In this document: positions 1 through 64,000 of the stretch, in pieces | Layout of the letters: every line of letters begins with the position of its first letter | Numbering within the stretch: position 1 is the stretch's first letter | Assembly: GCF_030697375.1 (NCBI RefSeq) | Contig: NZ_JAUYQD010000022.1 | Coordinates: forward strand, 1 to 64,000 | From: Rhodoferax sp. | GTDB lineage: Bacteria > Pseudomonadota > Gammaproteobacteria > Burkholderiales > Burkholderiaceae_C | Reading direction: 5' to 3' | Length of the DNA: 64,000 bases | Notes under the pieces: model-generated | Seen by the model: only the letters and a program-made list of their open reading frames with translations | Database searches by the model: none | Told to the model about the DNA's origin: nothing | Position numbers and translations under genes: made by a program

Positions 1-630
1 GGCGGTCACGGCCGCGAGCACCACCGCCACCAGCAGGGCCGCCACCATGGTGTTGCGTGCCGTGCTGTACGCCTGGCCGCTGTGCGTGCTGGCCGCCACG
101 GCGCCTTCATGGTTCAGGTGGACCAGTTGGTCCAAGGCGGCGTTGAGCCGGTCGAACGACTTTTGGGAATCGCCTTCGAGCAGCTTGCGGGCGGGGAATT
201 TTTCCCGCTTGGTGGACATGTCCACGATCTGGCCATGCAGTTGCAGGTACTGCTTCCATTCGCCCGCAAACACCGTGTACAAGCTGCGCTCTTCATCGCT
301 GTCCAGCAGCAAGGTGTAGGCCTGCTGATCCTTCTCCAGAAGGTCCACCGTGTTGACCATGGTCTGTTCGATACGTGCCATGACGCCATCGTCGATGTTG
401 AGCGCGTGCGAGGTTTCGAAGACACGCAGTTGGGAGACGCGGGTCTGGATGGCGTTGATCATCTCCACGCCGGGCAACCAGTCGCCGGTGATGGCCAGCG
501 TGCTGTTGCGCATGGTCATCATTTGCACCAGCGCGATCCCGGCTACTGCCACCAGCAGGCCGACCCACAGCGTGAACACCCCCGATAAACGCGTGGCTAT
601 TTTGAGATTTTTAAGGGTTTGAGATGGCAT
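1..630 (-). CDS. Methyl-accepting chemotaxis protein, N-terminal part (truncated by window edge)
   Basis: Open minus-strand frame from CAT at 628-630 reads MPSQTLKNLKIATRLSGVFTLWVGLLVAVAGIALVQMM... with a TM helix, a 4-helix-bundle-like periplasmic region and a second TM; runs off the left edge. Confidence 0.8.
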   Translation of the reverse strand, partial: MPSQTLKNLKIATRLSGVFTLWVGLLVAVAGIALVQMMTMRNSTLAITGDWLPGVEMINAIQTRVSQLRVFETSHALNIDDGVMARIEQTMVNTVDLLEKDQQAYTLLLDSDEERSLYTVFAGEWKQYLQLHGQIVDMSTKREKFPARKLLEGDSQKSFDRLNAALDQLVHLNHEGAVAASTHSGQAYSTARNTMVAALLVAVVLAAVTA

Positions 631-634
631 GTTT

Positions 635-1543
635 TTACCCGTATCGTTTATTGCGAAGATTGTGTTTTGCTTCGCGCAGCATGGGCTGCAACTTGTCGCA
701 ACCTATGCGCAGCGCCACGCATGTGAAAAGAATGTCGACGATCAGCATGTGCAAAAGCCGGGACACCATCGGGACATAGCACTCATAGTGTTCTGAGTGG
801 TCGGCCGCCAGATGGAAGTTTCCTATCAAAGCCAGAGGTGATCCACTGGCCGTGATGGCGATGATCGTGGCACCATTTTTTCGCGCGATGTTGCCCGCAT
901 CCAGCAGTTCACGGGTACGACCAGAATTGGAAATGATGACCAAACAGTCGCCCGAGCGCAGCATCGTTGCGCTCATGGCCTGAAAGTGACTGTCGGTGTA
1001 GGCCACAGAGTTGACCCCCAGTCGAAAGAATTTTTGCTGCGCGTCTTGTGCGACCCCACCCGAGGTTCCCGCGCCAAAGAACTCGATGCGCTTGCCGCGC
1101 TTGCAGGCTTCCGACAGCGCATCGGCTGCGCTGTCAAAGGACGCGGTGCTGGCATGGCTGCGGTAGGCCATAAAGGTGGCCACGGTGTTGTCAAGCACTT
1201 TGACCACGACGTCCACAGTTTTGTCGTCCGCATCGACACTATGGTGAATGAAGGGCACGCCTTCATTCACACTCCCTCCGAGCTTGCGCTTGAAATCCAG
1301 CAGCCCGTCGTATCCCACGCTGCGGCAAAACCGAACAACGGTCGGCTTGCTCACCTTCGCCCGCCATGCCAACTCGCCCACAGGCAATGCGACAAAGGCT
1401 TTCAAATCGGTCGACATCAGCTGCCCTACGCGCTGTTCAGCCGGTGAAAGCGATGGCAGGGACGCTCTAATCCGGTCAAGCATTTCACCTGACTTGCTTT
1501 TTGTCAAAAATGCATTTGTCCCGTGGCACAGGAGGGGATTCAT
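635..1543 (-). CDS. RpiR/MurR-family transcriptional regulator (HTH + SIS domain)
   Basis: LSPAEQRVGQLMSTD...SKPTVVRFCRSVGYDGLLDFKRKL HTH plus SIS motif (FFGAGTSGGVAQDAQQKF, VIISNSGRTRELLD); downstream end of the iol cluster; internal start MLDRIRAS at about 1483 possible. Confidence 0.9.
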   Translation of the reverse strand: MNPLLCHGTNAFLTKSKSGEMLDRIRASLPSLSPAEQRVGQLMSTDLKAFVALPVGELAWRAKVSKPTVVRFCRSVGYDGLLDFKRKLGGSVNEGVPFIHHSVDADDKTVDVVVKVLDNTVATFMAYRSHASTASFDSAADALSEACKRGKRIEFFGAGTSGGVAQDAQQKFFRLGVNSVAYTDSHFQAMSATMLRSGDCLVIISNSGRTRELLDAGNIARKNGATIIAITASGSPLALIGNFHLAADHSEHYECYVPMVSRLLHMLIVDILFTCVALRIGCDKLQPMLREAKHNLRNKRYG

Positions 1544-1559
1544 TTTTGACTTCCGAAGG

Positions 1560-2393
1560 CTAAACGGCGGCGGGAGCCAGCATCCACTCGTGCGCCGGGT
1601 CGTTTTTGAACACCCAAAAGCGGTTGGGCCCGGCCATCACATTGAGGTAGTACAGGTCATACCCATGGGGCGCCGTCACCGGGTGGTAGCCGCGCGGCAC
1701 CATCACCACGTCGTGGTTTTCGACGGCGCAGGCCTCGTCCAGGCTGCGGTCGTCGGTGTAGACGCGCTGGAACGAAAAACCCTGGGGCGGGTTGAGGCGG
1801 TGGTAGTAGGTTTCTTCCAACTGCGTCTCGGTGGGCGGCTGCTCCAGGTCGTGTTTGTGCGGCGGGTAGCTGGACGAGTGGCTGGCCGGCGTCAGCACTT
1901 CCACCACCAGCAGGTGGGCCGCCGTGGGGTCGTCATGCGGCAGGATGTCGCACACATAGCGGGTGTTGCTGCCTTGGCCGCGCACGCTGCGGCGCATGGC
2001 GGCCGAGTCCATCACTCTGACCTGGCGCTGGGCGCTGTCGGCGCCGCCCGGCGCGCTGCACAAAGCCACTTCCGCCCCTGAGGTGCACTGGGCGGCCACC
2101 GTGATCTGCACTGCCTTGCCAGCAGGCACATACACCGCGGCGGGCGACACCTCTTCAAACACACTGTGGCGCTTTCCCAGACCCACATGGGTCTGGCCGT
2201 CCACCATCACATCCACGGTGCCGGTCAGCACCACGATGCACAGTTCACGGCTACCGGTGTGCACCGATTCCACGTCACCGGCACCCAGGCGCAGGGCGCG
2301 AAAGCCGATATGGCTCCAGCCTGCACGCTCGGGCGTGACGTTGACGATTTCGCGCCCGGTGGGTGCGGCTTTGGCGAGTAGGGGGCTGACCAT
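1560..2393 (-). CDS. iolB: 5-deoxy-glucuronate isomerase
   Basis: Cupin-type protein with SSYPPHKHD...EETYYHRLNPPQGFSFQRVYTDDRSLDE; iol neighbourhood. Confidence 0.92.
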   Translation of the reverse strand: MVSPLLAKAAPTGREIVNVTPERAGWSHIGFRALRLGAGDVESVHTGSRELCIVVLTGTVDVMVDGQTHVGLGKRHSVFEEVSPAAVYVPAGKAVQITVAAQCTSGAEVALCSAPGGADSAQRQVRVMDSAAMRRSVRGQGSNTRYVCDILPHDDPTAAHLLVVEVLTPASHSSSYPPHKHDLEQPPTETQLEETYYHRLNPPQGFSFQRVYTDDRSLDEACAVENHDVVMVPRGYHPVTAPHGYDLYYLNVMAGPNRFWVFKNDPAHEWMLAPAAV

Positions 2394-2405
2394 GGTGGTT
2401 CCTGA

Positions 2406-4274
2406 TTAAATGCGTTGGTCTTTTTTAGCGGTCTCGTACCGGGCTCGGGCGTCAATCACCTGCGTGCGCTCTGACACCTCGGGGATGCCCACTTCCCACC
2501 AGCAGCCGCCCTCCTCGGTGATGCGCTCGTGGGTGGTGTCAATCACGATCACCTGGGTCTGGATGGCCGCGCGCGCTTTCACCATGGCTGCTTTGAGGTC
2601 GGCAACCGAATGGACATGCACCGCCTCTGCCCCCATGCTTCTTGCATGCATGGCAAAGTCAATCGTGCTCTTGGCTCCGCCTGCAGGGACGCAGTCATCC
2701 AGCATGTTGTTGAAGCTCGCGCTGCCCGACTTGATTTGCAAGCGCTCGATACAACCGTAACCCCGGTTGTCCAGCACCACCACGATGAGTTTTTGCCCCA
2801 GCAACACCGAGGTCGCGATCTCCGAGTTCATCATCATGTAGGAGCCATCGCCCACCATGACGATGACTTCCTGATCGGGTCGGGCCATCTTGGCGCCCAG
2901 TGCACCGGCTATTTCGTAGCCCATGCAGGAATAGCCGTATTCGACATGGTAATTGCCTGGCAAGGATGCACGCCACAGCTTGTGCAATTCGGCGGGCAAG
3001 GTGCCGGCCGCGCAGACGACTACGTCGCGCTTGCCGCTGTCGCCACCGGCATCGTTGAGCGAGTCGCGTACCGCGCCCATGACTTCGGCGTCGTACGGCA
3101 ACACGTTTTTGGGGATGGCAGTGGTCAACTCGGTCACGCGTGACACCCAGGCGGATGCTTGTAGCTTTGCAGTTTTTGTCCACGCTGGCTCCGCTTTCCA
3201 GTCACCCATCGCCTGCGTCAATTGCTCCAAACCTGTTCGCGCATCGGCAACCAGCCCAAGCCCACTCCACTTGCCTGCATCAAAGGGCTGGACATTCAGG
3301 CTCAGCAACTTGGCCTGGGCATACAAGGCATGCGATCCGGTGGTGAAATCCTGCAAACGGGTGCCCACCGCAAACACCAGATCCGCTTCGCGTGCCACCG
3401 CGTTTGCTGCGGGGCCACCATCCACGCCAATGCCGCCCACATTCAAAGGATGATCCCAACTCAGGCTGCTTTTTCCACCATGGGATTCCGCCACGGGAAT
3501 GCCATGCTTTTCTGCGAAGGCGCGCAACGCATCCCACGCCTGGCTGTAGAGCACGCCGCCACCGGCAACAATCAGGGGTTTCCTGGCTGTCTTGAGCAAA
3601 GCAGCGGCACTGGCAACTTCTCGCGGGTCCGCTGGCGGGCGACGGAAGTGCAACAGGCGTGGCTCCAGAAAGTCCAGAGGGCAGTCAAAGGCGTGGGCCT
3701 GCACGTCCTGTGGCAAGGACAGGCACACCGGGCCGCAGGCCGCAGGGTCGGTCATGACCTGAATGGCACGCGGCAAAGCCGTGAGAATTTGCTCGGCGCG
3801 CGTGATGCGGTCAAAGTAACGCGTCACCGCACGGAAGGTGTCGCTGGCGCTCATGTCGCCTTGCTGGAAATTCTCGATCTGCTGCAGCACCGGGTCGGGG
3901 GTGCGGGTGGCGAAGGTGTCGCCCGGCAAGATTAGTACCGGCAAACGGTTGACATGGGCAACGGCGGCTGCGGTAACCACGTTGGTGGCCCCTGGCCCAA
4001 TGCTGGTGCTCACGGCCATCATGCGCTGGCGCAAGTTTGCTTTGGCATACGCCACTGCGGCCAGGGCCATACCCTGCTCGTTGTGGGCGCGGAAGGTCGG
4101 CAAGGAGTCGCGCTGCGCATACAACGCTTCTCCCAGACCTGCGACATTGCCGTGACCGAAGATAGTGAAGACACCACCGCAATAGGGTTCTGTTCTGCCA
4201 TCCGCAGTTTCAATGCGGAGGGCTGCCAGGTGCTGCACGAGCGCCTGGGACATGGTGAGACGTTTGGTTTTCAT
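2406..4274 (-). CDS. iolD: 3D-(3,5/4)-trihydroxycyclohexane-1,2-dione acylhydrolase (ThDP-dependent)
   Basis: ThDP-enzyme architecture (GDGSYMMMNSEIATSV), 622 aa, between iolB and iolC. Confidence 0.93.
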   Translation of the reverse strand: MKTKRLTMSQALVQHLAALRIETADGRTEPYCGGVFTIFGHGNVAGLGEALYAQRDSLPTFRAHNEQGMALAAVAYAKANLRQRMMAVSTSIGPGATNVVTAAAVAHVNRLPVLILPGDTFATRTPDPVLQQIENFQQGDMSASDTFRAVTRYFDRITRAEQILTALPRAIQVMTDPAACGPVCLSLPQDVQAHAFDCPLDFLEPRLLHFRRPPADPREVASAAALLKTARKPLIVAGGGVLYSQAWDALRAFAEKHGIPVAESHGGKSSLSWDHPLNVGGIGVDGGPAANAVAREADLVFAVGTRLQDFTTGSHALYAQAKLLSLNVQPFDAGKWSGLGLVADARTGLEQLTQAMGDWKAEPAWTKTAKLQASAWVSRVTELTTAIPKNVLPYDAEVMGAVRDSLNDAGGDSGKRDVVVCAAGTLPAELHKLWRASLPGNYHVEYGYSCMGYEIAGALGAKMARPDQEVIVMVGDGSYMMMNSEIATSVLLGQKLIVVVLDNRGYGCIERLQIKSGSASFNNMLDDCVPAGGAKSTIDFAMHARSMGAEAVHVHSVADLKAAMVKARAAIQTQVIVIDTTHERITEEGGCWWEVGIPEVSERTQVIDARARYETAKKDQRI

Positions 4275-4292
4275 TTTGAGATGCCCAGAAAC

Positions 4293-6266
4293 TCAGGCGG
4301 CCTTTTTTATGGAATCACGTGTTGCAGCACTTTTGCGTCCACGCCAGGCTTGCACCAGGGTGGCATAGTTGGCGGCTACTTCGTCGACGAAGCCCTGGTC
4401 ATTGAGCTCACTCTTGAGCCAGCGCTTGGAGGCGTCCGCCCACAGTGTGCGCCCGACCATAAAGCCCTTCACCACCGGATTCGTGGCATCCGCAAAACTT
4501 TCGGCAAGGTACTGCAAAGGCTTGTTCAATCCCAAAATCACCGCACCACGGCAATAGGGGTCGCGCGCGTCCAGCATCTTTTGCAACTCTGCCCAACCGG
4601 ATTCCTGCATGGGCGCCAGCTTCCACCACTCGGGTTTGATACCCAAGTTGTAAAAACGCTCAATTGCGCGCAGCACGGCAGAGTCTTCTTCTCCGGCCTT
4701 GACCAAGTCCTTGGGCAAAATAATTTCCAGCAGCAACTCGTTGCCGGACTCGCGTGTGGCTTCCCAGAGCTCCAGCACCGTGGCTTCTTGCTCTAGCCGC
4801 AGGTCGGTAGCATCGTCCGGGTGGTAATGCACCAGGCATTTGGCAACGTGCTCTGTCGGCCAGTGGATCAAAGCGCTGCCGATGGATTGGGTTTCATCAA
4901 AGCGCAAGGGGCGCGAGCCGGGCAACTCCACTGGGCGTCCCACCCACCAACCGCGACCGGTTGCCGTGGCCAAGGCATCTAAGCCCAAGCTGCCGCCATC
5001 AATCAAGACACCCATGTGCCCTTGCAGTTGGCATTCCTTCTCCGCTTTTTCCGTCGCGAGAACCAATAGCTTTTTCAGGTAGGGGATCAATAATTCGTTT
5101 GCGCCGACTTCTTTCGCCATGTCCTTGAACTGGCTGCGGTGGTCATAGGCCATCACACACATTTCGTCCCACTGCGTGCGCTTCACGCTGACGCGGTGCA
5201 AGTGGGCCAGTTGGGCGTCTGCATCCACCTTGGGGTTGCGGCTGCCGCTGAACCAGTGCGCCAACTCGGCCTGCGTGGGCATGGCCGCTGAACAGGCATG
5301 GCGGGACACCACGATAGCGCCGCAGGCATTGGCCACCTGGGTGGACTGCGCCCAATCCTTGCCCTGCAAAAGACTGGCAAGAAGACCGGACAGGAATGCG
5401 TCGCCTGCACCCAATACATTGAGTACCTCCACGCGTTCGCCCTTGAAGGTGGGCGCCACATCAATGTGAAACGGGATGACGCCGGCAATCACGCAGCAGC
5501 CCAGTGCGCCGCGTTTGACCACCAGGGTTGCATTGCTTACTTTGCGCACGGCCCGCAGGCTGGCAATCAGATCATCCGGCACGCCGCCTGCAATGAAGAA
5601 CTCCTCTTCGGTGCCCACCAGAAGGTCAAACTCCGGCAGCATTTCTTGCAGCTGCTGGGTGACATGGGCATCAGCGACATAGCGGTTTTCTCCAGCGCCA
5701 CGGGGTGTCAGGCCCCAAAGGACCGGGCGGTAGTCAATGTCCAGAACACGAACGACGCCATGCTTTTTGGCATGGGCAAGCGCTGCAGCAGACGCTGCAC
5801 GCGTGCCGGGTGTGGACAAGTGGGTTCCGGTGATGGCCAGTGCGCGGCACTGGGCAATGAAGTCTTCGCGGATGGCCGCGGCATCCAGGGCCATGTCGGC
5901 GCAGTTCTCGCGCATAAAGAGCAAAGGGAAGGTGTCACGGTCCTTGAGTCCCAGCAGGACCAGTGCCGTCAGCCGCTCATGGTCGATTTGCACCTGGCTG
6001 GTGTCGCAACCTTCCTTCTCCAGCGTTTCGGTCAGGAAGCGGCCCATGTGCTCATTGCCAACCCTTGAGATCATCGCGCTTTTGAGGCCCAGGCGCGCGA
6101 CGCCAAAGGCCTGGTTGGCCGAACTTCCGCCCAGGTACATGGCCATGGAGCGGGCATCTTCCAGCCGGCTGCCAAACTGCTGCGAATAGAGGTCTACGGC
6201 CAAGCGGCCCAGGCAGGCCAAATCAATGGGACGGCCCTCAGGAAAGTTCAAAGTGCTCATGATCAA
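4293..6266 (-). CDS. iolC: Fused 5-dehydro-2-deoxygluconokinase / DUF2090 aldolase-like protein
   Basis: PfkB kinase N-half (GGSSANQAFGVARLG, NVLGAGDAFLSG) plus C-terminal DUF2090-like half, 657 aa. Confidence 0.9.
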   Translation of the reverse strand: MIMSTLNFPEGRPIDLACLGRLAVDLYSQQFGSRLEDARSMAMYLGGSSANQAFGVARLGLKSAMISRVGNEHMGRFLTETLEKEGCDTSQVQIDHERLTALVLLGLKDRDTFPLLFMRENCADMALDAAAIREDFIAQCRALAITGTHLSTPGTRAASAAALAHAKKHGVVRVLDIDYRPVLWGLTPRGAGENRYVADAHVTQQLQEMLPEFDLLVGTEEEFFIAGGVPDDLIASLRAVRKVSNATLVVKRGALGCCVIAGVIPFHIDVAPTFKGERVEVLNVLGAGDAFLSGLLASLLQGKDWAQSTQVANACGAIVVSRHACSAAMPTQAELAHWFSGSRNPKVDADAQLAHLHRVSVKRTQWDEMCVMAYDHRSQFKDMAKEVGANELLIPYLKKLLVLATEKAEKECQLQGHMGVLIDGGSLGLDALATATGRGWWVGRPVELPGSRPLRFDETQSIGSALIHWPTEHVAKCLVHYHPDDATDLRLEQEATVLELWEATRESGNELLLEIILPKDLVKAGEEDSAVLRAIERFYNLGIKPEWWKLAPMQESGWAELQKMLDARDPYCRGAVILGLNKPLQYLAESFADATNPVVKGFMVGRTLWADASKRWLKSELNDQGFVDEVAANYATLVQAWRGRKSAATRDSIKKAA

Positions 6267-7201
6267 GATGCCTTGCGTTTCGCCTTTGTGGCTTGCGGCT
6301 TTGCACTGCCGTAGTGTTTGTCGAGGTAACGTTGAATTTCACTGCGCATGAAGCGTGACGACGCTTCTGCGCGCTCTTCCCATGCAAAGACGCAACTGGA
6401 CAAGATGCCGTCGAACTTCACTTCGGCCAGGGTGCCGAAGAACACGTCCCAGTTGATCTCACCTTCGCCGATGTCCAGGTGCTGGTGCACCCGCACATTG
6501 GAGCCGGGCGGATTCACGATGTAGCGCAACTGGCTCGACGCCATGGGGTTGTAGGTGTCGGCCACGCGCACGTGGTGCAGCACGGGGGCCGCATCGCGGA
6601 TCATCGCGGCCATGTCGTCCCCGTAGTAGAAGGTGTGCGGTGCGATATAGGAGAGCTTCACGTTCTTGGAGTTCAACACCTTGACGATGTCCGTTGCCGG
6701 CGTCAGACGCTCCACCCAATCTTCCGGGTGCGGCTCCACCGACAAGGTAAGGCCTTCACGCTCAAAAATGGGGGTGAGTTCTTCCATGGAACGCCACCAG
6801 GCGGCCTCGCACATCTCTTTGGTGTTGGCGCCAGGCTTTTCACCCACCGAACGCTCGGGTGAGGCGCCACGGCCAAACTCCGAGATCATGGTGGTGCAGC
6901 CCATTTCCACGGAGACTTCGATGGCCTTCTTCCAGCACTTCACCGCCCACAGGCGCTCGTCTTCAAACGGGCTGGCCCAACGGTACATGGGCTGCAGTGT
7001 GGCGAGTTTGACGCCGTGGTCTTTGAGCGCTTTCTTGAAGTCTGTGACGCGTTGTTTGTGCGCGCGTGGCATCACCCACCAGTCCAGGAAGTCCGCACGC
7101 GGAGAAAGCTCCACGGCGTCATAGCCGAGCGCGGCGGTGAGCTTGCAGATGTCCGGCAGGGACAAGTGGCGGTGCATATACGGGTCGAGGGCGATTTGCA
7201 T
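6263..7201 (-). CDS. Sugar phosphate isomerase/epimerase (AP-endonuclease-2-like TIM barrel)
   Basis: MQIALDPYMHRHLSLPDICKLTAALGYDAVELSPRADF; start overlaps iolC by ATGA. Confidence 0.85.
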   Translation of the reverse strand: MQIALDPYMHRHLSLPDICKLTAALGYDAVELSPRADFLDWWVMPRAHKQRVTDFKKALKDHGVKLATLQPMYRWASPFEDERLWAVKCWKKAIEVSVEMGCTTMISEFGRGASPERSVGEKPGANTKEMCEAAWWRSMEELTPIFEREGLTLSVEPHPEDWVERLTPATDIVKVLNSKNVKLSYIAPHTFYYGDDMAAMIRDAAPVLHHVRVADTYNPMASSQLRYIVNPPGSNVRVHQHLDIGEGEINWDVFFGTLAEVKFDGILSSCVFAWEERAEASSRFMRSEIQRYLDKHYGSAKPQATKAKRKAS

Positions 7202-7244
7202 GAGGAGTCCTTTGGAGAAGTGGTGCTACGCGGTACCAGCGAAA

Positions 7245-8186
7245 TTACTGGCTGATGGTTTGTTTCAGGGCATCAATGGAGGTCAGAACACCGGCCTCCA
7301 CCGACATGGTCAGGTCTTCCATCTCCAGCGATACGTGGCCGTCGTAGCCCCCCATGCGGCACACCGAGAAGAACTCTTTCCACCATTGGAGTCCATGGCC
7401 ACAACCGACCGCCACGTAGTTCCAGGTGCGGCTGTCGGATTCGGTCACCGGCTTGGTTTCCAGCAACCCGTCGATGTCGCACAGGCCACGCTCTACACGG
7501 GCATCCTTGCCGTGGATGTGGAAGATGGCGCCCTTGAGTGCGCGGGCCGATGCGATGGGGTCCGCACCCATGACCATCAGGTGGGACGGGTCAAGGTTCA
7601 TACCCACAACCGGGCCCACGGCAGCGCGCAGACGCAACAGCGTCGACGGGTTGTAGACCAGCATGCACGGAAACTCTTCAATCGCAATTTGCTCCACCTT
7701 GTTGGCCTTGCAATGTTCAACGAATTTTTTCCACCAGGGAATGGCCACGTCGTTCCATTGGTATTCCAGCGCGGGGCCCATGTAGTCGGGCCAAGACACG
7801 GTGGAGGTAATCCAGTTGGGGGTTTGGTCACCCGGCGCTCCTGCGGGACAGCCGGACATCATCACGACTTTCTTCACGCCGAGCTTGCCTGCGAGCACGA
7901 TGGTGTCGTACGTGGACTTCGTGTGTTTTTCTCCCATCTCGCCTGGGCTCAATGGGTTGCCGGAACAGTTGAGGGCCGAAATTTCCATTCCGCGTTTTTC
8001 CAGCTCGGCCTTGAAAGCCTTGAGCTTGCCTTCGTCAGCGAGCAATTGGGCCGTTGGTACGTGAGGGCACGAAGCCCAGCCGCCCGTGGTCATCTCGACG
8101 GCGTTCACACCCAGCGATTGAACCTTGTCGAGCATATCGGTGTAGCTCAGGTTGCCATAGACGTCGGTACAAATTGACAATTTCAT
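7245..8186 (-). CDS. Sugar phosphate isomerase/epimerase (TIM barrel)
   Basis: MKLSICTDVYGNLSYTDMLDKVQSLGVNAVEMTTGG...MNLDPSHL...HIHGKDA; start placed at 8186 rather than the ORF maximum at 8291. Confidence 0.85.
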   Translation of the reverse strand: MKLSICTDVYGNLSYTDMLDKVQSLGVNAVEMTTGGWASCPHVPTAQLLADEGKLKAFKAELEKRGMEISALNCSGNPLSPGEMGEKHTKSTYDTIVLAGKLGVKKVVMMSGCPAGAPGDQTPNWITSTVSWPDYMGPALEYQWNDVAIPWWKKFVEHCKANKVEQIAIEEFPCMLVYNPSTLLRLRAAVGPVVGMNLDPSHLMVMGADPIASARALKGAIFHIHGKDARVERGLCDIDGLLETKPVTESDSRTWNYVAVGCGHGLQWWKEFFSVCRMGGYDGHVSLEMEDLTMSVEAGVLTSIDALKQTISQ

Positions 8187-8272
8187 GATCAGTTTCCTAA
8201 ATGATGGAGATGTTGAATTTCGAGGCCCTGCCCACTTTTGCGCAGCGAGTCGGCAGGGCTCCGCTATGCGAT

Positions 8273-9448
8273 TTATTCGAAGTTGACCCACTGCGAGCCG
8301 GCATCGGCCGAGCGGACACAGTTTTCCAGCCAGCGCACACCCTCGGTGCCGGCCTTGATGCCCGGATAGTGGTGTGTCGCGAGGAAGGCGTCATCGCCGC
8401 GGTTTTTAGCGTCGATGGCCTGGGCAATCCAGAGGTAGATATTGGCCCAGCTGTCACCCAAGCCTTCAGTATGCAGTCCACCCATGCGGTCCGCGTTGAG
8501 GCTCTCTGCCTCAAGGTAGGGCATGCCATGGTGCATGGTCATGTTGGGCTGGCCCTGGACTTCATAGATGAGCTGGTCTGGATGTGAATCCGACCATTCC
8601 ACCGAGGCTTTCGAGCCGATGAAGCGGAAGCGTTGCGAGCCCATATTGCCGGCGTTCACCGAGGACACCCACAGGCGACCCACGGCACCGCCTTCGTAGT
8701 GCGTCAGCACATAGGCGTTGTCTTCCAGCGGCGCACGGGTTTTGATAAATGACTGGCGGTCGCACAGCAACTTTTCAATTTTGAGTTCTGGGCAGACCAG
8801 GGTCGCCATGTAGTAGATGTGGGTGCCAATATCGCCGAGCACAAAGGTGGGCCCCGACGTTGCCGGATTGGTCCGCCATTTGACGGCATCGGGTGCACCC
8901 ACATCGTCGCCCGCGTTGAAGCCGTGGGAATACTGGATGTCGACCATGCGAATGTCGCCGAGCATGCCCTTTTTCACCATGGCGGCCATTTGGTGCAACA
9001 GCGGATGGCCGGAGAAGCCGTAGGTCACGCCAACGATCAAACCCTTGGACTCTGCCAGTGCGGCAATCTCATTGCACTCGCGCACGGTGAAGAACAGGGG
9101 CTTCTCGCAGATCACATGCAGACCTGCTTCCAGGCAAGCTTTGGTGATCTCGAAATGGGTGAAGTTTGGCGTTGCAATCGACACCACTTCCACGCCATCT
9201 TCGCGTTGTGCTTCCTTGGCAATCAGTTCTTTGTAGTCGGCGTAGCAGCGCTCACCATCAACGCCAATGTTCACTCCGAAATCGCGGCCACGCGCCACAT
9301 CCAGGTCGAAGGCCCCGCAGACCAGCTTGTACGCCGTGTTGTCCCTGAGCGCGCCCGTGCGGTGTTTGTAGCCCACCTGCCCGGTGCGACCCCCTCCAAC
9401 CATGCCCCAGCGGAGCGGACGTTCAATACTTTTTTCACCATTCAACAT
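8273..9448 (-). CDS. Gfo/Idh/MocA-family oxidoreductase (inositol-dehydrogenase-like)
   Basis: Rossmann N-terminus (RWGMVGGGRTGQVGYKH) and EKP motif (HVICEKPLFF); iol cluster. Confidence 0.85.
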   Translation of the reverse strand: MLNGEKSIERPLRWGMVGGGRTGQVGYKHRTGALRDNTAYKLVCGAFDLDVARGRDFGVNIGVDGERCYADYKELIAKEAQREDGVEVVSIATPNFTHFEITKACLEAGLHVICEKPLFFTVRECNEIAALAESKGLIVGVTYGFSGHPLLHQMAAMVKKGMLGDIRMVDIQYSHGFNAGDDVGAPDAVKWRTNPATSGPTFVLGDIGTHIYYMATLVCPELKIEKLLCDRQSFIKTRAPLEDNAYVLTHYEGGAVGRLWVSSVNAGNMGSQRFRFIGSKASVEWSDSHPDQLIYEVQGQPNMTMHHGMPYLEAESLNADRMGGLHTEGLGDSWANIYLWIAQAIDAKNRGDDAFLATHHYPGIKAGTEGVRWLENCVRSADAGSQWVNFE

Positions 9449-9480
9449 GTCATTTCCTTTTTAAAAAATTAAATACCCAT

Positions 9481-9496
9481 CTGCACCCGGGTGCAG
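9481..9496. promoter_or_regulatory. Perfect 16-bp palindrome, candidate operator of the iol cluster
   Basis: CTGCACCCGGGTGCAG, upstream of the minus-strand oxidoreductase gene. Confidence 0.6.
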
Positions 9497-9574
9497 TTCA
9501 TTGCAAAAAAAATAGCCGGTGCCACGTAGGGTTCGCTTCCGTGAAGCGAACCTGCAGCAGCATTCATGGATGGC

Positions 9575-10360
9575 TCAGTGCAAATGGCTTTCAATCTCTG
9601 CCTCTAGCCCAGCCATCGCCTCGCCACCCGCCATCAGGTCTGTAATCTCTTCGCGGGTTTTCTCACCTTTGCGGAAATCAGCAGCCTTGGCTCCGCGAAT
9701 AAGCACAGCGAAGTGGTCCCCCACTGTGAGCGCATGCATTACTTGATGGGTGATAAAAATGACCGCAATGCCTTTCTTGCGCGCTTGCAAAACAATTCGC
9801 AAGACATGCGCCGCCTCCTTCACACCAAGCGCTGCGGTGGGTTCGTCCAAAATCAACACGCTCGCCCCGAAATGGACGGCGCGTGCAATGGCCAGCGCCT
9901 GACGTTCGCCCCCTGAGAGCCCACCTACCAATCGATTGCCATCATCGATTCGGGTAATACCAAGTTGGCGCATCTCGCGCACGGCGATCTCATTGGCTTT
10001 CTTTCGGTCAAAAACTTCGAAAGGTCCCCAGCGCTTGGTTGGCTCGGCCCCTACAAAGAAGGAGCGACCTATGCTCATCAATGGAAACGTTCCGCCAAAC
10101 TGGTGCACCGTCGCGATGCCGTGGTCGCTGGCGTCGCGGGGGTTGTCGAAAAGTACAGGCTTGCCGTTCATCAACATTTCGCCCGATGTAGGCTTGTGCA
10201 CTCCCGACAAGAGGCGAATCAGTGTTGATTTGCCAGCGCCGTTGTCTCCCAGCAAACACAGCACCTCACCCGCTTTGACCTCGATGGAAATGTCATGCAA
10301 TACATCAATGGGGCCAAAGGATTTGTTGACACCCTTCAGTTGTAATAGTGGAGTAGTCAT
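9575..10360 (-). CDS. Sugar ABC transporter ATP-binding protein
   Basis: Walker A GDNGAGKST, signature LSGGERQALAIARA, Walker B LILDEPTAAL. Confidence 0.93.
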   Translation of the reverse strand: MTTPLLQLKGVNKSFGPIDVLHDISIEVKAGEVLCLLGDNGAGKSTLIRLLSGVHKPTSGEMLMNGKPVLFDNPRDASDHGIATVHQFGGTFPLMSIGRSFFVGAEPTKRWGPFEVFDRKKANEIAVREMRQLGITRIDDGNRLVGGLSGGERQALAIARAVHFGASVLILDEPTAALGVKEAAHVLRIVLQARKKGIAVIFITHQVMHALTVGDHFAVLIRGAKAADFRKGEKTREEITDLMAGGEAMAGLEAEIESHLH

Positions 10361-11430
10361 TTGAGGGCCTTCGGTTTAATACGAGGTGCTGCGTGGGATA
10401 TCGCCATGGCGCGGAAAGTGTTGTTCAGCAGCACCGCTGCCAGCAGTAGAACTCCAATAATCAGGCTGGCCCAATTGGCGTCAAAACCTGTGTAGTAGAT
10501 ACCTTGATTGACGATGGCAAAGGTCATGGTGCCCAGCACAATTCCCACGACCGAGCCATAGCCGCCCGTCAATATCACGCCGCCGATGACGACTGCAATG
10601 ATTGAGTTGAAGATAAAGGATTGACCTGCGGAGACCTGCGCACCGTTGTACAGGATCGCCTGGCACATTCCCACGAACGCGGCACACAGTCCACTGCCCA
10701 TGAACAAAGCAATATTGAGCTTGTCTGTCGGAATGCCGGCGTTGCGCGCACTGACCTTGTCACCACCCAAGGCCAGGATCCAGTTGCCGTATTTTGTGTG
10801 ACCCAAGATGTGGCCAACGAACAGCATCGCGGCAATCCACCACAACAGAATGACTTCGAATTTCCCATCAATGAAGTCACCAAAGACCAACTTTGTGATG
10901 GGATCGCTATTCAGTGCGACGCTCGTGCTGCCCGCCAGGATGACCGTCAGACCCAGCGTCAGGCCCGCGACTGCGAACAATGTGGCGAGGGTCACCACGA
11001 ACGAGGGCAGATCTGTTCGGACAACCAAGTATCCGTTGACGAAGCCCACGGCAAGGCCAAGGGCCAGTGCACTGATGATCCCAACGGGCAAGGGAAAACC
11101 GTAGTGACCGGAGACGATTGCAATCGTCATGGAACTGGCCGGAATTACGCTGCCGATGGAGAGATCCAAATGGCCTGCAATCATGAGCAGCCCGATAGGC
11201 AAGGCAATGATGCCTAGTTCTGCGGCAATATTCAGCCAACTTGCAAAACCACTGGCAGACAGAAACGTCTCACCGCCGAAAATGGAAAAGAAAACGAAGA
11301 CGCACACCAGACCAATGAAAGAACCAGTCTCCGGCCTGCGAATGAGATTCCCAAGTGTGGCTTTTGATTGCCCCTCACTTTCTTTGGCCTTAACCCCGGC
11401 CGGAGGGGAGTTGATTGAGTTCGAGTTCAT
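10357..11430 (-). CDS. Sugar ABC transporter permease (RbsC/XylH family)
   Basis: Hydrophobic; LDLSIGSVIPASSM and GGVILTGGYGSVVGIVLGT motifs; overlaps the ATPase gene. Confidence 0.92.
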   Translation of the reverse strand: MNSNSINSPPAGVKAKESEGQSKATLGNLIRRPETGSFIGLVCVFVFFSIFGGETFLSASGFASWLNIAAELGIIALPIGLLMIAGHLDLSIGSVIPASSMTIAIVSGHYGFPLPVGIISALALGLAVGFVNGYLVVRTDLPSFVVTLATLFAVAGLTLGLTVILAGSTSVALNSDPITKLVFGDFIDGKFEVILLWWIAAMLFVGHILGHTKYGNWILALGGDKVSARNAGIPTDKLNIALFMGSGLCAAFVGMCQAILYNGAQVSAGQSFIFNSIIAVVIGGVILTGGYGSVVGIVLGTMTFAIVNQGIYYTGFDANWASLIIGVLLLAAVLLNNTFRAMAISHAAPRIKPKALK

Positions 11431-11511
11431 GATTTCAGTCGTATGCAAGTTTCAGAAATGTTTTGGATCGTGGCCGGCCCAAGCTCTAGCTTGGGCCGTT
11501 CTAACTGTCGA

Positions 11512-12492
11512 CTAGCGAGCGCCTGCTGTTGCACCAGCGATCGTTGCGTCAACGTTGGACCCATCGACAATGCCAGGGCCCGTCAAAAGGGGTGTGGTGG
11601 GCACTCTCAGGCCATATTTCACGTACCCATTCAACAGCGATACGGCCAGGTAGCCTTGCATATAGGGCTGCTGGTCAATACAGAACAACTGGGTGCCGTC
11701 CTTGATACGCTGCAAATTGGTGGGGTCCATGTCAAAGGTTCCCAGCTTGACCGTCTTGGCCACACCCGCTTGGCTGATGCCCGCGGCTGCACTGGTGGCG
11801 TCACCCGCGCTGATGGTGATTACCCCGTCAATGGTGGTGTCCTTTTGCAAGGCAGCCTTGATGGCCTGAGCGACAGCTGTGGGATTACCGAAGCTGGAGG
11901 AGGGCAGAGGTAGTTGGGTGGATTTGCCACCACCCTTTGCAATGCCGTCAGCGACACCTTTGCAGCGGGCTTCCGTGTTTTTGGCGCCGGGTAGCGTGTT
12001 CACACAAATTACGTTTTTGGCGCCTTGCATGGCAAAGTAGTTGCCACCACCGCTGCCAGCCACGAACTCATCACTTCCAACATAATTTTGTGCGCCCAGA
12101 CGCTTGGCGGCCTCCATGCCTCCCGCGTTGTAAATGATCAGCGGAACGCCAGCAGCCACCACTTCCTTGAATGCAGCGTCCATCGCCTCAGGCACCCAGT
12201 CAGGTCCCACGATAGCGTCTGGCTTTTGACTCAGGGCCGTGCGAATCAGCTTTGCGGCATCGGGGCCCAGGTTGTCATAGTTTTGTGGGCCAAGCCACGT
12301 CACCGTGCCCCCGCCAGCCTTGACCGCCAAGGCGGCGTCATCCGCCCCTTTTTTCACTCGGGACCAAAACGGATCATCTGCCTTGCCTCCAATCACAAAA
12401 ATCTTGGCCCCAGCCGCCATGGCGGTCGTTGCTGTTATTGCAATGGCAGCGGCGATCACCACTGCCTTCACTGTGTTCTTTACTGCTTTCAT
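11512..12492 (-). CDS. Sugar ABC transporter substrate-binding protein (periplasmic-binding type 1)
   Basis: Signal peptide MKAVKNTVKAVVIAAAIAITATTAMAAGA; PBP1-like body. Confidence 0.9.
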   Translation of the reverse strand: MKAVKNTVKAVVIAAAIAITATTAMAAGAKIFVIGGKADDPFWSRVKKGADDAALAVKAGGGTVTWLGPQNYDNLGPDAAKLIRTALSQKPDAIVGPDWVPEAMDAAFKEVVAAGVPLIIYNAGGMEAAKRLGAQNYVGSDEFVAGSGGGNYFAMQGAKNVICVNTLPGAKNTEARCKGVADGIAKGGGKSTQLPLPSSSFGNPTAVAQAIKAALQKDTTIDGVITISAGDATSAAAGISQAGVAKTVKLGTFDMDPTNLQRIKDGTQLFCIDQQPYMQGYLAVSLLNGYVKYGLRVPTTPLLTGPGIVDGSNVDATIAGATAGAR

Positions 12493-12651
12493 CGATTTCT
12501 CCTCGTTCACGATTTCATAGTTACAAAACATGCACAAAGCGCACTGTTGGCGTTTGAAGCAAGAGCGGGATCAACAAACCGAGCTTTAAGCCATTCGAAG
12601 GCGTACCTAACTTAGACCGCTAGAGCACGTTAGTCAATCAATTCTCAATTA

Positions 12652-12669
12652 ACTGCACCCGGTTGCAGT
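12652..12669. promoter_or_regulatory. Near-perfect palindrome of the same family, candidate operator
   Basis: ACTGCACCCGGTTGCAGT, upstream of the minus-strand sugar-binding protein gene. Confidence 0.6.
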
Positions 12670-13224
12670 AGAATGTACAAGACTCTTTCTTTGAGTTTTG
12701 TAGGGGTTTTCCCTATACGATAAGTTGCAATGCAAGTAAAAATAAGAATTAACTTTCCAAAAATTAATAGTAAAAGCAAATAATTTTCATATTTGGTGTT
12801 TTTGAAAACAAACACTTCAAATATCTCTTTGTTAGTTGTAACTATATGTTTTATAACGATTTTTACAAAAATATGGAACTTGTCGGTACTGTTTATCGAA
12901 CTTTGCACTTGGATTTTTTCCGGAAATCCGGTTCGCACAAGAAGATTTTTGAACTGCACGATCCTGAATCAGCGGACCCAGGCTGAGCACAGCAACTTGA
13001 TTTCCCCCGATCAGTTCGCGGTGGCTAAATAGCTGAATTTTCAATGCTAAATGCGGTAAAAACTGCACCCGGGGGCGGAAGCCATTCAAGCATTGAGGTC
13101 ACTGTCCTGGATTTGGTCATGCCTTGTGCCGGAAAGGTATCAAAAAGAAGCTATCCCTATTCCAGGATGCGGTTGCTGGAATCCGGCCGCCACAACACAG
13201 TTAACCTCGATTTCTAGCTATTCC

Positions 13225-13278
13225 GCTATGAAGTTGATAGCTTCTTGCGCAGTATTTGCGGGGCTGGAGGCGACTTTA
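13225..13278 (+). repeat. Dispersed repeat copy A
   Basis: GCTATGAAGTTGATAGCTTCTTGCGCAGTATTTGCGGGGCTGGAGGCGACTTTA. Confidence 0.75.
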
Positions 13279-13596
13279 GACAGCGACCGAGTGCGCTTGA
13301 AGGTTGACCTGCAGCTTCTCGCGCACGGCCCGAAAAATGGCCGCCAGGTTGTCCATGCTGGGTTTGCCAGTGGGCGACAACATGCGGTGCAAACTCTTGC
13401 TTGGTTTTGCGGTCAGTGCCGACAATTGCTCAAAGCCAATGGTCGCGTTGACAAGGTCACGCAGTATCAACCGGGCTGTCTCCGGTCCACCGTTGAGAAA
13501 CAAGGTGGCCGCCTCATCCAATAGCGCCTGCGCAAAAGAGGCATCGCTCTGCACACGTTGTAGGACAGTTTCTTTGAAATTTCGAGTCAATTCCAT
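13276..13596 (-). CDS. HTH transcriptional regulator / putative addiction-module antidote protein
   Basis: MELTRNFKETVLQRVQSDASFAQALLDEAATLFLNGGPETARLILRDLVNATIGFEQLSALTAKPSKSLHRMLSPTGKPSMDNLAAIFRAVREKL, typical COG3636-like antidote. Confidence 0.75.
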   Translation of the reverse strand: MELTRNFKETVLQRVQSDASFAQALLDEAATLFLNGGPETARLILRDLVNATIGFEQLSALTAKPSKSLHRMLSPTGKPSMDNLAAIFRAVREKLQVNLQAHSVAV

Positions 13597-13684
13597 GTTT
13601 TTACCCCTTGTGTTTGCTGGTTAACACATAGGTTACCTTTTTTGTTGTTCTGCCCTTTGCAGTCGTTCCCAAGAAGGCACGCGG

Positions 13685-13780
13685 GACGCAGGGCGGCGTG
13701 GCACTCAACTCCGTTCGTGTCCTCCGCCCTGCGGGCTCCTCCTTGACCTCACTGCGCTGAGCGCCACGCCGCCCTGCGTC
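13685..13780 (-). ncRNA. Hairpin-framed element 1 (candidate structured RNA or mobile palindromic element)
   Basis: 18-bp perfect inverted repeat GACGCAGGGCGGCGTGGC / GCCACGCCGCCCTGCGTC enclosing a core shared with element 2. Confidence 0.5.
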
Positions 13781-13800
13781 GGCCAACATGGCTGGCTGCC

Positions 13801-13898
13801 GTTGCCACTGGGGTGGATGGTGCAGCGAAGTAAAGGAGGAGAACCGGGCGCAGCCCGGTTCGGGGGACATGAGCGGAACCATCCACCCCGGTGGCAAT
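13801..13898 (+). ncRNA. Hairpin-framed element 2 (same core, different stem)
   Basis: 21-bp inverted repeat GTTGCCACTGGGGTGGATGGT / ACCATCCACCCCGGTGGCAAT (2 mismatches) enclosing GCAGCGAAGTAAAGGAGGAG-hairpin-GGGGACATGAGCGGA. Confidence 0.5.
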
Positions 13899-14125
13899 GG
13901 CCCCACCAACCTGCGCCAGCAAGGTCTGCTCCCGCAGGCATTGCAGCTACAGGATGAACCGCCCCGCAGTCTTCGCACGCTGGGCGTGCCAAGGTGAGCC
14001 AGTGCCGCGCCTGGATTTCGCTTGTCTTGTCATGCGCATTTCTTAGCTCCCCCAACCTTGTTTTCTGGCGCTAGCGCTCTGCCCGTTGTACAGTTGCCAC
14101 TTTTGGCAAAAGAAGAGGTTACCTT

Positions 14126-14815
14126 ATGGTGAAAGCTTGGCAAGAATCCACCGTGGTCTACGGTACAGAAGACATTCTGACCAGCCTGTGCAATTCGGTG
14201 ACTCGGGTGCTGACGGTGGCAACCCAGTGCGATATTCACTATTCCGGGATGGTGCAGCGCATCACCAAGACCTGTCTCAAACCCGACATCGGCTGTTTTG
14301 TATTGTTTGACGGGGGTTTTTCCGGCTTGGTGGTGCTCAATTTTTCGGCCGCTACGGCCATGGAGCTCTACGAGAGCTACATGCTGAACATGGGCATGCC
14401 CAAGAGTGAGTTGGCGCTGTCTCACACGTCCGACGAAGTGAGCAACATCATGGGCGAACTCATGAACCAGATCGTGGGGGATTTCACCGGCAAGGTGCGG
14501 CGCGAATTGCAAACCCACATTACCCAAAACCAGCCCAAGATGCTGGTGCTCAACAAACAGGTGGTGCTGAGTGTGGACACCCAGTTGGACAAGCCAGAGT
14601 CCCGGCGCGTGACTTTCTACACCGGCAAAAACAATATCTTCTACCTAGAGCTGGCGATCGATCGCACCGAATTCATCAAGCTGCACGACTTTGAAGTCGC
14701 CGACACCTTGAATCCGGACGAAGTGATCGCGCAGGCCGACGCAGAGCGCAATGTCATTCAGCCCGCGCAAGACAAGAACGACCAGGACGAATTCTTGAAG
14801 TCCTTGGGGATGTAA
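14126..14815 (+). CDS. DUF3334-family protein
   Basis: MVKAWQESTVVYGTEDILTSLCNSVTRVLTVATQCDIHYSGMVQRI..., CheX/DUF3334-like. Confidence 0.7.
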   Translation: MVKAWQESTVVYGTEDILTSLCNSVTRVLTVATQCDIHYSGMVQRITKTCLKPDIGCFVLFDGGFSGLVVLNFSAATAMELYESYMLNMGMPKSELALSHTSDEVSNIMGELMNQIVGDFTGKVRRELQTHITQNQPKMLVLNKQVVLSVDTQLDKPESRRVTFYTGKNNIFYLELAIDRTEFIKLHDFEVADTLNPDEVIAQADAERNVIQPAQDKNDQDEFLKSLGM

Positions 14816-14832
14816 GCCAATGGATAGAGGTC

Positions 14833-14886
14833 GCTATTAAATCAATAGCTTCTCACGCAGTATCCTTGAGGGCTGGAGGCACTTTT
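14833..14886 (+). repeat. Dispersed repeat copy B
   Basis: GCTATTAAATCAATAGCTTCTCACGCAGTATCCTTGAGGGCTGGAGGCACTTTT. Confidence 0.8.
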
Positions 14887-14918
14887 TATTGGGAAAAGTG
14901 CCTCCAGCCCTTTATTTT
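14870..14918. terminator. Bidirectional rho-independent terminator between DUF3334 gene and xylA
   Basis: 17-bp perfect stem GGGCTGGAGGCACTTTT / AAAAGTGCCTCCAGCCC, 7-nt loop, followed by TTTATTTT. Confidence 0.8.
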
Positions 14919-16230
14919 AAATGTAAGTGTTCAGCAGGTTCTCCAAGCGCTCCTGCTGGCCCGATACCGGGCGGGTGTCGGTGTTGCGTTCCACGACTTG
15001 GGCGGCCAATGCGTCCAGGCTCATCTGGCCGTCCAACACGCTCTTGCCCATAGGTGCTTTCCAGCCCGCATAGCGGTCGTCCACCAGTTTTTCCAGTTGG
15101 CCGTCCAGAATCATCTTCTCGGCAATCAGGAGCGCGCGGGCTGATACGTCCATGCCGCCAATGTGGCCGTGGAACATGTCCTCGGGGTCTATGGACTGGC
15201 GGCGCACCTTGGAGTCAAAGTTCACGCCCCCGGTGGTGAAGCCCCCGCCTTTCAGGATGAGGTACATCGCCAGCGCGGTTTCCGGGATGTTGTTGGGGAA
15301 CTGGTCGGTGTCCCAGGCGCATTGCATGTCGCCGCGGTTCATGTCGATGGAGCCGAAGAGGCCCAGGTCCACGGCGGTGGCAATCTCGTGCTCGAAACTG
15401 TGCCCGGCGAGTGTGGCGTGGTTGGCCTCGATGTTGACCTTGATTTCCTTTTCCAGGCCGTAGCGGCACAAAAAGCCGTAGACCGTGGCGGTGTCAAAGT
15501 CGTACTGGTGTTTGGACGGTTCGCGGGGCTTGGGTTCGAGCAGGATGGTGCCCTTGAAGCCGATCTTGTGCTTGTACTCCACCACCATGTTCAAAAAGCG
15601 CCCCATCTGGTCCAGCTCCTGGCCCATGCGGGTGTTGAGCAAGGTCTCGTAGCCTTCGCGCCCGCCCCACAGCACGTAGTTGGCGCCGCCCAGCTTCAAG
15701 GTGGCGTCCATGGCTTCCTTCACCTGCAGGGCGCCCAGCGCAAAGATCTCGGGGTTGGGGTTGGTGGCCGCGCCCGACATGAAGCGGCGGTGGCTGAACA
15801 GGTTGGCCGTGCCCCACAGCAGCTTCATGCCGGTGGCTTCCTGCTTGGCAGCGAGCACATCGACCATGGCGCGCAGCTTGTTCACGCTGTCGCGTGGGGT
15901 GGCGCCTTCGGGGGCCACGTCGCGGTCGTGGAAGCAGTAGTAGGGCGCGCCCAGCTTGGCGAAGAACTCAAACGCCACATCGGCCTTGGCCTTGGCGGCC
16001 TCCATGGGGTCGGCCATGTGCTGCCAGGGGCGCTGGAAGCTGTCGCCGCCAAAGGGGTCCGAGCCATTCCAGCAGAAGCTGTGCCAGTAACACACGGCAA
16101 AGCGCAAATGCTCCTCCATGCGTTTGCCCAGCACCAGGCGGTCTTTGTCGTACCACTTGAAGGCCAGCGGGTTGGCGGAGTCGGCGCCTTCAAAGGCGAT
16201 GGGGGCGATGTTGGAGAAATAAGAAGTCAT
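14917..16230 (-). CDS. xylA: Xylose isomerase
   Basis: 437 aa; [90 protein letters not shown]. Confidence 0.97.
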
Positions 16231-16275
16231 GGTGGTCTCGGATGAAAAGAGCAGGGAGGTCGTTGAGTTAGGGAG

Positions 16276-17724
16276 TTATGCAGGGCGGTACAGGCTGCGG
16301 AAATGGGCGTAGCGGGTGGCCAGCAGGTCCTGCTCGGCCGCATCGGGGTGGTAGCTGGCTTCCACCTCGGGGCTCCGACAGACGGCGCCGGGGTCGGCCC
16401 CCGTGGCCAGCCAGGCCAGACGGGCGGCGCCCAGGGCCCCGCCCACGGCCGAGCTGCCATGGGTGACGATGTCCACGTTCAGGGCCGAGGCCAGCAGCTG
16501 CGCCCAAAAGGCGCTGCGCGCACCACCGCCCACCAGGGAGAGGCGGTTGACCGTGCTGCCGGCGGCATGGAGTGCGGCCAGGCCGTCTTTCAGGCCAAAG
16601 GTCACCCCTTCGATGACCGCGTAGCCCAGCCGGGCCGCGTCGGTATCAAAGCTCAGGCCGTGCAGGCTGCCGCGCACACTCGCATCGTTGTGCGGGGTGC
16701 GTTCACCGCCCAGGTAGGGCAAAAACAGAGGGGAGGCAGCGCGCTCGGCCAACGACAGGGCGGCGGCTTTTTCGGCCACCGCGCCGGCATGGGGGGCGCC
16801 CAGCAGGTCGCTCACCCACTGCAAGGCGCTGGCGGCCGAGAGCATCACACTCATCTGGTGCCACTGCTGCGGCAGTGCGTGGCAAAACGCGTGGGTGGCG
16901 CTGGCGGCGTTGGGCTGGTAACTGGGTGTCACCACAAACAGCACGCCGCTGGTGCCCAGGGACAAAAAGCCCTGGCCCGCCTGCACCGCGCCCATGCCCA
17001 CGGCGCTGGCGGCGTTGTCGCCCGCGCCACCGGCCACCACGATGCCTGGGGGCAGGCCCAGGGCCTGCGCCACGTCGGCCCGCAGGGTGCCACCGGGCTC
17101 GCTGCCTTCCACCAGGCGGGGCATATGGGCCTGGGTGAGCTGGGTGAGGGCCAGGAGTTCGTCCGACCAGGCGCGCTTTTGCACGTCCAGCCACAGGGTG
17201 CCGCTGGCGTCCGACATGTCGCTGATGTACTCGCCGGTCAGCATCAGGCGCACATAGTCCTTGGGCAGCAGCACCTTGGCCACACGCTGGAAGAGTTGGG
17301 GCTCATGGCGGGCCACCCACAGCAGCTTGGGGGCGGTAAAGCCGGGCATGGCCAGGCTGCCCGCCAACGCGGGCAACTGGGGCAGGGCGGCCATCATGTC
17401 CACACACTCCTGCGCGGCACGGGTGTCGTTCCACAAAATGGCGGGGCGCAGCACCTGGTCTTGCGCGTCCAGCAGCACCGCGCCGTGCATCTGGCCCGAC
17501 AGGCCGATGCCTTGCGCGGCGGCGTACTCCGCCGGGTGCATCTCACGCAGTTGGGCCAGGGCGGTGCAGGTGGCGGTCCACCAGTCCTGCGGCGACTGCT
17601 CGCTGTGGCCGGGGTGGGGGCGTGACACGGTGAGCGCCGAGCCGCAAGTGCCCACCACGGTGTGGTCGGGGGCCAAAAGCAGCACCTTGACTTCCGAGGT
17701 GCCTATATCAATGCCAATAAACAT
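16276..17724 (-). CDS. xylB: Xylulokinase
   Basis: FGGY kinase; MFIGIDIGTSEVKVLLL, LSGQMHGAVLLD, GGERTPHND. Confidence 0.96.
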   Translation of the reverse strand: MFIGIDIGTSEVKVLLLAPDHTVVGTCGSALTVSRPHPGHSEQSPQDWWTATCTALAQLREMHPAEYAAAQGIGLSGQMHGAVLLDAQDQVLRPAILWNDTRAAQECVDMMAALPQLPALAGSLAMPGFTAPKLLWVARHEPQLFQRVAKVLLPKDYVRLMLTGEYISDMSDASGTLWLDVQKRAWSDELLALTQLTQAHMPRLVEGSEPGGTLRADVAQALGLPPGIVVAGGAGDNAASAVGMGAVQAGQGFLSLGTSGVLFVVTPSYQPNAASATHAFCHALPQQWHQMSVMLSAASALQWVSDLLGAPHAGAVAEKAAALSLAERAASPLFLPYLGGERTPHNDASVRGSLHGLSFDTDAARLGYAVIEGVTFGLKDGLAALHAAGSTVNRLSLVGGGARSAFWAQLLASALNVDIVTHGSSAVGGALGAARLAWLATGADPGAVCRSPEVEASYHPDAAEQDLLATRYAHFRSLYRPA

Positions 17725-17726
17725 AT

Positions 17727-18866
17727 TTATTCCGTGAGGCTGGGGTTGGGAGAGGATTGCGGCGTGTGCATGGGGCGCAGTTCGTGGTGCAGCACCAGCG
17801 CGGCGGCGCCCACGGCCGAGGCCTGCAGCCCGTACCGGGCGGTGCGCACGGGTGGGGGCGCCATGCCTGCACTGCGGGCATAGGCCTGCAGGGTTTGCGT
17901 GGCGGTGGCCACGATGGACGGGTACCGTTCACACGACGGGCCGCCCACCACCAGCACGCTGGGGTTGAAGGTGGTCCACAGGTTTTGCAGCACCACGCCC
18001 AAGTAGCGCCCGCCCTGCGCGGGCTCGGCCAACTGGTCCAGGGCGCGTGCGCCAAAAAAGGTTTCGGCGCAGCCCCTGCGGCCGCAGGAACACAAAGGCC
18101 CGTCGATCTGCAAAATGCTGTGGCCAATTTCGCCCGCCATGCCCTGCATACCAGTGAACAGGCGGTCGTTGAGCACAATGCCCGCGCCCACACCCGCGCC
18201 GCAGGTGACAAAGATGAGGGACGCGTGGGCATCGCCTTCGAGGAATTCGTATTCGCTCAGCGCGGCGGTGTCCGCTTCATTTTGCACATGCACGGCCAGC
18301 GGCGGCAGGCCCGCCTGGGCCAGGGCGGTAGTGATGAGGGGCTGGAAATCCACATTGCGCCAGCCCAGGTTGGGGGCAAAACGCAGCATGCCCGTGGCCT
18401 CGTCAAAGGCGCCCGGCAGGCCCACACCCACGCCAAATACCTGCACCTGCTGTTGTCCCAATTGGGCATGCGCGCGCGCCACCAACTGGGCGGCCTGGTG
18501 GCAGACCGCTTGCGGGCTGGTGCCCAGCAGGGGTTCTTCCATGGAGCAAAACACCTGCCCGGTGAGGGACACCCCCACCACGCGCAAGGCCTCCACGGCC
18601 ACCTCCACGCCAATCATGCCGCGCGTGCGGCCGTCCAGTTGCAAGGGGGTGGACGGGCGGCCCATGCCCGCAGCTGCGGTGACGTCGTCCTCGGTCAACC
18701 AGCCCTCCTCGATCAGCTCGCGCACCAGCAGGCTCACGGTGGACTTGGTCAGCCCGCTGGCCTGCGCCAACTGCGCCCGGGACAGGCCGGGGCGGCTGCG
18801 CAGCAGGCGCAAGAGCACGCTGCGGTTGATGCGTTTGACAAGTTGTTGGTCGCCGGTGGTTTTCAT
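17727..18866 (-). CDS. ROK-family transcriptional regulator (XylR-type repressor)
   Basis: N-terminal HTH (GLSRAQLAQASGLTKSTVSLLVRELIEEGWL) and ROK domain (CSCGRRGCAETF); in the xyl operon. Confidence 0.9.
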   Translation of the reverse strand: MKTTGDQQLVKRINRSVLLRLLRSRPGLSRAQLAQASGLTKSTVSLLVRELIEEGWLTEDDVTAAAGMGRPSTPLQLDGRTRGMIGVEVAVEALRVVGVSLTGQVFCSMEEPLLGTSPQAVCHQAAQLVARAHAQLGQQQVQVFGVGVGLPGAFDEATGMLRFAPNLGWRNVDFQPLITTALAQAGLPPLAVHVQNEADTAALSEYEFLEGDAHASLIFVTCGAGVGAGIVLNDRLFTGMQGMAGEIGHSILQIDGPLCSCGRRGCAETFFGARALDQLAEPAQGGRYLGVVLQNLWTTFNPSVLVVGGPSCERYPSIVATATQTLQAYARSAGMAPPPVRTARYGLQASAVGAAALVLHHELRPMHTPQSSPNPSLTE

Positions 18867-18888
18867 GGTGTTGGAAGCGGCGCAGCAC

Positions 18889-19668
18889 TCACAGGCTGTG
18901 GGTCTGCGTTTTGCCTTCGGGTTGTTTGCCAGCGATGATCATGCCAAGAACTTCGTCCTCGGTGACATCGGCGGTGCGGTAGCTACCCACCAATTTGCCG
19001 TTTTTCATGACCGCCAGTCGGTCGCTCAGGCCAAACACGTCGGGCATGTCGTGGGTGATCAGGAAAATGCCCACGCCCTCGGCCTTGAGCTGGCGCACCA
19101 GCTGGCCCACCATCGCGGTTTCCTCGGGGCCCAGCGCGGCCGTGGGCTCGTCCATGATGAGGATCTTGGCGTTGAAGTAAATCGCCCGCGAAATCGCCAC
19201 CACCTGGCGCTGCCCGCCCGAGAGGCGGCGCACGGGGGTGCGCACGTTTTTGAAGTTCTTGTTCAGCCGCAGGAACACCTTGCGGGCGTGGGAGTCCATG
19301 CGGTGGTCGTCCAGCGTGTTCCAGCGGGTGAGCAGCTCGCGGCCTAAAAACAGATTGGCCACGGCGTCCAGGTTGTCGGCCAGCGCCAGGGTCTGGTAGA
19401 TGGACTCGATGCCGCAGCGTTGCGCGTCCACCGGGGTGCGGATGTGGGCCTTCTCGCCGTTGATCAGCACCTCGCCGCTGTCGATGGGGTAGGCACCGGC
19501 CAGCATTTTCATCAGGGTGGATTTTCCGGCGCCGTTGTGCCCCAGCAGGGCCACCACTTCGCCGGGGTAGAGCGTGAGGCTCACATCGTCCACGGCCTGC
19601 ACGCCGCCAAAGGCTTTGCCGATCTGGCGCATCTCCACCAGCGCCTGAGGTGTATTCACGGTGCTCAT
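18889..19668 (-). CDS. xylG: Xylose ABC transporter ATP-binding protein
   Basis: Walker [24 protein letters not shown]; operon context; single NBD-length protein. Confidence 0.85.
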
Positions 19669-20855
19669 ACGGTGTCTCCTGTCAGGCGGCGGTACATCAC
19701 ATCGAACACCACGGCGGCAATCAGCACCTGGCCAATGATCACGTAGCGCACCCCAATCGACACGTCGAGCAGCAGCATGCCGCTGTCAATGCTTTGCATG
19801 ATGAGCGCTCCCAAGACGGAGCCCAGAATGGAGCCGCTGCCCCCGGCCAGCGCGGTGCCGCCAATCACGGCGGCGGCAATCACGTACAGCTCCATGCTGG
19901 AGCCCAGCGAGTTGGTGCCCGCGTTCAGCCGGGCAATGGACACCATGGCCGCGATGGTGATGAGCACGCCCATCAGCGCAAACAGCATGAGGGTCACGCG
20001 GCGCACCGGAATACCCACCAGCGCCGCGGCCTCGGGGTTGCCGCCCATGGCGAACACATAGCGGCCAAAGCGGGTGCGGTGCACGATGAAGGACAAAACC
20101 AGGGCTACGGCCGCCCAGATCAGCACCGGAATCGGCACGCCCTGCGGTGCGTCCTTGCTGGGGATTTGGTAGGCGTTCATGGCGGCTACAAAGGCCAGCA
20201 CGATGGCCACCGGCACCAGCACCAGGGCCGCGTCCAGCCACAGCGGGTTGTTGGGCACCTCGTAAGACGCCTTGGCGCGGCGTTTGGCCCAGCTTTGCGC
20301 CGCCAGGGCCAGCACCACGAGTCCCGCCAGCAGCCAGCTCGCGCCCACGCCGATGGCGCCGTCAAAACCACCGCCCAGGCGCTGGAAGAAGGCGTCGTTC
20401 ACGGGCTGGGTCTTGCCGTCGGCCACCAAAAAGGCAGCGCCACGGAAGGACATCAGGCCGCCCAGCGTCACCACAAAGGAGGGCACGCCCAGCATGGCCG
20501 TCAGCGCGCCCTGGTAGAGCGACACTGCAATGGCCACCGCCGCCCCGGCCAGGCAGGCCGACACCCAGTGCCAGCCGGCGGTGTACATCAGGGTGGCGAT
20601 CAGCACCCCGACAAAACCCATGACCGAGCCCACCGACAGGTCGATGTGGCGGGCCACGATGACCAGCACCACCACGGTGGCCACCACGCCGACCACGGCG
20701 GTTTGCTGGGCAATGTTGTACAAATTTTCGGGGGACAAAAACAGTCCGCCAGACAGGATGTTGAACACGATGGCAATGGCCGCCAGCACCGTGCCCATCA
20801 TCACCAGGCGCCAATCGATGGCGGCCTGTTTGAGCGAATTCAAAACGGGATTCAC
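19665..20855 (-). CDS. xylH: Xylose ABC transporter permease
   Basis: Hydrophobic 396 aa, [39 protein letters not shown]. Confidence 0.9.
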
Positions 20856-20960
20856 ATGCGTTCTCCGCAGGAGGAATAGACACCACGGACTGCCGCAGCC
20901 CGTGGTGGATGGGCTCGCACTACACCAGGAGTGCGAGTGCGCGCGAATGGCGTGCAGGCC

Positions 20961-21980
20961 TTACTTGCAGGCTGCAGGGCCTTTGGCCGCGTCCACACCC
21001 TTGCACAGGTCGTCTTTGGCGATCCAGCCGGCTTTCACCACCAGGTCCAGGTTCTTGGCGCTGACGGGCACCGGTTTGAGGAACTGGGCCTGCAGGGCCA
21101 CCTTCTTCTCGCCACCGCTCCAGGTGGTGGAGCCGTCCACCTTTTTGCCCTGGGCCAGCGTCACGGCGGCCGCGGCCGCGTCGCGGCCCAGGTCGCGGGC
21201 GTCTTTCCAGACCGACACGGTTTGCGAGCCCAGGGCCACGCGGTTCAGCGCCGCATGGTCACCGTCCTGGCCGGAAACCGGGATGCCTTTGAGGCCCTTG
21301 GCGTTCAAAGCCGCGACCACTCCACCGGCGGTGCCGTCATTGGAGGCCACCACCGCGTTGACCTTGCCGCCGGTCTTGGTGAGGATTTGCTCCATGTTCT
21401 TTTGGGCGACTTCAGGCTTCCAGCCCTCGGTGTATTCCTCGCCCACGATTTTGATGTCGCCCTTTTTCACCGCAGCGTCAATGACTTCTTGCTGGCCTGC
21501 GCGCAGGAAGTTGGCATTGGGGTCGGTGGGGGAGCCCTTGATCATCACGTAGTTGCCCTTGGGCTGGGCGGCCAGCACGGCGCGCGCCTGCATGCGGCCC
21601 ACTTCCATGTTGTCAAAGGTGATGTAGAACACGCCGGGTGCCTCGATCAGGCGGTCGTAGGCCACCACGGGAATCTTTTGCTGCTTGGCCTTGTTCACGG
21701 CGGGCAGGATGGCGTCTTTGTCCATGGCCAGAATGATCAGGGCCTTGGCGCCCTTGGCGATCAGGCTGTCAATGTCGGCCAACTGCTTTTCAGGCGAGCC
21801 ACCGGCGTCGGCGCTGATGTAGCTGGCGCCTGTCTTGGCCAGTTGGGTTTTGATGGCGGCCTCGTCGGTTTTCCAGCGCTCTTCCTGAAAATTGGACCAG
21901 CTCACGCCCACCACCTGGGCGAACGCGCCGGCAGCGGCCAGGCCCAGGGATAGGGCAGTCAATGTATTTCGCAATTTCAT
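20961..21980 (-). CDS. xylF: D-xylose ABC transporter substrate-binding protein
   Basis: [50 protein letters not shown]1 sugar binding; start set at 21980. Confidence 0.93.
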
Positions 21981-22076
21981 TTTGTCTCCGTCTAGTGGTG
22001 GCCAATCGTTGGCATGGGTTTGGGAATGAAAGGGCCCGTGTGGGCCATTGCGTTGCAGCACAGGCCATTTGATGTA

Positions 22077-22097
22077 CTTAGTGCGATCAACGAACTA
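22077..22097 (-). promoter_or_regulatory. Candidate XylR operator copy 1
   Basis: CTTAGTGCGATCAACGAACTA; its reverse complement matches copy 2 at 17 of 21 positions. Confidence 0.5.
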
Positions 22098-22142
22098 ATT
22101 GTCTCTGTGTTTTTCTGCATCGGTATTAGGGCAAACCCGACA

Positions 22143-22163
22143 TAGTTTGTTAATCGAACTTAG
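22143..22163 (+). promoter_or_regulatory. Candidate XylR operator copy 2
   Basis: TAGTTTGTTAATCGAACTTAG, upstream of xylF. Confidence 0.5.
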
Positions 22164-22208
22164 TTGGTGTGTAAATGGCTAATCGACCAGCAGATGCAGC
22201 TGCGTAGG

Positions 22209-22804
22209 CCTCCCAGACTTTGGGGTGCGATTCCAACTTCCAATTTCCAATTTCCGAACTTCCGGTCCCCACTCCCCCCAACCCCCTCGCCCCGCCGGGC
22301 GAGGGGGAGTTAACACGGACAGCCGATTTGATTGCGTCGCACCGAATACGCAATCACTGGCGAAATGTTGCCCACGGCTTTGCAGTACCTGGGCTTTTCG
22401 CATGGGGTCGTAGTCAACGGCTCAGACCTGGCGTGCCAACGGCGGCCAGCTGCGCGGCCGCTCGACCCATCGAACACCCCCAGCCCTCGCCCCTCGCCCC
22501 ACACGCCGCACCCGCTTTACCGTAGAACCCAGCCATAGCTGCTGGCGCGCAGCCGCCAGCCTTGTGCGCGCCAACGATGCGGATGAACCTACGACCGCCG
22601 GTGCAAAACCTCCACCAACCACACCATTGGAAACACCCCGACCGTAATTCCGTATTCGGCGCACGGCCACCAAATCGGCTGTTGAGCTCCCCCTCGCCCG
22701 GCGGGGCGAGGGGGTTGGGGGGAGTGGGGACCGGAAGTTCAGAAGTCGGAAGTTCGGAAGTTGGAAGTTGGAAGTTGGAAGTTGGAATCGCCTCCCAGAC
22801 TTTG
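22209..22804. repeat. Inverted duplication flanked by 14-bp direct repeats
   Basis: Direct repeat CCTCCCAGACTTTG at 22209-22222 and 22791-22804; between them about 120-150-bp inverted arms sharing ACTTCCGGTCCCCACTCCCCCCAACCCCCTCGCCCCGCCGGGCGAGGGGGAG and AACAGCCGATTTGGT-like sequence. Confidence 0.75.
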
Positions 22805-22859
22805 CGGGAAAGCGGCGTGCGCTGCGCCAGCACGTACCGGTTTACGCTAAGGTAGCGCC

Positions 22860-25397
22860 ATGACTCTCTCTTTTTGGCGCCTGGGCTGGCGCACCCTGTG
22901 GCGTGATATACGGTCTGGCGATTTGCGGCTGGTGATTGTGGCGGTCACCCTGGCGGTGGCCGCGCTCACCGCCGTGGGCTTTTTTGCGGACCGGCTCAAG
23001 GGCGGTTTGCAGCGCGATGCCCGCCAGTTGCTGGGCGGCGACGCGGTGGTGTCCAGCGACAACCCCACGCCCGAGGCTTTTGAGGCCAAGGCGCGGGCTC
23101 TGGGCCTGTCGGTGGTGCAGACCATGGGATTCCCCACCATGGCGCGCGCCAGCGACGCCCAGGGTGGGGCGGCCAAACTGGTCGCCCTGAAAGTGGTGGA
23201 GCCGGGCTACCCCTTGCGCGGTGCGCTGCGGGTGGCCAGCAGCCCTGAAGCACCTGACACCCTGACCCACAACATCCCCGCGCCGGGCCAGGCCTGGGTG
23301 GATGCGTCGCTGCTGGACGCCCTGGGCCTGAAGGTGGGCGACGCGCTGCTTCTGGGCGACAGCCGGTTCACCGTGGGCGCCATCGTCGTGAACGAGCCCG
23401 ACCGGGGCGCGGGATTCATGAACTTTGCCCCTCGGGTGATGGTGCACCGCGCCGACATTGCCGCCACCGGGCTGATCCAGCCCGCCAGCCGCCTGAACTA
23501 CCGCATGGCCGTGGCCGGTGAGGATGTTGCGGTGAAGGTGTTTGTGGACTGGGCGGATGCACAAGTCAAGGCCAATGCCAGCCAGGGCGAACGCGCGGTG
23601 CGTGGGGTGCGGGTGGAGTCGCTGCAAAGTGGCCGCCCCGAGATGAGCCAGACGCTGGACCGCGCCGAAAAATTCTTGAGCCTGGTGGCCTTGCTGGCGG
23701 CCTTGCTCAGTGCGGTGGCGGTAGCGCTGGCGGCACGGGCCTTTGCCGCCAGCCACCTGGACGACTGCGCCATGCTGCGGGTGCTGGGCCTGAGCCAGCG
23801 CACCATTGCCTCGGCGTATGCCTATGAGTTTGGGCTGGTGGGCTTGTTTTCCAGCGGTCTGGGGGTGTTGATCGGCTACGGGGTGCACTATATTTTTGTG
23901 CTTCTGCTGGCGGGGCTGGTGGACTCCGCCTTGCCTGCGGCCACGGTGTGGCCGGTGCTGCTGGGCATGGGCATGGGCATGACCCTGTTGTTTGCTTTTG
24001 GCTTGCCGCCGGTGCTGCAGTTGGCACAGGTGCCGCCCTTGCGGGTGATTCGCCGCGACGTGGGCAACCTGCGGCCCGCCTCGCTGGGGGTGCTGGCACT
24101 GGGCGTGGCCGGTTTTGCCGCCTTGCTGCTGGCCGCCAGCAGCGATCTGAAACTGGGCTTGATTGCGGTGGGCGGTTTTGCCGCTGCGGTGCTGGTGTTT
24201 GCGGCGCTGAGTTGGGTGGCGGTGAAGCTTTTGCGCATGAGTGTGAATGAGAGCACGGCGCCGCGCTGGCTGGTGCTGGCCACGCGGCAAATGTCCGCCC
24301 GCCCGGCCTACACCGTGGTGCAGGTGAGTGCCTTGTCGGTGGGCCTGCTGGCCCTGGTGCTGCTGGTGTTGCTGCGCACCGATTTGATCAGCAGCTGGCG
24401 CAAGGCCACACCACCGGATGCCCCCAACCGCTTTGTCATCAACGTCATGCCGGAACAGTCGGACGCCTTCCAGAAAGCGCTGACCCAGGGAGGCGTGGCC
24501 AAGTTTGACTGGTACCCCATGATCCGTGGCCGGCTGGTGGCCGTAAACGGGCGCGTGGTCACGCCGGACGACTTTGAGGAGGACCGCGCCAAGCGCCTGG
24601 TGGATCGGGAGTTCAACCTGTCCCACAGCGCCATTCAACCCGCCAACAACGCCATCGTGGCGGGCCGGTGGACCGATGAAGAGCCGGACGCCATCAGCGT
24701 GGAGGAGGGCATTGCCAAGACGCTGAACCTGGCACTGGGCGACACCCTGCGATTTGACATCGGCGGCGTGCAGACCGAGTCGCGCATCAGCTCCCTGCGC
24801 AAGGTGGACTGGGGGTCCATGCGGGCCAACTTTTTTGTGATGTACCCGGTGAGCCGCCTGGAGAATGTGCCCGCCACCTTCATGGGCGCGTTCAAAGCCC
24901 CCGCGACCAAGGGCTTTGACAATGCGCTGGTGCACCAGTTTCCCAATGTCACCAATGTGGACATGAGCACCACCATCGGCCAGATCCAGCGGGTGCTGGA
25001 CCAGGTCATCCGGGCGGTGGAATTTTTGTTTGGCTTCACCCTGGCCGCGGGTCTGGTGGTGCTGTTTGCGGCCGTGACCGCCACCCGGGAGGAGCGCGCG
25101 CGCGAATTCGCCATCATGCGGGCCGTGGGTGCGCGGGGCAGTCTGTTGCGCCAGGTGCAGCGCGCCGAGTTGGCGGGCGTGGGTTTGTTGGCCGGATTTT
25201 TGGCCTCGGTGGTGGCCGCTGCCGTGGGCTGGGCGCTGGCGCGCTACGTGTTTGAGTTTGAATGGGCGGTGTCGCTGTGGGTGCCCTTGCTGGGGGCGCT
25301 GGCCGGAGCGGTGCTGGCGCTGGCTGCGGGCTGGTGGGGCTTGCGCGATGTGCTGCGCCGCCCGGTGGTGGAGACGCTGCGCCGTGCCGCATCGTGA
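22860..25397 (+). CDS. FtsX-like ABC transporter permease (large, YbbP-like)
   Basis: 845 aa, repeated TM segments and two large periplasmic-type domains; VTLAVAALTAVGFFADRLKGGLQRDARQLLGGDAVV. Confidence 0.88.
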   Translation: MTLSFWRLGWRTLWRDIRSGDLRLVIVAVTLAVAALTAVGFFADRLKGGLQRDARQLLGGDAVVSSDNPTPEAFEAKARALGLSVVQTMGFPTMARASDAQGGAAKLVALKVVEPGYPLRGALRVASSPEAPDTLTHNIPAPGQAWVDASLLDALGLKVGDALLLGDSRFTVGAIVVNEPDRGAGFMNFAPRVMVHRADIAATGLIQPASRLNYRMAVAGEDVAVKVFVDWADAQVKANASQGERAVRGVRVESLQSGRPEMSQTLDRAEKFLSLVALLAALLSAVAVALAARAFAASHLDDCAMLRVLGLSQRTIASAYAYEFGLVGLFSSGLGVLIGYGVHYIFVLLLAGLVDSALPAATVWPVLLGMGMGMTLLFAFGLPPVLQLAQVPPLRVIRRDVGNLRPASLGVLALGVAGFAALLLAASSDLKLGLIAVGGFAAAVLVFAALSWVAVKLLRMSVNESTAPRWLVLATRQMSARPAYTVVQVSALSVGLLALVLLVLLRTDLISSWRKATPPDAPNRFVINVMPEQSDAFQKALTQGGVAKFDWYPMIRGRLVAVNGRVVTPDDFEEDRAKRLVDREFNLSHSAIQPANNAIVAGRWTDEEPDAISVEEGIAKTLNLALGDTLRFDIGGVQTESRISSLRKVDWGSMRANFFVMYPVSRLENVPATFMGAFKAPATKGFDNALVHQFPNVTNVDMSTTIGQIQRVLDQVIRAVEFLFGFTLAAGLVVLFAAVTATREERAREFAIMRAVGARGSLLRQVQRAELAGVGLLAGFLASVVAAAVGWALARYVFEFEWAVSLWVPLLGALAGAVLALAAGWWGLRDVLRRPVVETLRRAAS

Positions 25398-25474
25398 CCC
25401 AGGGTTATTAGTTCAGTTGTCACATTTCCGTTGCTACACTTGCTTACAACTCAGCTACCCATCCCACGTTCAAC

Positions 25475-25966
25475 ATGTCGGACACAACCCAAGTACACGC
25501 TGCAGAGTCGAGCAGCGGTGGCAGTGAATCCCTCAAGGCTTTTCGTGCAATTTTGGCGGCAGAAGCTGCTGCAGGCATAGCGCATCCCAAATCCGTTGAC
25601 ACAGCCGCCCTTCTGAAATCGGAAGGAGCCGCTTCCGCGAAGACCGGTATCGAGGCGCGGGCCGCCGAACGCAAGCTGGTGAACGGGCGCGTCCGGGTCA
25701 CGCTGGGCGGCGGCACGGTGATCATGGGGAAAATGCTGGATGTGTCCATGCTGGGGGCCTCGCTGATGCTGGAGGACTTGCTGGCGGTCAAGAAAACCTG
25801 CACCCTGGACTGCGACATCTTCCACAGCGGAAAACGCTATGTGTTTTTCGTGCCTGCTTTGTCGGTCCACGCGGTGCTGGTCAGCGGCAAGGGTTTCAAG
25901 GTGGGTTTTCAGTTTGGGCCGCGCACACCCGCCGCAACCCAAACCCTGGAAGACCTTTTGCGCTGA
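25475..25966 (+). CDS. PilZ-domain-like protein
   Basis: C-terminal VNGRVRVTLGGGTVIMGKMLDVSMLGASLMLED...; PilZ-like spacing. Confidence 0.6.
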   Translation: MSDTTQVHAAESSSGGSESLKAFRAILAAEAAAGIAHPKSVDTAALLKSEGAASAKTGIEARAAERKLVNGRVRVTLGGGTVIMGKMLDVSMLGASLMLEDLLAVKKTCTLDCDIFHSGKRYVFFVPALSVHAVLVSGKGFKVGFQFGPRTPAATQTLEDLLR

Positions 25967-25990
25967 TCCTGCAAGGGCGGACGCTGCGGT

Positions 25991-27211
25991 CTACCGCCCC
26001 GTTTTCAGCACCTTGGCCACCGGGTTGTGGCGCAGCCGGAACGCATCGGGCATGCCTGAGCCCAGCAGCGGGCGCAAGTACATCCTGAAGGCATCCGTCA
26101 CGTCGGTGCCGCTGGCGGCAATGAATTCGTCCTCCATCACCCGCGTCTTGCCCGCCACGGCGTTCAGGGGCAGCAGCTCATAGTCGGCCGAGTAAAAGCC
26201 GGTGCGCTTGATGGCCACCGAACCGTCTTTGCCGCCCCACATGGCGTACTGCACGGCTTTTTCGCCCACTTCGCGCGCCTCGCGCTGGTCCACGTCGGAC
26301 ACGCAGCCAATGAATGAGCGCTGCAGGTAGCCAAAAGTGTCGCCCCGCACCCGCTTGATCTGGAGCTTGGCCTTGATCTCCTCGCACAACAAATCGGCCA
26401 GCGCACCGTTGCCCGAGAGTTGCACATTGCCATGGGCATCGTGCTCCAGGTCTTTGGCCAGCAGGCTGGCGATGGGGGTGCCGCTGGCATCGTGCACGCC
26501 TTCGGAGACCGCAATGACGCAGCGGCCATACCGTGCATAGGTGCTTTTGACATCCGCCAAAAACTGCTCCAGCACAAAGGTGCGTTCGGGCAAATAAATC
26601 AGATGCGGACCGTCGTCGGGAAACTTCTTGCCCAGGGCCGAGGCGGCGGTTAAAAAGCCCGCGTGGCGGCCCATGACCACGCCCACATAGACGCCGGGCA
26701 GGGCGGCGTTGTCCAGGTTGGCCCCGGCAAAGGCCTGCGCCACAAAACGCGCCGCCGATGGGTAGCCGGGGGTGTGGTCGTTGCCCACCAGGTCGTTGTC
26801 GATGGTCTTGGGAATGTGGATGGCGCGCAGCGGGTAGGCGGCCTTGCGCGCCTCTTCGCTCACGATGCGTACCGTGTCGGACGAGTCATTGCCGCCGATG
26901 TAAAAAAAATGCTCAATCTGGTGCGCCTGCAGCACCCGAAAAATCTCCTGGCAGTAGGGCAAATCCGGCTTGTCGCGTGTGGAGCCCAGCGCCGAGGAGG
27001 GCGTGTTGGCCACCAGCTCCAGGTTGTGGCGGGTTTCCTGGGTGAGGTCCACAAAGTCTTCGTTCACGATGCCGCGCACGCCATGGCAGGCGCCGTAGAT
27101 GCGCTCGATGCCGCTAAAGCGCCGCGCCTCCAGCGCCACGCCGACCAGCGATTGGTTGATGACGGCGGTGGGGCCGCCCCCTTGGGCGACCAATATTTTT
27201 CCTGATGCCAC
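25991..27211 (-). CDS. 6-phosphofructokinase, probably PPi-dependent type
   Basis: GKILVAQGGGPTAVINQSL, PKTIDNDLVGNDHTPGYPSAARF, MGRHAGFLTAASAL; GTG start at 27211 preferred over the ORF maximum. Confidence 0.88.
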   Translation of the reverse strand: MASGKILVAQGGGPTAVINQSLVGVALEARRFSGIERIYGACHGVRGIVNEDFVDLTQETRHNLELVANTPSSALGSTRDKPDLPYCQEIFRVLQAHQIEHFFYIGGNDSSDTVRIVSEEARKAAYPLRAIHIPKTIDNDLVGNDHTPGYPSAARFVAQAFAGANLDNAALPGVYVGVVMGRHAGFLTAASALGKKFPDDGPHLIYLPERTFVLEQFLADVKSTYARYGRCVIAVSEGVHDASGTPIASLLAKDLEHDAHGNVQLSGNGALADLLCEEIKAKLQIKRVRGDTFGYLQRSFIGCVSDVDQREAREVGEKAVQYAMWGGKDGSVAIKRTGFYSADYELLPLNAVAGKTRVMEDEFIAASGTDVTDAFRMYLRPLLGSGMPDAFRLRHNPVAKVLKTGR

Positions 27212-27336
27212 GGCGTGTTTCCTCAAGTCGAATGGGTGGGACGATGGATGCTTCGATTGTGCCTCTGCTTGGGCTGCGCCGCCCGTGGCAATCCGCAATG
27301 CCATGCCCCGCATGGCGGCGGTGTGATACTTGGCCC

Positions 27337-28089
27337 ATGAGCGTTTTGACAACAAGTTTTGGGACCGCATGGCAACTGCTGGTGTCGCTGGACCCCGGCC
27401 TGCTGGCCATTGTGGGGCGCTCGCTGGCGCTCAGTGCCACGGCCTGCCTGCTGGCGTCTGCACTCGGCCTGGTCCTGGGCGCCTGGCTGGGAGTGGCGCG
27501 GTTTGCCGGGCGCGCTGCGGTGCTGGTGCTGCTCAACACTTTTTTGGCCCTGCCCTCGGTGGTGGTGGGGCTGGGGGTGTACCTGCTGCTGTCGCGCTCG
27601 GGGCCTTTGGGTTTTTTGGGATGGCTGTTCAGCTTCAAGGCCATGGTGCTGGCGCAAACCCTGCTGGTGCTGCCGGTGGTCACCGCGCTGACCCGCCAGG
27701 CGGTGGAAGATGCCGATGCTCTGCATGGCGAGCAACTGCGTTCGCTGGGCGCGGGGCCATTGCTGCGCAGCCTGCTGCTGGCCTGGGATGAGCGTTACAC
27801 CCTGCTCACGGTGGTGATTGCCGCTTTTGGCCGCGCTATCTCGGAGGTGGGCGCGGTGATGGTGGTGGGGGGCAATATGGACGGCTTCACCCGCGTCATG
27901 ACCACCGCCATCGCCCTGGAAACCAGCAAGGGCGATTTGCCGCTGGCCCTGGGGCTGGGGCTGGTGCTGCTGGGGGTGGTGCTGGTGCTCCATGGGCTGC
28001 TGGGCCTGCTGCGCCGCTGGCGCGAGCGGGTGGATGGTGGCCACTTTGCCGGGCGCCAGACGGTGCCGGTGCCGGGGAGGGCGGTATGA
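27337..28089 (+). CDS. tupB: Tungstate-type ABC transporter permease
   Basis: MSVLTTSFGTAWQLLVSLDPG..., EEYTLLTVV-like AFGRAISEVGAVMVVGGNMDGFTRVMTTAIALETSKGD. Confidence 0.85.
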   Translation: MSVLTTSFGTAWQLLVSLDPGLLAIVGRSLALSATACLLASALGLVLGAWLGVARFAGRAAVLVLLNTFLALPSVVVGLGVYLLLSRSGPLGFLGWLFSFKAMVLAQTLLVLPVVTALTRQAVEDADALHGEQLRSLGAGPLLRSLLLAWDERYTLLTVVIAAFGRAISEVGAVMVVGGNMDGFTRVMTTAIALETSKGDLPLALGLGLVLLGVVLVLHGLLGLLRRWRERVDGGHFAGRQTVPVPGRAV

Positions 28090-28796
28090 GCCCGGTGTTC
28101 CAGTTGACCGATGCCAGCGTGCAACTGGGCCATGGAAAGGTGCAGGCCCTGTGCCAGGTGAGTTTGGCCATCCAGCCAGGCGAGCGGGTGGCCTTGGTGG
28201 GCGCCAACGGCAGCGGCAAAAGCAGCCTGCTGCGCCTGCTGCATGGCCTGCTGGCGCCCACCACGGGCCGCTTGCAGGTGGATGCTGCGCAGCGCCAGGC
28301 CATGCTGTTTCAGCGCCCCTACCTCTTGCGCCTGTCGGTGCTGCGCAACGTGGCCCTGGGCCTGTGGTTGGGCGGCGTGCCCTGGGCGGCGGCCAAGGTG
28401 CGCGCCGCGCAGGCGCTGGCACAGGCGGGGCTGGCCGACCTGGCCTTGCGCAACGCGCGGGAGCTGTCGGTAGGGCAGGTGCAGCGCGTGGCCTTGGCGC
28501 GGGCCTTGGCCGCCCAGCCCCAGGTGCTGCTGCTGGACGAACCCAGCGCCAGCCTGGACCCGCACGCCAAACGTGCCGTGGAGGCGCTGCTGGGCCACCT
28601 TGCCGCCCAGCCGGACATGACCCTGGTGTTTGCCAGCCACAACCTGGGCCAGGTCAAACGCCTGGCCAGCCGGGTGGTTTACCTGGAGCACGGGCGGGTG
28701 CTGGCCGACCTGCCGGTGGCCGAATTTTTTGCTGGGCCGGCGCTGCAAACGCAGTACCCGCAAGCCCATGCGTTTCTCAAAGGAGAGTGGGTGTGA
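28086..28796 (+). CDS. tupC: Tungstate-type ABC transporter ATP-binding protein
   Basis: Walker A GANGSGKSS, LSVGQVQRVALARALA, LLLDEPSASLDP; overlaps tupB and tupA. Confidence 0.85.
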   Translation: MSPVFQLTDASVQLGHGKVQALCQVSLAIQPGERVALVGANGSGKSSLLRLLHGLLAPTTGRLQVDAAQRQAMLFQRPYLLRLSVLRNVALGLWLGGVPWAAAKVRAAQALAQAGLADLALRNARELSVGQVQRVALARALAAQPQVLLLDEPSASLDPHAKRAVEALLGHLAAQPDMTLVFASHNLGQVKRLASRVVYLEHGRVLADLPVAEFFAGPALQTQYPQAHAFLKGEWV

Positions 28797-29629
28797 ATCA
28801 TTTTCTTAAGCCTTTTAGGCCTCTAGCCCTTATCAGATGTGCGCAAGCAGCTATTGTTTTAATAGCAACAGTGCCGCTCCATGCCCAAACCATCGTCATG
28901 GCGTCCACCACGTCCACCGAGCAATCGGGCCTGTTTGCCCACCTCTTGCCCGCATTCACCCAGGCCAGCGGCATCGTGGTGAAGGTGGTGGCCCTGGGCA
29001 CCGGCCAGGCGCTGGACATGGGCCGCCGGGGCGATGCCGATGTGCTCTTGGTGCACGACCAGGCGGCGGAAGAAAAGCTGGTGGCCGAGGGCTTTGCCCT
29101 GAAGCGCTACCCCGTGATGTTCAACGACTTTGTGCTGATTGGCCCGGCCGCCGACCCGGCGCATGCCAAGGGCCATGACATTGGGCAGGCGCTGGCCCAA
29201 CTGGCGGCCACCCAGGCCGCCTTCATCTCCCGGGGCGACAAAAGCGGCACCCACGCCGCCGAGCTGCGCTACTGGAAGCTCACCCCGGCGCCCGACGCCA
29301 AAGGCAGCGGCTACCGGGCGTGCGGCTGCGGCATGGGCCCGGCGCTCAACATCGCCTCCAGCACCGGTGCCTACGTGCTGGCCGACCGGGGCACCTGGCT
29401 CAGCTTCAAAAACCGGGGCGATCTGGCGGTGTTGGTGGAAGGCGACAAGCGCCTGTTCAACCAATATGGTGTGCTGGTGGTCAACCCGGCCCAACATCCC
29501 CACGTCAAGGCCCTTGAGGCGCAGAAGTTTGTCGATTGGGTGGTGTCGGCCCCGGGGCAGGCGGTGATCGCCAGCTACAAAATTGGCGGGGAACAGCTGT
29601 TTTTCCCCAATGCGGCGTCGGTTCGCTGA
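28793..29629 (+). CDS. tupA: Tungstate-type ABC transporter substrate-binding protein
   Basis: GTG start overlapping the tupC stop (GTGTGA); signal peptide then TIVMASTTSTEQSGLFAHLLPAF, ISRGDKSGTHAAEL, GYRACGCGMG. Confidence 0.87.
   Translation: MNHFLKPFRPLALIRCAQAAIVLIATVPLHAQTIVMASTTSTEQSGLFAHLLPAFTQASGIVVKVVALGTGQALDMGRRGDADVLLVHDQAAEEKLVAEGFALKRYPVMFNDFVLIGPAADPAHAKGHDIGQALAQLAATQAAFISRGDKSGTHAAELRYWKLTPAPDAKGSGYRACGCGMGPALNIASSTGAYVLADRGTWLSFKNRGDLAVLVEGDKRLFNQYGVLVVNPAQHPHVKALEAQKFVDWVVSAPGQAVIASYKIGGEQLFFPNAASVR
28811..28866 (-). repeat. Dispersed repeat copy C (inside tupA 5' end)
   Basis: Reverse complement GCTATTAAAACAATAGCTGCTTGCGCACATCTGATAAGGGCTAGAGGCCTAAAAGG. Confidence 0.8.
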
Positions 29630-29637
29630 GAGGGCGC

Positions 29638-29826
29638 TCAGGGTTGAAAAATGTCCTCAATCTTGAGCGCCAGGAATTGCGCAATTTTGAACGCCAACGG
29701 CAGGCTGGGGTCGTATTTGCCGCTTTCTATCGAGATCACCGTTTGGCGGCTTACCGACAATGCATCCGCAAGTTCTTGTTGCGTCAGGCCGCGCGCGTTT
29801 CTCAGCGCTTTGAGTTGGTTGTTCAT
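29638..29826 (-). CDS. XRE-family HTH transcriptional regulator (62 aa)
   Basis: MNNQLKALRNARGLTQQELADALSVSRQTVISIESGKYDPSLPLAFKIAQFLALKIEDIFQP. Confidence 0.9.
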   Translation of the reverse strand: MNNQLKALRNARGLTQQELADALSVSRQTVISIESGKYDPSLPLAFKIAQFLALKIEDIFQP

Positions 29827-30881
29827 GGCACGCGCACCAGCAGTTGGTCGTCCAGAATTTGTCGGATGTGCGCATTCAAGGTGTCGGACACGGCGCGGTA
29901 TTGCAGCCCCAGCTCCGACTGGCTGCGGTGGTTGTTGAAGTACACAGGGTGGCCGACATTGCGTGCCACATAGCTGCGCGGTAAGCCGAGCAGCGGGCCG
30001 ATCAGCCACATCAGCCATTTGGGGGCCTCGCCGCGCGGAAGCTTGTTGGCAATGCCCAAACCGCCCAGGTGCATGTGCTGCGCGATTTCCAACAGACGCA
30101 GGTCCTTGGCCACCACGATATAACGCTGACGGGCCGCAGGCAGCAACGCCGCCTGTACATGGGCATGTGCCACGTCGCGCACATCCACCACCCCCAGCCA
30201 CAGGGCCGGCACACCGGTGCGAAACGACCCGTTGAGAAACTGGACCATCATCGCCACGCTGCTGGCATCCACGCGCTTGGACAAGGACGGGCCAAAAATC
30301 GCACCGGGGTGGATGGTGACCAAATCCCAGCGTTGCTGCTGGCGCTGCAGGTCCCAGGCCGCCTGTTCGGCGACGGTTTTTGAATAGGCATAGGCGTTGC
30401 GGTGGATATCGCGGTTGGGGTTGACGTCGTTTTCTTGCACCCGGTGTTGCGCCGCGGCACCCACGTCGCAGGCGTTGTCGTACAAGGCCGCCACACTGCT
30501 GGTGAGCACGACGCGTTTCACGCTGGTGCTGCGGTTGACGCTGCCGAGCACGTTGCGTGTGCCCTCCAGGGCGGGCTGCACCAACTCTCGCATGGGGTCC
30601 TTGGGTTGGTCCAAAAAGTAGGGCGAGGCCGTGTGGATAACTTCGGTGCAGCCTTGCATGGCGGTGTCAAAACTGCCTGGTTGGAGCAAGTCGGCCTCGA
30701 ACAGGGTCAACTGGCCTGGGTGCCGGTCGATCAGGTCCAGCAAGTGCTGGATTTTGGTGCGGTCCGACAGGCTGCGCACGGCACCATGCACCTGGTGGCC
30801 GGCTTGCAACAACTGGGCAACGATCCAGGAGGCCAAATAGCCCGCGGCGCCGGTGACCAAAATGGTTTTGGTGGAAGTCAT
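29823..30881 (-). CDS. NAD(P)-dependent epimerase/dehydratase (dihydroflavonol-reductase-like)
   Basis: MTSTKTILVTGAAGYLASWIVAQLLQAGHQVHGAVRS; start at 30881. Confidence 0.88.
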   Translation of the reverse strand: MTSTKTILVTGAAGYLASWIVAQLLQAGHQVHGAVRSLSDRTKIQHLLDLIDRHPGQLTLFEADLLQPGSFDTAMQGCTEVIHTASPYFLDQPKDPMRELVQPALEGTRNVLGSVNRSTSVKRVVLTSSVAALYDNACDVGAAAQHRVQENDVNPNRDIHRNAYAYSKTVAEQAAWDLQRQQQRWDLVTIHPGAIFGPSLSKRVDASSVAMMVQFLNGSFRTGVPALWLGVVDVRDVAHAHVQAALLPAARQRYIVVAKDLRLLEIAQHMHLGGLGIANKLPRGEAPKWLMWLIGPLLGLPRSYVARNVGHPVYFNNHRSQSELGLQYRAVSDTLNAHIRQILDDQLLVRVP

Positions 30882-30912
30882 ACGTGGAGGAGGTGGACGG
30901 CGGTTTTTGGGG

Positions 30913-31314
30913 CTAGAGATAGCGGCGGTCCGCCAACATGAGTTGCACGCCCCAGACGGCGATGAGCAATCCGAAGGTCCAAAATTGGTTGAACAAGGGC
31001 AGCAGTTGGTTGGCTTGCAAAATTCCGAGCACAGCGCACGCCGAGGCCAGGATGGCCATGCTGGTGACGCAAGCTTGCTGGTGGTGCAGGCGCTGCAGTT
31101 CGTCACGGCGCAAGTAGACCCAACGCAGGCCAGGCACCAGCGCTAGGGCGAGTGCCACCAATACCGCCATGGCCGCTTGCTGCTGCGCCCAGGATGCGCC
31201 AGCGTGCGCAAGCCAGAAAGCGGCCAGTATGCCAAGGCCGAGCACCAGCAGAGCGGCCAGGACTTTAAGAACATAGAGGGGCTGTAGTGCCGGGGCAGGG
31301 GTGTTGTCGGTCAT
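30913..31314 (-). CDS. Hypothetical multi-pass membrane protein
   Basis: 133 aa with about 4 hydrophobic segments; same operon direction as the XRE gene. Confidence 0.7.
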   Translation of the reverse strand: MTDNTPAPALQPLYVLKVLAALLVLGLGILAAFWLAHAGASWAQQQAAMAVLVALALALVPGLRWVYLRRDELQRLHHQQACVTSMAILASACAVLGILQANQLLPLFNQFWTFGLLIAVWGVQLMLADRRYL

Positions 31315-31330
31315 GGATGCTTTCTGTGAT

Positions 31331-31395
31331 GTTAAGGAGACTTAACATACTGTAGCAAGCCCAACTTAAAATGTCAAACTAACTTTACATTTTAA
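31331..31395. promoter_or_regulatory. Palindrome cluster, candidate operator
   Basis: GTTAAGGAGACTTAAC (31331-31346) and TTAAAATGT-N12-ACATTTTAA (31366-31395), in AT-rich DNA upstream of the membrane protein gene. Confidence 0.5.
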
Positions 31396-31433
31396 AATTG
31401 AATGCACGGTGTTTTCGGACCACCGCAACGCCA

Positions 31434-32642
31434 TCACGCCGGTGCCAGCGGCTGGCGCCTTGCGCCCTGGGGTATTTTGTCCGGCACCCGGTGGGCGAAC
31501 GAAGCCAAGGTGCCAGCGGCGAGCACCACTACCCCCAGGGCGGCGGTGAGGGACAGGTGCTGCGCAATGGCCCCAATCAGCGGCGGCCCCACCATGAAGC
31601 CGCAGTAACCGATGGAAGACACGGCGGCAATGGCTGCGGCCGACGTGGTGCCCGGTACCCGGCTGGCGGCGCCATACAAAATCGGCACGACCATGGCCAG
31701 GCCGGCGCCGACCAAGGCATACCCCGCGACAGAGCCCCACGGGCTGCCGCTGAGCAGTACCAGCGCCATGGCGATGGCCGCGGTGGCGCCACTGGCACGC
31801 AGCAGCAACTGTTCTGGCCAGCGGGCCCGCAGCCCGTCGGCGGCAAAACGCATGGCGGCCATGGCGCCGGAAAACGCGGCATAACCCAGGGCGGCCTGGT
31901 CCTGCGGCATGTGCAGCTCTTGCTGCAGGTAGAGCACACACCAGTCGTACATCGCGCCCTCGGCGCTCATGCCGGCAAAAATCAGCAGGCCAATCACCAG
32001 CAGCACGCCGCGCGGCCAGGCAAAGTGCACGGGTTGTTGGCTGCTGGCCTGAACCGGCGGCGCGGTGGGCAACATCCAGCGCGAAACCACCAGCACCCAC
32101 AGGCCCACGCACAGGCCCACGCCCGCCAACTGCCAAGCGGCGCTCACCTGCGCGCGCAGCAGGCCCGAGGCCAGGGCCGCCCCGGCCATGCCGCCTACGC
32201 TGAACATGCCATGCAGGCCGCCCATGATGGCGCGCTGGCCCGCGATCTCCAAGGCCGCACCTTCCGTGTTGATGGCCACGTCGTACACGCTGAGCGAGGA
32301 GCCGAACAGCACCATGGACAGCAGCAACAGTCCAAAACTGGGCCAGTGCAGGGCCATGCCCAAAGAGAAAGCCATCACCAGCGCACACAGCGCGGCCGCA
32401 TTGCGTGCGCCCAGGCGGCCAATCACCCGCCCGGCAAAAAACAAGGCCAACACCGCGCCGCTGGCCGCCGCCACCAGCACCAGCGACAAGGCGGCTTCGC
32501 CCAGGCCGTAGTGCGCTTTGACCGAGGGAATATGCACGCCCCAGGCCGCACTGACCACCCCCAGCGCGGCAAACAGCGTGCGGGTGGCCCAGGTGGCTTG
32601 GCGGACTTGGCGTGGTCTGTCGTGAATTTTTTGTGGAATCAC
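31434..32642 (-). CDS. MFS transporter
   Basis: About 12 hydrophobic segments; likely GTG start at 32642 (VIPQKIHDRPRQVRQATWATRTLFAALGVVSAAWGVHIPSVK). Confidence 0.85.
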   Translation of the reverse strand: MIPQKIHDRPRQVRQATWATRTLFAALGVVSAAWGVHIPSVKAHYGLGEAALSLVLVAAASGAVLALFFAGRVIGRLGARNAAALCALVMAFSLGMALHWPSFGLLLLSMVLFGSSLSVYDVAINTEGAALEIAGQRAIMGGLHGMFSVGGMAGAALASGLLRAQVSAAWQLAGVGLCVGLWVLVVSRWMLPTAPPVQASSQQPVHFAWPRGVLLVIGLLIFAGMSAEGAMYDWCVLYLQQELHMPQDQAALGYAAFSGAMAAMRFAADGLRARWPEQLLLRASGATAAIAMALVLLSGSPWGSVAGYALVGAGLAMVVPILYGAASRVPGTTSAAAIAAVSSIGYCGFMVGPPLIGAIAQHLSLTAALGVVVLAAGTLASFAHRVPDKIPQGARRQPLAPA

Positions 32643-32781
32643 GCTGTCCCCAAAATCAGGTTTATCTTTTGTTGCATAGCATTTGTTTTTTTGTGCTGAA
32701 AGCATCAGGATTTGGATGGGTATCATTCGCATAGCGTAAGTTTTTGCGCCGATACTGGCAATCGCAACCCGTACCAGAGAA

Positions 32782-33741
32782 ATGTCAAAAGTAGCAAAAT
32801 TCCTGGATCGCACCCTGGACCCGGCGTGCTGTGTGGCGGCCATCTCGCCCGACGCGCCCTCGGCGCCCCTGCACGCCCAGCGCATGCGCTTGGGGCTGGG
32901 CGACTTCATCCGCCGGGCGGCCGACGGCAGCCTGCGCCTGGTATCGCCCCCCGCCCAGCCGGGCTGGTCCACCCGGGGGGCGGGCCACTTGCACCTGGGG
33001 GCCGAGCTGTTTTTGCAGCTGCAGGGTTATACCGAATTTCGCTTCCCCCAGGGCCAAGTCACCCTGCGTGCGGGCGAGGCGCTGGTGATGCCGCCCAAGC
33101 TGCTGCACGACGAGCGGGTGGGCGGCGACGGCGTGCAGGCGTTTTCCAACCTGGTGGTCTATGCCGACCGCCAATCCATGTCCTGCCACCTGGCGAACGA
33201 GGCCAAACCGGCGCGCGCCGGCAATCTGTACCTGGAGGTGTGTCAGCATGTGGACGCCCTGCGCATTGAGCACTGGCTGGCCGATGCGGCCCGTCCGCCG
33301 GACCACGACGTCCATGGCCTGTGGGCGCTGCAGCAGCGCGCCTTGGTGCTGACAGCGCTGACGGCGGTGGCGCGCTTGCTGGATGCCCCGGAAAACACAC
33401 GGTCCAATGAACCGACGCTGCTGGCCCGCTTACGCGTGCTGGTGCAAAACCGCCTGGGCGAGGTGGACCTGACCGTGGTCAGTCTGGCACAAGACCTGGG
33501 CTGCACGGCGGACTACCTGTCGCACCTGTACAGCAGCAGCACGGGCGAGCATTTGTGGCAGGTCATCCTGCGCCAGCGCCTGGCGCGCGCTGCGCGCCTG
33601 TTGGCCGAGAACGACTCGGCCGTCAAAGAAATTGCGTGGTGCTCCGGCTTTGCCAGCGCCAGCTACTTCATTCGCAGCTTCAAGCAGCAGTTCGGGGTCA
33701 CGCCCAAGGTGTACCGCACCATGGCCGGCCCACCCGCCTAG
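32782..33741 (+). CDS. AraC-family transcriptional regulator
   Basis: C-terminal AraC HTH: VVSLAQDLGCTADYLSHLYSSSTGEHLWQVILRQRLARAARLLAENDSAVKEIAWCSGFASASYFIRSFKQQFGVTPKVYR. Confidence 0.93.
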   Translation: MSKVAKFLDRTLDPACCVAAISPDAPSAPLHAQRMRLGLGDFIRRAADGSLRLVSPPAQPGWSTRGAGHLHLGAELFLQLQGYTEFRFPQGQVTLRAGEALVMPPKLLHDERVGGDGVQAFSNLVVYADRQSMSCHLANEAKPARAGNLYLEVCQHVDALRIEHWLADAARPPDHDVHGLWALQQRALVLTALTAVARLLDAPENTRSNEPTLLARLRVLVQNRLGEVDLTVVSLAQDLGCTADYLSHLYSSSTGEHLWQVILRQRLARAARLLAENDSAVKEIAWCSGFASASYFIRSFKQQFGVTPKVYRTMAGPPA

Positions 33742-33811
33742 CCGCACCAAAGAGACTGAATTTGTCCTAGGTCACGCACCGGTGCAGCGCCGCATGCCAT
33801 GCTGCAGGGAT

Positions 33812-35296
33812 ATGGACGAGACGCTGCCGCCTTTGATTCAGTCCTTGCTGGAGCCGCAGCGTTATCCCCATGCGGTGGTGCAGGTGGAGCTGGTGCAGAC
33901 CCACATCTCCTGGGTGCTGCTGGCGGGGGAGTTGGCCTACAAGATCAAAAAACCTTTGCGGCTGCCGTTCCTGGACTTCAGCACCTTGGCACTGCGCCAT
34001 GTTTGCTGCCAAGACGAACTGCGGCTGAACCGCCGTTTTTCGCCCGAACTCTACCTGGGGGTGGTCGGTATTTTCCACAGCGCGCAAGACCCGCGCTGGA
34101 GCGGCGAAGGGCCGCCCATCGAATACGCCGTCCAGATGCGGCGTTTTGATGACGCGATGCGCTTGGACCGGGTCTGCGCTCGGGGGCAGTTGCAGCCGCA
34201 GCACCTGTCGGACCTGGCCGAGACGCTGGTGGCCTTTCATGCCGCTACGGCGGTTGCGCCACTGGCATCGCGTTTCGGATCTACCCGCGAAATCATTGCT
34301 CCGGCACGGGACAACTTCCATGACCTGCGCCAACTGCTGCCCCAGGCAGCGGTGCACACCCGCTTGGCCGCATTGCAGGCCTGGACCGAGGCGCAATTTC
34401 TGCAACTCGCCCCACTGATGGAAGCGCGCAAGCAGGGCGGGTGGGTGCGTGAATGCCATGGCGACCTGCATCTGGCCAATCTGGTGCTGATGGGCACCCG
34501 CGTGCGCATGTTTGACTGCATCGAATTCAACGAAGACCTGCGCTGGATCGACGTGGCCAACGAAATCGCCTTCCCCTATGTGGATCTGCTGGCCCACGAC
34601 CAGCCGGGGCTGGCCAGCTGGTTTGTCAATGAAGTGTTGAGCCGCAGCGGTGACTGCGCATCGGTGCAGCTGCTGCGTTTTTATGCGGTGTACCGGGCAC
34701 TGGTGCGCGCCAAGGTGGCGGCCATTCGCATGGCGCAAACCCACGATGACAGCGCAGAGGCCCTGGCGCATATTGCGCTGGCAGAGCGCCTGGTGGCGCC
34801 GCCACCGGCGCGGCTGCTGATCACCCACGGCTTGTCCGGCTGCGGCAAAACGGTGGCGTCCAATGCGTTGTTGCAAACCGATGCACAGGCGTCCACCCTG
34901 CGGGTCCGCTCGGACGTGGAGCGCAAACGCCTGTACGGCTTGACGCTGACGCAACACAGCGGCAGTGCCACCGGCGCCGGTATCTACGCCGCAGACGCCC
35001 ATCTGCGCACCTACACCCGCTTGCACATGCTGGCCGAGATGCTGCTGCGTGCGGGCTGGTCGGTCATCGTGGACGCGACCTTTTTGCGCCGCGCCGACCG
35101 CGATGCCTTTCGCAGGTTGGCCCAAGACATCGGGGTGCCGTTTGCCATCTTGGCGCCCCAGGCCACACCGGTGCAATTGCGAGAACGTATCCGGGCGCGC
35201 CGTGCCCAAGGGGGCGATGCCTCCGAGGCCACGCTGGAGGTGTTGGAACAGCAAATGCGCACGGTAGAGCCGCTGGGGCCCGACGAGTTTGTCTAG
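33812..35296 (+). CDS. Bifunctional phosphotransferase-like / AAA P-loop kinase-like protein
   Basis: APH-like HGDLHLANLV...FDCIEFNEDLRWIDVANEIAF and C-terminal P-loop THGLSGCGKTVASNAL. Confidence 0.85.
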   Translation: MDETLPPLIQSLLEPQRYPHAVVQVELVQTHISWVLLAGELAYKIKKPLRLPFLDFSTLALRHVCCQDELRLNRRFSPELYLGVVGIFHSAQDPRWSGEGPPIEYAVQMRRFDDAMRLDRVCARGQLQPQHLSDLAETLVAFHAATAVAPLASRFGSTREIIAPARDNFHDLRQLLPQAAVHTRLAALQAWTEAQFLQLAPLMEARKQGGWVRECHGDLHLANLVLMGTRVRMFDCIEFNEDLRWIDVANEIAFPYVDLLAHDQPGLASWFVNEVLSRSGDCASVQLLRFYAVYRALVRAKVAAIRMAQTHDDSAEALAHIALAERLVAPPPARLLITHGLSGCGKTVASNALLQTDAQASTLRVRSDVERKRLYGLTLTQHSGSATGAGIYAADAHLRTYTRLHMLAEMLLRAGWSVIVDATFLRRADRDAFRRLAQDIGVPFAILAPQATPVQLRERIRARRAQGGDASEATLEVLEQQMRTVEPLGPDEFV

Positions 35297-35403
35297 GCTG
35301 AGGCCCCCAGGACGTTAGTCCGAACGGGCTATTTCCCAGAAAGGCGTGTTCCCGGAAAATTCGCCCATAGCAACGGTTTGTCGCTATCAGCAATTTAAAA
35401 GGG

Positions 35404-36036
35404 ATGATGATGAAGTTCAATTTGCGTCTTTGTGTTCTTGCCTTGTCGCTATCCGCCAGCGCCATGTCCCACGCCGCTGTGGAGTGGCGCAACGATGCCG
35501 CAGGGGTGTTGTCCATGAACGAGACCATTGTGGACAACCACAACAGTACCTGGACCTACAACTATTCCTTTTCCAACGTGCAAGAAGCCAACCCCATTTG
35601 GTGGGTGATCCTCTATACCAACACCGATGTCATGGCATCCACCTCGTTTGCGGACGCCTCCCATACCGGATGGAGCAACGCCTCCGGCAGCGGCAGCCAG
35701 AGTGGTATCCATGCGCCAGAAGGCCAATCCCACTACGTCTACAGTTGGAGCGCCAGCGATGCCTGGCCCAACAATGCACCGCACGGTATCGCGACAGGCC
35801 AGACCGTGGGCGGTTTTTCCTTCACCTCGACGCAATACGATGCCTCGTCCAAGCGTTTCGTAGCCGACCGCACACCCGAGTGGAGTGCGCCGCTAACCCA
35901 GAGTGGTGACCAGTCCTTCAGCTACGGTGGCATGACCACAGCCGTTCCCGAGCCAGAAACCTATGCCATGTTGTTGGCCGGTTTGGGTTTGATGGGCACC
36001 ATGGCACGTCGTCGCAAGCAGAAAACGACGGTTTGA
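35404..36036 (+). CDS. PEP-CTERM sorting domain-containing secreted protein
   Basis: N-terminal signal peptide; C-terminus VPEPETYAMLLAGLGLMGTMARRRKQK. Confidence 0.88.
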   Translation: MMMKFNLRLCVLALSLSASAMSHAAVEWRNDAAGVLSMNETIVDNHNSTWTYNYSFSNVQEANPIWWVILYTNTDVMASTSFADASHTGWSNASGSGSQSGIHAPEGQSHYVYSWSASDAWPNNAPHGIATGQTVGGFSFTSTQYDASSKRFVADRTPEWSAPLTQSGDQSFSYGGMTTAVPEPETYAMLLAGLGLMGTMARRRKQKTTV

Positions 36037-36057
36037 CCGGCCTTCGTCAGTCGGTGC

Positions 36058-36086
36058 AAAAAGGGGGCTTTGGCCCCCTTTTTTTT
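36058..36086 (+). terminator. Rho-independent terminator
   Basis: AAAAAGGGGGC-TTTG-GCCCCCTTTTTTTT downstream of the PEP-CTERM gene. Confidence 0.9.
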
Positions 36087-36198
36087 GTGCCCAAAACTGC
36101 GCATTACTATCGCCGCTGACGGGGGCAGGCTCTGCGATCCTTGAGAAAAATATGTCGGGAAATTTAACAGTAGACCCAGGCTCCGTTACCCGCGTCCC

Positions 36199-36753
36199 GT
36201 GGAGTGGAGCCCCAAGTCGTTGATTTGGCTGAGGTTTTCAGCCGACGCAGACACCGTGCGTGGCTTGGTGTGTTTTTTGCATATCCCCGTGTCGCGCAAG
36301 CCATTCGCCCTTCAGTTGAACCGGGGAGTCAAAAAATTGGAAACCGCCGATTTACCGCGACACCTGTTGATTCACAGCCTGGTGGCGTCGCACGTTGAAA
36401 AATTTGCGGATGACGCCGTGAATCTATGGGACCTGTTGGCGACCCAACTCGTCTTGACCATCGGTGAAGCTGGCTTCAGTTCGATTTATGCGCGCAGTGT
36501 GTTCATTTGCCACGCAAGCTACCCCTGGCTGAAAGGAGGTGCCTTGTCACCGTATGGGAAACACCGTTTCGCGGAGTTGAAAAGCAGCCTGCAAGGTCAA
36601 CGGCCAGAAGACGCCAGCGCGGCCAACCGCTTGCTGCTGATCACGTTCACCGACATTCTGGCCTCGTTGATTGGTGAGTCTTTAACGGAGCGCATTGTGC
36701 GTTTGGCGTGGAGCCCTGCGGCCGGGGTGGCCAAGGAGTCTGAAAATGAATGA
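36199..36753 (+). CDS. Hypothetical protein, first gene of the KaiC-like operon
   Basis: 184 aa ORF overlapping the KaiC-like start by 8 bp; no family recognised. Confidence 0.6.
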   Translation: MEWSPKSLIWLRFSADADTVRGLVCFLHIPVSRKPFALQLNRGVKKLETADLPRHLLIHSLVASHVEKFADDAVNLWDLLATQLVLTIGEAGFSSIYARSVFICHASYPWLKGGALSPYGKHRFAELKSSLQGQRPEDASAANRLLLITFTDILASLIGESLTERIVRLAWSPAAGVAKESENE

Positions 36754-38236
36754 AAAAGTCACGATCCGTCGCCTCGCCACCGGGGTGTCCGGTCTGGACA
36801 ACCTGTTGGGTGGTGGCCTGCCGGAGTACTCATTCAACCTCATTGCGGGCTCGCCGGGCAGTGGCAAAACCACGCTGGCGCACCAGATCATGTTCGGGTT
36901 GGCGGGGCCGATGGTGCCGGCACTGTATTTCACGGTGTTGGGCGAGCCAGCCCTGAAGATGCTGCGTTACCAGCAGCAATTTCCGTTTTTTGACGCCGAC
37001 AAGGTCAATACGTCCGTCCGCTTCGTCAACCTGTCCGAAGACCTGCTGGAGGGTGATTTCGAGCGCGTCTTGTCGCGCATTGCCGAAGAGGTGAGAGGTT
37101 TTTCGCCTCGACTGGTCTTTGTCGATTCATTTCGGTCCGTGGTGCAGTCGGCCAAGCAAAAGAGTGAGTCCGAATTGGCGCGCTTTGTGCAACAGCTGGG
37201 CATCAAAATGACCAGTTGGCAGGCCACCACCTTTTTGATTGGTGAATACAGTGTGCAAGAGCTGGAGTCCAGCGCGATCTTTACGGTGGCTGACAGCATT
37301 TTGTGGCTGTCGCAGAACGTGTACCGCAACTCCATGATGCGCAAGATGCAGGTGGTCAAAATCCGGGGGCAAGCCCAGGCACCCGGTTTGCATACCTTTC
37401 GTATCAGCAACGACGGCATTCGGGTGTTCCCACGGGCGATCATCAAAGTGGGCGAGGCCATGAAAATCGATCGGGCGACCCCATTGGGCGCGCAACGCAC
37501 GTCGATGGGCATACCGGGCCTGGACGCCATGCTGGGTGGGGGCTTGCCCACGGGGTATTCGCTGCTGGTGGTCGGGCCATCGGGGGGTGGAAAAACCATT
37601 CTGGCCACCGAATTTCTGGCCGAAGGGGTGCGTTTGGGCGAGCACGGCGTGATGGCTGCGTTTGAGAAGAGTCCCAGCCAATTGCTGGGCAACAAGCGCC
37701 TGCTGCCGCTGGTGCAGGCTGGTAAGGTGGGCGTGATCGACACGCGTTCACTGGAATTGTCGATTGATGAAACCTTGCATGATTTGATCGACATGATCAA
37801 CCGCACGCACGCCAAGCGTGTCGTGATTGACTCCCTGTCCGGGTTTGAACTGGCGCTGGCACCGGAGTTCAGCGAAGACTTTCGCAGCTCGCTGTACCGG
37901 ATGGTGGCTGAACTCACCGGCATGGGCGTGACGATTTTGATGACCTCGGAACTGGAAGACCGCTACACCGATTTGCGCTTCAGCCCGTTTGGCAGTGCGT
38001 TTTTGGCCGACGCCATCATCGTGCAGCGCTATGTCGAAATGGTGGGCCAATTCAAACGCGCCCTCTCGGTCATCAAAGTCCGTGGCAGTGCACACAGCAA
38101 GGACATACGCTTGTTTGAGGTTACCGACGACGGCATTATTTTGGGCGACACCTTGTCTGACTATGGTGGCATCATGACCGGCCGGCCCACGCTCGGGTCG
38201 ATGCACCATCCATCTTTCGATGGCGATCGAATATGA
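36746..38236 (+). CDS. KaiC-like double-domain RecA/P-loop ATPase
   Basis: Two Walker A motifs (GSPGSGKTT, GPSGGGKTI); RLATGVSGLDNLLGGGLPEYSFNLIAG, TSMGIPGLDAMLGGGLPTGYSLLVVG, IKVRGSAHSKDIRLFEVTDDGI. Confidence 0.92.
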   Translation: MNEKVTIRRLATGVSGLDNLLGGGLPEYSFNLIAGSPGSGKTTLAHQIMFGLAGPMVPALYFTVLGEPALKMLRYQQQFPFFDADKVNTSVRFVNLSEDLLEGDFERVLSRIAEEVRGFSPRLVFVDSFRSVVQSAKQKSESELARFVQQLGIKMTSWQATTFLIGEYSVQELESSAIFTVADSILWLSQNVYRNSMMRKMQVVKIRGQAQAPGLHTFRISNDGIRVFPRAIIKVGEAMKIDRATPLGAQRTSMGIPGLDAMLGGGLPTGYSLLVVGPSGGGKTILATEFLAEGVRLGEHGVMAAFEKSPSQLLGNKRLLPLVQAGKVGVIDTRSLELSIDETLHDLIDMINRTHAKRVVIDSLSGFELALAPEFSEDFRSSLYRMVAELTGMGVTILMTSELEDRYTDLRFSPFGSAFLADAIIVQRYVEMVGQFKRALSVIKVRGSAHSKDIRLFEVTDDGIILGDTLSDYGGIMTGRPTLGSMHHPSFDGDRI

Positions 38237-39855
38237 AAAAAAGAAAATTGAAACAAAGGATCTACGCCAAGCAGTCCTGGTCATTGAAGCTGAAACGGCC
38301 AATGCAGCTGCGTGAGATTGCGATCCTGGCACGCGAAGTGGTGGTGCAGTTGCGTGAAAACAAGGCGGATGGAAGAGATGGAACGGCCTCTGCCCGCGAA
38401 CGGGCGATTCTGGCTGCCGAGGCCGGGCAGGCCATGTCTGAAGACCAGATACAGTTGTTGAAGCAGACGAACGCCCACCTGGTCATCGCTACGATGGAAT
38501 CGCTCAGGCTGACCGAACAAGTTGAAATGGCCAGAGTGGAACTGGACCACCTGGCGCACCACGACCCGCTCACCGATTTGCCCAATCGCATACTGATGCA
38601 AGACCGGTTGGGCCAGGCCATTGAGGCAGCGCGGCGTCAAGGTCGACAACTGGCGGTGATCTATATGGACCTGGACCGCTTCAAACACATCAACGATTCC
38701 CTGGGGCATGCGGTAGGCGACCAATTGCTGCGCTCGGTGGCACAACGCCTGGTGGCCTGTGTGCGCCACTCGGACACGGTCAGCCGCCAGGGCGGGGATG
38801 AGTTCGTGTTGCTGCTGCCCTTGATTGAGCACGCCGAAGATGCTGCGTTGTCGGCGCAAAAAATGCTTGGGGCGCTTGCGCAGCCCCATCACATCGATGA
38901 CCACGATCTCTATGTCAGCGTGAGTATTGGCATCGGCATCTTCCCTAACGATGGGCAAGATGCAGAAGCTTTGGTCAAGAGTGCGGACGCCGCCATGTAC
39001 TACGCCAAGGAGACCGGGCGCAACAATTACAAGTTTTTCGAGTCGGGCATGAATCTGCGGGCCATCCAGCGGCAATCCATTGAGGCCAGCCTGCGCAAGG
39101 CTTTGGATCAGCAAGAATTTGCCTTGTATTACCAGCCCAAAGTCAATCTGGTCAGCGGCGCCGTGGTGGGGGTGGAGGCGCTCATCCGCTGGCAGCACCC
39201 GGAACAAGGCCTGCTGCAGCCCTCGCATTTTGTGGCCATTGCCGAAGACTGTGGCCTGATTTTGCCGATTGGCCGCTGGGTGCTGCGCGAAGCCTGTCTG
39301 CAGGCCCAGGCCTGGCAGCAAATGGGCCTGCCGCCGATCACCATGGCCGTCAACACCTCTGCGACCGAGTTCCGCGACCGCGATTTTCTGTACAACTTGC
39401 GCACGACGCTGGATGAAACCCATTTCGATCCGCACTGTCTGGAGCTTGAGTTGACGGAAGGTGTCCTCATGCAGGAAGCCGAGTCCACCCATATCGTGTT
39501 GCATGCGCTGGCCGACTTGGGCGTGCAGTTGGCGGTCGATGACTTTGGAACGGGGTATTCCAGCCTGAGCTACCTGAGCCGGTTCCCGATTGACACCCTG
39601 AAGATCGACCAGTCGTTTATCAGCCATATGAGCGCCAATCCGGACGATGCCGCCATTGTCAGCGCCGTGATCAGCATGGGTAAAAGCCTCAATCAACGCG
39701 TTATTGCGGAGGGGGTGGAGACACCCGCGCAGCTGGCTTTTTTGCTGGCCCAGCACTGTGATGAGGGCCAAGGCTTTTATTTCAGCCGTCCGGTCACGGC
39801 GCAGGCCTTTGCCAGCTTGCTGCAAACGGGTAGGCTTGCGGCACATCTGCCCTGA
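38233..39855 (+). CDS. GGDEF-EAL bifunctional c-di-GMP protein
   Basis: RHSDTVSRQGGDEF (intact I-site RxxD and GGDEF), VEALIRW, LELTEGVL, DDFGTGYSSLSYL, EGVET; ATGA overlap with KaiC-like gene. Confidence 0.94.
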   Translation: MKKRKLKQRIYAKQSWSLKLKRPMQLREIAILAREVVVQLRENKADGRDGTASARERAILAAEAGQAMSEDQIQLLKQTNAHLVIATMESLRLTEQVEMARVELDHLAHHDPLTDLPNRILMQDRLGQAIEAARRQGRQLAVIYMDLDRFKHINDSLGHAVGDQLLRSVAQRLVACVRHSDTVSRQGGDEFVLLLPLIEHAEDAALSAQKMLGALAQPHHIDDHDLYVSVSIGIGIFPNDGQDAEALVKSADAAMYYAKETGRNNYKFFESGMNLRAIQRQSIEASLRKALDQQEFALYYQPKVNLVSGAVVGVEALIRWQHPEQGLLQPSHFVAIAEDCGLILPIGRWVLREACLQAQAWQQMGLPPITMAVNTSATEFRDRDFLYNLRTTLDETHFDPHCLELELTEGVLMQEAESTHIVLHALADLGVQLAVDDFGTGYSSLSYLSRFPIDTLKIDQSFISHMSANPDDAAIVSAVISMGKSLNQRVIAEGVETPAQLAFLLAQHCDEGQGFYFSRPVTAQAFASLLQTGRLAAHLP

Positions 39856-39879
39856 CGGGCCAAGGCATTCCCGGCTGGC

Positions 39880-40539
39880 CTAGCGCAAACGCAAGGGCTG
39901 CAGCAACACCACCAGGGCACCCGCGCCGCCCTGCGCACGCGGGGCTTGCACAAAAGCCACCACCTCGGACTTTTGCACCAGCCAGCGGTGCACCTTGTCT
40001 TTGAGCACCGGTGTCTTGCTGGGCGAGCCCAGGCCCTTGCCGTGCACCACCCGCACGCAGCGGATGCCTTGTTTGTGCGACTCGCGGATGAAACTGCCCA
40101 GAGCTTCGCGCGCCTCGTCGCTGCGCAAGCCGTGCAGGTCCACCTGCCGCTGGATCGACCATTCGCCCCGGCGCAGCCTGCGCGCCACATCCATGCCGAC
40201 GCCGGGCCGCCGAAAACTCAGGTGTTCATCGGTGTCCAGCAGGGTGCTCACATCCACTTCGTCACTCAGGGCTTCGCGCAAGGCGGCTTCCTCGTCCAGC
40301 AGGCGCTGCATGGGTTCGGGCTCGGGCGGTTTGGGTTTGAGGTCGGCCGTGGGGGCGTGGCGCAAGCGGGTGACGGCCCCGGCCGCCATCTGGAACAGGT
40401 TGTGCTGGGCCGCCAGGCGTTTGGCCTCCAGGGCGCGTGTGGCCACCAGCAGGGCTTCATGCTGCGCGCGTGTCCGCATTTCCTGCTGCACCCATTTCAG
40501 GTCGGCCAGGGAGCGCAGGCGCAAGGGCGGGGTCGTCAT
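39880..40539 (-). CDS. Smr-domain (MutS2-type) protein
   Basis: [55 protein letters not shown]. Confidence 0.92.
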
Positions 40540-41246
40540 AACAGACCGTTTTCTGCCATGGACAGGGCCTGCCCCTGGGCGACGATGATGTGGTCCAGCA
40601 CCCGCACGTCCACCAGGGCCAAGGCAGCCTTGAGGGTGTGGGTCAGCGCCTCATCGGCGCGCGAGGGCTGCACCGTGCCGCTGGGGTGGTTGTGCGCCAG
40701 CACCACGGCGGCCGCCTGGTGGTGCAGCGCCTTCACGACCACTTCACGGGGATAGACCGATGTTTGCGTCAAGGTACCGTGAAACAACTCTTCCATGGCC
40801 AGCAGCCGGTTTTGCACGTCCAGAAACAGCACGGCAAACACCTCGTGGCTGCGGGCTGCCAGGTGCAGTTGCAGGTAGTGCTTGACCGCGTTGGGGTCGG
40901 CAAACACCGTGCGTTCCTGCAATTGTTGCGCCATGGCGCGGCGGGCCAATTCCAATACGGCGATCAGCTCGCAGCGTTTGGCCGGGCCAATGCCCTTGAC
41001 GCGCTTGAGATCGTCCGCCGTGGCGTTGAGCAGGCCGGCAATGCCGCCAAACCCGGCGTTGTTGCCAGCCACGGGTGGTTTGCCCTGGAGTTGCAGCAAC
41101 TCGTCGGCCATCTGCAGCACCCCCTTGCCCTTGATGCCGGTGCGCAGCAGCAGCGCCAGCAACTCGGCGTCGCTCAGCGCGCTCGGGCCCCGCGCCATCA
41201 TCTTTTCACGGGGGCGGGCTTCGGCGGGCAGGTTTTTGAGAGGCAT
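40536..41246 (-). CDS. radC: RadC-family JAB/MPN protein
   Basis: [30 protein letters not shown] and [14 protein letters not shown]. Confidence 0.96.
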
Positions 41247-41310
41247 GGTGGGGGGATGGGCACCGTTGCCCCATGGTTTCTACAATAGAGGGCAGTTTAT
41301 CGGGACTTTT

Positions 41311-41784
41311 ATGACTACAACGCTTCCCCTGGTCCAATCGGACTCCTTTCTTACCCTGCACTACCGCTTGGGCGGACCTGCTGGAAACGCCATCAACACC
41401 TTTGACGGCAAGCCCGCCACGCTGACCCTGGGCACTGGTGAGTTGTCTCCCGCGCTGGAGGCTTACCTGGTGGGGCTGGAGGAGGGCACCCGCGCCACGT
41501 TTGAGGTGCCCGCCGGCGCGGCCTTTGGCGAGCGCAACCCCGCCATGCAGCAGTGGCTGGACGCCAAGGTGCTGCGCGAGATGGGTGACCCGCAGGAATC
41601 TTTCCGTGTGGGCGACGTGGTCGAATTCCCCACCCCGGACGGACAGGGCAAATTTGCCGGGGCGGTGCTGCAAGTGCGCTACTCCTTCGGCAAAGACGAC
41701 CTGGAGGCCGTGTTGTTTGACTTCAACCACCCATTGGCAGGCCAGCCCGTGACGTTTGAAGTGCATGTGATTGGGGTGCTGTGA
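41311..41784 (+). CDS. FKBP-type peptidyl-prolyl isomerase (SlpA/FkpB-like)
   Basis: FLTLHYRLGG...FDGKPATLTLGTGELSPALEAYLVGLEEGTRATFEVPAGAAFGERNP. Confidence 0.9.
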   Translation: MTTTLPLVQSDSFLTLHYRLGGPAGNAINTFDGKPATLTLGTGELSPALEAYLVGLEEGTRATFEVPAGAAFGERNPAMQQWLDAKVLREMGDPQESFRVGDVVEFPTPDGQGKFAGAVLQVRYSFGKDDLEAVLFDFNHPLAGQPVTFEVHVIGVL

Positions 41785-42737
41785 GCGATTCCGTTGTGCC
41801 CCAGGAAATTCTTTTAGCGGAGCCGCGTGGTTTTTGCGCCGGGGTGGACCGCGCCATTGAAATCGTGGACCGCGCGCTGCAAAAGTTCGGCCGCCCCATC
41901 TACGTGCGCCACGAAATCGTGCACAACACCTATGTGGTGAACGACCTCAAGAACCGGGGCGCCATTTTTATCGAAGAGCTGGACGATGTGCCGCCCGGCG
42001 CCACCCTGGTGTTCTCCGCCCACGGCGTGAGCCAGGCGATCCAGCGCGAGGCGCAGGCGCGGGGTTTCCAGATTTTTGATGCCACCTGCCCCCTGGTCAC
42101 CAAGGTGCATGTGGAGGTGGCCAAGCTGCACAAAGAGGGTTTTGAATTCATCATGATTGGCCACAAGGGCCACCCCGAGGTGGAAGGCACCATGGGCCAG
42201 TTGGATAGCGGTATTCATCTGGTGGAAGACGTGGCCGATGTGGCCCGCGTGGCCCCCAGGCAGACCGAAAAACTGGCCGTGGTGACCCAGACCACGCTGA
42301 GTGTGGACGACGCTTCGGAGATTGCCGCCGCTGTCAAAGCGCGTTTCCCCAACGTGCGCGAGCCCAAACAGCAAGACATTTGTTACGCCACGCAAAACCG
42401 CCAGGACGCTGTCAAGATCATGAGCCCGCAGGTGGACATCGTGATTGTGGTGGGCAGCCCCACCAGCTCCAACAGCAACCGCCTGCGCGAAGTGGCCCGC
42501 AAGCTGGGCACCGAGAGCTACATGGTGGACAACGCCGACGAGTTGCGGCCCGAGTGGTTTGAAGGCCGCCAGCGCGTGGGCCTGACTGCGGGCGCCTCGG
42601 CGCCCGAGATTTTGGTGCGCGCCGTGATCGACCGCATCAAGGCCCTGGGCGCGGTCTCGGTGCGCAAGATGGACGGCATTGAAGAGACCGTGAAGTTTCC
42701 CTTGCCCAAAGGATTGAGACTGGATGATGCTATCTAA
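41781..42737 (+). CDS. ispH: 4-hydroxy-3-methylbut-2-enyl diphosphate reductase
   Basis: ILLAEPRGFCAGVDRAIEIVDRAL, GHKGHPEVEGTMGQ, TAGASAPEILV. Confidence 0.97.
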   Translation: MSDSVVPQEILLAEPRGFCAGVDRAIEIVDRALQKFGRPIYVRHEIVHNTYVVNDLKNRGAIFIEELDDVPPGATLVFSAHGVSQAIQREAQARGFQIFDATCPLVTKVHVEVAKLHKEGFEFIMIGHKGHPEVEGTMGQLDSGIHLVEDVADVARVAPRQTEKLAVVTQTTLSVDDASEIAAAVKARFPNVREPKQQDICYATQNRQDAVKIMSPQVDIVIVVGSPTSSNSNRLREVARKLGTESYMVDNADELRPEWFEGRQRVGLTAGASAPEILVRAVIDRIKALGAVSVRKMDGIEETVKFPLPKGLRLDDAI

Positions 42738-42782
42738 TTGATAGCTGTCTGCGCAATAAAATAGAGGGCTAGAGGCCTTTTT
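42729..42782 (+). repeat. Dispersed repeat copy D (overlaps ispH stop)
   Basis: GCTATCTAATTGATAGCTGTCTGCGCAATAAAATAGAGGGCTAGAGGCCTTTTT. Confidence 0.8.
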
Positions 42783-42799
42783 AACCCTCAACTCATTAA

Positions 42800-44134
<1,335 letters not shown>

Positions 44135-44165
44135 TAGAATCCGAGACGTTCGCGCAACAGAATTT

Positions 44166-44253
44166 GGAGAAGTGGCAGAGTGGCCGAATGTACCTGACTC
44201 GAAATCAGGCGTACCGAAAGGTACCGTGGGTTCGAATCCCACCTTCTCCTCCA
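44166..44253 (+). tRNA. tRNA-Ser (anticodon CGA)
   Basis: Acceptor GGAGAAG/CTTCTCC, anticodon arm CCTGA-CTCGAAA-TCAGG, long variable arm, T-arm GTGGG-TTCGAAT-CCCAC, encoded CCA. Confidence 0.95.
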
Positions 44254-44259
44254 AGTAAA

Positions 44260-44296
44260 AAACCCTGTAACTCAATGAGTTACAGGGTTTTTTTTG
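44260..44296 (+). terminator. Rho-independent terminator after tRNA-Ser
   Basis: AAACCCTGTAACTCA-a-TGAGTTACAGGGTTT followed by T run. Confidence 0.9.
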
Positions 44297-44362
44297 CGTT
44301 TGTTTTCCCCAGCGCTTTGTGCCAGAATCATTTCTGGTTCAAACGCCGGATTGGGATTTCAC

Positions 44363-44662
44363 ATGAGCTCCACGTCATCCATCGCTGCCTCGGGTATGCA
44401 AGCCGCCCTCACGCGCTTGAATTCGACCGCACACAACATCGCCAATGTGAGCACCGAGGGTTTTCGTCGGCAGGACGTCGTGTCAACAGAGCAGACGGGT
44501 GGTGGCGTGGCTCCGTCGCTTACCCGGTCCAGCACGGCAGGAGCGGCGTTGGAAACCGATGTGGTGGCCCAGCTCCAGGCCAAAAATGTTTTTTTGGCCA
44601 ATTTGGCAGTTTTCAAAACCAGTAACCAGATGGCCGGTGCGCTGCTGGACAAAACGGCGTAA
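44363..44662 (+). CDS. Orphan flagellar basal-body rod-like protein
   Basis: SSIAASGMQAALTRLNSTAHNIANVSTEGFRRQDV is the flagellar rod N-terminal motif; C-terminal FLANLAVFKTSNQMAGALLD. Confidence 0.75.
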   Translation: MSSTSSIAASGMQAALTRLNSTAHNIANVSTEGFRRQDVVSTEQTGGGVAPSLTRSSTAGAALETDVVAQLQAKNVFLANLAVFKTSNQMAGALLDKTA

Positions 44663-44689
44663 GCCATTGCGTCGCACCGATCACCACAT

Positions 44690-45391
44690 TCAGGGTGCGG
44701 CCGAATTGGCGCGCATGCAACGCTGAATATCACATGCCGTGGGCAATGCCGAGCGGTATTCAAGCACGGTCCGACGCAGGCGCTCATCACGCACAAAGCA
44801 TTTTTCACCTTGGCCGTTGCTGTAATAAGACGTCACGTCCACGCAGCGGCGGGAGTGCGCCATTAATCCGAAAAAATGTCCCATTTCGTGGGAGATCACC
44901 ATTTGCAGGGTTTGGCTGGCGTCGTAGGCCGGGTTTCGGGTTTTGAGCAGCTGAAATGCTGCAGGTCCCAATGCCAGGGTTCGCTTGCCCAAATCGGCCA
45001 AGCCAAAATTTCCCCGGCTGCTGAGGTCGCCCCATTGCACCAGCACAGTCCCGTCACGGCCTGCGTCCCCCTTCACAGGGGAATCCACGGCTTGCTGCAC
45101 GACCCTGCCAGCCACACCACATTGGGACCAGGCTGCGGCAGCGGCCTGGACCGCGGACATGACCTGTGATGGAGTGAACCACGCCGGTGCGTTGGTATGT
45201 ACATACACAAAGACCAAGGAAGCCGCCGCCGCAGGCTGGTCCTGCCCGTCGCCCCAGGTTGCCATCTCGCCAGGCAGGCATTGGGCGATTTCCTGGTCTC
45301 GAACGGATTCATAGGCCAGCGCCGAAAGGGCCGTAAAAGCCAGAGACAGACCCAGTAAAGTGAGTCGGGCCAGGTTGGGCAACGTATGCAT
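44690..45391 (-). CDS. Secreted matrixin-like zinc metalloprotease
   Basis: Signal peptide and HEMGHFFGLMAH zinc-binding motif (HExxHxxGxxH). Confidence 0.8.
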   Translation of the reverse strand: MHTLPNLARLTLLGLSLAFTALSALAYESVRDQEIAQCLPGEMATWGDGQDQPAAAASLVFVYVHTNAPAWFTPSQVMSAVQAAAAAWSQCGVAGRVVQQAVDSPVKGDAGRDGTVLVQWGDLSSRGNFGLADLGKRTLALGPAAFQLLKTRNPAYDASQTLQMVISHEMGHFFGLMAHSRRCVDVTSYYSNGQGEKCFVRDERLRRTVLEYRSALPTACDIQRCMRANSAAP

Positions 45392-45416
45392 GCTCCGCTG
45401 ATCGGTACCCCGGTGG

Positions 45417-46655
45417 CTACACGTGTACAGCGTGTTGTGCAAATGCTTGCGCCCATGGCGCGATGCTGCTTGCGGGCATGGGCCGTGCATAGTGGTAGCC
45501 CTGCGCATAGGTGCATCCCATGCTGGCGAGCGCCGCCCCGGTAGCGGCGTCTTCAATTCCCTCGGCCACGGTTGTGATATCCAGCAACCGTGACAGCTCC
45601 AGAGCCGATTTGATGATTTGGAAACTGCGTTCCGAAGTGTGCATTTGCTGCACGAAAGTTTTGTCAATTTTGATACACGAAAACGGCAGGGTTTGCAGGT
45701 AACTCAAGCCTGCATAGCCGGTCCCAAAATCATCCAGGGCAATGCCCACGCCCATGGCGCGCAGCTGATGCAGCGCGGCAGACACGGCGTCTAGGTTGCT
45801 AATGACAATGGTTTCGGTCAGTTCGATACGCAGCTCCTGGGGCTGCATGTGGTGTTCTTGCATACACACCTGAATACTTTCAACAATGCCGGGCCCGCAA
45901 AGCTCTGGGGCAGAGAGATTGACGCTCATGAACGGACTGTGGCGCCTGTCCGAAACACACAGCGTGCGCAGCTCTGGCCAATCGGTGGCGGCCTGGTTCA
46001 GCACCCACTGTCCAATCCGGTGAATCAACCCTGTTTTTTCGGCAAGCGGAATGAATTCCTCTGGGCTGACCATGCCCAACTGGGGATGGTGCCAGCGGAT
46101 CAGCGCCTCAAAACCGACGAGGGCCGCATCGCCGTACAAAATAATGGGCTGGTAAAACAACTCCAACTGGCTGTTGTCAATCGCATCTGACAGGTCGTGC
46201 GCCAACGAGAGTGTGCGCACGGCCGCCGCATGCAGGTCCACTGTTGGCAGTGCCGCTATGGTCGTGGTTTTGCGCTCTAAAGGCAGCGCCTCGGCGCAAG
46301 CGGGTTCCGCGCTGGAGTTGCGAAAACGCTCCAGCATCAAGCGCAAGAGGTATTGGATGACGGGATCCGCGCGGACCAGCAGTTCTTCGACATGGGCTCG
46401 GTCGATGCGCACCAGGCTGGTGGGAACCAAGGTCCGCACCGTGGCCGTGCGGGGCTGGCGGTCCAGCAGGGCCACCTCGCCGAACATGGCACCTTCGGCC
46501 AGCACCGCCACGCGCCGCTGGTCGGCTCCAGCCAACACTTCAACGCAACCACTCTCGATCACATAGGCAGCGTCGCCAGAATCCCCATTTTTGAAAACGG
46601 TGGTCTGTCCTTCGAACTGTTCGCGTGTGAAACCGTTGGCAATTTTTATCATCAT
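45417..46655 (-). CDS. Cyclic-nucleotide-binding domain fused to EAL c-di-GMP phosphodiesterase
   Basis: N-terminal cNMP domain (GDSGDAAYVIESGCVEVL, GAMFGEVALLDRQPRTATVRTL) and intact EAL motifs (FEALIRW, IELTET, DDFGTGYAG, KIDKTF, AEGIED). Confidence 0.9.
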   Translation of the reverse strand: MMIKIANGFTREQFEGQTTVFKNGDSGDAAYVIESGCVEVLAGADQRRVAVLAEGAMFGEVALLDRQPRTATVRTLVPTSLVRIDRAHVEELLVRADPVIQYLLRLMLERFRNSSAEPACAEALPLERKTTTIAALPTVDLHAAAVRTLSLAHDLSDAIDNSQLELFYQPIILYGDAALVGFEALIRWHHPQLGMVSPEEFIPLAEKTGLIHRIGQWVLNQAATDWPELRTLCVSDRRHSPFMSVNLSAPELCGPGIVESIQVCMQEHHMQPQELRIELTETIVISNLDAVSAALHQLRAMGVGIALDDFGTGYAGLSYLQTLPFSCIKIDKTFVQQMHTSERSFQIIKSALELSRLLDITTVAEGIEDAATGAALASMGCTYAQGYHYARPMPASSIAPWAQAFAQHAVHV

Positions 46656-46763
46656 CACCCCTCGTTCGTGCAGCGTGCATTGTGACTCGGATTCAACCCT
46701 GCCATGGGTTTGACCTCCCTGCACCCGCTTGACACAACGCTGGAAGCAAGAAAAATTCATTGC

Positions 46764-46784
46764 AAATGAGAATAGTTCTCATTT
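46764..46784. promoter_or_regulatory. fur box: Fur box
   Basis: AAATGAGAA-TAG-TTCTCATTT, perfect inverted repeat matching the Fur box pattern, just upstream of 46796. Confidence 0.88.
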
Positions 46785-46795
46785 ATACTTAACGC

Positions 46796-47068
46796 ATGAT
46801 GAAATCTTCCCGATCAACTTCTTGTAAACACGTCGGCGTCGCACATAGCCATGTGGGTGATGTCTCGATGTGCCCAGATTGTGGTGTGGTCCATGTTTCG
46901 CTGCAATATTTCTCTATGCGTTTCGATCTGGAGGCGTTTCGCGACTTGGCGCAAATGCTGAGCCTTGCCCAGGCACGGATTGAGCAGTCCGCACCATCGT
47001 TGCCACCGCAGGGTGAGAGCCATGAGGTGATGCATTCGGAGGGGCCGCCCAAAGGGCTGGTCCATTGA
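46796..47068 (+). CDS. Small hypothetical protein with Cys/His motif
   Basis: 90 aa, CKHVGVAHSHVGDVSMCPDCGVVH; directly after the Fur box. Confidence 0.65.
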   Translation: MMKSSRSTSCKHVGVAHSHVGDVSMCPDCGVVHVSLQYFSMRFDLEAFRDLAQMLSLAQARIEQSAPSLPPQGESHEVMHSEGPPKGLVH

Positions 47069-48393
47069 GCGCCCCACAGAAGCAAATTACCGCAGGACCG
47101 ACCATGTGTGACCATGCAGCAGACCCGTCGTCGTCGATATTTTCTGGCCCACAGTGCACCAAGGATGCCACCACGCCCTCGACGGGGTCGCGGCGGCGAC
47201 GGTTGTGGGATTTGGACCACCAATGCCATTGCCCGGTGGTGGGCGTGTGCTTGCCCCTGGACACCTTGCGGCGGCTGGTGAACAAAGCGCTTGGGGGCGA
47301 GGCGTGTGCGGACGACTACGAAGTGCATGTGGGCGCGGTTGCCGAGTGTGCGCACCGAAACCGCTTGTCCGAACTTCTGCAAAATGAATTGGAAAAGCGT
47401 TTTTCCCGCGAAGTGCAGCAATTTCGCCCCGCCAAAACGACACGGGAGGTGGCCGAGTTGTGGGCAAAGGCCATCCGTCAAGGGGATGTAACGGGGGCGT
47501 TTTGGGCTGCCTTGACCCATGCACGCTGCGATGCGGTGCTGCAAGAGGTGCTGTGCCGCGACATGCATATGCTGCAACACCAGGCCGGGGCCACTGCGCG
47601 CATTGACGTGGCCAAGTTCCATGCGTTGCTGGGGGAGAACGCCGTCCTGACAAGGGAATTGGGCAAAGTGCAGGAGCGCAGCACCCGCCTTATCTCCGAA
47701 AAATCCGCCGAAATTGAACGCCTGGGCGCACAACTGGTGCGCGCCCGGGCGGAAAGCATAGGCAAGGACAGCCGTATTGCGTTTTTGAGTGAAGATTTGG
47801 CCGCCATCAAAGCGTCCCGGCCGGATGCCGACTTGGGCGCACGTCTGCAAAAGAAGATGGACCAGATGGCGTATCGCCAGACGGAACTGGAGAGCCTGTG
47901 CACCGAATTGCGGCAAAAACTGGCGTCCACAAGCAAAATACTGGACGGCATGGGCAGCGAGTCTGCGCGCGCCGGCATCCCGGGCATGGCGGAGCCGCTG
48001 GAGTTGCGAACATCGCCCGTGACTGTTTATTTGCACCAGAAAACCGTGCTTTGTGTGGGCGGGCGCAGCGGCAGCATCGCGAGTTACCGTGATGTGGTTG
48101 AGCGTGTTGGCGGGCGGTTTGCGCACCATGATGGTGGGCTGGAGGACAGCCAAAGCATTCTGGACTCCAGCTTGGCCGCTGCGGACCTGGTGATCTGCCA
48201 AACGGGCTGCATCAGCCACAACGCCTACTGGAAAGTGAAGGATTTCTGCAAGCGCACCGGCAAACGCTGCGTTTTTGTTGAAAATCCCAGCGCGTCCTCC
48301 CTGGTGCGCGGTCTGGAGCTGATTTCGAGCAAAGAAACCCATGCCGCTCCGGTGGAAAGTTCCGATGTGTTGCAAAGCGACACGAAGGGCTGA
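47065..48393 (+). CDS. DUF2325-domain protein
   Basis: C-terminal VLCVGGRSGSIASYRDVVERVGGRFAHHDGGLEDSQSILDSSLAAADLVICQTGCISHNAYWKVKDFCKRTGKRCVFVENPS; TTG start at 47065 overlaps the upstream stop, ATG alternative at 47104. Confidence 0.85.
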   Translation: MSAPQKQITAGPTMCDHAADPSSSIFSGPQCTKDATTPSTGSRRRRLWDLDHQCHCPVVGVCLPLDTLRRLVNKALGGEACADDYEVHVGAVAECAHRNRLSELLQNELEKRFSREVQQFRPAKTTREVAELWAKAIRQGDVTGAFWAALTHARCDAVLQEVLCRDMHMLQHQAGATARIDVAKFHALLGENAVLTRELGKVQERSTRLISEKSAEIERLGAQLVRARAESIGKDSRIAFLSEDLAAIKASRPDADLGARLQKKMDQMAYRQTELESLCTELRQKLASTSKILDGMGSESARAGIPGMAEPLELRTSPVTVYLHQKTVLCVGGRSGSIASYRDVVERVGGRFAHHDGGLEDSQSILDSSLAAADLVICQTGCISHNAYWKVKDFCKRTGKRCVFVENPSASSLVRGLELISSKETHAAPVESSDVLQSDTKG

Positions 48394-48439
48394 ACATGCC
48401 CCTCAGTCAGGAACCCCAACCCACCCCAAGGAGCGCAAT

Positions 48440-48895
48440 ATGGACGACGTTAAGAATCAGGCGGCGATTGATGCACTCAACCGCATCCTGGAGTTGGAAT
48501 TGGCCGGAGTGGTGCGGTACACGCACTACTCGCTCATGGTGTATGGCTTCAACCGCATCCCCATTGTGGCTTGGCTGAAAGACAACGCGCAGGAGGGGCT
48601 TGACCATGCGCACAGGGCTGGCGAGATGGTGACGCTGCTGGGTGGTCACCCGTCCCTGAAAATAGGGCCCCTGCTGGAGACCGCAAAACACGATATCGGC
48701 GACATTCTCCGTGAAAGCCTGAAGCACGAAAAAGTTGCGCTGGCAGACTATTACGCCTTATTGGCCATTGCCCAAGGCTATTCGGTGCCGCTGGAAGAAT
48801 ATGCCAGAGACATGATCGCCATGGAAGAAATGCACCTGGATGCAGTCAATAAAATGCTGCGCCGCCCCGGCGCCATAGCCCCTTTCAACGAGTAG
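48440..48895 (+). CDS. Bacterioferritin-like (ferritin-like diiron) protein
   Basis: ALNRILELELAGVVRYTHYSLMVYGFNR...DHAHRAGEMVTLLGGHPSL...YARDMIAMEEMHLD. Confidence 0.87.
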   Translation: MDDVKNQAAIDALNRILELELAGVVRYTHYSLMVYGFNRIPIVAWLKDNAQEGLDHAHRAGEMVTLLGGHPSLKIGPLLETAKHDIGDILRESLKHEKVALADYYALLAIAQGYSVPLEEYARDMIAMEEMHLDAVNKMLRRPGAIAPFNE

Positions 48896-48934
48896 CGCTG
48901 CGGGCGCCCGCACAGTGCCTGTTTGGCGCGCGGG

Positions 48935-49459
48935 TCAGAGTTGCCCTTCGCTCAGGGTGTGCAATTGAAATTGCCCGCTTTTGTGCCACAGCCAGGTGTC
49001 GGTGTAGGTGATTTTTCCTAGCTTGGCAGGCACGGGAAACGGGGAAGCCTGGCGAATGGTGCGTTCTATTTCGGCCATGACCTCCGGTGCGTGGGTGGGT
49101 GCACGCATCCAGCGCACACCGGTCACAAAGCCCTGCGCATCAATGTCCGTTTCCAGTACGCCTACGGCATAAAGCAAGGGCGGGAGTTTGCCGACGTATA
49201 TACGGTCCCCGTTATTTTTGTATAAATGCCTGGCCGCATCGGGCCTATAGTCTTGGGCGTTGCTGGCGCGGGAGATGTTTTGGGGCGGTGGTGCAGGGGG
49301 GGGCACGATGGATGGAAGTACGGGCGCAGGCGGGGCAGCAGGGGGCGGCGGTGCCGGGGAACGCGACGCGCAGCCCGCCACGAAGCTCAGGATGCAGGCC
49401 CACAGGCTGGCCCCTTGCCAGGAGTGGTGCGAACGATTCCCAACGGAGTGTCTAGTCAT
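48935..49459 (-). CDS. Lipoprotein with Pro-rich segment and TonB-C-like domain
   Basis: Lipobox-like FVAGCAS; Pro-rich linker; YAVGVLETDIDAQGFVTGVRWMRAPTHAPEVMAEIERTIRQASPFPVP. Confidence 0.65.
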   Translation of the reverse strand: MTRHSVGNRSHHSWQGASLWACILSFVAGCASRSPAPPPPAAPPAPVLPSIVPPPAPPPQNISRASNAQDYRPDAARHLYKNNGDRIYVGKLPPLLYAVGVLETDIDAQGFVTGVRWMRAPTHAPEVMAEIERTIRQASPFPVPAKLGKITYTDTWLWHKSGQFQLHTLSEGQL

Positions 49460-49547
49460 GGGGTGTCCCGATTTGTTGTAGCAAGGCAGCCTACTGTGCC
49501 TGAATTTGCCCTGGTTGGCACGGCATTGGCACTAAAAAAGGTATCTG

Positions 49548-50375
49548 ATGGTGACTTTGACTTCCCGGTTTCTGGAGCGCTTGGCGCTGGAGGATGCGGT
49601 GCTGGTGAGTGTGCATGCCACACGCGGCTCGGTGCCACGCGAGACCGGCGCATGGATGGCGGTTTTTGCGCAGAGCACGGTGGCCACGGTGGGGGGCGGG
49701 CGCCTGGAGCTGGATGCCATCGGCCATGCGCGTGCAGGTCTGATGCATGGCGCGCTGGCGGCCGGGCAGGGGGAAGAAACGGTGCGTTACGCACTCGGCC
49801 CCAGTCTGGGGCAGTGCTGCGGTGGCGAGGTGCACCTGCGGTATGAGCGGGTGACCGCGCGCGATGCCGCCCGGCTCAGCCAACGTTTGGCCAGCGCGCA
49901 GGTGCCCGTGGCCTTGTTTGGCGGCGGCCATGTGGGCCGGGCCGTCATTGCGGTGCTGGGCACCTTGCCCATGGCGGTGCACTGGATTGACAGCCGCGAC
50001 GAAATTTTTCCGGACCAGATCCCCGCCAATGTGCGGTGTGAGCACTCCGACCCGGTACAGGCGGCAGTGGCCGATTTGCCGGCCGACTCCCGGGTGCTGA
50101 TCATGAGTTTCAGCCATGCCGAAGACCTGGACGTGGTGGCGGCTTGCCTGGCGCGCCAGCGCGAACGCGGGGACTTGCCCTATGTGGGCTTGATTGGCAG
50201 CCAAACCAAGTGGGCTTCGTTTCGCCAGCGTTTGCAGGCCCGGGGCTTCAGTGAGGCCGAGATGGCGCTCATCACCTGCCCGATTGGGGTGCCGGGTATT
50301 GCGGACAAACGCCCTGAAGTGATTGCGGTGGCGGTGGCGGCGCAATTGCTGCAGGTGCCGGTGGATCAGGGTTAA
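49548..50375 (+). CDS. xdhC: Xanthine dehydrogenase accessory protein
   Basis: VSVHATRGSVPRETGAWMAV, LGQCCGGEVHL, ALFGGGHVGRAVI, PYVGLIGSQTKWASFRQRL. Confidence 0.93.
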   Translation: MVTLTSRFLERLALEDAVLVSVHATRGSVPRETGAWMAVFAQSTVATVGGGRLELDAIGHARAGLMHGALAAGQGEETVRYALGPSLGQCCGGEVHLRYERVTARDAARLSQRLASAQVPVALFGGGHVGRAVIAVLGTLPMAVHWIDSRDEIFPDQIPANVRCEHSDPVQAAVADLPADSRVLIMSFSHAEDLDVVAACLARQRERGDLPYVGLIGSQTKWASFRQRLQARGFSEAEMALITCPIGVPGIADKRPEVIAVAVAAQLLQVPVDQG

Positions 50376-50555
50376 CACCGATCCATTCGCTGTCGCCAGA
50401 GTCGGCAAAACTGTATACACTTTGTTTCCAGGTCGCAGCGGAGCGGGGCATTGCACAATGCCTGTGTTCGTGACCCCTGCTGCTTACAGCGCCCGCGGTG
50501 GTGAGCAGAAGTGCACCGTTGGGCACGTGTTGCCCACACCAATGAGATTGAATCT

Positions 50556-51791
50556 ATGGAAAGCTACCTTCTGGACTGGGCGAACCTGCTGCTGCGCTGG
50601 GTCCACGTCATCACCGCCATTGCCTGGGTGGGCTCCTCCTTCTACTTTGTTTTTTTGGACAGCAGCCTCACCCCGCCGGCGGATGAGGACCTGAAGCGCC
50701 AGGGTGTCAGCGGTGAGCTGTGGGCCGTCCATGGGGGCGGCTTCTACCACCCGGTCAAGTTTGCGGGGGCGCCGCCCTTGTTGCCAGCCCATTTGCACTG
50801 GTTTTATTGGGAAAGCTACAGCACCTGGCTGACCGGGTTTTCGCTGTTCACCGTGTCCTACCTGTGGAATGCGGGTACCTACCTGATTGACAAGTCGGTG
50901 CTGGACTGGGCACCGTCCTCGGCCATTGCCGTGGCGCTGGCTTTCCTGGTGGTGTTCTGGCTGGCCTACGACGGTATTTGCCGGGCCTTTGGGCAGCGCA
51001 AAAACGGGGAGCTCGTCGTCGGCGCCCTGGTGGCCTTGCTGGTGTGCGTGGCGGCCTGGCTGGCCTGCCACTGGTTTGCCGGGCGGGCGGCGTTTTTGCT
51101 GATCGGCGCCATGATCGCCACCAGCATGAGCGCCAACGTGTTTTTCTGGATCATTCCTGGCCAAAAAACCATGGTCGCGGACATCCAAGCCGGTCGGCCG
51201 GTGGACCCCATTCACGGCAAACGCGGCAAGCAGCGCAGTGTGCACAACACCTATTTCACGCTGCCCGTGCTGTTTGCCATGCTGAGCAACCACTACAGCT
51301 TCACCTACAGCCATTCCGACAACTGGCTGGTGCTGATTCTGATGATGTTTGCTGGTGCCGCCATCCGCCAGTTTTTCGTGCTGCGCCACGGCTACAAGCT
51401 GGGCCGCAACGGCCACCCCTGGCGCTATGCGTTGGCAGGCGTGGTCGTGATTGTGGGGGTTCTGGTGTGGCTGAAGCCGGTGCCCAAGCTGGCTACGGTT
51501 GCTATGAATTCAGTAGCTGTTCACGCAGATTCTACGGGGGTTGTGGCTCAAATTGGCTATAAAAATCTGCAACCCTTGCTGGCCCAGCGCTGCTATATGT
51601 GCCATGGCGAAACCGTGCAGATGAAAAACGTGCGCCTGGACTCTGCGCAGGGGGTGAAAAGCCACGCCCAAGCCCTGTACCAACAGGTGGTGGTGGCCCG
51701 CACCATGCCCCTGAACAATGCGACGGGCATCACCGAGGCAGAGCGCACGCTCGTCAAACAATGGTTTGAAAGCGGTGCCAAAGTCGACTGA
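50556..51791 (+). CDS. puuD: Urate hydroxylase (membrane domain + cytochrome c)
   Basis: MESYLLDWANLLLRWVHVITAIAWVGSSFYFVFLDSSLTPP, C-terminal heme motif CYMCHG. Confidence 0.9.
   Translation: MESYLLDWANLLLRWVHVITAIAWVGSSFYFVFLDSSLTPPADEDLKRQGVSGELWAVHGGGFYHPVKFAGAPPLLPAHLHWFYWESYSTWLTGFSLFTVSYLWNAGTYLIDKSVLDWAPSSAIAVALAFLVVFWLAYDGICRAFGQRKNGELVVGALVALLVCVAAWLACHWFAGRAAFLLIGAMIATSMSANVFFWIIPGQKTMVADIQAGRPVDPIHGKRGKQRSVHNTYFTLPVLFAMLSNHYSFTYSHSDNWLVLILMMFAGAAIRQFFVLRHGYKLGRNGHPWRYALAGVVVIVGVLVWLKPVPKLATVAMNSVAVHADSTGVVAQIGYKNLQPLLAQRCYMCHGETVQMKNVRLDSAQGVKSHAQALYQQVVVARTMPLNNATGITEAERTLVKQWFESGAKVD
51501..51550 (+). repeat. Dispersed repeat copy E (diverged, inside puuD)
   Basis: GCTATGAATTCAGTAGCTGTTCACGCAGATTCTACGGGGGTTGTGGCTCA. 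Confidence 0.65.
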
Positions 51792-51814
51792 ATCGATTGT
51801 GGGCTAGGAATCCT

Positions 51815-52732
51815 TCACGGTCTTTGCGCTGGGGGGGCCACCAAACCGTCAGCAAAGGCGGCTTTCAGGTGCTCCACCACCAACTTCACCGCCAGCTTGC
51901 TGTGGGTCTTTTGCCGCCAGGCGATCCAGACCCCACCGGCTGGCAGGGACCAGGCGGGCAAGAGCGGCTGCAAACGGCCTGGCGCGGCTGGGTCATGCAC
52001 CATCAGCGTGGGCAAAACGGCCGCGCCCATGCCGTCCAATGCGGCCCGCTGCAAGGCGAGCAGGTCATTGGTCCAAAACCGCGACGCCAGCGGCACCTCC
52101 ACCTGCTCAGCGTCCCGGGAAAACACCAGCACCGGATGGGTTCTGAATCCCAGGTGGCCCAGCAGTGGCAACGTGGTGACGTCGTGGGGGTGCCGGGGCG
52201 CCGGATACCGCTTCAACAAGGCCGGGCTGGCGCACAGCGTCAAGGCATAGCGCCCCAAGGGGCGGATGACCAGATCGGTGGAGTCGGCAATCGGTGCAAA
52301 GCCCGCACGCACCAGCACATCCACCCCCTCGCGCATCGCGGCTGCCGGGCGGTCTTCCAGAATCAACTCCACTTCCAACTGCGGGTTTTTCGCCATCAGG
52401 GTGGACATGGCGGGAACCACGGTGCGCAGGCCCAGCGCGACCGGAACACTCAAGCGCACCGTGGCCTTCAGCCCGGCAGGCATGGCGCTGTGCAGGGCCT
52501 CGTTGACGGCCGACAGGGCGGCCACCGCGTGTGGGTAGAGGCGCTCCCCCGCAGAACTCATGTTCAGGGCGCGCGTGGTCCGGTCGATAAGGCGGCTTAG
52601 CGTGTGCGCCTCCAGTTCGGCCAGGTTCCGGGAGACGGCGGCCACGGAGCAGCCCAGTTGTTTGGCCGCGCCAGACAGGCTGCCCGCGTTCACCACGGCG
52701 ACAAAGGTTTCCAGCAAACGCAGATGGCTCAT
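51815..52732 (-). CDS. LysR-family transcriptional regulator
   Basis: MSHLRLLETFVAVVNAGSLSGAAKQLGCSVAAVSRNLAELEAH. Confidence 0.93.
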   Translation of the reverse strand: MSHLRLLETFVAVVNAGSLSGAAKQLGCSVAAVSRNLAELEAHTLSRLIDRTTRALNMSSAGERLYPHAVAALSAVNEALHSAMPAGLKATVRLSVPVALGLRTVVPAMSTLMAKNPQLEVELILEDRPAAAMREGVDVLVRAGFAPIADSTDLVIRPLGRYALTLCASPALLKRYPAPRHPHDVTTLPLLGHLGFRTHPVLVFSRDAEQVEVPLASRFWTNDLLALQRAALDGMGAAVLPTLMVHDPAAPGRLQPLLPAWSLPAGGVWIAWRQKTHSKLAVKLVVEHLKAAFADGLVAPPAQRP

Positions 52733-52860
52733 CGTTTGATTATTGCACTGGGTGTAAAGGATCTTTCCGTTTTTGAGGTGGTGGGAGCCCCCCTGCGGCG
52801 CCCGCTTGCCGATATCGTTGGGCACTTCATGTTTTGCAAATTTTGCCAAAGGAAAGTGCC

Positions 52861-53823
52861 ATGCAGGTTTTTGTCACCGGTGGATCGGGGTTCGTGGGCG
52901 GGCATTTGATTGAGGCGCTGGTGCGCCACGGCCACCAGGTTGCGGCACTGGTGCGCTCGGAGGCCTCCGCCCAGGTGGTGGCGGCCTATGGCGCCACGCC
53001 GGTCATGGGCTCACTGGATACAGTGCGTGCGGACATGCTGGGCCAGGCGCAGGCGGTCATTCATGCCGCCGCCGTGACCGATGAATGGGGCACGCGCGCG
53101 CACTTCTGGCAGGGCAATGTGGTGGGCACGGGCAACATCCTGGCGGCGGCGCGCGAGGCGGGCGTGGCCCGGTTTGTGCACGTCGGGACCGAGGCGGCTT
53201 TCTTCACCGGCACAGACCTCATCCACCTGGACGAGATGCAGCCCTACCCGGACCGGCACCGCTACCTGTACGCGGAAACCAAGGCCGAGGCAGAACGCCG
53301 CGTGCTGGCGGCCAACACGGCGGCGTTTGCCACGGTGTCTATCCGCCCCCGTTTTGTGTGGGGCCCCCGAGACGCCACCGTGCTGCCGGCTATTCTGCGC
53401 ATGGCGGCGCAAGGCCGGTTTTCCTGGATCGCCCAAGGGGCGGCGCGCACCTCGACCACGCATGTGGCGAATGTGGTCCACGCGCTGGAGCTGGCTCTGA
53501 CGCATGGCAAGGCGGGCCAGGCCTATTTCGTGGCAGACGAGGGGGAGCGCAGCATCCGCAGCTTTCTGAGTGCCCTGGCCTTGACGCAGGGGACCGATTT
53601 GGGCCAGCGCAATACGCCGACCTGGGTGGCGCGCTGGGCTGCTGCTGCGGTAGAAGGCGTGTATCGCGCATTCAAGCTCCAGGGCGTGCCGCCCATGACG
53701 CGGTTTGCCATCGACATGATGTCCTCCAACGTCACCGTCAACACGGCGCGTGCGACCGCGGAGCTCGGTTATGCGCCTGTGATCACGGTGGAGGAGGGCA
53801 TGTCACACCTGGTGCTGGCCTAG
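52861..53823 (+). CDS. NAD-dependent epimerase/dehydratase
   Basis: MQVFVTGGSGFVGGHLIEALVRHGHQVAALVRS; YxxxK as YLYAETKAEAE. Confidence 0.9.
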   Translation: MQVFVTGGSGFVGGHLIEALVRHGHQVAALVRSEASAQVVAAYGATPVMGSLDTVRADMLGQAQAVIHAAAVTDEWGTRAHFWQGNVVGTGNILAAAREAGVARFVHVGTEAAFFTGTDLIHLDEMQPYPDRHRYLYAETKAEAERRVLAANTAAFATVSIRPRFVWGPRDATVLPAILRMAAQGRFSWIAQGAARTSTTHVANVVHALELALTHGKAGQAYFVADEGERSIRSFLSALALTQGTDLGQRNTPTWVARWAAAAVEGVYRAFKLQGVPPMTRFAIDMMSSNVTVNTARATAELGYAPVITVEEGMSHLVLA

Positions 53824-54455
53824 CGTTGGGCCGTGGCCAAACGCAGTGCCAGGCCCACAAACACGAGGCTGGCGATGCGGTTCAGCCCGCGTTGGGCCCG
53901 TAAGGAGCGCTGGAAGGCCTTGCCAAAGCTGGCGGCAAAGTAGGCGATGGCGCCAAAGGTCAGCAGCGCCGCCAGGATAAAGACCATGCCCAAGACCAAA
54001 ATCTGCACCGCCATGCTGCCCCGCTCCGGGTCGGCAAACTGGGGCAAAAATGCCAAAAAGAAAATGGCAACCTTGGGGTTGCTGAGGTTCATCAGTACCC
54101 CCCGGCCATAGGTTTTGCCGGCCGACATGGCGGGGCTGCCCTCGCCGTCGGCCATACCCATACCCCCCACCGGCGCCCGCCAGGCGCCCCAGGCCAGCCA
54201 CAGCAGATAGGCTGCACCGCAGAGCTTGAGTACGGTAAACGCGGTGCTGGATGCCGCAAAAATAGCCGCCAGGCCCAACGCCACGGCCGCCGTGTGGAAC
54301 AGCAGCCCGGAGCACAGGCCCAACACCACCCACAAGCCTGCGCGTTTGCCATGTACGGCCGAATGCAGCAGCACAAAGACGTTGTCGGGGCCGGGGGCCA
54401 GGGCCAGCAGGACCGAGGTGGCGAAGAAGGTGAGGGTGGTGTCAAACGTGGGCAT
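53820..54455 (-). CDS. LysE-family translocator
   Basis: LLALAPGPDNVFVLLHSAVHGKRAG and multiple TMs. Confidence 0.9.
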   Translation of the reverse strand: MPTFDTTLTFFATSVLLALAPGPDNVFVLLHSAVHGKRAGLWVVLGLCSGLLFHTAAVALGLAAIFAASSTAFTVLKLCGAAYLLWLAWGAWRAPVGGMGMADGEGSPAMSAGKTYGRGVLMNLSNPKVAIFFLAFLPQFADPERGSMAVQILVLGMVFILAALLTFGAIAYFAASFGKAFQRSLRAQRGLNRIASLVFVGLALRLATAQR

Positions 54456-54479
54456 GGTGCCTGGCAGTTTAAGCGCAGT

Positions 54480-54839
54480 TCAGGCCAGGTACAGTGCCCC
54501 CAAGGCCAATACGGCCGGCACGGTTTGCACAAACAAAATGCGAATTTGCACCGTGGCAGCACCCCAGATGCCCGCCACCGCGACACAGACCAAACCGTAG
54601 ACCGTGAAGGCGTGGGCGGTGGCGGCATCCGGCAGCACAAAGCCGCAGGCCAGCGCTGCTGCCAGGAATCCGTTGTAGGCACCCTGGTTCGACATGGCGG
54701 GGGCCATGGTGTTGGCCTGTTCTTGGCTCAACCCAAATGCCTTGCGGCCCCGGCTCTGGAACAAGACGGTTTCCAGCAAGAAAATGTACACATGGATCAA
54801 AAGAACCAGGGCGGCGAGAACTTGGGCGGCGATCAACAT
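54480..54839 (-). CDS. DUF1304 membrane protein
   Basis: AQVLAALVLLIHVYIFLLETVLFQSRGRKAFGLS...MSNQGAYNGFLAAAL. Confidence 0.88.
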   Translation of the reverse strand: MLIAAQVLAALVLLIHVYIFLLETVLFQSRGRKAFGLSQEQANTMAPAMSNQGAYNGFLAAALACGFVLPDAATAHAFTVYGLVCVAVAGIWGAATVQIRILFVQTVPAVLALGALYLA

Positions 54840-54906
54840 AGTTGTCCTTGGGTAGAGTGGATAAGAGGCATGAACTGCCAGCCAGGCTGTCAGATGTCGT
54901 TAGAAT

Positions 54907-54918
54907 ACATAATTATGT
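54907..54918. promoter_or_regulatory. Palindrome ACATAATTATGT, candidate TetR operator
   Basis: Perfect 12-bp palindrome within AT-rich TACATAATTATGTTATGTAATATATGT between the divergent DUF1304 and TetR genes. Confidence 0.6.
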
Positions 54919-54928
54919 TATGTAATAT

Positions 54929-55576
54929 ATGTCACCGATGAGACACCCTGAAGCCAAGCCTGTGGTCGATGGACGAAAAGCCAACGCCGAGTCCACCCAA
55001 GTCGCCTTGCGCGCGGCGGGCCGCCAGTTGTTTGGCCAGCTGGGCTACGAGGCCACCTCGCTGGGGGCCATTTGTGCCCAGGCGGGCGTCACCACCGGCG
55101 CGCTGTACCACCACTTTGGGGACAAAAAGGGACTGTTTGCCGCAGTGGCCGAAGAGTTGGATGCAGGGCTGGTGCGCTTGGCTTCCCGCGCCCGCGCCCA
55201 GGCGTTGGAGCGGGGGGCCGATGCCTGGGGTGCTTTTCTGGCCGCGATGGACGCTTTTCTGGAGGCCGGATTGAACCCTGAGGGGCGGCGCATTGGCCTC
55301 ACCGACGCACCTGCCGTGCTGGGGACCCAAGGCTGGCTGGAGATTCGGGAGCGCCAAGGCTTGGGCGCCATGGTGCAAACGGTGGAAGCCCTGCAAGCCC
55401 AGGGGCTGCTGCAAGCGGGCGACTCACGTCTGCGCGCCCGGCTCATTTTGGGACTGCTTTACGGTGCGGTAGAGGCTTTGGCACACGACGCCAAGACTGC
55501 GGACGGCGCCCTGCACGACGCCCGCCCCCTGCTGCATGCCATGTTGGCGGGTATGCAACCCTCAAAAGACGCTTGA
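54929..55576 (+). CDS. TetR-family transcriptional regulator
   Basis: TQVALRAAGRQLFGQLGYEATSLGAICAQAGVTTGALYHHFGDKKGLFAAV. Confidence 0.93.
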   Translation: MSPMRHPEAKPVVDGRKANAESTQVALRAAGRQLFGQLGYEATSLGAICAQAGVTTGALYHHFGDKKGLFAAVAEELDAGLVRLASRARAQALERGADAWGAFLAAMDAFLEAGLNPEGRRIGLTDAPAVLGTQGWLEIRERQGLGAMVQTVEALQAQGLLQAGDSRLRARLILGLLYGAVEALAHDAKTADGALHDARPLLHAMLAGMQPSKDA

Positions 55577-55599
55577 AAATCCGGTGCTGTCAGCGGACG

Positions 55600-55893
55600 C
55601 TACAGGGGTTCTGGCCAGTCGGAAAAAGGGAATGGCACGTCTTCTGTCGCAAAACTCACAAACTCTGCGATCTGGCGCAGGTAGTGCCCCAAGCACCGCC
55701 CAAAAGTGCTCAGTCGCGCATTGGGCTTTTCGCTCACCAGTGTGAGCACAAACTGCACCACCGCCAACATCCCCAGCAGGGTGCTGGCCAGTTGGAAGGT
55801 CAGGGCCATCACCACCATCAAAAGGCCGCGCATCCAGATATTGCGCGGGCTGGTGGCGCTTTCCGGGGGGCTGGAAACCGGGGTATCGGGCAT
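55600..55893 (-). CDS. DUF4389-like membrane protein
   Basis: IWMRGLLMVVMALTFQLASTLLGMLAVVQFVLTLVSEKPNARLSTFGRCLGHYLRQIAEFVSFATEDVPFPFSDWP. Confidence 0.8.
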   Translation of the reverse strand: MPDTPVSSPPESATSPRNIWMRGLLMVVMALTFQLASTLLGMLAVVQFVLTLVSEKPNARLSTFGRCLGHYLRQIAEFVSFATEDVPFPFSDWPEPL

Positions 55894-56001
55894 GGTGAAC
55901 TCCTGTAGGCGCTACAAACTCCCATTCTCATCGATGGATGGAGCGTTGTATTTGCGGCTACGCAAGCTCTGGGCTGCCTATGCCTGCCGACCCGATGGCC
56001 T

Positions 56002-56889
56002 TCAGGCAAACAGCCGCTCCTGCAAAAATGCAATAAAAGTTGCCGTTTTGAATGCCAGCCAGGGCCGCGCCGGGTACACCGCGTACACCGGCTGGCCTGG
56101 GCGCATCTGGCAGTCGGGGAGCAACTGCACCAATGTGCCATCCGCCAGTTCTTGGGCTGCCAGCAAGCGGTCTATCACCACCACCCCGCCCCCGGCACAG
56201 GCGGCCGCCACCAAGGCCATGCCGTCATTGATTTGAATTTTGCTGGGTACCCGGATGGGGGTGGTGACGCCGTCTTGGATGAAGCCCCACTCGTCAAACA
56301 CCCGTGCACCGTTGGAGTAAACCAGGCAATCGTGCGCCAGCAGATCCGCAGGAGCCTTGGGGGTGCCCCTACGCGCCAGGTAAGCCGGTGCGGCCACCAG
56401 CACCCGGGGGTTTTCGGACAGCTTGCGCGCCACCAGGGTGGAGTCTTCCAGATGCGCCACGCGAATTGCCACGTCTATGTGCTCGGCAATCAGGTCCACC
56501 ATGCGGTCATCCACCGACAGCGCCACTTCGACCTTGGGGTAGCGTTGCGTAAATTCCACCAGCAAGGGCACCAGGTAGCGCTGCCCCAGTGGGCGCGGGC
56601 AGGTCACACGCAGGCGGCCTTTGACCTCGTTTTGGTGCTGCTCGGTCAACTGCTCAATGTTGGCCACGGCGCGGTCAATGTGCTGGGCTTCGGCAAACAC
56701 CAGTTCCCCGATTTCGGTCAAGGTGAGGCGCCGGGTGGAGCGCTGGATCAGGCGGGTACCCAGGTCGTCTTCCAGTCGGGCCAACTGGCGTGACAAAACC
56801 GACTTGCCACAGCCCAGCGCAGCGGCAGCCTTGCTGATGCTGCCCGCGTGCACGATGGCAGAAAAAATAGACAGGCGTTGGGGGTTCAA
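56002..56889 (-). CDS. LysR-family transcriptional regulator
   Basis: MNPQRLSIFSAIVHAGSISKAAAALGCGKSVLSRQLARLEDDLGTRLIQRSTRRLTLTEIG. Confidence 0.93.
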   Translation of the reverse strand: MNPQRLSIFSAIVHAGSISKAAAALGCGKSVLSRQLARLEDDLGTRLIQRSTRRLTLTEIGELVFAEAQHIDRAVANIEQLTEQHQNEVKGRLRVTCPRPLGQRYLVPLLVEFTQRYPKVEVALSVDDRMVDLIAEHIDVAIRVAHLEDSTLVARKLSENPRVLVAAPAYLARRGTPKAPADLLAHDCLVYSNGARVFDEWGFIQDGVTTPIRVPSKIQINDGMALVAAACAGGGVVVIDRLLAAQELADGTLVQLLPDCQMRPGQPVYAVYPARPWLAFKTATFIAFLQERLFA

Positions 56890-56904
56890 AACAGTCTCGT
56901 ATTT

Positions 56905-56929
56905 TATTGTTGCAAATTTGTCAACAATA
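56905..56929. promoter_or_regulatory. Candidate LysR binding site
   Basis: TATTGTTG-N9-CAACAATA perfect inverted repeat between divergent lysR and oxidoreductase genes. Confidence 0.6.
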
Positions 56930-57010
56930 TTATGACTTGATGGTGACTATGCAAGCAATAAGTGCGTCTCTACACTTCGATTCATTCCTTTCCACAACCC
57001 GGAGAACCCC

Positions 57011-58021
57011 ATGAGCCACCCCACCAACCACCAATTCAAGCTTGCCGCTCGCCCCATGGGCAATGTCAAACCCAGTGACTGGAGCCGTACCGAAGAAGCG
57101 GTGCGTGCTCCCGCTGAGGGCGAAGTCGTGATTCAGGTCCTGTACCTCTCGCTGGACCCGGCCATGCGCGGCTGGATGAACGACAGCAAGGCCTCCTACA
57201 TTCCCCCCGTGGGCATCAACGAAGTGATGCGCGCTCTGGCGGTGGGCCGCGTTACCGCCTCCAAAAACCCGAAATTCGCCGTGGGTGACCACGTAAGTGG
57301 CCTGCTGGGCGTGCAGGAATATGCCTATTCCAATGGCCAGGGCCTGACCAAGGTGGACCCCAAACTGGCCCCACTGCCGGTCTACCTCAGCACCCTGGGC
57401 ATGCCCGGCATGACCGGTTACTTCGGTTTGCTGGAAGTGGGTCAGCCCAAAGCCGGTGACACGGTCGTGGTGTCCGGTGCCGCGGGCGCCGTGGGCTCGG
57501 TGGTCGGGCAAATCGCCAAAATCAAGGGTGCACGGGTGGTCGGCATTGCCGGTGGGGCCGACAAGTGCCGCTACCTGGTGGAGGAACTGGGTTTTGACGC
57601 CGCCATCGACTACAAGACCGAGAACGTGGCTGACGCGCTGAAAACGCATTGCCCCGAGGGCGTGAATGTGTATTTTGACAACGTGGGTGGCGACATTCTG
57701 GACGCCGTGCTGACCCGTCTGGCGCATGGCGCCCGGGTGGTGATTTGCGGCGCCATCTCACAGTACAACAACACGACGCCCGTCAAAGGCCCCGCCAACT
57801 ACCTGTCCCTGCTGGTGCAGCGCGCCACCATGACCGGCATCGTGGTGTCCGACTATTACGACCGTGCGGGGGAGGCAGCGATGGTGATGGCGGGCTGGAT
57901 TCAGTCCGGCAAACTCAAGACCCGCGAAGACATTGTGGACGGCCTGGACGCCTTTCCCCAAGCCTTTGACATGCTGTTCTCAGGTGCCAACAACGGCAAG
58001 CTGGTGCTCAAGGTCGCTTGA
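57011..58021 (+). CDS. NADP-dependent medium-chain oxidoreductase (CurA/leukotriene B4 dehydrogenase-like)
   Basis: MSHPTNHQFKLAARPMGNVKPSDW, LGMPGMTGYFGLLEVGQPKAGDTVVVSGAAGAVGSVVGQIAK. Confidence 0.92.
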   Translation: MSHPTNHQFKLAARPMGNVKPSDWSRTEEAVRAPAEGEVVIQVLYLSLDPAMRGWMNDSKASYIPPVGINEVMRALAVGRVTASKNPKFAVGDHVSGLLGVQEYAYSNGQGLTKVDPKLAPLPVYLSTLGMPGMTGYFGLLEVGQPKAGDTVVVSGAAGAVGSVVGQIAKIKGARVVGIAGGADKCRYLVEELGFDAAIDYKTENVADALKTHCPEGVNVYFDNVGGDILDAVLTRLAHGARVVICGAISQYNNTTPVKGPANYLSLLVQRATMTGIVVSDYYDRAGEAAMVMAGWIQSGKLKTREDIVDGLDAFPQAFDMLFSGANNGKLVLKVA

Positions 58022-58961
58022 TCTCGCGGTGCATGCCCTGGAGACGCCGCCAATACTCCAGGGCAATGCGGTAAGTATTGCGCTGCACCGCCACCGTGTC
58101 TTCAATCTGCAGGCCGTAGCCTCCGCCCATGGCAAACGCCACCGGGATCTGGCGGGTGCAGCACCAGTCAAACACCCGGCGGTCACGTGCCTGCAAGCCG
58201 TCCGGGGTAAGTTTCAAACGCCCCAGCCGGTCGCCTTCAAAGGGATCGGCGCCTGCCAGATAAAGGACCAGCCCCGGTGAAAACCGGCTCTCCAAGGTGT
58301 GTAAGGCCTGCTCCAGCGCCTCCAGGTAGGGCGCGTCGGTGCAGCCGTCGGGCAGTGCCATGTCCAGGTCGCTGGCTTCCTTGCGGAACGGGAAATTCTT
58401 GTCACCGTGCAGCGACAGTGTGAACACGCTGGGGTCAGCGCGAAAAATATGCGCGGTGCCGTTGCCCTGGTGCACATCCAGGTCGATCACCGCCACCTGC
58501 AGCGGTGCCTGGCGTCCCGCTGCGCTGCGCCCCCATTCCGCCTGCATCACCCGGGCCGCCACGGCCAGGTCGTTGTAGACGCAAAAGCCGCCGCCTTTGT
58601 CGGTGTAGGCATGGTGCGTGCCGCCGGCCAAATTGGCCGCCACGCCCTCTGCCAGGGCCGCCCGCGCAGCGGCCACGGTGGCACCTACCGAGCGGCGGGC
58701 GCGCTCGGCCATGGCCTCGCTCCAGGGAAAACCAATTTCTCGCAGCATCGCGGGGGCTGCGCTGCCGTCGGAGATGGCAGCGACATAGGCCGGCGTGTGG
58801 GCATAGGCCAACTCGCCATCGCTGGCGCGGGGCGCCTCAATTAAACGGACTCCAGGCAACTGCGCGGCCAGGGTATCGCGCAGCATGCGGTACTTAGCCA
58901 TGGGAAAACGGTGCCCCTCGGGCAGGGGTAGAAAAAAATGGTCGCTGTAGAACGCTTGCAT
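58008..58961 (-). CDS. Histone deacetylase family protein
   Basis: GGTHHAYTDKGGGFCVYNDLAVAAR, VAVIDLDVHQGNGTAHIF. Confidence 0.92.
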   Translation of the reverse strand: MQAFYSDHFFLPLPEGHRFPMAKYRMLRDTLAAQLPGVRLIEAPRASDGELAYAHTPAYVAAISDGSAAPAMLREIGFPWSEAMAERARRSVGATVAAARAALAEGVAANLAGGTHHAYTDKGGGFCVYNDLAVAARVMQAEWGRSAAGRQAPLQVAVIDLDVHQGNGTAHIFRADPSVFTLSLHGDKNFPFRKEASDLDMALPDGCTDAPYLEALEQALHTLESRFSPGLVLYLAGADPFEGDRLGRLKLTPDGLQARDRRVFDWCCTRQIPVAFAMGGGYGLQIEDTVAVQRNTYRIALEYWRRLQGMHREIKRP

Positions 58962-59003
58962 AGATGCGCCACTGTCAACGCTGTGCCAAAGTGCCGCGGC
59001 TAC

Positions 59004-59495
59004 CTACCGGGGCCGCAAGGTCATCTGGTCTTGGGACAGCATGACGTTGAATTTGGACAAAAAACTCTGACCCAGCAAGGCCTCATCCATCGCACCCCCG
59101 ACCAGCCCCACACCCACGCGCACACCGGACACCTGAATGGGACCCAGCGTCACCGGCACGTCCGGCACGATGCGTCCCTGCAAATCGCCGTTGGCGGTCT
59201 TAAAAACCGTGGGTGCACCGGCCCCTATGCCGGCGCTGAGCGCAAACGGCGCACTCACCGTGACCAGTGAGGCCCCGGTGTCCACCATGAAGGTGACCGG
59301 CTTGCCATTGACCGAACCCGGGGCATAAAAATGCCCGTCCCGCGATTGGGGAATGACCAACGCCCCGGAGGCCGTGATGGTGACCGGCTTGGGCTTGAGG
59401 TACTGGTGCATGACGGCATACAACGCGCCCAGAACGAGAAGCCAGAACGCCACCATGGCCAAGGGCCCCCATTGCCGCACATTTTTGTCTTGCAT
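59004..59495 (-). CDS. Retropepsin-like aspartic protease (TIGR02281-like), membrane-anchored
   Basis: N-terminal TM, HFYAPGSVNGKPVTFMVDTGASLVTVS, LLGQSFLSKFNV. Confidence 0.85.
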   Translation of the reverse strand: MQDKNVRQWGPLAMVAFWLLVLGALYAVMHQYLKPKPVTITASGALVIPQSRDGHFYAPGSVNGKPVTFMVDTGASLVTVSAPFALSAGIGAGAPTVFKTANGDLQGRIVPDVPVTLGPIQVSGVRVGVGLVGGAMDEALLGQSFLSKFNVMLSQDQMTLRPR

Positions 59496-59699
59496 GCCCA
59501 AGCCTGTCTTTTTGAATCGAGTTGGGTGGCAACTATGGCATACGTGTAAAAAACCCCCGCCGGGGCGGGGAGTTTCTGACGCTTGGAGTGGAAGAAATAT
59601 GCTGCACAGGGCTTCTGTCCACATTGACAGTTATCAGAGCAAAAGGCATGTTTGGCGCGATGTGTGCCACGGGCAGGTGTTATTCGCTAAACTGACACC

Positions 59700-60890
59700 A
59701 TGCGGCTTGTTAACCACCCGACACCCCCCCAACGGCACCCCGCGGAGCGGCGCCGCCGATTAACCGATGCCACCGCCAGCGGTGCGGTCAACAGCCCACG
59801 TCTGTTGGGTGGAGCGGTCTCGTTTCGGGTGCGACGACTTGAGCCGCTGCTGGCTTGGGTGGTTGCGGGCTACATCCTTTGGCTGAATACCTTGCTCAAT
59901 CCGGTGGGGATTTCGGTTTGGTGGATGGCGCTGTTGGCGGCCAGCATCGGTGGCTGGAGCGGTATGTTCCCCGCACGCCATCAGGCCGTCATGTTTTTCC
60001 GTGCTGTGCTGTTGGTGCTGGGCGCTTTCTTTCTCCACGTGGCCCCTGATTCTGGTGGCGCAACGGGGCCTTACTTTCTGTGCACCGTGTTGACAACCGT
60101 CTTTTATGCACTGCTGTTGTCCACGCGCTGGGCCAGCGTGCTGGCGTTGTTGGCTGTGGTTGAGTTCGGTTTGTCCTGCTGGTTGGCACAGCCATCGCCG
60201 TCCTGGCAACAGGTCTTGGCATATGCCGGTTTTATCGCCGTAGTGCCCCCCCTCGCGATGGTGTTTGGCGGTACCTTGCGTGAATCGGACGAAGAGGCTG
60301 AATCGTCCCTGCGCGATGAAAGAACCATGCTGTACAACGAATCCGGATTTTTTGTCCACGGTGCGGTGTTGCTGGCTGAATGCCGCAAAGCTGGACGGCC
60401 CTTCAGCCTGGTGTTGCTCAATGGATCGGATTTGCGGGACATCCCAGAGCTGTTGGGGCGCAAAGTGGCCAACGAATTGTTTTCACAAGCGGTTCAGGCG
60501 ATTGGTGACATTCCGGGTGAAGGTATTGCTGCACGCATTGATTCCGTTGAATTTGCGGTGCTGTTGCCCGGTGTGACGGTTGAACGTGCGGCGGCGCTGG
60601 TGAAGCAGCGCCTGGGTGATCCGCCCCAATTGGAAGTCAAAATTGACGCCAAACCCGTTGTTATTGTGTTGGACATCGCTATAGCCCAAATCAAAGACCA
60701 GGCGCAAACCATCGAGGAGTTGTATGACACCTTGCATGCGCGCTGGTCTGCGAAACAGAGCACTCACCGTGCCCCGAAAACCGGTCCGGTGATGGATGCC
60801 GACGAAGGGCGGTACGGCGGTGAGCGCCCCCTGCAGAGCCCCACGGTGCCCATGCCATTGCCCCCGCACCTGCGGGCCAAGGGGAAATAG
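59700..60890 (+). CDS. Membrane protein with degenerate GGDEF-like domain
   Basis: Six or so TM helices, then YNESGFF...RIDSVEFAVLLPG aligned to GGDEFAVLLP. Confidence 0.65.
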   Translation: MRLVNHPTPPQRHPAERRRRLTDATASGAVNSPRLLGGAVSFRVRRLEPLLAWVVAGYILWLNTLLNPVGISVWWMALLAASIGGWSGMFPARHQAVMFFRAVLLVLGAFFLHVAPDSGGATGPYFLCTVLTTVFYALLLSTRWASVLALLAVVEFGLSCWLAQPSPSWQQVLAYAGFIAVVPPLAMVFGGTLRESDEEAESSLRDERTMLYNESGFFVHGAVLLAECRKAGRPFSLVLLNGSDLRDIPELLGRKVANELFSQAVQAIGDIPGEGIAARIDSVEFAVLLPGVTVERAAALVKQRLGDPPQLEVKIDAKPVVIVLDIAIAQIKDQAQTIEELYDTLHARWSAKQSTHRAPKTGPVMDADEGRYGGERPLQSPTVPMPLPPHLRAKGK

Positions 60891-60911
60891 GTCGTTTCTG
60901 GGGGGGTGTGT

Positions 60912-61160
60912 TTAGCGATAAAACGCTTCGACGGTGCCCTTCAATTTGATCAGCAGGGGGCGGCCCTTGCGGTCCACGGTCTTGCCTGCGGGCACCTTGA
61001 CCCAGCCTTCGCTGATGCAGTACTCCTCGACATTCGAATGCTCCTTGCCATTCAAACGAATACCAACGTCATATTCAAACACCGCGGCGACGTGGTGGGG
61101 GCTGCGCGGGTCCACGGACAGGTGGTCGGGCAAAGGGAGGCGTTGGGTGGTTTCGTTCAT
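60912..61160 (-). CDS. DUF3297-family protein
   Basis: LPDHLSVDPRSPHHVAAVFEYDVGIRLNGKEHSNVEEYCISEGWVKVPAGKTVDRKGRPLLIKLKG. Confidence 0.88.
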   Translation of the reverse strand: MNETTQRLPLPDHLSVDPRSPHHVAAVFEYDVGIRLNGKEHSNVEEYCISEGWVKVPAGKTVDRKGRPLLIKLKGTVEAFYR

Positions 61161-61248
61161 GGAAGGCTGTTTTCGTTAAGGTAAATATGGGCCTATTTTC
61201 CATGATTTGGCATCCTTGCAACGGACCACCCGACCCCATGGGGTCGGT

Positions 61249-62148
61249 TCAGGCGCGTGCCGTGGTCGGCGCGGACAAGACGCGTCGGCTGCTCCACCAG
61301 CCTTCCAGGCTGTAGACCAGCAGCGCGGTCCAGATCAGCCCAAAGCCGACAAAGCGGGAGGCTTGCAGCGGCTCACCAAACAGCCACACCCCCAGCGCAA
61401 ACTGCAAGGTGGGCGAAATGTATTGCAAGATGCCCAGCGTCGTCATCGGAATGCGGCGTGCGCCCGCCGCAAACAAGAGCAAAGGCACGGCCGTCAAGGG
61501 CCCGGCCACAAGCAGCCACCCCAGGGTGGACGCATCGCCCTGAACCAGTACCCCTTGCCCCTGCACACCCCAATACGTCAGCACCGCCATGGCCAGGGGC
61601 GCGAGCATCATGGTCTCCAGCGCCAAACCCTCCAGGGCGCCCAGCACCGCCACCTTGCGCAGCAGGCCGTAAAAGCCAAAGGTCAGCGCCAGCAGCAAGG
61701 CAATCCAGGGTAGGCGCCCGGTTTGCAGGGTCAACCACAACACGCCTGCGGCCGCCACGCCCACCGCCAGCCACTGGCCGCGGCGTGGCCGCTCCCCCAG
61801 GAAGGCAAAACCCAGCGCCACATTCACCAGCGGCAAGATGAAATACCCCAGGCTGGAATCCAGCACGTGCTGGTTTTGCACTGCCCACACGTACACCAGC
61901 CAATTGCTCGACAGCAGCAGGGCGGACAGCGCAAACGCCCCCAGCACCTTGGGCTGGCGCAGCAGGTCGCGCATCCAGGCCCAGCGTTTGAGCACCAGCA
62001 AAACGCCCAGCACAAACAGCAGGGACCACACGGTGCGGTGCATCACCACTTCGAACGCGGGCACATGGGCCACCTGCTTGAAGTAGAGCGGAAACAAGCC
62101 CCAGCCGGCGTAGGCCAGGGTGGCGTAAATAATACCTGGATTCATCAC
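61249..62148 (-). CDS. rarD: EamA-family transporter RarD-like
   Basis: GIIYATLAYAGWGLFPLYFKQVAHVPAFEVVMHRTVWSLLF, YISPTLQFALGVWLFGEP. Confidence 0.9.
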   Translation of the reverse strand: MMNPGIIYATLAYAGWGLFPLYFKQVAHVPAFEVVMHRTVWSLLFVLGVLLVLKRWAWMRDLLRQPKVLGAFALSALLLSSNWLVYVWAVQNQHVLDSSLGYFILPLVNVALGFAFLGERPRRGQWLAVGVAAAGVLWLTLQTGRLPWIALLLALTFGFYGLLRKVAVLGALEGLALETMMLAPLAMAVLTYWGVQGQGVLVQGDASTLGWLLVAGPLTAVPLLLFAAGARRIPMTTLGILQYISPTLQFALGVWLFGEPLQASRFVGFGLIWTALLVYSLEGWWSSRRVLSAPTTARA

Positions 62149-62158
62149 TTACCTCGGT

Positions 62159-62794
62159 TCATGTGCGTGCCTGTTGCACCCATTGCTGCACGGTCGGGCG
62201 TTGCCATTGCTGGCTGGCATAGGCCTTGAGTTTTGGCGGTACCGCATCCCCGTTCAAGGCCAGGCGGTTGAGCATGAGGGCCAGGTCGGTGTCGGCAATG
62301 CACCAGGCACCAAACAGGTGGCTGGCACCGTCGGCCAGCAAGCTGTCGGCTATGCGGAAAAGCTTGTCGGCGGCCTCCAGCCCTTCGGCGCTCAGCGGCG
62401 TGGCCGTGGGCTCGATAAACACGACGGCGGTGCTGCGTTCATTGCGGATGGGCATGAGATCGCTGCGCAGCCAGGCTTGAATTTGCCGGGCGCGGGCACG
62501 GTCCCGCACATCCGTGGGGTACACCGGCGCGTAGGCGGGCGCGGGAAACTGGTCTTCCAGGTACTCGCTGATGGCACTCGATTCCGACAGGGCAAAGCCC
62601 TGGTGGACCAGCGTGGGAACGCGCGCGGTCATGGACTGCTCGCGGTAGGCCGCTTGCTGGTGCTGGCCCGCCTGGAGATCAAGCGTTTCCATGGCAAAGG
62701 CAATGCCCTTTTCCCGCAAGGTCACAAACACCGACAGGGCGTAGGGGCTGGAAAAGCGGTGGTCTACGAAAAGGCGTGTCTCATTGCGTTGCAC
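62159..62794 (-). CDS. Glutathione S-transferase (YfcF-like)
   Basis: LFVDHRFSSPYALSVFVTLREKGIAFAMETLDLQAGQHQ, ESSAISEYLEDQFP. Confidence 0.88.
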   Translation of the reverse strand: MQRNETRLFVDHRFSSPYALSVFVTLREKGIAFAMETLDLQAGQHQQAAYREQSMTARVPTLVHQGFALSESSAISEYLEDQFPAPAYAPVYPTDVRDRARARQIQAWLRSDLMPIRNERSTAVVFIEPTATPLSAEGLEAADKLFRIADSLLADGASHLFGAWCIADTDLALMLNRLALNGDAVPPKLKAYASQQWQRPTVQQWVQQART

Positions 62795-62899
62795 AGGAAC
62801 TCTCCAGATAAAAAATAACTGTTTGAGTTTAAGGAGCGCACCCGGATCAGTAAAACGATATATCTTCGACGTTCTTGCTAAATTGGCTCACATAAAGGC

Positions 62900-63823
62900 T
62901 TGCCCGACATGACCACGGATTTGCGTCGATTGCCCAATCTGGCGGCCTTGCGTGCTTTTGAAGCCGCCGCCAGGCACCAAAATTTCTCACGTGCGGCGCA
63001 AGAGGTGCATGTCACCCATGGCGCCATCAGCCACCAGGTGCGCGCGCTGGAGCAGGAGCTGGGCGTGGCCCTGTTCACCCGCAATGGCAAGCGCTTGGCC
63101 ATCACCCCGCAGGGCGAGCGTTTTGCGCAGGTGGTGCGCAACGCTTTGCAGGACATTGTGGGGGCTACCGAGGTGCTGCGCGCCGAAACCCGGCAAAAGC
63201 GCCTGACGGTGTCCTCCATCCCCTCGTTTGCGGCACGCTGGTTGGCACCGCGCCTGGGCCGCTTCATCGACTTGCACCCCGACACCGAACTGGTGCTGCA
63301 GTCCAGTGGCCAGTTGCACGACTTGGCGCACGACTCCATCGACGTGGGTATCCGCTTTGGCACCGGCCATTACCCGGGGTTGGCGGTGGAGAAATTGATG
63401 GGGGATGTGTACTACCCGGTGGCGAGCCCCAACTACAACGGGGCCTGTTTGCCGACCTCGGTGCAACAACTCCAGCCCGAGCAGTTGCTGCGCTCCGACG
63501 AGCCCTGGCTGCCCTGGTTCCAGGCGGCGGGCCTGCCCTTTCCGGAGCCCACCGGGGGCGTGCGGTTTCAGGACTTGTCGCTCTTGATTCGCTCAGCGAT
63601 GGACGGTGACGGCATTGCGCTGGTGCGCCACGTGGTCGCCACCCAGGAAATCGCGGCGGGCGAATTGGTGCGCCTGTTTGATGTGGCGGTCAAATGCCCG
63701 AGCAACTACTACCTGGCCTGCCCGCCAGAGGCGCTGCGCAAACCGCAGGTGCAGGCCTTTCGGGACTGGCTGCTGGCCGAGGTGGCCAAGTTCAGGGAGC
63801 TCGCGGGGGAGTTTGTTGCGTAG
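62900..63823 (+). CDS. LysR-family transcriptional regulator (GcvA-like)
   Basis: LRRLPNLAALRAFEAAARHQNFSRAAQEVHVTHGAISHQVRALEQELGVALFTRNGKRLAITPQGE. Confidence 0.93.
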   Translation: MPDMTTDLRRLPNLAALRAFEAAARHQNFSRAAQEVHVTHGAISHQVRALEQELGVALFTRNGKRLAITPQGERFAQVVRNALQDIVGATEVLRAETRQKRLTVSSIPSFAARWLAPRLGRFIDLHPDTELVLQSSGQLHDLAHDSIDVGIRFGTGHYPGLAVEKLMGDVYYPVASPNYNGACLPTSVQQLQPEQLLRSDEPWLPWFQAAGLPFPEPTGGVRFQDLSLLIRSAMDGDGIALVRHVVATQEIAAGELVRLFDVAVKCPSNYYLACPPEALRKPQVQAFRDWLLAEVAKFRELAGEFVA

Positions 63824-63852
63824 CCAAGCGCCGCCTGTCTGCGGCACGATTT

Positions 63853-64000
63853 TCAGAATTCGGCTCGGGCAAAACGGTGGGTGCGCAAAATCCACTCCGC
63901 CGCATCTTTCAAGTTGCCAAACGTCTCGGCCGCCAGCGAAAAATCTTGCGTTGCCGAGAACGCATTTTTGACGCCGCAGCAAGCGATACCGGCCGCCGCC
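63853..64000 (-). CDS. Partial unidentified CDS (C-terminus) at window edge
   Basis: Open minus-strand frame ending ...AAETFGNLKDAAEWILRTHRFARAEF*. Confidence 0.4.
   Translation of the reverse strand, partial: AAAGIACCGVKNAFSATQDFSLAAETFGNLKDAAEWILRTHRFARAEF

Follow-up and report, generated by a model that had tools for sequence, protein, structure and literature searches.

Two inverted hairpins in a Rhodoferax genome represent an apparently undescribed, large family of dispersed repeats with a conserved core and covarying stems

Two hairpins with similar cores and dissimilar stems lie side by side in the window, the whole stretch of 64,000 nucleotides of Rhodoferax sp. DNA that was analyzed. 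What are these elements, and what keeps them folded? The original prediction of two adjacent inverted hairpins was confirmed, with inverted repeats at 13685-13780 and 13798-13901, and the cores, which had been said to align, indeed match each other in inverted orientation. The elements form the two halves of a composite some 280 bp long, with the following features:

13654..13935, no strand: composite unit (element 1, spacer, element 2, outer flanks); flanks shared with other copies, limits approximate
13685..13780, minus strand: element 1, class I hairpin; covariance model match of 85.6 bits, folding z -9.2 as RNA
13756..13780, minus strand: 5' arm (sense strand) of the outer stem P1 of element 1, pairs with 13685-13709
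13685..13709, minus strand: 3' arm (sense strand) of the outer stem P1 of element 1, pairs with 13756-13780
13736..13755, minus strand: 5' core of element 1, GCAGTGAGGTCAAGGAGGAG
13727..13735, minus strand: inner hairpin P2 of element 1 (CCC GCA GGG)
13710..13726, minus strand: 3' core of element 1, CGGAGGACACGAACGGA
13781..13797, no strand: spacer separating the two 5' ends; 17 nt long, against a usual length of about 43 nt in the repeat family
13798..13901, plus strand: element 2, class I hairpin; covariance model match at 13797-13902 of 115.6 bits, folding z -7.8 as DNA and -8.8 as RNA
13798..13821, plus strand: 5' arm of the outer stem P1 of element 2, pairs with 13878-13901
13878..13901, plus strand: 3' arm of the outer stem P1 of element 2, pairs with 13798-13821
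13822..13841, plus strand: 5' core of element 2, GCAGCGAAGTAAAGGAGGAG
13842..13860, plus strand: inner hairpin P2 of element 2 with a C(GCA)G triloop
13861..13877, plus strand: 3' core of element 2, CGGGGGACATGAGCGGA

The stems are real, but the lengths first given for them (18 and 21 bp) are too short: as RNA, and counting G.U, they comprise 25 and 24 pairs. On either strand, every one of 200 shuffles with preserved dinucleotides folds worse than the window hairpins (z -5.6 to -9.2). Six other copies of the composite were found at unrelated places in the same genome, whole on C7, C64 and C77 and partial or truncated on C81, C23 and C91:111k. Their stems are closely similar, and hence plain duplication occurs in this genome, which also carries many copies with different stems. 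Identical stems without compensatory changes had been named as the outcome that would speak against selection on structure; this outcome did not occur, although some copies here are plain duplicates. The copy on C81 (G000:C81:40007-40102 and the following bases; L018, L176) has lost element 2 and kept the outer flanks, the pattern expected from slippage across a hairpin.

Copies with the same core are abundant elsewhere, so the other refuting outcome, a lack of further copies, did not occur either. Searching this genome with a pattern of both core halves gave 15 copies, and the reversed control gave none. With the strict core pattern, 52 of 301 sampled genomes of the same taxonomic family were positive and the control gave 0 matches. 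Scanning species genomes yielded at least 118 loci, most of them in Comamonadaceae and other Burkholderiales, and some in Luteimonas and Pseudoxanthomonas. A covariance model built from 32 diverse copies gave 28 matches in this genome; among 369 genomes of the class it matched only in the host's own family and one other, f14, in a scan that scored few candidates per genome, so that a missing match says little. Judging by the named loci in Luteimonas and Pseudoxanthomonas, f14 is probably Xanthomonadaceae. A looser core pattern also matched in two other families of the order. Copies in family f194 (G695, G782, G825, G930, G959) combine the same core with larger inner hairpins and a wider core spacing in pairs than in the family of the window; no GNA triloops were seen among the f194 copies listed. 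Four plasmid records, in Variovorax and Burkholderia, carry copies, and none was found in the phages and viral contigs searched. No Rfam family's gathering threshold was reached, consistent with the earlier failure to recognize a named family, and no description of the hairpins was found in open papers. Taken together, the hairpins are members of a large, dispersed and apparently undescribed repeat family of roughly 90-110 bases in Burkholderiales and some Xanthomonadaceae. One study lists 140 significant spaced motif pairs for Rhodoferax ferrireducens T118, the top value of all its genomes, and its text does not explain them (PMC5217627); this hairpin family may be their cause.

The fold has a set order: outer stem P1, one core half, a variable inner hairpin P2 and the other core half. 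P1 measures 23 bp in nearly all copies, with several pair types at almost every position. The conserved, purine-rich internal-loop core reads RGTMAAGGAGGAG / CGGGGGACAYG, to which class I, the type in the window, adds a GYGA/GARC block. In the model alignment 95.2% of cells are paired, compared with 67% in shuffled and 37-41% in slid controls, and double changes occur at 32 of 36 pairs. This covariation far above both controls, together with the abundance of copies in which the same core sits in different but paired stems, supports the original reading of the pattern as selection on RNA or DNA secondary structure. The core, however, is not unpaired as had been proposed. It holds a short helix in which CAG-Y-GA-R-GT lies against AC-A-Y-GA-R-CGG, and its R:Y position (A:T 121, G:C 49, other 6) and Y:R position (C:G 115, T:A 46, other 15) covary. 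As we read the alignment, these pairs would flank G.A/A.G mismatches, and a bulged A would also be present. The purine stretches AAGGAGGAG and CGGGGG lie either side of P2 and could possibly form a G-quadruplex. P2 is closed by a C(GNA)G triloop in 116 of 169 copies; such triloops are very stable in DNA. AAGGAGG was considered as an SD-like sequence with a start codon behind it and rejected: some copies have ACG in place of the ATG that follows, and the exchange goes along with a change in the pairing partner, so that the ATG is not a start codon.

Class II elements are shorter (88-92 nt) and lack GYGA on one side and GARC on the other. Within the genus, 43 of 61 genomes contain them, with up to 45 copies. 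Most are intergenic: by a crude codon test, 35 of 42 examined lie outside an open frame and 7 in frame in genes. Insertion in frame was seen for class II only. In this genome one helicase gene, which we take to be hrpA-like from its sequence, contains two:

G000:C7:28088-28179 and C7:28982-29070 (L187, L196): two class II elements in frame in one hrpA-like helicase gene

Further in-frame cases occur in this genome, and overall both hrpA-like and other genes are affected. At hrpA site 1 a class II element is present in 6 of 14 congeners and missing in 8. The stems of the six site-1 orthologues differ yet pair. Compared for every pair of species and every stem position, they show 39 double, 60 single-compatible and 34 non-paired differences, concentrated mid-stem, and these stems contain 15 G·U against 1 A·C. 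Site 2 is filled in three genomes; the element is antisense in this genome and has the sense orientation in the two other species. No clear target site duplication, as expected of a MITE of a DDE transposon, was found at site 2, where the alignment is ambiguous. Two congeners carry a copy in the position of the element at C7:28088-28179, which has the opposite orientation to theirs.

Clean empty sites are established for class II only. For class I, the flanks of the C77 copy gave no contiguous empty site in congeners. The window unit itself is apparently flanked by divergent genes and sits upstream of the one that encodes a DUF3334 protein. Two congeners possess this gene without the unit upstream, but the neighborhood differs there too. 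The DUF3334 protein (14126-14815) has a weak CheX match and is patchy, occurring in 4 of 31 relatives' genomes searched. The minus strand from 8273 to 19668 carries a sugar-use cluster with ABC transporter genes, a xylose-isomerase-like protein, an FGGY kinase and a ROK regulator. A separate short repeat resembling AGCTAC...TAGTAGC / ATAGCT-type motifs occurs at 13200-13240 and also flanks the copies on C7 and C77. Its flank version matches many places in congeners, and it resembles ATAGCT(N)22CAAAAG, a motif reported for Polaromonas (PMC5217627).

Which strand folds can be read from the imperfect pairs. P1 stems contain 292 G·U pairs and 34 A·C mismatches (class II stems overall: 92 and 17). 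Strand-symmetric mutation alone would give similar numbers of both, and therefore the core-sense strand must fold. When both strands are folded as RNA, the sense strand is the more stable one in 145 of 149 cases. This asymmetry bears on a purely mutational origin of the covariation, in which template switching between the hairpin arms during replication keeps correcting the arms. Long near-perfect palindromes, the mid-stem concentration of changes in the hrpA orthologues and the C81 copy without element 2 are all in its favor, and palindrome correction in replication could imitate part of the covariation. Yet such correction gives no reason for G.U to outnumber A.C on the core-sense strand, and preserved structure is suggested both by the covarying Y:R and R:Y core pairs and by class II, which has lost GYGA and GARC together, one from each side. 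As the full explanation, we regard template switching as unlikely.

The preference for one strand also invites an RNA reading, in which the hairpins work in transcripts as an mRNA 3'-end stabilizer, a terminator aid or a protein- or ligand-binding RNA with the purine internal loop as binding site. The strong excess of G.U over A.C and the G.A mismatches next to covarying pairs fit this well. AAGGAGG, which presumably could pair with the 16S 3' end, was counted in its favor, as was the position of the units close to gene ends, with few between divergent genes (30 codirectional, 16 convergent and 3 divergent neighbors by a crude gene finder). But the G.U bias is about equally strong in copies antisense to both neighbors (61 G·U, 6 A·C) and in copies sense to two co-directional neighbors (95 and 6). 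Read-through transcription alone is thus an insufficient cause, and the bias does not separate single-stranded DNA from independently made RNA. The arrangement of class I speaks against transcripts as well. According to the covariance model, the 5' ends face each other (-/+) in 56 of 57 two-element units, the opposite orientation and set spacing of BIME/REPIN-type pairs, with gaps mostly of 31-58 nt that cluster at about 43 nt; the elements of one unit thereby face apart over a short spacer. The two stems within a unit are never alike (identity at most 61%). A conserved hairpin in the spacer was considered and is not general, given a mean z of -0.6 and z < -2 in 10 of 49. Base composition past the 3' arm shows no T enrichment, so the stem has no T-run of an intrinsic terminator after it. 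The 122 flanking genes include no common neighbor and share neither a function nor a transposase among the commonest families, and class II elements sit within coding genes in either orientation. We consider a role in transcripts rather doubtful.

Among known systems, the hairpin family works most like REP/BIME units, and class II like the Rickettsia palindromic elements (RPEs), although the hairpins carry the tag of neither above chance at the 5' foot. With REP/BIME/REPIN repeats, the partners of RAYT (TnpA-REP) enzymes, the family shares short interspersed palindromes that are mostly intergenic and often form opposite-oriented pairs of different hairpins; it differs in being longer, in having its core inside the stem and not as a tag at the foot, in stems that vary by copy, and in lacking an adjacent RAYT and GTAG. 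The view that the hairpins are the REP sequences of a resident RAYT would account for palindromic, multi-copy, oppositely oriented pairs, and RAYT genes are present in most genomes tested. They occur, though, in genomes with and without copies, the copy-bearing genomes G097 and G279 have no Y1_Tnp match, and no covariance model match was found in 32 Y1_Tnp/RAYT regions; RAYT was accordingly rejected as the mobilizer. At the 5' foot of 169 copies no tag exceeds chance (GTAG 6, expected 6.0; GTGG 14, expected 12.0; CGTC 9, expected 11.4), and CGTC on the 3' side was found in 19 of 169, a raw count without a computed expectation. The copies are also longer than the 21-65 nt of REPs (PMC6006769). 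We judge this origin very improbable.

RPEs can sit in frame inside protein-coding genes, an ability that the hairpin family, through class II, shares with RPE and CGTC repeats. It differs from them by the absence of a CGTC tag at the 5' foot, a much longer conserved core, different bacteria and the 5'-to-5' pairs of class I. For CGTC-tagged repeats no dedicated transposase is known (PMC3733652). Integron attC sites likewise combine conserved protein-contact parts with variable folded parts and are active as a folded single strand. Here, the column composition of the stems revealed no conserved boxes of the attC core-site type (RYYYAAC/GTTRRRY), no R/L boxes were seen, and the hairpins form no arrays, being dispersed singly or as inverted pairs.

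Our preferred reading, to which we assign a probability of about 0.6, is that the window holds one composite of REP/RPE-like mobile non-coding palindromes whose folded strand is recognized by a putative enzyme. Copies are dispersed, class II has inserted at sites empty in relatives, class I elements pair 5' to 5', matched changes keep the fold, and one strand is preferred. Dispersal, empty sites and near-identical composites make the mobility of the family well supported. Strand-specific folding and an almost invariant core suggest recognition of the folded strand. A putative enzyme would bind the folded sense strand, probably as single-stranded DNA, and would move the element as TnpA-REP moves REPs; we favor such an enzyme by analogy with REPs, whose recognition is strand specific on folded single-stranded DNA hairpins (PMC8266576, PMC3733652). 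The core would be its recognition site, which would explain why the core hardly varies while stems are free to vary provided they pair. The single-stranded DNA step is the weakest link of this mechanism. Tolerance of G.U and loops rich in G.A are no less typical of RNA, no GNA triloops were seen in the f194 copies listed, and the clean empty sites come from class II only. Nor was a mobilizing gene found: no transposase among the commonest families is shared by the 122 flanking genes, and none of the 32 Y1_Tnp/RAYT regions has a copy beside it. More tentatively, the family might be a new superfamily in which a non-RAYT enzyme reads the purine loop AAGGAGGAG / CGGGGG. This loop might form a two-tier G-quadruplex or a G.A helix with a hairpin on it, and the elements would be able to settle in frame in genes and then preserve their fold through compensatory evolution in place.

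The repeat family is apparently widespread and lies outside Rfam. One core is set in widely differing stems, and between orthologous copies the two arms change in concert, also where these copies lie within a coding gene. It thus becomes possible to test whether selection on a folded strand or replication errors maintain short bacterial palindromes, and the family provides a precise bait to find the mobilizing enzyme.

Follow-up and report, generated by a model that had tools for sequence, protein, structure and literature searches.

A three-gene cassette encoding a small helical protein (A), a KaiC-family ATPase (B) and a GGDEF-EAL protein (C) was found on the plus strand of the window, the 64,000-nucleotide stretch of DNA analysed here, which belongs to a genome of 5.78 Mb. 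The strong adjacency of these genes in relatives and their co-occurrence with output genes that carry a common helical module provide good support, at the level of gene content and order, for a functional link between A, the ATPase and the module-bearing outputs, among them the c-di-GMP enzyme C. We consider it somewhat probable that A-B-C is a mobile cassette in which B works as a phosphorylation-independent KaiC switch with A as its partner, and in which the outputs dock by means of the shared helix. The annotated features are listed below with the evidence for each.

36337..36753, plus strand: gene A, 138-aa all-helical orphan protein with a probable TTG start (68-member alignment, start comparison, GGGGAG upstream)
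36746..38236, plus strand: gene B, double-RecA-domain KaiC-family ATPase of 496 aa (PF06745, 80 relatives, site table, alignment to solved KaiC)
38233..39855, plus strand: gene C, GGDEF-EAL protein of 540 aa with I-site and catalytic motifs intact (PF00990, PF00563, motif conservation)
38311..38547, plus strand: shared helical module near the N-terminus of C, 79 residues, C residues 27-105 (alignment, single genome copy, continuous predicted helix)
36746..36753, plus strand: A/B overlap, with the B start within the A end (direct reading of the sequence)
38233..38236, plus strand: B/C stop-start overlap ATGA (direct reading of the sequence)

The overlaps between three plus-strand reading frames that the sequence-only reading had reported were thus seen directly, and the A/B spacing of -8 was found to be repeated in many relatives when the loci were compared. 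The ATG of B at 36746 is preceded by AAGGAG, and the Shine-Dalgarno sequence of C is weak, which fits translational coupling. A promoter scan was uninformative, with one promoter found against 1.1 expected. The 184-aa frame earlier given for A, which begins at the GTG at 36199 (36199-36753), was over-extended, as the orthologues are about 132-146 aa long, have an ATG start that gives about 139-140 aa and mostly become alignable from about residue 47 of this frame. The start that matches them is the TTG at 36337, with GGGGAG a few bases upstream, and this comparison indicates that the conserved start is probably this TTG instead of the GTG. PADLOC returned no match for A and C on the cassette and only weak generic ATPase matches for B.

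A gene for a PEP-CTERM protein (35404-36036) lies just upstream of the operon. Its linkage to the operon was rejected because its upstream position is not conserved across loci; ten upstream neighbours assigned by Pfam include Crp-like regulators, TldD/PmbA, a pseudouridine synthase, a transaldolase and others, and those in Oxalobacteraceae-type loci are hybrid kinases. Inspection by eye shows a terminator-like hairpin at about 36060-36087 that ends in a T-run and was not listed by the terminator scanner; it appears to separate the PEP-CTERM gene from the operon.

Eighty loci with B relatives at 62-80% identity were found in a genome scan, most of them from beta- and gammaproteobacteria and one carrying the label Geobacter, and these together with the window form a set of 81 loci. 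As the eighty loci were chosen by B alone, the presence of A in them is an independent observation, and an A homologue immediately precedes B in all 81, window included. The homologue is split between frames in two loci (L026 and L028), perhaps by a frameshift or an assembly error. A module-bearing neighbour was counted by domain tally in 72 of the 81 loci, again including the window, and lies either upstream or downstream of A-B; it is a hybrid histidine kinase only, a GGDEF-EAL protein only, or both. In two of the 72 module-positive loci (L008 and L023) the ORF that carries the module is truncated, and for the remaining nine of the 81 loci no neighbour in reach carries it. Among more distant members, for example G174 and G017, B was found with a REC-GGDEF-EAL neighbour or A was undetected. 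The gene-neighbourhood survey, for which unconserved adjacency had been named beforehand as evidence against an A-B-C partnership, found strong adjacency and a set that co-occurs. The expectation of a conserved three-gene order holds for A-B at every locus but not for the third gene, which varies between the two types of output. The distances of A and B among these relatives are correlated (r=0.86; 0/999 permutations), as is expected for any linked genes, so that the correlation indicates joint travel and is no proof of contact. In two loci (L140:6133-7512, from G128, and L078) the B homologue was observed to be without model positions 149-192 while its frame is open; this internally shortened B may be a deletion variant or a misassembly.

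The B family was found in none of 88 congeners, where the matches are far weaker, and strong B matches were found in seven of 274 genomes of the class, one of them interrupted. Since 0/88 congeners carry the cassette, it was probably acquired horizontally. It adjoins the conserved serS-ispH-FKBP-radC-smr block, which can be seen in full or in part in five congeners that have neither A nor B, and the local GC at the cassette is about 0.57 as compared to 0.62-0.66. At the same spot beside smr, a congener without A-B has a different GGDEF-EAL protein (L161:8787-10052; 45% to C).

Many of the loci encode a further protein whose match to C is confined to residues 27-105, and these proteins were identified by Pfam as hybrid histidine kinases with HisKA-HATPase-REC architecture. 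Iterated profile searches found the module both in kinases and in GGDEF-EAL proteins adjoining A-B. In the alignment, the module in the C protein of the window comprises an RE-rich repeat and a NAHLVIATIEAHKLAEQVE-type motif, and across the aligned copies a conserved LQQANAHLVIATIEAHKLAEQVE-type motif follows the RE-rich repeat. The AF2 model presents the module as a single continuous helix (pLDDT 96.8), behind which the outputs are swapped between HisKA-HATPase-REC, GGDEF-EAL and GGDEF..HATPase. The last of these, L136:10663-12354 (G367), is an unusual architecture beside A-B with GGDEF and then a HATPase domain within one protein.

The module is a coiled coil, a type that can serve as a generic signalling linker, and its specificity was assessed by profile search at E<=0.001. 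The window's own genome has one module match, in C, despite 78 GGDEF matches; twenty further genomes gave six matches in five genomes, all of which are B carriers, with each match adjoining A-B, and the module was absent from 12 congeners without B. The module as a generic Burkholderiales linker is unsupported, as there is a single copy in the own genome and elsewhere it occurs only beside A-B. These counts also bear on the explanation that the genes co-travel for regulatory or transfer reasons only, by a shared promoter or as a mobile cassette, with C being independent of B. The patchy distribution and the insertion beside smr are in keeping with such co-travel, and most GGDEF-EAL proteins work alone. 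However, the cassette-specific module occurs on two unrelated output enzymes and nowhere else in the tested genomes, which speaks against it, and we regard co-travel alone as quite unlikely.

C matches PF00990 (9.8e-54) and PF00563 (5.9e-75). Its RxxD I-site (RHSD), GGDEF and EAL motifs, which had been read as intact, are indeed so together with further EAL-domain motifs, and they are conserved in 10 orthologues. On the basis of these motifs C could be bifunctional, making and/or breaking c-di-GMP. A candidate second c-di-GMP gene lies within 6 kb, as the frame at 45417-46760 on the minus strand of the window looks by eye like a cyclic-nucleotide-binding and EAL protein.

Membership of B in the KaiC ATPase superfamily was evident from a match to PF06745 in two stretches (1.3e-66). 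The P-loop glycines and lysine are retained in all 81 B proteins and both Walker A motifs are intact. When B was aligned with solved KaiC chains, the phosphosites S431/T432 were found to align to A418/F419, and in the B family position 418 is alanine in 80 of the 81 proteins whereas position 419 is phenylalanine in all of them. The catalytic glutamate pairs are GE in CI and EK or EQ in CII instead of EE. Other KaiC homologues in the survey, two of them adjoining kaiB, mostly retain S/T/Y phosphosites and EE pairs, and the phosphosite residues of KaiB-linked or distant KaiCs are ST, SS or SY in most cases. B also falls below the circadian KaiC cut-offs, with 150.8 against 546 bits for TIGR02655 and 234.5 against 408 bits for NF006799. 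KaiA and KaiB, noted earlier as not seen in the window, were not found in the whole genome either (an S. elongatus control was positive for KaiA), and of 21 other carriers, 19 were without KaiB and two had it. Judged by its residues and genome, B is no clock KaiC, because the phosphosites are Ala/Phe, the EE pairs are changed and the genome is without KaiA and KaiB.

These observations divide the proposal that the ATPase acts as a switch or timer controlling c-di-GMP: a switch is plausible, whereas a timer or oscillator is unsupported in view of the Ala/Phe positions and the missing KaiA and KaiB. A KaiC-based timer or hourglass, in which B keeps time and gates c-di-GMP while A substitutes for KaiA/KaiB, could appeal to the homology of B to KaiC and to the canonical kaiC-kaiB cluster that adjoins A-B in two genomes (L136 and L138). 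The loss of the phosphosites throughout the B family, the distribution of KaiA and KaiB given above, and a protein A that resembles neither of them by sequence or fold leave such a timer very improbable. The canonical-looking clusters (L138:10338-14543 and L136:3130-7394) have PAS/GAF or HK neighbours, and L136 contains two kaiB genes in tandem.

No significant Pfam match was found in 68 A members, KaiA (PF07688) and KaiB (PF07689) included, and NCBIfam likewise gave no match for A. Comparison with the sequences of solved structures found no relative, the one hit being a designed protein (E=0.018), and a PDB fold search of the A model found no match (best E=3.4), with KaiA not among the entries listed. 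The AF2 model of A is all-helical (pLDDT 81) and in this respect unlike KaiB. A KaiA-like or KaiB-like identity of A was rejected on the Pfam, PDB sequence and fold searches, and the idea of A as a KaiB-like partner is accordingly unsupported. Three positions (G43, R53 and G113) are invariant in the 68-member alignment and three tryptophans (W31, W64 and W125) are near-invariant.

An A-like domain fused via a coiled-coil-looking stretch to GGDEF was found in G155 (L133:6046-7140), and the surrounding 12 kb that were read contain no B relative. Going by its domain make-up, this fusion would be a single but direct link of A to c-di-GMP. It also favours a different division of labour, in which A would act as sensor for the output enzyme and would pair in signalling with C (or with the kinase), while their assembly or resetting would fall to B as a chaperone-like or recycling ATPase. 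The fusion is, however, known from a single example, and A lies beside B at every locus, even at those without a module-bearing neighbour in reach; this arrangement therefore seems unlikely to us.

The phosphorylation-independent switch that we prefer can be outlined as follows. B would, by homology, assemble into a hexamer that switches its conformation as ATP is bound and hydrolysed, with the autophosphorylation cycle of KaiC left out. A, as an obligate small helical partner, would sense an input or set the ATPase state of B. The outputs, either the hybrid histidine kinase or here C, would dock on B and/or A via the shared N-terminal coiled-coil or signalling helix, which would then pass the state of B on to the catalytic domains. 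The output in the genome of the window would be c-di-GMP synthesis or breakdown. Family knowledge and the anatomy of the proteins suggest these roles for B as an ATP-driven switch, A as a partner and the helix as a docking element.

The kaiC genes were sorted into three contexts by De Luca et al. 2011 (PMC3164672). The third ('black') group, described there as heterogeneous, contains KaiC homologues that have at most one phosphosite and are encoded near REC, HK or GGDEF/EAL genes, and the phosphosite profile AF is listed in it (PMC3164672). B belongs with this group when judged on its phosphosites, its signalling-gene context and the absence of a kaiB requirement, and the broad association of phosphosite-poor KaiC with REC, HK, GGDEF and EAL genes is thus already known from the 2011 paper. 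The passages of that paper cited here differ from our cassette in that they have neither a conserved upstream partner nor an N-terminal module common to the HK and GGDEF-EAL neighbours. The first context group, non-cyanobacterial kaiC-kaiB clusters, similarly has HK or GGDEF/EAL genes downstream and a possible c-di-GMP output, but it has KaiB and a phosphorylable KaiC, as far as these passages describe it, and the cassette has neither. In the kaiC-Nt_HK operon of Ramlibacter tataouinensis (Rta_04330/04340, PMC3164672), kaiC is likewise followed, without kaiB, by an HK for which binding to KaiC via the N-terminal region has been proposed. According to the same passages, that KaiC has two phosphorylable residues and the RtaNt module is KaiB/SasA-like, whereas the cassette has a helical module and the added protein A.

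The cassette shares with cyanobacterial KaiABC-SasA a KaiC-family double RecA ATPase and an output enzyme that may dock via an N-terminal domain. It differs in being without KaiA, KaiB and phosphosites, in its changed EE pairs and in its c-di-GMP output, and the KaiB-like N-terminal domain of SasA has as its counterpart the one continuous helix of the AF2 model. Depletion of c-di-GMP shifts the clock in Synechococcus, an effect that appears not to involve direct binding to Kai proteins (PMC13001216). No study of this operon came up when the literature was searched for KaiC together with GGDEF, diguanylate cyclase or EAL, and in relation to the portions of the 2011 paper considered above, neither protein A nor the shared module seems to have been described so far. 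We tentatively suggest, at slightly less than even confidence, that the cassette represents a distinct KaiC class with a phosphorylation-independent ATPase, a dedicated orphan partner A in place of KaiA/KaiB, and a plug-in helical docking module through which one ATPase drives outputs that can be exchanged (phosphorelay or c-di-GMP), the whole having spread as a mobile unit.

Non-cyanobacterial KaiC homologues are common and mostly unexplained. The cassette provides a minimal and testable example of KaiC without clock phosphorylation, consisting of one ATPase, one partner and one measurable product, c-di-GMP. The module predicts the docking site of the outputs, and the replacement of a histidine kinase by a GGDEF-EAL protein behind one and the same helix would be an instance of signalling rewired in modular fashion.
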